Virus record (IMG/VR): IMGVR_UViG_3300003322_001571
Location: 1-27,646 of that record
From: a virus
Strand: one strand, 5' to 3'
DNA: 27,646 nucleotides
A program made the translations under genes and the position numbers. A model generated the notes under the pieces. It had not been told where the DNA came from. It was given only the letters and a program-made list of their open reading frames with translations, and did not search any database. Shown here piece after piece: positions 1 through 27,646 of the stretch (position 1 is the first letter of the stretch; each line of letters starts with the position of its first letter).

Positions 1-3000
1 CTGCACCCAGCCCAGGTTCATCGACGTCAGCTGCTGGGAGACGTACGCCGCCACCGGTGCCAACTGCTGGGCCTTCGTCAGGAAGTTGGTGGCGTAGTCG
101 GCCGTCTTCGACTGGAAATCGTCGATGCCGCCCAGCAGGTCAATCAGGCTTTCGCGCGCCGCGATGGACGACACACCGGTTGCCCCGAAGGTCTTGCCGA
201 TGGACTGCAGCGACGCGTCGAGCTTGGCGTAGTCGGATGCCACCCGCACAAGGGTCTCCATGTAGCCTTCGCCGGCCCGCTGGAACTGCTCCAGATCGCC
301 GACGGCATACTTGGCCATCTGGTCGCCCAGCTTTGAGAACACGGCTTCCAGCTGCTTCTGGATGTCGTCGCCGCTCAGACCTTTCAGGCTGACCTTGCCG
401 ATGTCGATCACGAAGCTGTTCAGCTTGTTAGTGAACTCGTCGCCGGACACCCCGAGCAGCGAACCGGCCTGCTGCACACTGGACGACAGCGACTTGATGA
501 TCGCCGTCAGCTGGGTGTTGGCGTCGGCACCCACATCCGTCATCTGCGTGTTGTGCTTGTCCGAGCGGAACCAGCCACCCGAGCTCTTGATGTCGGCGTA
601 GGTCTTGGCGTCGATGCCGGTGGCAATGGCCGAAGCCAGCGATTCCTTGCTGATGGTGAAACCCGAGTCTTCCACCGACTGTTTGCCGCCGAAGATGCTT
701 GTGCCTACCTTGCCAAACAGATTGCCGAGGACAGGAATCTTGGCCAACAGCGAACCGAAAACGATGCCCCCAGCCCCCCACGATGCAATCGTTTTTCCCA
801 GCCCATTGTTACTGTTGAGGTTACCGACGTCCGGGTTGGTGATGTCGGTCGTGCGGAGCAGTGTGCTGGCGAAATTCGCGATGTTCGATTCGATACCTCG
901 CAATGCCGCGAGCATGCCCGACAGATAGTTGATCTGCGTCGAGGAGTTCGAGGCCGACATCTGGATAGCCCTGGCGACCGAATCGGACTTGGCATTGCTG
1001 CTGCCCAGCACGGTGCCAGTGCCTTGCGCCGCCTGGCGGTCCTGCGACACCGACTGACCGCCGCCACCGCCGCTCAGTGCAACACCCAGGCCCGTCACGA
1101 GGGCCGCCATTGCAGCCATACGGCCGAACGCCGTGTAAGGGTCGCCTTGACCTTGGGTGAGCACCGCACTGATGGCCTTCGGCACCAGTTCCGCAGTCGT
1201 CATCGCCAGCTCGGCCGCGTGGAATACCTGGGACACGGCCATGAGCGCTTTGTAGCCCCGGCTGTGCTCGTCGAAGAAGCCTGCGGCAGCACTTGCCATG
1301 TTGCCGTAGCCGGCGAGCTGCGCCTGCGTGTTGCGCTGGTTCAGCTTGCTGATATCGCTCAGGTACTTCGCTTCGGTGACCGAACCGTCCTTGCGTTCCT
1401 TTTCCGCGTCGGCATACGCTTTTTGAATCCTGGCCTGCTCGGTGCCATAAGCGGTCAGGGCACTCGTCAGCTTGCCAAGGCTGTCGATCGCGGCGCCAAA
1501 CGCACCTTTCATCGACTGGCCGAACGTTTGCGCCTTCGTCGGATCGAGGAATTTGTCCAGCTCTTGCGCCGCCTTGGCGCCTTCCTCGGCAACGGCGCCA
1601 TCGGCCAGCAGCCCGGAAATTTCCTTGCGCTTGGCGATCTCGGTGTCCAGGTTGGCCAGACGAATCCTGTAGACGGCCAGGGACTGCTCGTCCATCTGCC
1701 ACTTGGTCAGGCCGTCGCGCAAGTAGTCGGCGTCGCTTTGCAGCTGCGCCGTCTGACTGTCCTCGACCGCTTGCTTTTCCAGCTCGATCTGCGCTTTGGT
1801 CTTGCCGATCTCGGCGTTGTGTTCCTTCTGCTTGGCGATCTGGTCGTCCAGGCTCTTGATCGTCGTCGCGCCGGCATCGACGGTGGCCTTGACGATGTCC
1901 TGGTAGGACCGCTGGCTGTCGGCTTCGGCATTGGTCGCGTCTTGCCCATCGGCGTTGCGCATGTCGTCGACGAACTTCTGGTGCGCTTTCACCAGCTGGT
2001 CGTATTTTTCCTTCGCGGCCGCGACTTCCTGCGGGTTGCGCGCCTGCGCCTGGGCATTCTTGACCAGGGCGGCTTCCTTGGCGAACGCGATCGCCTCGGA
2101 TGCAACGTATTCCGCGCGTGCCGCCTGACGGCTGGCGTAAAAGTCGGCATCGGACAGGCCGAACTTGGAGTGATACATCTCCAGCATCTTGTCGCGGGCC
2201 TCGTAGACCGAACGCTCGCTTTCGAGCGCGGTCTGCGCCTGCGTGATCTCGTCCTGGAGCACCCTGGAGCGGTCGTCCTGGCCCTTCGCCGGGCTTTCCT
2301 TGTACCGCTTCTGGATTGCGTCGACCAGGGTGTCGTAAGCGCCGCCGCTGAAGTTCTTGCCACCGGCGCCGTCGTCGGACACGGTCACGCCGGCAAGCAT
2401 GCGGGAATTCGGGTTTGCCGCCAGAACGTCGAGAAACTGCTGCTTGAGGCGCATGAGTTCGCGCGCCTGCTTCTCGCCCTTCTCGTATTTCTTCATCTCG
2501 CCTTCCAGCTCGATGAATGCCTGGTTGCCTTTTTCGTTGATGAGCGCGGCCCGGGTGGCTTTATTCTCGGCATCGGTGCGGGCCTTGATGCGGGCCTCAA
2601 GCTTCGCGATTTCGGCGTCGTTGTCGCCACCACCGAACAGGTCACCCAGTGCGCCGGGAAGTGCATTGCCAAGGTTACGGACGACCCCACCGAACGTGAT
2701 GCTACCGGCCTTTTCAGCCTTACGATCGGCCAGCTGTGCTTCAAGCGATGCCGCGCCGATCGCTACCGCACCAGCGCGCTTCATCTTTTCCCATGCCCGG
2801 ATCGCCGCGTCACCGATGTCGTTCCAGGCCTTCTGTCCGTCGCTCAAATGCTCGCGCATGGTATCGATGCGCCGTTTCGCGGCCTGGGCGATTGCCTCGG
2901 CGGCCACGTTCTCGGCTTCCTGCTTGTTCTGCGACTTCTCCAGCAGGCTGATGTGCTCAAGAACGGCGGTGCCGATCATGTGATATTTCTTGTCAAACCC

Positions 3001-4098
3001 GACGGCGAACTTCTCGACGCCGTCGTCCATCTTGAGAAATTCTTTGACGACGGTATCGGCCGATTCGCCGGTGAGCTTGGCCATCAATGCCGCAGCGGTG
3101 CCTGTCAAGGCGAAGCCTTCGCCAGTGAAACGGCCGGAAGCGGCCAGCTCGGTCAGGATGGTCGTGGCGGTGCCGGTCCGGTGCGTGACCTCGCCAATCG
3201 CTGCGGAAAGGTTCAGGATCTCGCCCGTGGTAAAGCCGGCGTAGTCGCCGGTCACCAGCAGATCGTGATTCAAGGTCTTGACCTCGACGGCACCACGCAC
3301 GGCCGCCGCGACGAGTGTCCCGACCGCTGCGACCAGGCCGAGCGCCGCCAGTCCGGCCGAGCTAAACAGCATGCCGGCCGCGCCGGTCTGCTCTCCGAGG
3401 ACCATCAGCGAGCCGCCAAAGTTCTTGAAGTTGCCCTGGCTGAGTTCGTGCGCGAGGACGAGCAGCTCGCGCCGTGCACCGGCAGTCTGGAAGTTCAAGC
3501 CTTCCATGTGCTTGCCGGCGGTATTGGCGCCGTTGCCGGCCTCGGCCAGCCGCTGGATGAGCGGCGCCGCCGCATCCGCGACACCGAGCTGGGCCGCGCG
3601 GTAAGCCTGCAGCTGGGCCGTGTTCATGCCAAGCGTCGCCACCTGGTCTTTGAGCTTGTTGAGGAACTGTTCGGCCGCTTTCGCGGCCCGGTCCTGCTCG
3701 GCGGCCAGCTGGCGCGCGGCCTGCTCGTCGCGGTGCATGGCGTCGATCGCGGCCCCGAGGGCGGCGGCCTGCTGCTGGACCACGTTCGACAGGCCGGCCT
3801 TGGCCGCCTTGTATCGCTCGACCTCGCCCCGGCCGGCGCCGAACAGGTCGATCTCGCGCTGCAGCGGGTCCAGGAACTTCCTGGCCGCCTCGCTAGCCAG
3901 GCTGGTCGCTTCCGCGTTCTGCCGCATGATCGCGGCGGTGTCGTTCATTTGGCCGTTGACGACCGCCAGGGATTTGCCCGCCTTCTCGGCGCTCGTCGTC
4001 AGGTTGTCGGTCGAGGTGGTGAACTGGTCGATGGCGGATACCGCCCCCTGGTTGCCGCTGACGTTGATACGGATGCCGTATTCGACCGTGTTGCCCAT
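1..4098 (-). CDS. Tail tape-measure protein (partial, runs off left edge)
   Basis: This frame is open from an ATG at 4098 to the window edge, at least 1366 codons, with no stop. The protein sets tail length and is threaded through the tail tube. Seen directly: an N-terminus beginning MGNTVEYGIRINVSG, long Ala/Gln/Lys/Glu-rich helical stretches typical of tape measures, and two hydrophobic segments near residues 245-270 (SAGLAALGLVAAVGTLVAAA) and 990-1010 (AAMAALVTGLGVALSGGGGG). A GGAAG Shine-Dalgarno lies 7 nt before the ATG. It directly follows the tail chaperone frames, the usual order in siphovirus tails. By the rule of about 0.15 nm per residue, the tail would be at least about 200 nm long (inference). 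The family identity is from composition and position, not from an alignment. The C-terminus is missing. Confidence 0.9.
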   Translation of the reverse strand, partial: MGNTVEYGIRINVSGNQGAVSAIDQFTTSTDNLTTSAEKAGKSLAVVNGQMNDTAAIMRQNAEATSLASEAARKFLDPLQREIDLFGAGRGEVERYKAAKAGLSNVVQQQAAALGAAIDAMHRDEQAARQLAAEQDRAAKAAEQFLNKLKDQVATLGMNTAQLQAYRAAQLGVADAAAPLIQRLAEAGNGANTAGKHMEGLNFQTAGARRELLVLAHELSQGNFKNFGGSLMVLGEQTGAAGMLFSSAGLAALGLVAAVGTLVAAAVRGAVEVKTLNHDLLVTGDYAGFTTGEILNLSAAIGEVTHRTGTATTILTELAASGRFTGEGFALTGTAAALMAKLTGESADTVVKEFLKMDDGVEKFAVGFDKKYHMIGTAVLEHISLLEKSQNKQEAENVAAEAIAQAAKRRIDTMREHLSDGQKAWNDIGDAAIRAWEKMKRAGAVAIGAASLEAQLADRKAEKAGSITFGGVVRNLGNALPGALGDLFGGGDNDAEIAKLEARIKARTDAENKATRAALINEKGNQAFIELEGEMKKYEKGEKQARELMRLKQQFLDVLAANPNSRMLAGVTVSDDGAGGKNFSGGAYDTLVDAIQKRYKESPAKGQDDRSRVLQDEITQAQTALESERSVYEARDKMLEMYHSKFGLSDADFYASRQAARAEYVASEAIAFAKEAALVKNAQAQARNPQEVAAAKEKYDQLVKAHQKFVDDMRNADGQDATNAEADSQRSYQDIVKATVDAGATTIKSLDDQIAKQKEHNAEIGKTKAQIELEKQAVEDSQTAQLQSDADYLRDGLTKWQMDEQSLAVYRIRLANLDTEIAKRKEISGLLADGAVAEEGAKAAQELDKFLDPTKAQTFGQSMKGAFGAAIDSLGKLTSALTAYGTEQARIQKAYADAEKERKDGSVTEAKYLSDISKLNQRNTQAQLAGYGNMASAAAGFFDEHSRGYKALMAVSQVFHAAELAMTTAELVPKAISAVLTQGQGDPYTAFGRMAAMAALVTGLGVALSGGGGGQSVSQDRQAAQGTGTVLGSSNAKSDSVARAIQMSASNSSTQINYLSGMLAALRGIESNIANFASTLLRTTDITNPDVGNLNSNNGLGKTIASWGAGGIVFGSLLAKIPVLGNLFGKVGTSIFGGKQSVEDSGFTISKESLASAIATGIDAKTYADIKSSGGWFRSDKHNTQMTDVGADANTQLTAIIKSLSSSVQQAGSLLGVSGDEFTNKLNSFVIDIGKVSLKGLSGDDIQKQLEAVFSKLGDQMAKYAVGDLEQFQRAGEGYMETLVRVASDYAKLDASLQSIGKTFGATGVSSIAARESLIDLLGGIDDFQSKTADYATNFLTKAQQLAPVAAYVSQQLTSMNLGWVQ

Positions 4099-4119
4099 GC
4101 CGTTACTTCTTCCTTAACG

Positions 4120-4569
4120 TTATCGTCGCGCGGCGTCCAGTTCCTGTTGCCGCTTTTCCCGCCGCGCCTGGCGGGCCTTGTTCATCACCTGCAGGGCGGC
4201 GCCTTCCATCGCTTCCAGGTCGGCGACGACCTCGGGCCAGGCGCGCTTCGGTATGCCGTTCATGGTGCGCAGCGCGCCTTCCACGTTGGGCCACCAGATG
4301 CCCGTTCTCACCATCTCGCCATCCGAGGCCGCCACGATGTTCCATTTGCTTTCCAGGCGCAGGAACACCCGCAGCGTCAACAGGTTGTCGGACCAGACCT
4401 CGTAGCCTTCTTCCTCGACCTCATCTTCCCTGGGCGCGTCCGCAATCTCGTCCGCGATGCCGAGGATCTTCATGTCCTCGGCCAGCTCGTCGGAGACCAC
4501 GCGGCCCCAGGTATCCTTCGGGGCGCCGCCGCTGATCGACTGCCCCCACCACTCGGCGGCGCCGATCAG
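4120..4569 (-). CDS. Tail assembly chaperone, T part of a -1 frameshift G-T fusion
   Basis: This frame has no good start of its own. It continues from the upstream chaperone gene by -1 frameshifting at 4569-4575. The fusion would run from 4931 to the TAA at 4120-4122, about 270 aa (121 from G, 149 from T). Immediately after the shift the frame reads LIGAAEWWGQSISGG, a Trp-rich beginning often seen in the T half of such chaperones. The rest is acidic then basic, ending QQELDAARR. A GTG at 4500 could in principle start a free 126-aa product, but it has no convincing ribosome-binding site and would drop the conserved-looking GAAEWWG segment. Like lambda gpGT, the fusion should recruit tail tube subunits to the tape measure. 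Known: lambda makes gpGT as a minority product. Inferred: the same here. Confidence 0.8.
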   Translation of the reverse strand: MIGAAEWWGQSISGGAPKDTWGRVVSDELAEDMKILGIADEIADAPREDEVEEEGYEVWSDNLLTLRVFLRLESKWNIVAASDGEMVRTGIWWPNVEGALRTMNGIPKRAWPEVVADLEAMEGAALQVMNKARQARREKRQQELDAARR

Positions 4570-4575
4570 TTTTTT
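4522..4575 (-). promoter_or_regulatory. Programmed -1 ribosomal frameshift signal
   Basis: On the coding strand the heptamer A AAA AAC (4575-4569) is in the correct X XXY YYZ phase for the upstream gene. A TGA stop (4568-4566) follows at once. Five nt after the heptamer starts a perfect 9-bp inverted repeat, GGCGCCGCC (4563-4555) and GGCGGCGCC (4530-4522), with a 24-nt loop. Slippery site, spacer and stem together are the standard layout of lambda-type tail chaperone frameshift sites. Confidence 0.87.
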
Positions 4576-4931
4576 CGTTTGGCGGTTTTGATCGAGTCGA
4601 AGAAGGCCTGGACCAGGGTCGGGCGCGTCGGGTAGATACTCTTCAGGACGGCGAAGTTGGCCGGCGTGAACTCCAGCGGCTGGTCCTGGTCGTCCAGCAC
4701 TTCCTCCCAGCCCTTGACGACGTCGTCGAGCAGTTCGTCGTCGGTCAGCTGCCGTTCGCCATCCTCCAGCTTGTCCGGAGTCATGCGCCGGTACAGCTCG
4801 TCCAGTTCGTCCTGGGATTTACGCGCGAACACGATCGTGAACTTGTGGGTGACGCTCTTGCCGGCGCCGTTCGGCACGTCGACGGCGACCGGGTGACGGT
4901 AGGTCTGATTGACGGAGCTGATCTTGAACAT
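4566..4931 (-). CDS. Tail assembly chaperone, G protein (zero frame)
   Basis: A 121-aa protein beginning MFKISSVNQTYRHPVAVDVP, with a beta-rich first half (THKFTIVFARKS) and an acidic helical second half, ending KTAKRKN at a TGA. ATG at 4931 has a clear AAGGA site 6 nt upstream. It sits between the tail tube gene and the tape measure, the position of gene G in lambda-like tails. It should bind the tape measure and keep it soluble during tail assembly; it is not expected in the finished virion. The last codons form a slippery sequence, so a fraction of ribosomes should continue into the T frame. The fold is reminiscent of the gpG/GTA-gp10-like chaperones, but I assign it mainly by position and the frameshift signal. 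Confidence 0.82.
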   Translation of the reverse strand: MFKISSVNQTYRHPVAVDVPNGAGKSVTHKFTIVFARKSQDELDELYRRMTPDKLEDGERQLTDDELLDDVVKGWEEVLDDQDQPLEFTPANFAVLKSIYPTRPTLVQAFFDSIKTAKRKN

Positions 4932-4980
4932 ATGGATTCCTTTTGCGGTTTAATTGCCCCCGGTGTCGGGGGCGGTTGGA

Positions 4981-5928
4981 TTACAGGCAGGTCAGTGCGA
5001 TCTCGTCGTTGCCGACGACGGGCGTCGGCTGCAGCGTGAGCTTGTAGGCGGTCAGCTCCTCGACCTGGTCGTATGCCACGTCGACGATCTTGGCCAGCAA
5101 GTCGACCCGGACCTTCTTGCCGTCCACGCTGCCGTGGTTGATCGTCGCCGCGACCACGGCGTTGCTTTCGGCAATCGCGAACGGGTTGAAGGTGACCAGG
5201 TCGGGGGCCAGCACCGTCACGGACGCGGTCGGGGCACGATCGGTGATGGAGATTTCCTTTTGCGGCCCCGGCAGGTCGATGCGGGTGATCTTGTTGCCGA
5301 AGTCCCAATCGAATGCGGACCAGGCCAGATTGGTGCCATTGACGCTGGCCGCCTGGGTGTTCACGCTGTTGACGCCTTCTTCGATCTGCCAGCCGGTACG
5401 GGTGACAACCGGCATGGCACCGACGACCGGCGTCACGTACAGCGCGTCGAAGTCGAACGACAGCTTCGGCGTGCCTTTCGCGGCCATGCTGCCCTTGCAG
5501 TTGCCGCGCATGCCCAGCAGCTTGTGCAGGACGCCGTCGATGTTGATGTAGCCGACCACGCTGCCGAATGCCTGGCTGATCAGGTTGTAGGCGACCGACG
5601 TGGCCGCGACAATGGTCTGGGCCGTCCCGACGGCGAGCATCGGTGTCGACCATTTCGGGGCGGCGCCGGCCGTGCCGGAACCCACCAGGGCGACGTCGAA
5701 CGACAGCTTGGCCCAGAAGCCGACCAGGACGCTGCCGGCCGAGCCGAAGTACGGCAGCGTGATGTCGCGGTCGACCTTGTCGACGTCCATCGGGGTCAGG
5801 CTCACGTTGCGCGCCTCGATCCAGTCGGTAGTGCCGGCCGGGTTTGTATCGACACCATAGTCGGTCTCCAGCTTCATCAGGAGGGCCTTGTTCTTCCACT
5901 TGCGCGGGGTCGTGACGATGTTAGGCAC
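4981..5928 (-). CDS. Tail tube (major tail) protein
   Basis: A 315-aa protein beginning MPNIVTTPRKWKNKALLMKL. The start is GTG at 5928, supported by an AGGAG site 7 nt upstream inside the end of the preceding gene (8-nt overlap). It matches what I know of siphovirus tail tube proteins from Mu-like phages such as B3: an opening with LETDYGVDTNP, then many short beta strands and few charged clusters (for example RNVSLTPMDVDKVDRDITLP), and a C-terminal part rich in Thr/Val ending TPVVGNDEIALTCL. It would polymerise into the hollow tube beneath the head. No contractile sheath gene lies beside it, which argues for a non-contractile tail. Its position between head-tail joining genes and the chaperone pair supports the call. 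Confidence 0.82.
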   Translation of the reverse strand: MPNIVTTPRKWKNKALLMKLETDYGVDTNPAGTTDWIEARNVSLTPMDVDKVDRDITLPYFGSAGSVLVGFWAKLSFDVALVGSGTAGAAPKWSTPMLAVGTAQTIVAATSVAYNLISQAFGSVVGYINIDGVLHKLLGMRGNCKGSMAAKGTPKLSFDFDALYVTPVVGAMPVVTRTGWQIEEGVNSVNTQAASVNGTNLAWSAFDWDFGNKITRIDLPGPQKEISITDRAPTASVTVLAPDLVTFNPFAIAESNAVVAATINHGSVDGKKVRVDLLAKIVDVAYDQVEELTAYKLTLQPTPVVGNDEIALTCL

Positions 5929-6157
5929 GCGAGCGCTCCTTCCTGGTCTGGGTGGTGGCCGTCGCCTGCGCGCCGTCCAGGGCCGCCGATCCGTTCGCCG
6001 TATCGGCGATGTCGGCCGGCTGCGAATCGACGCGGGTACGGGTCCTGGTGACCGGGTCGTAGACGAACTGGCCGCCCTTGCCCCACTCGGGGCAGTTGGT
6101 GAAGTCCTGCGGGGCGTTCGGTGCCGCTGCCGCGACTTCGGTGTTTTCTGTGCTCAC
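5921..6157 (-). CDS. Small phage structural-region protein, unknown function
   Basis: A 78-aa protein, opening (M)STENTEVAAAAPNAPQDFTN. I choose GTG at 6157 over the ATG at 6202 because an AGGAG site lies 6 nt before it and it overlaps the preceding stop as GTGA. The longer reading would sit inside the upstream gene. The middle contains NCPEWGKGGQFVYDPVT, a compact Cys/Trp/Tyr segment. Both ends look disordered (Ala/Asn/Pro-rich, then Thr/Gln/Arg). It lies between the gp37-like head-completion gene and the tail tube gene and is translationally coupled to both. It may be a head-tail joining or tail accessory protein; I do not recognise a family. Confidence 0.72.
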   Translation of the reverse strand: MSTENTEVAAAAPNAPQDFTNCPEWGKGGQFVYDPVTRTRTRVDSQPADIADTANGSAALDGAQATATTQTRKERSRA

Positions 6158-6576
6158 AGAAGGCTCCTGTCGTAGTAGGAAGTAATGAATTGGTCTTGCC
6201 ACCAGGCGTGACCGTCGCGGAAGGCCAGCAACTGGCCCAGGCCGCGCTCCAGCGGGTCGAACGCCGGATCGAGCGTCCAGCCGTACAACTGCGCGCGAAC
6301 CGCCAGGCGCAACTGCTCGACGTCGGCGCTGGCCGCGCCGCCCAAGGTGTCGCCCACGTTGCGCACCACGAAGATGACGCCCAGGGTGACGGTCACCTTC
6401 TGCTGCAGCACGTTCGCGTCGATGGCGCGCCCAGGCTGCTCGCGCATCGGGATCACGAAGCAGGCCGGCACCGCCGTCGGGTTCTTCTCGACGGCCGTCT
6501 GGAAGTCGACGGCGCGCCCGACCGCGCGCAGGGCCGGCACGGTCGACTTGATGCGCTCGATGACTGCGCCGATCAT
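6154..6576 (-). CDS. Mu gp37-like head-tail completion protein
   Basis: A 140-aa protein starting MIGAVIERIKSTVPALRAVG. The ATG at 6576 overlaps the stop of the DUF1320 gene as ATGA; a much longer frame upstream to 7044 is only read-through of the opposite phase. Features: an N-terminal helix followed by FQTAVEKNPTAVPACFVIPM, a central beta region VTVTLGVIFVVRNVGD, and a C-terminal part with WTLDPAFDPLERG and LAFRDGHAWWQDQFITSYY. The pattern (a minor protein that completes the connector and joins the tail) fits phage gp37/DUF1834-type and minor tail terminator families. Position right after the DUF1320 gene is the conserved order in Mu-like phages. The exact family is inferred. Confidence 0.75.
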   Translation of the reverse strand: MIGAVIERIKSTVPALRAVGRAVDFQTAVEKNPTAVPACFVIPMREQPGRAIDANVLQQKVTVTLGVIFVVRNVGDTLGGAASADVEQLRLAVRAQLYGWTLDPAFDPLERGLGQLLAFRDGHAWWQDQFITSYYDRSLL

Positions 6577-6971
6577 GGCCGGCCGCTCCTGCCGAAGACC
6601 CGCTCGCTCGGCGACACCATGACGACGGTGGCCGGCGAGTTGCCCGGCACCGGCGCCGGCTCCTGCAGGACGACGCGGCCGGCCGCGATGTCGCGCAACC
6701 AGGTCACGGCATCGACGTACTGGTCGCGGGCCTGGTCGGACACCGAGTCGCCCAGCAGCTTGTAGCGCGCGATCGCGCAGGCGTTCGCACCGAGCGATGC
6801 CGGCACGGTGGTCAGCGGCAGGGTGTAGCGGCTGGCCAGGTAGCCGTCGATCATGGACGTCGCGTCGGACAGGATGGTGTCCAGGGCGCCGGCCGGCAGC
6901 ATGGACAGTCGCTGCGCGACCTCGTCGGCGCCGTAGCGCTGTTCCAGGTCGGCCTGGGTGATGTACGCCAT
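6573..6971 (-). CDS. DUF1320 head-tail connector protein (Mu gp36-like)
   Basis: A 132-aa protein with the typical DUF1320 opening MAYITQADLEQRYGADEVAQ and the central ATSMIDGYLASRYTLPL, a helical signature of this family of small head-tail adaptor proteins. A further helix ARDQYVDAVTWLRDIAAGRV follows, and the tail end is Pro/Gly-rich with VMVSPSERVFGRSG. It is expected to form part of the ring between portal and tail. It starts 2 nt after the upstream gene ends and its stop overlaps the next ATG, so it is part of a tightly coupled head-tail cluster. Confidence 0.9.
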   Translation of the reverse strand: MAYITQADLEQRYGADEVAQRLSMLPAGALDTILSDATSMIDGYLASRYTLPLTTVPASLGANACAIARYKLLGDSVSDQARDQYVDAVTWLRDIAAGRVVLQEPAPVPGNSPATVVMVSPSERVFGRSGRP

Positions 6972-6973
6972 GC

Positions 6974-7405
6974 TTACGCGTCCTCGCAGTCCAAGTCCAC
7001 CAGGTGAATGGACAGCGTCGGTTCGTCCGTGAGCGCAATGACATCGGACCGCGTGAGGTCAGAAAGCGCGATCACGGTCGGCGTGGTACTCCAGGCGCGA
7101 CCAGCCCTGCGAAAGCCGTCCTGACTGGATGTCACCTTGAGACCACGCGTGCTTCGGAACGAGTCGGCGAGCATCTTGTCGAAGCTTTCGCCAGTACCGG
7201 CCGCCACGTCCGTATCGCTTGCTGCGCTGGAATCGTCGGAATTGCCGTGGGTTTGCCGGCTGTCGTCCGGCGTGCTGGTGCCCGACGTCGACGAGCTGAC
7301 GTCGTTCGCGCTCGTGCCCGGCGCCGGGTTGCCATTGCTCGGGACGGCCGTTTCCTGGGCTTTGCCGCCGTCCTGAGCTTTGGCGGCCGATTGGTTTTTT
7401 GCCAT
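6974..7405 (-). CDS. Mu gp35/HI1506-like structural protein
   Basis: A 143-aa protein in two parts. Residues 1 to about 75 are low-complexity Ser/Thr/Asp/Gly/Pro (for example DDSRQTHGNSDDSSAASDTD) and look disordered. The C-terminal half is compact: FRRAGRAWSTTPTVIALSDL and DVIALTDEPTLSIHLVDLD. The second half resembles the HI1506-related/Mu gp35 family, which contains a short conserved segment with R-R-A-G-x-x-x-T/S. It lies between the major capsid gene and DUF1320, as gp35 does in Mu. The ATG at 7405 has AGGA 7 nt upstream. Its job in the particle is not known to me. Confidence 0.72.
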   Translation of the reverse strand: MAKNQSAAKAQDGGKAQETAVPSNGNPAPGTSANDVSSSTSGTSTPDDSRQTHGNSDDSSAASDTDVAAGTGESFDKMLADSFRSTRGLKVTSSQDGFRRAGRAWSTTPTVIALSDLTRSDVIALTDEPTLSIHLVDLDCEDA

Positions 7406-7434
7406 GTTCCGTTCCTGTCTGGATGGGTTGATTA

Positions 7435-7459
7435 ACGCCCGCCGCTATCCGGCGGGCGT
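7435..7459 (-). terminator. Strong hairpin after major capsid gene
   Basis: A perfect 10-bp inverted repeat, ACGCCCGCCG / CGGCGGGCGT, with a 5-nt loop, lies 12 nt beyond the capsid stop and before the gp35-like gene. There is no T run after it on the coding strand (TAATCAACC follows), so it may be a partial terminator, an mRNA-stabilising 3' end for the abundant capsid message, or an RNase stop rather than a full terminator. Confidence 0.5.
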
Positions 7460-7470
7460 GACGCCGGGGG

Positions 7471-8394
7471 TCAGGCGCCCGTGCCGGTCGAACCGAAGGC
7501 GAGCTGCCAGAAGCCGTAGCCGCCGGCCGCGCGCGCTTCGGCGCCGAACTTGAACTTCTTGCGGCTGAACACGTCGTCGGCGCTCATGTCGGTCTGCGAC
7601 ACGAAGACCGGCGCCTTGCGCTCCTGGTACACGAACGGCTTGACCGGCTTGGTGGTGTCCAGCAGATACCAGGCTGTACGCGACTTCAGGCGCGCGTCGA
7701 CGCGCACGGTGTAGGCGCCCTTGAAGGGGTTGGCCTTGCCATCGTCCAGGCGATCGGCCGTCATCAGTGTGTTGGCGACCGCTTTCAGTGCCGGCGGCAC
7801 CATCAGGACGGTCGGCTTGACGTTCAGCGGACGGCCTTCGTCGTCCTTGAGCTCCATCATCGTGGTCTCGGCGACGCCGAGGCTGGCCAGCGCCGCCTCG
7901 TAGCTGTCGGCGCGCAGCGGCATCGTGCCCATGTTCGACACCGAAATGTCCTGGCCGGCCTCGTCCTTGGCCGGATGGTCGGTGTCGAAGAAGTACTGGC
8001 CGTCGTAGCACTTGTTCGAGAAGGCACCGTTGACCACGTCGGCGACGATCTCGTCCGGCAGGGAAGCGGCCGAGTCGCCGGCAGCCTGCGCCTGCGGCAG
8101 GTAGATGCCGAGGTTGTCGTCGTCGATATCGTTGCGGTCGACCTCGACGGTGGCTTCGAAGTCTTCGTTGACGATGGTGTACTTGAATCCGGCGAGCAGT
8201 TTGATCGTCTTTTCACCGATCCATTTGCGCATGCGCGGGAATTTCGACAGCCAGGCGTAGTCATTTTGGCCGGTGGTCGACGGCACCTTCATGGCGATTT
8301 GCTGCCATTCGCCGCTGGCCGTGCCGAAGGCGTTGTTGAAGGTGGTCTTCAGGCTGATGAAGAGATTGCTTAAGTTTTCGTGATTGATGAGCAT
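7471..8394 (-). CDS. T: Major capsid protein (Mu gpT-like)
   Basis: A 307-aa protein with the recognisable opening MLINHENLSNLFISLKTTFN and the core WLSKFPRMRKWIGEKTIKLL, followed by YTIVNEDFEATVEVDRNDID. These are signatures of the Mu-like prophage major head subunit family (gpT, HK97-like fold). FFDTDHP near residue 145 is another conserved stretch. Length is the usual for Mu T (about 305 aa). ATG at 8394 has AAGGA 7 nt upstream. It should be the most abundant virion protein and form the icosahedral shell. It follows the protease/scaffold gene and a decoration-like gene, and a strong hairpin follows its stop. Confidence 0.95.
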   Translation of the reverse strand: MLINHENLSNLFISLKTTFNNAFGTASGEWQQIAMKVPSTTGQNDYAWLSKFPRMRKWIGEKTIKLLAGFKYTIVNEDFEATVEVDRNDIDDDNLGIYLPQAQAAGDSAASLPDEIVADVVNGAFSNKCYDGQYFFDTDHPAKDEAGQDISVSNMGTMPLRADSYEAALASLGVAETTMMELKDDEGRPLNVKPTVLMVPPALKAVANTLMTADRLDDGKANPFKGAYTVRVDARLKSRTAWYLLDTTKPVKPFVYQERKAPVFVSQTDMSADDVFSRKKFKFGAEARAAGGYGFWQLAFGSTGTGA

Positions 8395-8412
8395 GTTTCT
8401 TCCTTACAGGTG

Positions 8413-8817
8413 TTATTCGATCCAGACGCCGTCGACTTCGACCGCGAGCAGCTTGCCGGCTGGCGAGCGGGTGTTGCCGCCGTTGGTCCTGGCCACGGTC
8501 TGATCGTCGACGATGTAGACCTGGTTGCCGACGTCGGCCTGGGCGACCGGGTCGGCGGCGGCGTTGGCGAACTTGAACGCAGCACCGCGACGTACGGTGA
8601 CGGTTTTGGCACCGTCGGCGCCGCCGGTGTTGTCGCAGAATTCGTCGGCGCGGCCCTGGTAACGCAGGGTGGTCGAGACGGAACCGGGCACCAGGTAGCC
8701 GTTGGCGTTCAGGGCGACCAGGGCGCCGGCGAAGATCTTGACGTTCGCCGCGACCGGAAAGCCGATCAGCGAGCGGAACTTCATCGGGGTGTTGCGGGAG
8801 GCAGTCAGTGCAGTCAT
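8413..8817 (-). CDS. Putative capsid decoration/cement protein
   Basis: A 134-aa protein beginning MTALTASRNTPMKFRSLIGF. It is almost entirely short beta strands with Gly/Ala/Asn turns (KIFAGALVALNANGYLVPGS, GNQVYIVDDQTVARTNGG) and ends KLLAVEVDGVWIE. This is how small head-decoration proteins of tailed phages look, and its place between protease I and major capsid T is where such genes sit in B3-type phages. It may bind the outer shell and stabilise it. The start could be ATG 8817 or the internal ATG at 8784; neither has a strong Shine-Dalgarno. Family assignment is by layout and composition. Confidence 0.68.
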   Translation of the reverse strand: MTALTASRNTPMKFRSLIGFPVAANVKIFAGALVALNANGYLVPGSVSTTLRYQGRADEFCDNTGGADGAKTVTVRRGAAFKFANAAADPVAQADVGNQVYIVDDQTVARTNGGNTRSPAGKLLAVEVDGVWIE

Positions 8818-8847
8818 ATCTATATAGGCAGTGAGAGGCGGCCGCGC

Positions 8848-9417
8848 TTACGCGCCGGCGGTGGCCTGCAGGGTTTTGAGGTAATCGCCCTCGGACACGC
8901 CCATCAGTCGGCACAGGTTCTTCTGGGCGTCGGTCAGCGCGGCGGTGCCGGTCTCGCGCGGCGGGGTCGTCTTGCTTTGCATGCCGCTCAGGGCAGCGAT
9001 CGGAGCAGCGCCGGCAAGATAGGCCGTCAGACCGGCGAAGTCCTTATTGCCGTAGTCGCGCGCCCAAGCCACCTGGGCCGGGAACAACTTGTGGGCGAGC
9101 AATGCGGCCTGGACGGTTTCCTCGACACGGTTCTCGGTCGCGGTGGTGGTCAGCGAGGCCAACTGGGTCCGCATCTCGTTCATGACTTCGATCGGCACGT
9201 ACTTGGCCGGGTCCGGCGTCGCGCCGGACAGGTCGGCGACGGCCTGATCCTGGGCGGCCAGGTGCGCGACCAGGTCGAACGAAGCGGCGGCGGAGGCCTC
9301 GGGGTTGGCGGCCTTCAGCTGGTCGATCAGCTTCTGCAGGTGGGCGGCGATATCGTCAGCGGTAGCGCCGACGGGCAGGTTGAGCAGCCAGCGCAGCTGC
9401 TCCAGGAGTTCTTCCAT
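8848..9417 (-). CDS. Nested scaffold protein from internal start in gene I (Mu gpZ-like)
   Basis: Within gene I an in-frame ATG at 9417 (codon 185) is preceded by GAGG 8 nt upstream. It falls exactly at the junction between protease and helical scaffold regions. Translation from here would give a 189-aa protein starting MEELLEQLRWLLNLPVGATA, matching how Mu makes scaffold gpZ from inside gpI. The start is inferred from the ribosome-binding site and domain boundary; the sequence cannot show that it is used. Confidence 0.55.
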   Translation of the reverse strand: MEELLEQLRWLLNLPVGATADDIAAHLQKLIDQLKAANPEASAAASFDLVAHLAAQDQAVADLSGATPDPAKYVPIEVMNEMRTQLASLTTTATENRVEETVQAALLAHKLFPAQVAWARDYGNKDFAGLTAYLAGAAPIAALSGMQSKTTPPRETGTAALTDAQKNLCRLMGVSEGDYLKTLQATAGA

Positions 9418-9969
9418 CGTGGAGTCCTCGGTAAGTTGGGTGGGTGGGGAAAACTCGAAATGCAGGGCGGCGGCCGTGAGCAGGACTTCGCTCATGCCGT
9501 CGATGGCCGGGTTGTTGGTGATCGCCGCCATATAGAGAGAGGTGACGGCGCCGGTGGCCTTGTCGTAGCCGATGACGGGCGAGATGAAGCGGTATTCGTT
9601 GGCCGCGATCATGCCGGCCGCGCGATCGGTCCACTCGACGTCGACGGCGAACAGGCCCACACCCTCGCGCCACTCCATCTGGCGGAACCAACCTGCGGCC
9701 GGCGCCGGCTGGCCGTTCTCCTTGGCCAGCAGGGTCTGGTGTTCATAGTCGACCACGTAGGGCGTGCCGCGTGCGTTGGCCGCATTGATGAGCTGCTGAG
9801 CCAGTGCGGCGTCCACATGCCAGCCAGGCGCGTCGAAGGGGCGACCGTCGCGGGCTTTGAAGTTGCCCGCCGGCAGCAGCTGCAGCTCGCGGCCGGCGGT
9901 GATGGCCAGCGCGCACGCGGCGATGCCGAAGGGCTGGGCGGTGGCGGATGACGTGGAACGTTTGGACAT
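8848..9969 (-). CDS. I: Mu gpI-like prohead protease/scaffold precursor
   Basis: A 373-aa protein. The N-terminal half (about 1-180) is the Mu I-like protease domain: ITAGRELQLLPAGNFKARDG, YVVDYEHQTLLAKENGQPAP, AAGWFRQMEWREGVGLFAVD and EYRFISPVIGYDKATG are family hallmarks. A linker with TQLTEDSTMEELLEQL (about 175-190) leads into an Ala/Gln/Leu-rich helical scaffold half. In Mu, gpI cleaves the scaffold during head maturation and its C-terminal half is also made separately as scaffold. Its leader (9970-10006) carries an 8-bp hairpin and the palindrome at 10007-10020, which may be the promoter PI. The ATG at 9969 has only a weak ribosome-binding site. Confidence 0.92.
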   Translation of the reverse strand: MSKRSTSSATAQPFGIAACALAITAGRELQLLPAGNFKARDGRPFDAPGWHVDAALAQQLINAANARGTPYVVDYEHQTLLAKENGQPAPAAGWFRQMEWREGVGLFAVDVEWTDRAAGMIAANEYRFISPVIGYDKATGAVTSLYMAAITNNPAIDGMSEVLLTAAALHFEFSPPTQLTEDSTMEELLEQLRWLLNLPVGATADDIAAHLQKLIDQLKAANPEASAAASFDLVAHLAAQDQAVADLSGATPDPAKYVPIEVMNEMRTQLASLTTTATENRVEETVQAALLAHKLFPAQVAWARDYGNKDFAGLTAYLAGAAPIAALSGMQSKTTPPRETGTAALTDAQKNLCRLMGVSEGDYLKTLQATAGA

Positions 9970-9972
9970 GCC

Positions 9973-9992
9973 GCCATCGTCTCAACGATGGC
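9973..9992 (-). promoter_or_regulatory. Hairpin in the leader of gene I
   Basis: A perfect 8-bp inverted repeat, GCCATCGT / ACGATGGC with a 4-nt loop, ends 3 nt before the ATG of gene I. In mRNA it would occupy the place where the ribosome-binding site should be, so it could hold down or regulate translation of the protease. It has no T run and is unlikely to be a terminator. Confidence 0.5.
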
Positions 9993-10006
9993 CGTGCGTA
10001 AACAGA

Positions 10007-10020
10007 CTGACAGATGTCAG
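10007..10020 (-). promoter_or_regulatory. Palindrome CTGACATCTGTCAG upstream of gene I, candidate late-promoter regulator site
   Basis: Perfect 6-bp arms CTGACA/TGTCAG around GA (plus-strand reading). The centre is about 45 nt before the ATG of gene I. The same CTGAC-N4-GTCAG palindrome occurs at 18940-18953 and 18994-19007, ahead of the lysis operon, all in the same orientation. Mu has activator-dependent promoters PI and Plys at these two places. I infer a shared regulator, most simply the Mor/C-family protein at 19069-19497. Confidence 0.6.
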
Positions 10021-10249
10021 CAGTGCCTTGCGGAATTAAAAGATGGCGGAAAAGTGAGATTGCCGCCCGTCACCCATATTGCACGTCGGCATTAACGCGG
10101 GACTAACGGGGGTAGAAGGCGTTTTCTTGTCGAGAATGGGGGAACATCCCACCCCGACTAAAAAAACGCCCCAAAACGCCGGATTTCACGAATGCTCAAT
10201 AAAACAGCAGACCTGGCCCGATCTCGGCGATCCAATTATATATTCTGCA
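10021..10249. other. Intergenic region between dam and gene I
   Basis: No gene is supported here. It is more AT-rich than the rest of the window. On the minus strand it holds TATAAT (10240-10235) without a good -35 box, just after the dam stop. At 10118-10170 there is an interrupted inverted repeat, with outer arms GGCGTTTT and AAAACGCC and inner pairs GTCG/CGAC and TGGG/CCCA. This could end the dam transcript. A short plus-strand frame at 10079-10267 shows no ribosome-binding site or recognisable protein. Confidence 0.5.
10118..10170. terminator. Interrupted inverted repeat downstream of dam, possible terminator
   Basis: Outer arms GGCGTTTT (10118-10125) and AAAACGCC (10163-10170) enclose inner complementary segments. 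The T-rich arm (seven T in a row on the coding strand, 10165-10159) follows a G-rich stretch. It is about 80 nt after the dam stop. The structure is imperfect, so termination is only a possibility. Confidence 0.35.
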
Positions 10250-11050
10250 CTAGAACAGACCACCTGAATCAGTGCAGTCCCAGTTCGTGATGACGAGCTC
10301 CCCGCTGGTCGACGCGGCGCCGTGGTTGTTGGCCACCGAGTATTTGATGTCCAGCTCCAGGAGGAACAGTCCGGCGAACGCCCGCCGGATTTCGGGATGG
10401 TCATTGATGCTGACCATGACCTTGCCCTTGGACGAGCGCATGAAGTCTGCCATGTCCAGGTAGTTCTGGAAGTCGAAATCGACGCCGTAGCCTTCGGTCT
10501 GCCAGTACGGCGGGTCCATATAGAAGAAGGTGTGGGCGCGGTCGTAACGCCTGGCGCACTCGCGCCAGGGAAGGTTCTCGACGTAGGTGCCAGCCAGGCG
10601 CAGATGCGCGGCGCTCAGGTTTTCCTCGATCCGGCACAGGTTGATGGGGGAGCCGGTGGTGGCGGTGCCGAAGGTCTGCCCGTCGACCTTGCCGCCGAAG
10701 GCATGCTGCTGCAGGAAATAGAACCGGGCCGCGCGCTGGATGTCCGTGAGGGTTTCCGGCTGGGTCATCTGCTGCCACTTGAAGATCTGGCGGCTGGAAA
10801 TCGCCCACTTGAACTGGCGGACGAACTCCTCCATGTGGTGCTGCACCACCCGGTACAGGTTCACCAGTTCGCCGTTGATGTCATTGATGACCTCGGTCTT
10901 CGCCGGGTACTGACGCAGGAAGTAAAGCGCGGCGCCGCCGCAAAAGACCTCGACATAGCAGTCGTGGGCCGGGAACAGGGGCAGCAGTTTGTCGGCCAGG
11001 CGGCGCTTGCCGCCCATCCAGGGGACGATGGGTGTTGCGTTTTGATACAT
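10250..11050 (-). CDS. dam: Dam-type (D12 class) DNA N6-adenine methyltransferase
   Basis: A 266-aa protein starting at ATG 11050 with GGAG 5 nt upstream; a longer frame to 11155 has no such site. It has the two key motifs of alpha-class adenine methylases: the S-adenosylmethionine site, PWMGGKRRL near residue 10 with VEVFCGGAAL at 33-42, and the catalytic DPPY at 179-182 (FFYMDPPYWQ). The C-terminal VMVSINDHPEIRRAF is also typical. It should methylate adenine in a short DNA target, protecting phage DNA from host restriction or changing regulation. The target cannot be read from the sequence. It sits between morphogenesis genes G and I, which are adjacent in Mu, with its own leader and trailing non-coding DNA, so it looks like an inserted cargo gene. 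Confidence 0.9.
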   Translation of the reverse strand: MYQNATPIVPWMGGKRRLADKLLPLFPAHDCYVEVFCGGAALYFLRQYPAKTEVINDINGELVNLYRVVQHHMEEFVRQFKWAISSRQIFKWQQMTQPETLTDIQRAARFYFLQQHAFGGKVDGQTFGTATTGSPINLCRIEENLSAAHLRLAGTYVENLPWRECARRYDRAHTFFYMDPPYWQTEGYGVDFDFQNYLDMADFMRSSKGKVMVSINDHPEIRRAFAGLFLLELDIKYSVANNHGAASTSGELVITNWDCTDSGGLF

Positions 11051-11110
11051 GTTTCTCCGTGTTAAAATCGCCCCGCCTCCGTACGGGGTGGCAGGGCCTT
11101 GGCGAAGCAT

Positions 11111-11163
11111 GCAGTCACTGCTGCGTGCCGAGTGGCCGGCCAGGTGTTCCCGCACCTGGCCGG
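11111..11163. terminator. Strong hairpin and small palindrome between gene G and dam
   Basis: At 11136-11163 there is a perfect 11-bp inverted repeat, CCGGCCAGGTG / CACCTGGCCGG, with a 6-nt loop, 12 nt after the stop of gene G. No T run follows on the coding strand. At 11111-11121 lies the perfect palindrome GCAGT-C-ACTGC. The first may end or stabilise the G transcript; the second may be an operator for dam. A weaker CCCCG/CGGGG repeat follows, ahead of ATTTTAAC near 11060. Confidence 0.45.
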
Positions 11164-11175
11164 TCGCTCTGTCTC

Positions 11176-11682
11176 TTACTCGATGGTCAAATAGTGCGTC
11201 AGCGCTTCAACGATGGCGTCTTCCTCCCCCTGGTACAACGAGCCGTCCGGCTGCACCGGGAAGAAGGGCCGTGCCGGGATGTCGCCCCACAGGTGCGGAA
11301 ATTCCGCCTTCGTTCCACCGAACTGCATCATGAACGCCTGCGGCGCCGGCGAGGCGACCAGCAGCGCTTCGTCGTTCATCTGGTAGTGAATACCCCGGCT
11401 CAGGTCGCCATGCGCGATCAGCGGGCGCTTGGCCGGCGGTGCCGCCGGGTGCTTCTTGGACCGGCTGCCGCGCGACTGGATGTACCTGGCCAGGGTGACC
11501 GGGCTGTTTGGTGCCCACGGCGTGCCATCCGGCCCGGTGCCGCTGCCGAAACGGCCCTTGATGCGCTCGACCATATCCTCGCCCAGGGCGCGCAGGAATG
11601 GCTCCATGTCGCCGACGCGGTCGTCCAGTTGCTGCAGCAGCTGGACGACCGCGCCATTGTTGATTTCGATATACGACGTCAT
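11176..11682 (-). CDS. G: Phage virion morphogenesis protein (Mu gpG-like)
   Basis: A 168-aa protein, ATG at 11682 with AGGT 6 nt upstream. It has the family signature: an N-terminal helix QLLQQLDDRVGDMEPFLRAL, then RFGSGTGPDGTPWAPNSPVT (the conserved 'G-x-PW' region), KRPLIAHGDLSRGIHYQMND and MQFGGTKAEFPHLWGDIPAR ending PARPFF, the last being strongly conserved in the family. In Mu, gpG is needed for tail-head joining and lies directly after F, as here. Length is normal. A 111-nt gap to F contains only small inverted repeats such as TGTGGA/TCCACA at 11718-11738. Confidence 0.93.
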   Translation of the reverse strand: MTSYIEINNGAVVQLLQQLDDRVGDMEPFLRALGEDMVERIKGRFGSGTGPDGTPWAPNSPVTLARYIQSRGSRSKKHPAAPPAKRPLIAHGDLSRGIHYQMNDEALLVASPAPQAFMMQFGGTKAEFPHLWGDIPARPFFPVQPDGSLYQGEEDAIVEALTHYLTIE

Positions 11683-11793
11683 GAATTTACCTATAATGGG
11701 CTGGTGAGCCGGTGAGCTGTGGAAATCCGGAGTCCACAGGCTTGGGTGCCGTTCGGCATCGATGGATGGAGGGACGTCCGGCCTCCCATCGGC

Positions 11794-13032
11794 TCATTTC
11801 ACCACCTCGTACAGTTTCCCGACAATCTCTCCCAGAATGTCGTCAGTAAGCGGCTTGAACGCCGAGACGATCATATTGAGCATCCCGTCCCGCTTCTTGA
11901 CCTGGAAGTCGAATTCCACCGCCAGCTTTTGCGCGCGGCCTTCCCCGGCCGGCAGCACGTACAGCAGCTTGCCGCTGTTGGTGTCGTAAAGCACCCGCAG
12001 GGGATTGGCCAGGGCGTCGAACAGCCCGCGCCACTCGTCGTCGGTCAGCGCGTCGCCGGCCGCGTTGTGCCGCTGGACATCGGACCCAACTAGCACATTG
12101 TCTTGGATCGCAATTTCAGCGCTGGCCGGCACCATGCCCTTGTTGGCCCGCAGCCAGTCCAGGATCTTCGGCTCGATGGCGCCGACGATGACGGTACGGC
12201 CGCGCTTGACCGGATCGGCCAGCACCTGGTCGACGAAGGTCCGATATGCCTGCCGCTGCTCGGCCCGCAGCACGGGTTCCATCGCCTCGTACAGGCGCGA
12301 GCCGATCGGCGACGCCAGGCGCACCAGCCGGTCGTCGATCAGAGAGCGCAGCGGCGCGTCCGCGTGCGCACCGGGTGCATAGTCGAAGCTCTTGTCGATT
12401 CCGACCGGCGTGCCTGTCTTCGGGTTGATGTCCTGCCAGCCCTCGGGCGGGGTGCCCATGCCGGCGGCCACGGCCGCCGCGTACGCGCGCGCGTCGACGG
12501 CGACCACGCGGCAATGGCATCCCCAGCCGTTCGGCGGAAAATGGGTCTGCCAGAACTCGTGGTCGTGCGCCAGGACCAGGCCGTCCCAGGCGACGTGCAG
12601 TGGCCTGGGATGGGCGACGCCGTCGGCATGCACGTACTTCCAGTAGGGCTTCAGCTTGAGCAGCCCAGGGTCGTTCAGCTGCGCCCAGCGCCCGGCCGCG
12701 TAGCTGGTGGCCAGGTTGGTCTGGTAGATGATCCGGGTGCGCCAGGCTTCGCCGGCCTCCGATCCTTCGCCAGTCCAGCCGGTCCAGCCGTGCTTCTGGA
12801 CGATGGCGCGGAAGTCTTTGCGGAACTGATCGAGACCGCTGCCGGTCTCGATCGCACGGGCAATGGCCGCGTGCAGATCGGCCAGCAGGTCGGCCTGGGT
12901 CGCCCCAGCCACGACGAAGGCGCGGTCATGCGCTCGGCCCATGATGTCGTCCCAGCGTTCCGTGGGCAGGAGCAGCTTCTTCTTGAAGAACGCCAATTGC
13001 TCATTAAAAGGCGTGTTTTTGTAAATTTTCAT
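11794..13032 (-). CDS. F: Minor head protein F (MuF domain) with probable C-terminal nuclease-like domain
   Basis: A 412-aa protein if started at ATG 13032 (MKIYKNTPFNEQLAFFKKKL); a GTG at 13047, overlapping the portal stop, would add five residues and neither start has a strong site. Residues about 30-185 form the SPP1 gp7/MuF domain, with RTRIIYQTNLATSYAAGRWA and the conserved FPPNGWGCHCRV at 165-176. Residues about 275-400 are an extra domain: RGRTVIVGAIEPKI, a lone QRHNA with H322, ALTDDEWRGLFDALANPLRV, LLYVLP, KLAVEFDFQVKK and NMIVSAF. This pattern fits the phage Barnase-EndoU-ColicinE5/D-RelE-like (PBECR) domains often fused to MuF. MuF is a capsid component that is packaged or ejected in some phages. 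The nuclease call is from memory of the family pattern and needs a profile search. Confidence 0.88.
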   Translation of the reverse strand: MKIYKNTPFNEQLAFFKKKLLLPTERWDDIMGRAHDRAFVVAGATQADLLADLHAAIARAIETGSGLDQFRKDFRAIVQKHGWTGWTGEGSEAGEAWRTRIIYQTNLATSYAAGRWAQLNDPGLLKLKPYWKYVHADGVAHPRPLHVAWDGLVLAHDHEFWQTHFPPNGWGCHCRVVAVDARAYAAAVAAGMGTPPEGWQDINPKTGTPVGIDKSFDYAPGAHADAPLRSLIDDRLVRLASPIGSRLYEAMEPVLRAEQRQAYRTFVDQVLADPVKRGRTVIVGAIEPKILDWLRANKGMVPASAEIAIQDNVLVGSDVQRHNAAGDALTDDEWRGLFDALANPLRVLYDTNSGKLLYVLPAGEGRAQKLAVEFDFQVKKRDGMLNMIVSAFKPLTDDILGEIVGKLYEVVK

Positions 13033-13039
13033 CGGTGTA

Positions 13040-14620
13040 TTATGCACCGCCCTGGACGTCGGACATGCCCTTCAGCTCGGCCAGGGCAAACGCAGCCGCC
13101 ATCAATTTGACCAACTGGTCCTGCGGCTGGCCGCCGAAGGTCGCGACCAGGTCGCGCTGCAGCGTCGCCAGGTCGGCCGCGCCCTCGACCATCGACTGGA
13201 TCGAGCCGATCCAGTCGGCCCAGACGGGCGCTGCGGCCGTTGACAGCGTGTCGGCCACGTCGACGGTCGGATCGACGGCCGGCGCCGGCACGTCGGCTGA
13301 CAGCCGGGCCGTGGCCGAGTCGGTCGAGTCGGCGTCGTCGGTGCCGGGACCGGCTTGCACGATCTTTGACACCTTGAGCACCGCTTCGCCATCCTGCGGA
13401 AGCGGAATGTGCAGCTTATCCTGCGCCCAGGACAACGGCACCTGGAAGCCGACCCCCACCAGCTTGGGCAAGGCGTCGGCGTACATCTTCATATCTTCCG
13501 CCTCGATCAGCGAGAACACGAAGCGCGGGCAGCGCCGCAGCCCGTCGACGCCCTGGTTAAGGGCGATCAGCGGGTACAGGTAGTCGCGCGTGATCGTCTC
13601 GGCGATCTGGCGGGCGTCGCTGTCGCGGATGTCGTGCCGCACCTCGTTGTGCACCTTGCCCAGGGCGTGGCTGCCGCCACCGTTCTTGCCGGTGTCGCTG
13701 GTCAGGGTCTGGCCGAGGATGCTCTTGGACATCGAGCGGTCGGCCCAATCCATCATCGACAGGTGCGCCGCGTCACCGCCGCCGCCGGTGATCTTCTGGA
13801 TTTCCAGCTCCATCTCGGCCGGCATGATCGCGCGGGCGTCATGGCCCAGCGCGGTGACCGCGCGCATGAGGCTGGCCTTCTCGTCCGCCGTGGCGCCGGT
13901 GAAGTATTTGCCGACGATAATCGGCAGACCGTAGGTTTCCAGGAACTCGGCGAAGTCGCCCAGGGCATATGCCTTGTACAGGAACGGCCACGCCAGGGTG
14001 CGATACAGGCCCGTCCTGCCCAGGTAGCCGGTCTTGGCCTTGCCGTGGGTGTGCATGATCCAGCCGAACGGCAGCAGCGGGTCGCCGTCGACGGACGCCG
14101 TCTGCAGGCGCAGCTCCGTGCGCACCGCGTTCAGGCGGAACCATTCCTGCGGACGCGGGTGGATGGTCGGCAACCATTCGGCGCCTTCCCGCCGCCACTC
14201 CAGTTCGATCGGGGCGAAGCCGTGGCCGACGCCGTCCATCATCGCCAGGACCAGGTCCTCGATCGGGTCGACCGCGTCCTGCAGCACCTCGCGCGCCCAC
14301 TGGGCCGCCGCTTTCTCGGCCGCCGTGGCGTTCCGGGGCGGGACGATGTCCCACTCCAGGCCGGCCACGACCGACTTGCGCTTGTCCATCTCGCTGCGCA
14401 GGTGCCCGTCGCGCTCCTCCATGTCGGAGAACAGGCGGTGCTGCTCGACCAGGTTGCCCATGTCCGCTTCCTGCAGCGTACGCGCCAGGCGCGCCGGCGT
14501 CAGGCCCGACAGCATGGGCGTCAGGTACTGGTTCTGGAGGGTGGCGACCCGCGACGTCTGCGGTTCGGCCAGGACGGCGCGGTCGATCGGGTTGCCGAAC
14601 TGGTCAACAATCTTGCTCAA
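13040..14620 (-). CDS. Portal protein (DUF935, Mu gp29-like)
   Basis: A 526-aa protein whose opening MSKIVDQFGNPIDRAVLAEP is typical of the DUF935 portal family. Further hallmarks are LEWDIVPPRNATAAEKAAAQ, MMDGVGHGFAPIELEWRREG, LAWPFLYKAYALGDFAEFLE followed by YGLPIIVGKY, and the Ser-rich MDWADRSMSKSILGQTLTSD. The last hundred residues are Asp/Ala-rich, then an amphipathic helix. It should form the dodecameric DNA entry ring at one head vertex and dock the terminase. It starts with ATGA overlap on the terminase stop, and the stop nearly touches F. Confidence 0.94.
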   Translation of the reverse strand: MSKIVDQFGNPIDRAVLAEPQTSRVATLQNQYLTPMLSGLTPARLARTLQEADMGNLVEQHRLFSDMEERDGHLRSEMDKRKSVVAGLEWDIVPPRNATAAEKAAAQWAREVLQDAVDPIEDLVLAMMDGVGHGFAPIELEWRREGAEWLPTIHPRPQEWFRLNAVRTELRLQTASVDGDPLLPFGWIMHTHGKAKTGYLGRTGLYRTLAWPFLYKAYALGDFAEFLETYGLPIIVGKYFTGATADEKASLMRAVTALGHDARAIMPAEMELEIQKITGGGGDAAHLSMMDWADRSMSKSILGQTLTSDTGKNGGGSHALGKVHNEVRHDIRDSDARQIAETITRDYLYPLIALNQGVDGLRRCPRFVFSLIEAEDMKMYADALPKLVGVGFQVPLSWAQDKLHIPLPQDGEAVLKVSKIVQAGPGTDDADSTDSATARLSADVPAPAVDPTVDVADTLSTAAAPVWADWIGSIQSMVEGAADLATLQRDLVATFGGQPQDQLVKLMAAAFALAELKGMSDVQGGA

Positions 14621-16386
14621 AACATTCTCCTGGAGGTGTCGCCGAAGTCGTCGTCGCGGCCGCCGGCCGGCGACCCGTTACGCGGCCTGGTCTCGATCTC
14701 GTACTTGCCCATGCCGCGCGTGATGGCGATGTGCCACAGCAGGTGCAGCGCGGTCAGGCCGTCATAGTGGTGGTTGCCCTGCGGCGCCGGCCAGGTGTCC
14801 AGCTCGGCCAGCAGCTGAATCAAACCGGCGTGAAACACGATGCCCGGCATGATCGGGTCCGTCACGAAGGGCTCCAGCGAGTCGATCCGGACCTCGGCCG
14901 GCACGGTGGCGGTGACGCCCACCAGCGGCAGCGGCACGCCCTGCGCCAGGCCGGCCTGGATGAAGGTCTGCCGCGAATGCTCGTAGGCGTTGTTGTTCTC
15001 GAACGCCCATGCGCGGCAGCGGAATTCCCGCTGGGTGGCGATCAGGTCGCTTTCCAGCTTGGACGGCACCCGGCGCTTGATCTCGGCGTGCATGGTGTGC
15101 AGGCGCTTCATGCGCTGGTCCAGACCGCCGACCAGGATCGCGGACGGGTCCGAGTTTTCGCCTTTACCCATCGACGGGTCGCAGGCGCCGAAGATCATCC
15201 AGTCCCTGGACCGCTGCGCCCAGAACGTAATGTGGTGGAACACCTTGTCCTCGTCGCTGCGCGGATCGCCCTGCATCTCGGTGCCGAACGCCTTGGGCGA
15301 CGTGGCGCGCTGCCGCATCAGCCAGAACAGGCCGCGCACGCTCGGCCAGGACACGACCGCGCCCAGGTCCATCTCGACCTTGTTGGCCTGGTAGAAGCGG
15401 TACGACGGCAGGTCGGTATCGGACACGACCGCGCCGCGCGCCGCCGCTTCCTGGACGGTGCGGGCGTCGTCGTTGCGCATCAGCTCCTCGCACTTCGCCC
15501 ACAGGTCCATGTTCTGCGGCAACTGCTCGATCGCCCGGAAGTGGTGAACCACGTGGCCGATGGTGCGCTTGGCGCGGCTGATCGGGTCGTCCTTGTCCAG
15601 GATCGTGCCCACGCCGCAGTATTTAACGGTGCCGTCCGGCGGGCCGAGATAGTCGATGGCCTTCGTCAGCCAGGTCCAGCGGTTCTCGCGCTCGGTCGGG
15701 CTTTTGGCCTCGGCATCGGTGATCAGGTCGTCGCCCAGCAGCAGCTTGGGACGGCTCGCGCCGTGGAACGTGCCCCGGATCGCCTGCTCGGCGCCGAACG
15801 GCTCCAGCTTGACGCCGGTCCGGGTGACGATCTCGCCGACCTTCCACATCGGCCCCTTGCCACATACCTCGGGGAAGTCCAGGGCCAGGGCGGCGTTGAC
15901 GGTCAGCTCGGTCTTGACGACTTCGACAAGCTTGGTCGGGAGCTTCGTCTCGGCGCCCAGCAGGATCACGTAGTCGATGAACTGGGGCGGCGCGGCGACG
16001 CCGACCTCCTGGCGCACCTCGGGCCGCTGCAACAGCGCCTGCACGGCGATCCAGACCGGCCCGATCTTGGTCAGCATGGACGACTTGGCCTCGCCGCGCG
16101 GCGCGATCCACCATTCCTTGACGCCGCCGGCCTGCCGCAGCAGCTGCGGATAGCGTTGACAGAACTGCGCCTGGAACAGCGACGACGTACCCCGGATATG
16201 ATGGGGGAAGTACGTGTAGGCGAAGAACTGGAAGTCGCCCTGCAGCACGCGTTTGCGCCTGGCCGCGATCGCCTGGGGCGACGCATCCAGTCCCGACGCG
16301 TGCGCGTCGATGTCCTTGCGTAAAGAGCTGACCAGGTCGGCCAGCTCTCGCTTGAGATCCTTGGGAGTGAGTTCGTTGTGGATCAT
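14617..16386 (-). CDS. Terminase large subunit
   Basis: A 589-aa protein. The frame is open back to 16746, but ATG at 16386 overlaps the small terminase stop as ATGA and begins a sensible N-terminus (MIHNELTPKDLKRELADLVS). ATPase features: a Walker A-like loop APRGEAKSS near 95-103, LLLGDD as Walker B near 215-220, then coupling-region KYCGVGTILDKDDP near 256-268. The nuclease domain begins with FGACDPSMGKGENSDPSAIL (D403) and continues with FENNNAYEHSRQTF and a late HYDGLTALHLL Asp. It packages DNA into the head and cuts it. In Mu-like phages packaging starts at the phage end and takes a headful including host DNA. Confidence 0.94.
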   Translation of the reverse strand: MIHNELTPKDLKRELADLVSSLRKDIDAHASGLDASPQAIAARRKRVLQGDFQFFAYTYFPHHIRGTSSLFQAQFCQRYPQLLRQAGGVKEWWIAPRGEAKSSMLTKIGPVWIAVQALLQRPEVRQEVGVAAPPQFIDYVILLGAETKLPTKLVEVVKTELTVNAALALDFPEVCGKGPMWKVGEIVTRTGVKLEPFGAEQAIRGTFHGASRPKLLLGDDLITDAEAKSPTERENRWTWLTKAIDYLGPPDGTVKYCGVGTILDKDDPISRAKRTIGHVVHHFRAIEQLPQNMDLWAKCEELMRNDDARTVQEAAARGAVVSDTDLPSYRFYQANKVEMDLGAVVSWPSVRGLFWLMRQRATSPKAFGTEMQGDPRSDEDKVFHHITFWAQRSRDWMIFGACDPSMGKGENSDPSAILVGGLDQRMKRLHTMHAEIKRRVPSKLESDLIATQREFRCRAWAFENNNAYEHSRQTFIQAGLAQGVPLPLVGVTATVPAEVRIDSLEPFVTDPIMPGIVFHAGLIQLLAELDTWPAPQGNHHYDGLTALHLLWHIAITRGMGKYEIETRPRNGSPAGGRDDDFGDTSRRMF

Positions 16387-16892
16387 TTGGCACTCGCCAG
16401 GATCTTCGGCAGGACGTCGCCGAACGGCTCCAGGATCTCGACCAGGGCGCCGCCGTGCTGCGGGAACCGCTCCTGGACGAATTCGGCCAGGCCACGGATG
16501 ACCGCCATGCCGATCGACAGCGCGTTCGCCTCGGGCAGGAACTTCTTCATGGCCGACATGCTCTTGTGGATGTTGTCCATGAGGCTCGACAGCAGGTCGA
16601 CCCGCTGCACGGCCGGCATCTCGGCGTCCGCCTTGATGAGGTCCAGGGTGGCGTTGAACTGGACCAGCATCTCGGTCAGGATCTGCTGGGACAGCTGCTC
16701 CACGTCGCCGCCGGACAGGCTGGACGCGGTGCGCATCTTGTCCCAATCGTCGCCCTCGGCCGCCGACGCGGCCCGCCAGCGCTTCGCGGTCGAGTACGAC
16801 ACGTCGGCGAGCGTGGCCGACTGTTCCAGGGACAGCCGGTCGAACACGTAATGCTTGCGCAGCCTGGCGCGGACGTCGTCCCCTTTCGCCAT
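16383..16892 (-). CDS. Terminase small subunit (DUF1804)
   Basis: A 169-aa protein with the DUF1804 opening MAKGDDVRARLRKHYVFDRL followed by an HTH, SLEQSATLADVSYSTAKRWR. The rest is helical (EQLSQQILTEMLVQFNATLD, MDNIHKSMSAMKKFLPEANA). It should recognise the packaging start on phage DNA and load the large subunit. The ATG at 16892 overlaps the previous stop (TAATG) and its own stop overlaps the large terminase start. Confidence 0.9.
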   Translation of the reverse strand: MAKGDDVRARLRKHYVFDRLSLEQSATLADVSYSTAKRWRAASAAEGDDWDKMRTASSLSGGDVEQLSQQILTEMLVQFNATLDLIKADAEMPAVQRVDLLSSLMDNIHKSMSAMKKFLPEANALSIGMAVIRGLAEFVQERFPQHGGALVEILEPFGDVLPKILASAK

Positions 16893-17218
16893 TACAGCCC
16901 CAGCTTGGCGCGCAGGAGGCTCGCCAGGGCGCTCACGGTCACGCCGGACGCGATGCCGGCGACCACGCCCGCGCGCGCGGAGCCTTGCTCCAGCGATTCG
17001 ATGCGCTTGCCATGCTCGGCGAGCACCTGGGCCAGCTTTTCCGGGTTGGCGACCTCCAGGCGGCGCAGGCGGGCGTCGTGCTCGTCCAGGCGCTGCGTTA
17101 CCTTGTGGTCGACGCTGGCCACCGCTTCCTCGACGCGTTTGACGGCGGACACCTGGCCGTCCAGCTTGGCTTCCATGCGCCCGAGGATGCGCGCGAGATC
17201 GTCGTTACTGATTTGCAT
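16892..17218 (-). CDS. Coiled-coil protein with C-terminal membrane-like segment (DUF2730-like)
   Basis: A 108-aa protein starting at ATG 17218 (MQISNDDLARILGRMEAKLD), with AAGGA about 10 nt upstream; a longer frame to 17278 lacks support. Residues about 10-75 are a coiled coil (VSAVKRVEEAVASVDHKVTQ, RLRRLEVANPEKLAQVLAEH). Residues about 85-105 are small and hydrophobic, AGVVAGIASGVTVSALASLL, followed by RAKLGL. The layout, helix plus one C-terminal membrane segment between lysis genes and terminase, matches Mu gp25/DUF2730-type proteins of unknown role. A role in lysis timing or in an inner-membrane step is possible. Confidence 0.7.
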   Translation of the reverse strand: MQISNDDLARILGRMEAKLDGQVSAVKRVEEAVASVDHKVTQRLDEHDARLRRLEVANPEKLAQVLAEHGKRIESLEQGSARAGVVAGIASGVTVSALASLLRAKLGL

Positions 17219-17241
17219 TGGTATGCGGTTCCTTGTGTGGG

Positions 17242-17490
17242 TTATCGGCGAACTCGGGAGCACTTGGCGCGCTCGCATTCGATACAGCGCAGGCAGCCAG
17301 TCACGGCTTGGCGGCGATCGGCGGGGATCTCGTCGTCGCAGTCGACGCAGATCGCCGCCTGATCGGTGCGGGCCGCTTCGCGCTCGGCGGCGAGCCGGGC
17401 GGCCAGTCGCGTACGCTCCAGCTGGTCCGCGACGGCCGACTCCCGCTCGGCCATCTCGCAGCGGCTTGCTTCATCAAGAATCTCGGTCAA
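17242..17490 (-). CDS. TraR/DksA-type C4 zinc-finger protein
   Basis: An 82-aa protein. I prefer TTG at 17490, which has AAGGA 6 nt upstream and overlaps the previous stop as TTGA, over a GTG at 17514. An N-terminal helical part (residues 1-45, rich in Glu/Arg/Ala) precedes the zinc finger CVDCDDEIPADRRQAVTG then CLRCIEC: spacing C-x2-C-x17-C-x2-C, the DksA/TraR spacing. Like other short TraR proteins it may bind the secondary channel of RNA polymerase and alter host or phage transcription. Similar genes are frequent in Mu-like and P2-like lysis/late regions. Confidence 0.83.
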   Translation of the reverse strand: MTEILDEASRCEMAERESAVADQLERTRLAARLAAEREAARTDQAAICVDCDDEIPADRRQAVTGCLRCIECERAKCSRVRR

Positions 17491-17744
17491 GGCGTGTCCT
17501 TCGTGCTGTCCCACCAGTCGATCCAGCCCGCCGTCCTGATCTGGCAGAGCCGGTACAGCCTGGTGGTTTCAATGTGGTTCGTTACCGCGTTCTGGCCCGG
17601 CTGCAGCTTCGGCAGCGGCGGGCACTTCACCAGCAGGTTCGCCTGCGGCGGCGTTGGACTCGGCGTTGGCCTCGTTCCAGCGGCGCAGGCTGTCAGCGTC
17701 AAGCACGCAGCCAGCGCGAGGGTTCTTGTGTAGGTCGGCTTCAT
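17487..17744 (-). CDS. o-spanin lipoprotein (Rz1-like)
   Basis: An 85-aa protein with a signal peptide and lipobox, MKPTYTRTLALAACLTLTAC (Cys20). The mature part is Pro-rich at first (TRPTPSPTPPQ) and then CPPLPKLQPGQ. It should be an outer-membrane lipoprotein that meets the i-spanin in the periplasm and fuses the two membranes in the last step of lysis. Its first 176 nt lie inside the i-spanin gene in another frame, the overlapping Rz/Rz1 layout. Confidence 0.85.
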   Translation of the reverse strand: MKPTYTRTLALAACLTLTACAAGTRPTPSPTPPQANLLVKCPPLPKLQPGQNAVTNHIETTRLYRLCQIRTAGWIDWWDSTKDTP

Positions 17745-17982
17745 AGTTGGATCGGATCTTCTGGAACGCCTGGTCGGCGCCGGTGGCGGCTTTCTCGGTA
17801 CGCACGCCGGCCGCCAGCGCCTGGCCGTCCTTCTTCTCCTTGGCGACGGCCGCCGTGCGCAGGGTTTGCGCTTCCTTTGTCGCCTGGCGCGCGCCGCGCA
17901 TGGTGTAACCGAGTGCGAACCCGCCGCAGCAAACCAGCAGGGTCCAGACCAGGGCGGCGGCGACGGCCGCGCCGGCTTTCAT
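17569..17982 (-). CDS. i-spanin (Rz-like)
   Basis: A 137-aa protein from ATG 17982, which overlaps the endolysin stop as ATGA. It has one N-terminal membrane segment (AAVAAALVWTLLVCCGGFAL, residues 5-24) followed by a periplasmic coiled-coil stretch (TKEAQTLRTAAVAKEKKDGQ) and RSNYEADLHKNPRAGCVLDA, close to the Rz/DUF2514-type ending, then an Ala/Glu-rich tail. A longer frame to 18588 is out-of-phase read-through of the endolysin. Pairing with the nested Rz1-like lipoprotein supports the call. Confidence 0.83.
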   Translation of the reverse strand: MKAGAAVAAALVWTLLVCCGGFALGYTMRGARQATKEAQTLRTAAVAKEKKDGQALAAGVRTEKAATGADQAFQKIRSNYEADLHKNPRAGCVLDADSLRRWNEANAESNAAAGEPAGEVPAAAEAAAGPERGNEPH

Positions 17983-18635
17983 GGCGCCGCCTCGCCGCAC
18001 AGCGGAACGCCCCAGGCCCGGTAGCGTTTCTGGTGGGTGAACAGGATCGTGCGCGGGTATTGGCGTGACGCCTTGAAGTTGGCCGCGTTCTGGCCGGCGT
18101 TGATGTCTTCGGTCAGGCCGAACCAGACGCCCGGCCGGGTTGACGCACGCTGGGCGCGCTGGACGTAGCCCAGGCCGGCGTTGTAGCCCTTGAAGGTCGC
18201 GCCCCAGCGCTGGCAGTCGTCGTCGCCCCGGACGCGTACGCTCAACCAGTGATCGAACCGTACCTGGGCGCGGATCGACCAGGTCGGGTTGTACGGGTCG
18301 GGGACACCCAGCTCGGGATACAGGCGCGCGATCTGCGCCGACGTGGAATCCATGAACTGCGCGATGCCCCGGCCGTTGTCCCATGCGGTGATGTCGGCGC
18401 GGCAGGTGCTTTCCTTCATGAGCTGGGCCGCCAGCGCCGGCACCGGCGCCGCCAGGCCCAGGACCGCCTGGGCTTCCCGCGTGATCGTCGCGCGGTAGCG
18501 GTCGCATGGCTCGGCTGCCTGGGCGAACACGATGCAGCCCGAAAGCAGCATGCCGACGAAAGGGACGATCAGGCCGGCGCAACCGCACAGCAGTGCCGCG
18601 CCGAGGGTCAACGCGGCTTTGCCGAGCCGCCGCAT
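17979..18635 (-). CDS. Transglycosylase-type endolysin
   Basis: A 218-aa protein from ATG 18635, overlapping the holin stop (TGATG). It is a soluble lytic transglycosylase/goose-type lysozyme relative: QLMKESTCRADITAWDNGRG IAQFMD carries the catalytic Glu75 in the ES motif, then WSIRAQVRFDHWLSVRV and FKGYNAGLGYVQRAQ, the conserved YN-G-G element. It should cut peptidoglycan. The first 40 residues are hydrophobic with a good lipobox (LSGC, Cys34) after an earlier Cys-rich segment. It may be a lipoprotein or a signal-anchored endolysin that reaches the periplasm by Sec rather than by the holin alone. Confidence 0.87.
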   Translation of the reverse strand: MRRLGKAALTLGAALLCGCAGLIVPFVGMLLSGCIVFAQAAEPCDRYRATITREAQAVLGLAAPVPALAAQLMKESTCRADITAWDNGRGIAQFMDSTSAQIARLYPELGVPDPYNPTWSIRAQVRFDHWLSVRVRGDDDCQRWGATFKGYNAGLGYVQRAQRASTRPGVWFGLTEDINAGQNAANFKASRQYPRTILFTHQKRYRAWGVPLCGEAAP

Positions 18636-18919
18636 CAAAGTCCGACCCCGAGGGTGAACATGGCGCCGGTCATGATGATCGCGCGGCGCAGCATGATCAG
18701 GGCTTCCGTGTCCCAGCGGATACGGTCGCGGAACGCGGCGCGGTCGAGCCAGTAGCCGGCGTAGCCGCCCAGGGTCACATGGCCCAGCTTCCAGACGACC
18801 GTCTGGAAGGGGCCGGAATAGCCCAGGCACAGCAGGACGAACGCGAGGGCGTACAACAGCATGGCGATGGCCAGCCACTCGACCATGCGGTGAATGTCCA
18901 GGGGGTCTTTTTTCTGCAC
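18635..18919 (-). CDS. Putative holin
   Basis: A 94-aa membrane protein starting at GTG 18919, with GGAGGA 4 nt upstream. Membrane segments: about 15-34 (WLAIAMLLYALAFVLLCLGY), a weaker one about 45-58 (LGHVTLGGYAGYWL), and 78-92 (RRAIIMTGAMFTLGV). The WKLGHVTLGGYAGYWLDR segment is like the 2/3-transmembrane holin family of Mu-like phages. As first gene of the late transcript and directly before the endolysin, it is the best holin candidate. The two palindromes in front mark its promoter region. Confidence 0.78.
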   Translation of the reverse strand: MQKKDPLDIHRMVEWLAIAMLLYALAFVLLCLGYSGPFQTVVWKLGHVTLGGYAGYWLDRAAFRDRIRWDTEALIMLRRAIIMTGAMFTLGVGL

Positions 18920-18939
18920 ACTTCCTCCAAATTGACAAG

Positions 18940-18953
18940 CTGACGAATGTCAG
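18940..18953 (-). promoter_or_regulatory. CTGAC-N4-GTCAG palindrome, lysis-proximal copy
   Basis: Minus-strand reading CTGACATTCGTCAG. It lies 21-34 nt before the holin GTG, so it may overlap the transcription start or the leader. It shares CTGACAT on the coding strand with the other two copies. Confidence 0.6.
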
Positions 18954-18993
18954 TAGGAGGTCACTGTAATTGCGGGAAGGAAACGACCAAAGG

Positions 18994-19007
18994 CTGACCG
19001 ATGTCAG
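18994..19007 (-). promoter_or_regulatory. CTGAC-N4-GTCAG palindrome, lysis-distal copy
   Basis: Minus-strand reading CTGACATCGGTCAG, 75-88 nt before the holin start and 54 bp (about five helical turns) from the proximal copy. The phasing would let dimers bind the same DNA face. Confidence 0.6.
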
Positions 19008-19068
19008 CGGTGGGGCGGGATGTGGACGAAAGAGAGGAAAGCGGCCTTGACGCGGATGCGCCAGGCCG

Positions 19069-19497
19069 TTAGATGAGGCTCATCTGTCGCGGGTCGACCG
19101 GCTCGACCTGGTCGGTTTTCTTCAGGATGCGCCAGATGGTGCGCTCGTGAAGCTGCGGAGTATAGCCGAGGGCAATTTTCTGAACGGCACGGCGGGCCGA
19201 CAAACCTTCGCGCACCGTGAGACGGTCGAACGCGGCGAGGATGTCACGGTTGCGCAGGATCACCAGCGAATTCTTGCAGGTCGCGATCGTCACCGGAGTG
19301 TTACCGAAAAAGCGGATGATCTTCTGCGCGGCCTCGGCGCCGACGACGGCCGCCAGCTTCTCGACGCAGGCGTCGCTGCGGTACAGGTACAACGTCGTGC
19401 CGCCGAACTCGTCGACCATGCGCAGGGTCAGCGGCAGGCCGATCAGGGCGATCAGCTTCTGCACGCTGCCCGGCAGGTGACCCAGGTCACCGTCCAT
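19069..19497 (-). CDS. mor: Mor/C-family transcription activator
   Basis: A 142-aa protein from ATG 19497, with GAAGG upstream, overlapping the GemA gene by 11 nt; the longer frame to 19758 is out-of-phase reading of GemA. The N-terminal dimer part has the Mor-family pattern KLIALIGLPLTLRMVDEFGG followed by TTLYLYR, and the C-terminal HTH is at about 98-128, SARRAVQKIALGYTPQLHER then TIWRILKK. In Mu, Mor turns on the middle promoter and C the late promoters. Here a single member sits at the position of C, last before the lysis genes, so it is the likely late activator acting on the palindromes downstream of its gene and before gene I. Confidence 0.87.
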   Translation of the reverse strand: MDGDLGHLPGSVQKLIALIGLPLTLRMVDEFGGTTLYLYRSDACVEKLAAVVGAEAAQKIIRFFGNTPVTIATCKNSLVILRNRDILAAFDRLTVREGLSARRAVQKIALGYTPQLHERTIWRILKKTDQVEPVDPRQMSLI

Positions 19498-19912
19498 CGC
19501 CGCCTTCCTTCTTCGCCTGGGCGGCGCGGCGCTTGGCGTCGTACGCCAGCGCGGCGACCACCTTGCCCAGCTGCGCCTCGTCGAGCCATTCGACCTTGTC
19601 GACCTTGAACATCTTCTGCGCCATGGCGTGGGCGTACGCCCAGGGCCGGCCGGCGCCGGCCAGCTGCGCCTCGATCTTGCCGACCAGGGCGGCGCGGCCG
19701 GCGGCGGGGTTCGGGCGCTTGCCCGGACCGGCCTTCGGCTTGAAGCCTGCCTTCTCAAGGTGCCGCAGCACCTTGGCGGCGCCGAGCGGCGTCAGGTCTT
19801 TCGACGACGAGACGCCGCCGTGCTGCAGGAGCATGGCGCGGTACGTGTCGTCGTCCAAGCCTAGCTGCTTCTTGGCGATGTGGATTTTGGCGAGGGAAGC
19901 GTTGCGCGGCAT
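19487..19912 (-). CDS. gemA: GemA (Mu gp16-like) protein
   Basis: A 141-aa protein with the GemA/DUF1018 opening LAKIHIAKKQLGLDDDTYRA followed by LQHGGVSSSKDLTPLGAAKV, then a Lys/Pro-rich linker and a C-terminal helical part WAYAHAMAQKMFKVDKVEWL. GemA in Mu affects host gene expression and DNA supercoiling during infection. It is followed directly by the Mor/C activator gene, the same order as gemA-mor in Mu. The ATG at 19912 has no strong site, but it follows the previous stop by 3 nt and is probably translated by coupling. Confidence 0.93.
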   Translation of the reverse strand: MPRNASLAKIHIAKKQLGLDDDTYRAMLLQHGGVSSSKDLTPLGAAKVLRHLEKAGFKPKAGPGKRPNPAAGRAALVGKIEAQLAGAGRPWAYAHAMAQKMFKVDKVEWLDEAQLGKVVAALAYDAKRRAAQAKKEGGDGR

Positions 19913-19915
19913 TTG

Positions 19916-20446
19916 TCACGCCTCCAACTTGACGACGGTGTCGATCGACATGTTGACCTCGTCGACGGGCAAGGCGGCCGCGACCTGAAATTCTGCATCA
20001 GGGTAAATCTCTTCCTGTGAACGGTCCACCACCAGCTCATCCAATCCATTCTCGGCCAGTATCTCGATCGATTCGCAGACCTTGACCAGATGCGCGATCG
20101 CCGCTTTTCCGCTCGACCAGGTGCTGTAAAACAGCGTCATCGTGCCGCTGTAGTGCTTCTTCACGTATCGCTTCCCCCACGCCTTTTCCATCTTCGCTTT
20201 GTACGAGGCGGACCATAGCGGGCGGACGGCCTTGCGCATATAACGCTGTTCATGGACCGGCTTGTCGGCCAGCATCCACTCGCCCTTGAACCAGCCGTTC
20301 ACATAGACCACGACAACAAATTTCAACGGCTTTTCCTCCTGTACGCTGAGTGTGATCCTGTCGCCGTCGCAATTGAGAACCACGACGCCCCAGGGCGAAC
20401 TCAGTTCTTTGATCAGGTGGGCCTTTTGTTCCGTTGTTAATTTCAT
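19916..20446 (-). CDS. Conserved-looking early protein, unknown function
   Basis: A 176-aa protein, ATG at 20446 with GAGGGG 6 nt upstream. It begins MKLTTEQKAHLIKELSSPWG and has a beta-rich middle (RITLSVQEEKPLKFVVVVYV NGWFKG...), several aromatic residues and a basic patch (SASYKAKMEKAWGKRYVKKH). It ends with a helical, acidic part. I do not recognise a domain. It sits ahead of gemA in the block where transposable phages carry host-takeover or counter-defence genes. That placement is suggestive only. Confidence 0.8.
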   Translation of the reverse strand: MKLTTEQKAHLIKELSSPWGVVVLNCDGDRITLSVQEEKPLKFVVVVYVNGWFKGEWMLADKPVHEQRYMRKAVRPLWSASYKAKMEKAWGKRYVKKHYSGTMTLFYSTWSSGKAAIAHLVKVCESIEILAENGLDELVVDRSQEEIYPDAEFQVAAALPVDEVNMSIDTVVKLEA

Positions 20447-20528
20447 CCTTTACCCCTCTGTTTGGCTGCTCATCAGTACCTGGCCACCGCGCCAGGCAGA
20501 CCGACCGCCAGCGGCGGCCGGTTTCGCT

Positions 20529-20999
20529 TCAGTTGGGCGGCGTCACGAACACGACACCGTGTCGCCCTTTGTGCCCGTTGTTCCGCGCGCACCATTTCAG
20601 CCACTTCGCCAGGGCGTCGCTCTTGGCTTTCTGGTCGTCCAGCTCGGGCACGCCCGGAACCAGGAGCTTGCCCTCGCTGGCGCCTCGGCCGATGCGGGCC
20701 AGCGCGGCGATCGCCCAGGTGAGGTACGCTTTCGCCCCGGTCGCGATCAGGATGGCGCCTTCCGGCATCGCATCCTCATTGCCGATCTCGATCAGGCCGG
20801 ACGCCCAGCACCACGCGACCTGGGGACTGAGGTCGAAGAAGGAACGCCCCCCGCAGCGAGGGCAGACCCGCGCCTGGCGCCCGTCGCCGATAACCCGCAC
20901 CTGGCGTTCCGATTTCTTGTGCTTGTTGCGGCAGCGAGTGCATTGCACGTCTTTGTCGCTGGACAGCTGGTCGGTTTGGTTCGAACAGTTCAATTTCAT
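20529..20999 (-). CDS. Zinc-ribbon protein, unknown function
   Basis: A 156-aa protein whose ATG at 20999 overlaps the previous stop (ATGA). N-terminal zinc ribbon: CTRCRNKHKKSERQ and, after a basic strand, ARVCPRCGGRSF: two C-x2-C pairs about 25 residues apart (near residues 20-50), like a nucleic-acid-binding rubredoxin-type knuckle. A middle segment (LIEIGNEDAMPEGAILIATG) and a C-terminal helical part (AKSDALAKWLKWCARNNGHK) follow. It may bind DNA or RNA. An 82-nt gap to the next gene has only a small CCTGGC/GCCAGG repeat. Confidence 0.8.
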   Translation of the reverse strand: MKLNCSNQTDQLSSDKDVQCTRCRNKHKKSERQVRVIGDGRQARVCPRCGGRSFFDLSPQVAWCWASGLIEIGNEDAMPEGAILIATGAKAYLTWAIAALARIGRGASEGKLLVPGVPELDDQKAKSDALAKWLKWCARNNGHKGRHGVVFVTPPN

Positions 21000-21358
21000 T
21001 GCGTTCCCCCGACAGGCACCATGTCGTAAAGATGACCATGCAGGAAGCCATCCACCAGTGCCGCGCGAACACGCGGGCTCGGCACCGAATAGGTAAAGAA
21101 TTCAGGGCGTTCAGACGCGTTGAAGCCGAACTCGTAGGCACTCTCCATGTCCGCTTGAATGACCTGCTCCACAAACCCATTCACCCAACCGCAAATCCGC
21201 ATGTCATCGTGGCTCTCGTCCGCCATGCCACGGCAAGGGCCGAACGGGCAATTCGTGATCGCTCCGCCGTCGAGAGCGGCTTTTTCACCAGCGGCCCATC
21301 CTTCCTTGAAAAGCTTCCTCAGGAGCCATCCCGGCTGTCGCTCTATCATCTGGTTCAT
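20996..21358 (-). CDS. Rmf-like small protein, unknown function
   Basis: A 120-aa protein. I use ATG 21358, which overlaps the previous stop (ATGA) and has GGAGG 9 nt upstream; a 133-aa reading from 21397 is possible. The first half, LFKEGWAAGEKAALDGGAIT NCPF... MRICGWVNGF, has the order of conserved residues seen in ribosome modulation factor (G-x-x-A-G ... CP[YF] ... W-x-x-G[WF]). The second half, SAYEFGFNA ... ALVDGFLHG, looks like a degenerate repeat of the same. The likeness is by eye. Confidence 0.75.
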   Translation of the reverse strand: MNQMIERQPGWLLRKLFKEGWAAGEKAALDGGAITNCPFGPCRGMADESHDDMRICGWVNGFVEQVIQADMESAYEFGFNASERPEFFTYSVPSPRVRAALVDGFLHGHLYDMVPVGGTQ

Positions 21359-21558
21359 CGCGTCCATTCCTCCCAAGTGAAATCGGGGCCTTTGCAATGC
21401 GCCCGAAGGTTGTTGTTATCGTCCAGGATGCGCAGCTTCATACGCTCGTTCAGGTGTACCGCCAACTGAATGGCGCGAAAACGGACGGCCTGTTCGTCCA
21501 CCTTGGCGAAGTTGCTGATGTGCCGCCAGCTGCCGGCGTCGTTGATCTGCAGCTTCAT
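21355..21558 (-). CDS. Small hypothetical protein
   Basis: A 67-aa protein, MKLQINDAGSWRHISNFAKV..., with ATGA overlaps on both sides. It has a short beta segment at the start, then a helix (QAVRFRAIQLAVHLNER) and MKLRILDDNNNLRAHC, ending TWEEWTR. The coupling to neighbours and sensible composition argue that it is real. No family recognised. Confidence 0.72.
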   Translation of the reverse strand: MKLQINDAGSWRHISNFAKVDEQAVRFRAIQLAVHLNERMKLRILDDNNNLRAHCKGPDFTWEEWTR

Positions 21559-22181
21559 ACGGAGGCCATATCGAGGGGGATCGCCACGTACTTGTCGGTA
21601 TCGCCAACACGTTCGTAGAACCGGAGGTACTGCTTACTGCCCACGACCTGGACCGATTCGCCGATAGCAGTCATGGCGCGCTGCCAGCGCTCGTCCTTGA
21701 TTTCCATCCGGCGCAGCGCCAAGATGCGGCCGATATTGAGATTGCCTTCCTTGTCGGCATTGAATGCCTGTTGCACCAGGGCGATGATCTCGGGCCTGCT
21801 GCCAGCGCTCCAGACGGCGATGCATTCATCGATCATGGCTTTCGCGGCAAGCAATCGCTCATCGAAGGCCACTTTGTCGGAGGAGGCCAGCTGGACACGG
21901 TAGCGCCCGTCGAAGCTGTACAGTGTGCTGTTGCCTTTCTTCCCGCCCACCTTGGTCTTGTATTCCTCGGCTGACATTTGCACGAAGGCGTTGTAATCAC
22001 CGAAGGCTTTGTTCTTGAATTCCTTCATCTGGCCGTTCAGCGTGCGGGCGCCGTTGATCAGTTCCTCAACCAAGCGATCGCGCTCCATGTCGATCGGCTT
22101 GATCAGGGATTCGTGCACCAGGTGACCCTGGGCGTTTTTGCGGAAGCCGGCCGGGATCTGGATGTTGTCGGTCTGTTGCAT
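21555..22181 (-). CDS. DUF3164-like early phage protein
   Basis: A 208-aa protein, ATG at 22181 (MQQTDNIQIPAGFRKNAQGH) preceded by AAGGA; a start at 22211 would overlap the gene upstream without a good site. The opening 'P-x-G-[FY]-x-x-[ND]-x-x-G-x-LV' and LIKPIDMERDRLVEELINGA, then FKNKAFGDYNAFVQMSAEEY and the Gly-Lys-rich GGKKGNSTLYSFDGRYRVQL, are the DUF3164 pattern. Its end reads QYLRFYERVGDTDKYVAIPL. The family is near-universal in Mu-like phages in the block before gemA; its function is not known to me. It is sometimes mislabelled sulfate transporter. Confidence 0.85.
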   Translation of the reverse strand: MQQTDNIQIPAGFRKNAQGHLVHESLIKPIDMERDRLVEELINGARTLNGQMKEFKNKAFGDYNAFVQMSAEEYKTKVGGKKGNSTLYSFDGRYRVQLASSDKVAFDERLLAAKAMIDECIAVWSAGSRPEIIALVQQAFNADKEGNLNIGRILALRRMEIKDERWQRAMTAIGESVQVVGSKQYLRFYERVGDTDKYVAIPLDMASV

Positions 22182-22207
22182 GTGTGGTGTTTCCTTTCGG
22201 GTTGAAA

Positions 22208-22477
22208 TCAATGCGAGACGGCCGGCGCCGGCACCTCGGTAACGGTGACGTTGTTCGCGATGACCTCGTCGAGCAGGGCCAGGGCGGCATCGGTGTTGCC
22301 CTGCAGGCGCTCGAAGACGATGCGGGAAAATTTCGTCGCCATGTCGGTCACGGTGGCGGTCATGGCCCGGCGCTCTTCCAGGAGGGCGACGACGCTTTCC
22401 TCCAGCAGGTCGTAGCTCGGCCTCTCGTTAGCGCTCAGTGCGTCGTGCAGGCGCTTGGACCAGTGTTCGTTTGGCAT
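22208..22477 (-). CDS. Small helical hypothetical protein
   Basis: An 89-aa protein, ATG at 22477 with AAGGA 9 nt upstream. It begins MPNEHWSKRLHDALSANERP and is nearly all helix (YDLLEESVVALLEERRAMTA, FSRIVFERLQGNTDAALALL), ending in a Val/Pro/Ala tail. It could be a small coiled-coil dimer. No family recognised. A 41-nt gap separates it from the gene before. Confidence 0.75.
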   Translation of the reverse strand: MPNEHWSKRLHDALSANERPSYDLLEESVVALLEERRAMTATVTDMATKFSRIVFERLQGNTDAALALLDEVIANNVTVTEVPAPAVSH

Positions 22478-22518
22478 CGGTGTGTTCCTTGTGGTTGGGT
22501 TGATGATTGATGACGCGG

Positions 22519-22866
22519 TTACAGCGGTTCGAACCAGGTAATCAGGCAGCCGCGCAGCTCGACGCTGCAGTGCCGGTGCGTGTCGCTGATCTTTCGACTA
22601 TTGAAGCCGCGCGCTTCGGTGATCAGCAGGCGCGCGGCGGCACCGTCGACATGAATCGCAGGCAGGCGCCCCTGCAGGTGCATGGTCACCGGCGGATGAC
22701 CGTGATTGCGAAGCCAGCGTGACGTGTCGTTCAAGGCACGCAAGCGGGTCATGAAGTCAGCGTTGAACGTCTTCGACTCGTATAGCTTTACGTCGACGTC
22801 AATAGCCGCCAGTGCGCTGTTCGGACGCAGTGGGGCAACCTGGGCGCTACGTACTTGAATGCTCAT
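22519..22866 (-). CDS. Hypothetical early protein
   Basis: A 115-aa protein from ATG 22866, which has AAAGGA 8-9 nt upstream and overlaps the HTH gene's stop as ATGA; the longer frame to 23007 reads through that gene in another phase. Sequence begins MSIQVRSAQVAPLRPNSALA, with IDVDVKLYESKTFNADFMTR and a beta-rich end VELRGCLITWFEPL. A small alpha/beta fold is likely. I do not recognise it. Confidence 0.75.
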   Translation of the reverse strand: MSIQVRSAQVAPLRPNSALAAIDVDVKLYESKTFNADFMTRLRALNDTSRWLRNHGHPPVTMHLQGRLPAIHVDGAAARLLITEARGFNSRKISDTHRHCSVELRGCLITWFEPL

Positions 22867-23204
22867 GGCTTCTTTCCTTTGCAGTTGTTTTGGCACTGCT
22901 GGCATGCGCGCCAGTGCGCCATCTTGGTCGGATGGTGGGTCGGGGCGCGCTGGGTCGAATACGCCCGGCAGTCCGCAACAGGGAGCGCTTGGACGAGGTA
23001 CGGGCACTGCACCTGGACGGGCAGTTCCAGCACTTCAGTCGCACGCTGGGCAATCTTGGCGGTACTGCCGGGGAAGGTTCCCGACAGCACCAGGCTGACC
23101 GTCGTCCGCGAGTAGCCCAGGCGCTCGGCCAGGGCGCGTTTGGTCGTGCGCGCCGCTTCCTCGCGCATCAGCACGAGCCAGCGCGGGTCAGAGGTCGTCG
23201 TCAT
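22863..23204 (-). CDS. HTH protein with C-terminal Cys cluster
   Basis: A 113-aa protein. The HTH is TKRALAERLGYSRTTVSLVL then SGTFPGSTAKIAQ (residues about 21-53), close to Cro/LacI-type. The C-terminal part has CPYLVQALPVADC, then HWRACQQCQNNCK: an array of Cys with a Trp that may bind zinc. Proteins of this layout recur in Mu-like phages and prophages. It probably acts as a regulator of phage or host genes. It overlaps the upstream gene by 17 nt and the downstream by 4, so it is made with the early transcript. It is a second candidate to bind the CTGAC-N4-GTCAG sites. Confidence 0.82.
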   Translation of the reverse strand: MTTTSDPRWLVLMREEAARTTKRALAERLGYSRTTVSLVLSGTFPGSTAKIAQRATEVLELPVQVQCPYLVQALPVADCRAYSTQRAPTHHPTKMAHWRACQQCQNNCKGKKP

Positions 23205-23850
23205 TCTTCGGCTCCTCTTTCCAGACGACCTGGCCCAGGTTCGGGTCGTACACCTGTTTCGTGCGCTGGATCATCGGCGGACGCGGGCCGGTGTACTTCC
23301 CCGGCGCCATGCGGTAGCGCGCCTGGACATTGCCCTTGCCGAATCCGCGGCTGTACGCCTCGGCCACGCGAATCAGGTAGCCGGCACCGTAGAGCGCACC
23401 GATGTACGTCTTGGCCGTCTCCTGGCTAACCGTGACGCCGGCCGCCTCGGCGTGCGCCGCCAATTCGGTCGTGTTGAACTCGCCGATGATGCGCATCGAC
23501 CGCCACATCGCCTCGGTGCCCAGCCCTTGTGTGACCAGCTTGCCTTCGCGGGTGACGCGCGGCGCCTCGATGCCGTTGTCGCGCACGATGGTCCAGAGCG
23601 CGTGCTTCTGGATCGCCTTGCCTTCGACCTTGGCGCACTCGACGAAGCCGCCACGCTCCAGCGAGATCAGGTAGGTGAACAGGGTTTCGTCATCGACCTT
23701 GGCCTTGCGAGCGATCTGGAAGCAGGTGAATGGCCCCGCGCTCTTGCGCATCGCCTCCCAGGCGCGCTGGCGTGATCCCTTGCCGCCGACCAGTTCCATG
23801 TGCGCCGGGCGCCGGCCGCCGCGTTTCTTGGTTTGTTGCTGCATGCCCAT
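23188..23850 (-). CDS. Early protein with two winged-helix-like regions
   Basis: A 220-aa protein from ATG 23850 (MGMQQQTKKRGGRRPAHMEL); the next ATG, 23844, has GAGG 6 nt before it and is an alternative. A basic N-terminus precedes a first winged-helix-like region, SRQRAWEAMRKSAGPFTCFQ ... TLFTYLISLERGGFV (about 25-70), and a second, MRIIGEFNTTELAAHAEAAG then VSQETAKTYIGALYGAGYLI (about 115-165). The end is Pro/Lys/Asp-rich. It lies directly downstream of B (2 nt after its stop). DNA binding is likely; the specific role is not known. Confidence 0.8.
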   Translation of the reverse strand: MGMQQQTKKRGGRRPAHMELVGGKGSRQRAWEAMRKSAGPFTCFQIARKAKVDDETLFTYLISLERGGFVECAKVEGKAIQKHALWTIVRDNGIEAPRVTREGKLVTQGLGTEAMWRSMRIIGEFNTTELAAHAEAAGVTVSQETAKTYIGALYGAGYLIRVAEAYSRGFGKGNVQARYRMAPGKYTGPRPPMIQRTKQVYDPNLGQVVWKEEPKNDDDL

Positions 23851-23852
23851 CC

Positions 23853-24593
23853 TCACGCCTTCTTGCGCTTCGGCGCGTCGCCGGTGTATAGGTCGAGGTC
23901 GCCCCACTTGGCTAGGGTCATTTCGGACTCGGCCTGGATCATGGCTTCCTCGTGGATACGGGTAAGATTGACGCACACGCGGCGGATCGAGCCGTGGGCC
24001 AGTTCGACCACGCGCGCCAGCAGGTCGTCGGCGATGTCGATGCCAGGGCAGTAGATCGGCGCCAGCTTACGGGCATCATCCATCGACGCCGGGGTCGCGG
24101 GAATCCAGGCCAGCACGCGGCTGTGCAGGCGCTCCCAGCGCTTCATCTTCTGCGGGACCTGTTCCTCGCCGACCAGCAGGATGGTTCCCTGGCTACCTTC
24201 GTAGATGTCGCGGACCAGCTCGACCATGCCATCCTTCTTGAGGCAGTGGTCGAACTCGTCGATGATTAGCGGACGGCCCGAGGCGGCCAGCTGCTCGCAC
24301 ACCATGTCGAGCATCGCCGGGATGGTGCCGGCGGGTTTGACGCCCATTTCGAACAGGATCTTCTCCAGCAGGGTCTTGCGGTTCCAGGCGCTCATCATCT
24401 GGACGTAGTAGCCGCGCATCCGATTGGCGATCGCCGAGCAGGCGATGGTTTTGCCCCGGCCCGCTTCGCCGTACAGCACCCCGATACCAGGCAGGCCGTT
24501 GACGCGGGACTGTAGCTTTTCCGCCGCGACCGCGACCAGGTCGAGGTTGCTGATATTGGCCACACGATTGACCGGCTGATTCGTTGTCGTCAT
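23853..24593 (-). CDS. B: Transposition ATPase (MuB-like AAA+)
   Basis: A 246-aa protein. Walker A GEAGRGKT (42-49), Walker B LIIDEFD (109-115), and a sensor-type segment GTILLVGEEQVPQKMKRWER. It ends with HGSIRRVCVNLTRIHEEA, as in the MuB/TniB lineage. It should coat target DNA, choose the insertion site and stimulate the transposase. Mu B is 312 aa with an extra N-terminal HTH; this protein starts only about 40 residues before Walker A, so it lacks that domain. It follows the transposase gene after 50 nt that hold a 7-bp hairpin. Confidence 0.92.
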   Translation of the reverse strand: MTTTNQPVNRVANISNLDLVAVAAEKLQSRVNGLPGIGVLYGEAGRGKTIACSAIANRMRGYYVQMMSAWNRKTLLEKILFEMGVKPAGTIPAMLDMVCEQLAASGRPLIIDEFDHCLKKDGMVELVRDIYEGSQGTILLVGEEQVPQKMKRWERLHSRVLAWIPATPASMDDARKLAPIYCPGIDIADDLLARVVELAHGSIRRVCVNLTRIHEEAMIQAESEMTLAKWGDLDLYTGDAPKRKKA

Positions 24594-24617
24594 ACTCTGG
24601 GTTCTTTCGTTCTAATT

Positions 24618-24637
24618 GGCGCCGCTGCAACGGCGCC
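24618..24637 (-). terminator. Hairpin between transposase and B genes
   Basis: A perfect 7-bp inverted repeat GGCGCCG / CGGCGCC with a 6-nt loop sits between the A stop and the B start. There is no T run (AATTAGAA follows on the coding strand). It could lower B expression relative to A or protect the message end. Confidence 0.4.
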
Positions 24638-24643
24638 GGTTAA

Positions 24644-26794
24644 TCAAGCGGTTTTCTTTTGAAATGCCCGGAATTCGGCGGACGCCTGATAGGTGCTCCG
24701 CCATTTCTTTTGCTTCTCGCTTTCTAATTCCCCCTCGTTCAATTCGTTAATGCGCAGCCACTCGGCGTAGCGTTCGGGTGCGGTCGCGGGAACCGTCCAG
24801 CCCGTCGAGGCCGGCATCGTGGCGGCGCCGGCCCCCGACAGCGTGATTTCGACGGGCTGCACGTCGACCAGCTCGGCCTGGCGTGCGCGGCCGGCCAGCT
24901 CGCTGACGTTGAAGCTGCTCATCAGGCCAGGGATGCTGATCTGCTGGGGCATTTCCAGTGCCGGACCGCCACGGCGCTCCTGCTGTACCTCGGCCAGCTT
25001 CGCTTCCAGGCGGCGCTCGCGGCCTGAGGCGCGTTTGTCCCTGGCCTGCGCAACAACCGACATCGGCATGTAGTCGCGCTTGTTACCATCCAGCTCGGCC
25101 TGGCAGATAAAGCGGCCGCCCTCGTCGTAGACCCAGACATGCGCGGGGTCGTGGATGTCGTAGCTGATGCGCAGTTCCTCGGTGTGGAACTCCTCCAGTT
25201 GACGGTTGAAGTAGCGGTTGCCGAAAAGCTCGATCTCGCAGCGGCGCACCGTGCGTAGCACCTGCGGGCGGAACAGCGGCCGAGCCTCGTCGTCCGTGAC
25301 CAGGTGGGCAGCAAAACCAGCCTCCTCGGCGCGCGCCCAGGCTTCGTTCGGCGTCATGTGGCGTCGACGGCCGGTCTCCGGATCGGCGACCTTCGGCAGG
25401 GAGCGATGTGGGCGGTTGTTGTACTCGGCGACCTTTTCCTCACAGAAGGCGACGAAGCGGTCCCAGGCCATCAGGGGCATCGCCACCGCTTCGCCGCCCG
25501 CGTTGGCCAGCGCCTTGCGGGACAGCTTGAATGTGGCCTGCTTGGCCTGGCGGTCCATGTCGCGCCCGATGTAGCCGGGCAGCTCCTTGGCCGCGTTGAC
25601 CCAGACCGTTTGGTGCAGACGTTCGATCACACCGCGCGCCTGGCTGTTGTACGGCAGGCTGTTGACCATTTCGATGCCCAACCGTGCCATCAGGCCGGTG
25701 CCAATATCGGTCATCAGCTCGTTCTTGTAGCCCGAGCCGTTGTCGACGTAGAGGATGGCGGGGATGCCGCTGCCGAGTACGGCGGAGCGCAGCGCGTCCA
25801 GTACCGCGAACGCGCTTTCGGCCAGGGCGACCGACCAGCCGACCTTCTTACGGGTGGCGATGTCGACCACCGAGGTGATCTCGGGGCGGAAGGGGCGGTT
25901 GTGCATCGGGTGCTGAACCTCGGCGTCGAAGGTATGGCCGTCGGCGCTATAAATGTCACCCGGCAGCAGGTTCGCGAAGTCGCGGCGCACGAACGCTTTG
26001 AGGCTCTTGATTTCGCGGTCGCCCATGCGGCCGAGCTGCAGCGTGACCTTGCCGACCTTGTCCAGGAAGCGGCGCACCTGCCAGATACTCGGCGCCTGGG
26101 CCTTGTCGTCCAGTGCATTGAGGAACTGACGGTATGCGTGCTCCACAGTCGGCTTTTCCGGACGTTGGTAATACTCCAGGAAGGGCTTCGCCCAGGCCGG
26201 GACCGTCATGTCGGCTTCGCGCTTCTTCGGCGCCAGCATGCCGGCGCGCTCGTATTCGACGAAGCGCAGCACGCTACGCTCCGAGGGCAGACCATCCGGG
26301 CTGGGCCGGCCACGGCCGTCGCGTGCCATCTTGAGCATCGAGGTCAGCTGTTCGCCGGCCTCGCCCTTGCGCGCCATCTCGATCAGCACGCGCGCGGCCT
26401 TCTTCATCGGGTAGCCGGAGCGGTTCATGAGCGTGTTCAGGGCCAAGAGGACCCCTTTGCGCGCATAGGTCGCAAGTGACTGACGTTCCGTCGCGATCAG
26501 CGGCAACTGGTCCTTCTCCGTCAGCGCTTTCTTACCGTGGGGAAGCGTTGCGGCGAGCTGAGCTGCTGCCTTGTGGCGAATCGCGTCCATCACATCATTC
26601 GATGGAACATATTCACGTCGTGAACCGTTCCGGCCACGGCTCTTCACCTCGACGAAGGCCCAGCCATTCTTCTCAGCGCGGCATTCAAATGCCTGACGGG
26701 TCGACGGGAAGCCTGGAAGCTGCAGCGCTGCCAACTCGACCGCGCTATAGTGCGTCTTTACAGTTGCTACCCCCATTGCGTGGCTCTGCTTCAT
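24644..26794 (-). CDS. A: MuA-like DDE transposase
   Basis: A 716-aa protein. Domains: an N-terminal Mu-type DNA-binding domain (HYSAVELAALQLPGFPSTRQ AFECRAEKN..., about 14-70), a helical end-binding region (about 80-250), the RNase H-like DDE core with D285 (IYSADGHTFD), D351 (ILYVDNGSGYKN) and E391 (ARGVIERLHQTV), a beta-barrel (about 500-580, FGNRYFNRQLEEFHTEELRI) and a basic C-terminal tail for B/ClpX contact. All three catalytic residues are present. It cuts phage ends and joins them to target DNA for integration and replicative transposition. It starts by ATGA overlap with the upstream regulator. Length is slightly above Mu A (663 aa). Confidence 0.96.
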   Translation of the reverse strand: MKQSHAMGVATVKTHYSAVELAALQLPGFPSTRQAFECRAEKNGWAFVEVKSRGRNGSRREYVPSNDVMDAIRHKAAAQLAATLPHGKKALTEKDQLPLIATERQSLATYARKGVLLALNTLMNRSGYPMKKAARVLIEMARKGEAGEQLTSMLKMARDGRGRPSPDGLPSERSVLRFVEYERAGMLAPKKREADMTVPAWAKPFLEYYQRPEKPTVEHAYRQFLNALDDKAQAPSIWQVRRFLDKVGKVTLQLGRMGDREIKSLKAFVRRDFANLLPGDIYSADGHTFDAEVQHPMHNRPFRPEITSVVDIATRKKVGWSVALAESAFAVLDALRSAVLGSGIPAILYVDNGSGYKNELMTDIGTGLMARLGIEMVNSLPYNSQARGVIERLHQTVWVNAAKELPGYIGRDMDRQAKQATFKLSRKALANAGGEAVAMPLMAWDRFVAFCEEKVAEYNNRPHRSLPKVADPETGRRRHMTPNEAWARAEEAGFAAHLVTDDEARPLFRPQVLRTVRRCEIELFGNRYFNRQLEEFHTEELRISYDIHDPAHVWVYDEGGRFICQAELDGNKRDYMPMSVVAQARDKRASGRERRLEAKLAEVQQERRGGPALEMPQQISIPGLMSSFNVSELAGRARQAELVDVQPVEITLSGAGAATMPASTGWTVPATAPERYAEWLRINELNEGELESEKQKKWRSTYQASAEFRAFQKKTA

Positions 26795-27285
26795 TGGCCG
26801 TTCCCGCTGAAGTCAAGCTCAGGCGCCCCTGCCTTCATTACATTGCTGCGCTGATATGCCAGTTGACTCAATGTTCTGGTCAATGCATCGACGGTCGAGT
26901 CGAGTGACTCACCGTTCCGGTAAAATCGGCTCAAAAGCATCATCGCCTCGGCAAAACTGGCCTGCACTTCTGCCAGCTCGGTAACGTCTGACTTGCGCCC
27001 TGCTGGGATCGCGACCACCACCTTGTCACCCTGCGCCATCACCATGTATTCGCTCACGAGGGAGACACCGCAAAAGCTTTCAAATTGGCGCATACGATTT
27101 AGCGGAATCGACGTATCCGCGATCCAGCGGTACAGGGTCTTCGTCTCGACGCCCATGAGGTCGGCCAACACTTTGACCGGGCGGCGGTGCTCGGAAGCGA
27201 ACTCAACACACAATTCAACAGCCTCGCCTAGGTTCGTTGGTCGAACTGACTTCCATCCTCTTTTTCGCATTGTTTCTTTTTCCAT
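26791..27285 (-). CDS. Early regulatory DNA-binding protein upstream of transposase
   Basis: A 164-aa protein if started at ATG 27285 (MEKETMRKRGWKSVRPTNLG); GTG 27300 and ATG 27270 are alternatives and none has a strong site. It has an HTH, VKVLADLMGVETKTLYRWIA (about 38-57), then a beta segment EYMVMAQGDKVVVAIPAG and a C-terminal helical region (AEAMMLLSRFYRNGESLDST). Proteins of this kind stand between ner and A in B3/D3112-type phages. It may help choose between lysis and lysogeny or control A. It is coupled to A by an ATGA overlap. Confidence 0.8.
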   Translation of the reverse strand: MEKETMRKRGWKSVRPTNLGEAVELCVEFASEHRRPVKVLADLMGVETKTLYRWIADTSIPLNRMRQFESFCGVSLVSEYMVMAQGDKVVVAIPAGRKSDVTELAEVQASFAEAMMLLSRFYRNGESLDSTVDALTRTLSQLAYQRSNVMKAGAPELDFSGNGQ

Positions 27286-27331
27286 ATCGGGAATCACCAA
27301 GGTAGACCTGCCGTGGCGGATTACCTAAGAT

Positions 27332-27646
27332 TTATCGAAATGCAACGACCGAGGTGTCGCAAGCGATGGCGGAGGAAGGTTTCGACAGTGACAAAACCGG
27401 CGTAAAATCGCGCTTTGCATAACGGTTTGGCCAGATGACACGGGGATCAATGCCGATAGCATCCGCAATGATCCGCTCAGCTTTCGGGTAGGGGCGGTCC
27501 AAGGCGGACTTGAGGGTCCCGGCGCCAAGGCCACTTTGTTTGGACAGTTCCCGCAGGGACCAGCCTTTCTTATGGAGAGCGGCTACTACGTCCGCCCGAT
27601 GCCAGTCGTCTTGGGCGGCGTTTTTTTGAAGCTCAGATACGCTCAT
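27332..27646 (-). CDS. ner: Ner-like transcription regulator
   Basis: A 104-aa protein whose ATG is the last three bases of the window (27646). It closely follows Mu Ner: DWHRADVVAALHKKGWSLRE compared with Mu DWHRADVIAGLKKR, then the HTH LSKQSGLGAGTLKSALDRPY and AERIIADAIGIDPRVIWPNR. Ner binds the early operator region and turns down both the repressor and early promoters after the switch to lytic growth. An extra C-terminal tail of about 25 residues follows the Ner domain. The repressor gene and its shared operator should lie just beyond the right edge. The 46-nt gap before the next gene shows nothing distinct. Confidence 0.93.
   Translation of the reverse strand: MSVSELQKNAAQDDWHRADVVAALHKKGWSLRELSKQSGLGAGTLKSALDRPYPKAERIIADAIGIDPRVIWPNRYAKRDFTPVLSLSKPSSAIACDTSVVAFR

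Follow-up and report, generated by a model that had tools for sequence, protein, structure and literature searches.

Organization of the tail module

The window that we analysed, a stretch of 27,646 nucleotides, encodes a phage Mu-like virus (transposase, Mu portal, Mu F, Mu protease and gpT capsid). Across its whole length (1-27646), the Mu-like head and transposition module is combined with a TAC_4/DUF1799/TMP_2 tail module, in which the genes follow the order tail protein, TAC_4, DUF1799 and TMP_2. The features on which our analysis turns all lie on the minus strand, as follows.

4981..5928, minus: a tail protein, probably that of the tail tube, encoded upstream of G (PHROG 290, tail; position as in relatives)
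4931-4566, minus: G, putative tail assembly chaperone, zero frame, 121 aa (Pfam Phage_TAC_4; PHROG tail families)
4575-4569, minus: slippery heptamer A AAA AAC, in the zero-frame phase xxA AAA AAC that is right for tandem -1 slippage (read from the sequence)
4568-4566, minus: TGA, the stop codon of G, flush with the heptamer (read from the sequence; TGA, TAA or TAG in relatives)
4120..4569, minus: T, -1 frame extension, 149 aa from CTG 4569-4567 (DUF1799; frame open)
4563-4554, minus: 5' arm of the stem, GGCGCCGCCG, beginning 5 nt after the heptamer (fold and comparative helix test)
4531-4522, minus: 3' arm of the stem, CGGCGGCGCC (fold and comparative helix test)
4500-4498, minus: GTG, with no other common start codon among the first 30 codons of T; a rival start that is not conserved
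1..4098, minus: tape measure protein (TMP_2; Pfam match), extending past the window end

Evaluating the two frames against Pfam, we found that G matches Phage_TAC_4 (PF08748) at 22.0 bits, which is above the gathering cutoff of 21.1 by a marginal amount, and that T matches DUF1799 (PF08809) at 31.0 bits (gathering cutoff 26). No stop interrupts the -1 frame between 4575 and 4120, and it runs through the heptamer into a second conserved domain, with the site placed immediately before the tape measure gene (TMP_2 starts at 4098); the predicted G-T fusion would be 270 aa long. Foldseek comparison of the predicted structures of G (pLDDT 80) and T (pLDDT 89) against the PDB returned nothing significant, and a sequence search of PDB chains gave chance-level matches only, so that the putative chaperone role is assigned from Pfam, PHROG and gene order.

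Elsewhere in the window, we observed a type II hammerhead ribozyme (RF02276; 69.6 bits, E 8e-13) at 20460-20529 on the minus strand, which fills an intergenic gap from the final base of the stop codon that closes the upstream ORF to a point 13 nt before the ATG at 20446. Hammerheads in phage intergenic regions are already known (PMC3088659).

A slippery heptamer and stem at the end of G

The G reading frame terminates ...CGA AAA AAC TGA on the minus strand, so that an in-phase X XXY YYZ heptamer of the lambda G/GT type lies close to the 3' end of the first gene and is followed at once by the stop, as the first-pass annotation had read both elements. RNA structure a few nucleotides after the heptamer, a frequent and non-obligatory part of such sites, is also present. 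The first-pass annotation had described it as a perfect 9-bp stem 5 nt downstream; the spacing stands at 5 nt, and the length is corrected to 10 bp, a GC stem that constitutes the MFE structure of 51 nt of local sequence (-29.8 kcal/mol). Adding 18 nt more downstream changes the naked-RNA MFE to a different fold that pairs the stop region, and as this longer RNA prefers the other fold, the stem is expected to form chiefly after a ribosome has come to cover the first nucleotides.

Taken singly, these elements are unexceptional. The window contains 4 copies of AAAAAAC versus 1.6 expected, and the motif by itself is nothing special there, while the window's own stem, evaluated against 300 synonymous-codon shuffles, is not significant (p = 0.086) and is not exceptional for GC-rich sequence. 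Given a motif that is not rare and a stem of this kind, one genome alone would not prove a case of frameshifting. Throughout all sequence examined, ORFs of at least 100 codons showed a flush X XXY YYZ heptamer of any type at 139 of 1,956 distinct ends, 136 of which had the (A/G)3AAAC form marking G genes of the TAC_4/DUF1799 family; outside that G family, a flush heptamer is rare (about 0.2% of long-ORF ends).

The heptamer is near-universal among relatives

Comparison of related phages, which the first-pass annotation had proposed as a check on heptamer and stem, revealed a near-universal heptamer and stems paired beyond a protein-preserving null. The close relatives (L003-L006, 64-90% identity) all possess the heptamer, as do the distant Synechococcus phages S-CBS1 and S-CBS3 (G 27-31% identity), and the stop in these genomes varies among TGA, TAG and TAA. 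A profile scan with G yielded 80 loci, 79 with the G stop inside the contig, and all 79 of the latter possess X XXA AAC then TRA, in phase and flush (A AAA AAC in 74, G GGA AAC in 5); the same kind of scan applied to bacterial genome contigs found no relatives, and the T profile contained no stretch of sufficient conservation for it. From the T side, we scanned with the DUF1799 domain alone, which avoids selection for the heptamer, and accepted any X XXY YYN, revealing an in-phase heptamer in 35 of 36 non-redundant loci, with the remaining one cut by the contig end. Named phages and plasmids possessed the heptamer in 14/14 cases and then in 8/9 of a deliberately diverse second set (22/23 overall).

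The lone exception in the diverse set is a Paraclostridium plasmid with A AAA GTT at the heptamer place, which we set aside as a counterexample on the grounds that an indel breaks its own G frame. A search for relatives that have G and T and lack the heptamer, which would have spoken against the first-pass reading, thus returned a single odd record. The tail module of this record (L183, CP124687.1 34964-36940) resembles that of Klebsiella phage VAC2 (Webervirus), and its altered heptamer and G indel perhaps reflect a contaminant or poor assembly.

In form, the heptamer of relatives is always A AAA AAC or G GGA AAC, with G GGA AAC taking the place of A AAA AAC in 12/63 non-redundant loci; these swaps argue that slipperiness is kept rather than a Lys codon. 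The stop is flush with the heptamer in 60/63 non-redundant loci, and later stops fall 8 codons on in three T-survey loci and one codon on in three loci of the diverse set. The swaps also bear on whether the shift could be transcriptional, arising from RNA polymerase slippage on the A run instead of from the ribosome. A run of six A is indeed present at the site, but six is short for efficient polymerase slippage, G GGA AAC interrupts the A run yet leaves the ribosomal slip motif intact, and the RNA stems at ribosomal spacing are under selection. We consider polymerase slippage exceedingly improbable and rejected it on the G GGA AAC variants.

Conserved pairing downstream of the heptamer

To evaluate the stem across relatives, we scored the best helix that began 3-9 nt downstream of the heptamer and compared it with shuffles that preserve the protein and its codon usage. 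Helix scores at the site averaged 22.4 versus 15.7 for synonymous shuffles across n=63 non-redundant loci, with a z of 14.7 that is not a strict probability given that these loci are related; seven control windows further along T, which have the same relatedness, gave z from -1.9 to 2.7. The arm sequences change yet remain paired (GCATCGCTG/CAGCGATGC in L019, GCGCTGCCAG/CTGGCAGCGT in L077), and a few relatives, for example L014, are without a strong stem.

Entry into the T frame

The first common start codon of the -1 frame is the GTG at 4500-4498, 23 codons after the heptamer, from which T might be translated as a separate gene by reinitiation after G, leaving the heptamer and stem as chance occurrences or relics. 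This in-frame GTG is preceded by a GGGG that weakly resembles an SD, and an internal start is given for T in many public records, but the codon is missing at that place in L004-L006, and the position of a start codon is conserved nowhere in T, with the first ATG falling anywhere from codon 7 to codon 107. T residues upstream of any start are conserved and predicted to be structured: those between the heptamer and the GTG retain L..AA..W, with the third codon position most variable, and the first T residues are predicted as helix (pLDDT about 92). The near-universal heptamer likewise argues against a separate gene. We therefore rejected T as an independent gene for want of a conserved start, and judge reinitiation from the GTG very unlikely. 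These results agree with the first-pass annotation, which held that T upstream of the GTG (LIGAAEWWGQ) would be lost without the shift and named production of T solely from GTG 4500 as a finding that would overturn it.

Inspection of the public records showed that those of L007, L008, L169-L172 and L178-L180 start T internally, losing the conserved N-terminus, and that the S-LBS1 record labels its G an ABC transporter ATPase.

Relation to known frameshift systems

The programmed -1 frameshift of lambda gpG/gpGT, reportedly described by Xu, Hendrix and Duda in 2004 and reviewed in PMC5009743, has the same arrangement as the site studied here: it lies between the tail tube and tape measure genes, shifts by -1, and gives a short G and a longer G-T product, which at our site is predicted. 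The lambda heptamer is G GGA AAG; in contrast to lambda, our site combines A AAA AAC, a flush stop, a downstream stem and the Phage_TAC_4/DUF1799 families.

Frameshifts of this kind are already known, -1 frameshifting in tail chaperone genes being widely conserved (PMC5009743), and the motif was previously proposed in Loki, phiCbK and RcapMu. For Acinetobacter phage Loki (gp12/gp13) and phage IME_AB3, AAAAAAC adjoins the first chaperone stop, and a fusion with the next gene was predicted, which we liken to our site by motif; unlike the present analysis, the passage making that proposal includes neither a stem nor a comparative test (PMC5313236). The tape measure chaperone slippery sites of Caulobacter phages phiCbK (gp93/gp94, AAAAAAC) and Colossus (GGGAAAC) are likewise similar by slippery motif, although these large siphophages belong to another lineage (PMC3556154). 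Rhodobacter phage RcapMu (genes 49/50, NC_016165) carries a 'potential -1 frameshift' note with a DUF1799 neighbour CDS; its heptamer, also flush with TGA, is G GGA AAC rather than A AAA AAC, and its sequence is distant. Synechococcus phages S-CBS1 and S-CBS3 share with our window a homologous G (at the 27-31% identity given above) and T, A AAA AAC, a flush TGA and a GC stem, and differ in that T begins at an internal start in their public records. The Smarc2 and Silvanus records hold joined CDSs. Searching the open-licence literature, we found no family-wide statistics on stem and heptamer.

Proposed mechanism and significance

With the elements, their conservation, the conserved pairing and the gene order directly observed, the relatives compared here support a -1 frameshift under selection that links G to T. 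The joining of these frames by a single cassette, as first proposed, accords with a heptamer that is kept or swapped for its equivalent, a stop that is free to vary, stems that stay paired and upstream T residues that are conserved. We are highly confident that the process is programmed -1 ribosomal frameshifting yielding a G-T fusion like lambda gpGT.

Under this mechanism, most ribosomes would reach the TGA and release the 121-aa G chaperone, while a minority would be delayed by the GC stem starting 5 nt past the heptamer, allowing tRNA-Lys on AAA and tRNA-Asn on AAC to slip together one base back onto AAA AAA. Shifted ribosomes would then read CTG ATC GGC and on through T, releasing the 270-aa fusion. 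Because the A-site AAC would be decoded before a tandem slip, the predicted junction is R-K-N-L-I-G; the K-K-L-I-G junction given in the first-pass annotation would need a P-site slip before AAC is decoded, and we replace it here. On the model of lambda gpG/gpGT, both G and the fusion may coat the tape measure protein while the T part recruits tail tube subunits, and it is from lambda that we infer the fusion product, its ratio and its tail-assembly role in this virus.

In E. coli, A AAA AAC is weaker (less shifty) than A AAA AAG (PMC5009743), and after AA, bacterial ribosomes prefer the final base to be a purine (PMC4066793), so that, with a weak heptamer and a non-purine last base, frameshift efficiency may be low. 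The invariant C would fit a low fusion ratio, as in lambda, for which 30:1 is reported (PMC5009743). A more speculative idea, which we hold to be improbable, is that in DUF1799 phages the flush stop is itself part of the signal, with slow A-site termination driving slippage and the invariant C holding the fusion low and fixed.

For this virus, the gene model is fixed such that a predicted 270-aa fusion replaces a truncated T. More broadly, 649 phage records match DUF1799 at E up to 0.01, and the DUF1799 family shares one conserved frameshift signal, though the examined records mostly show two separate genes. The invariant final C together with the flush stop makes these phages a natural set for studying the means by which bacterial ribosomes keep frameshifting at a low ratio.
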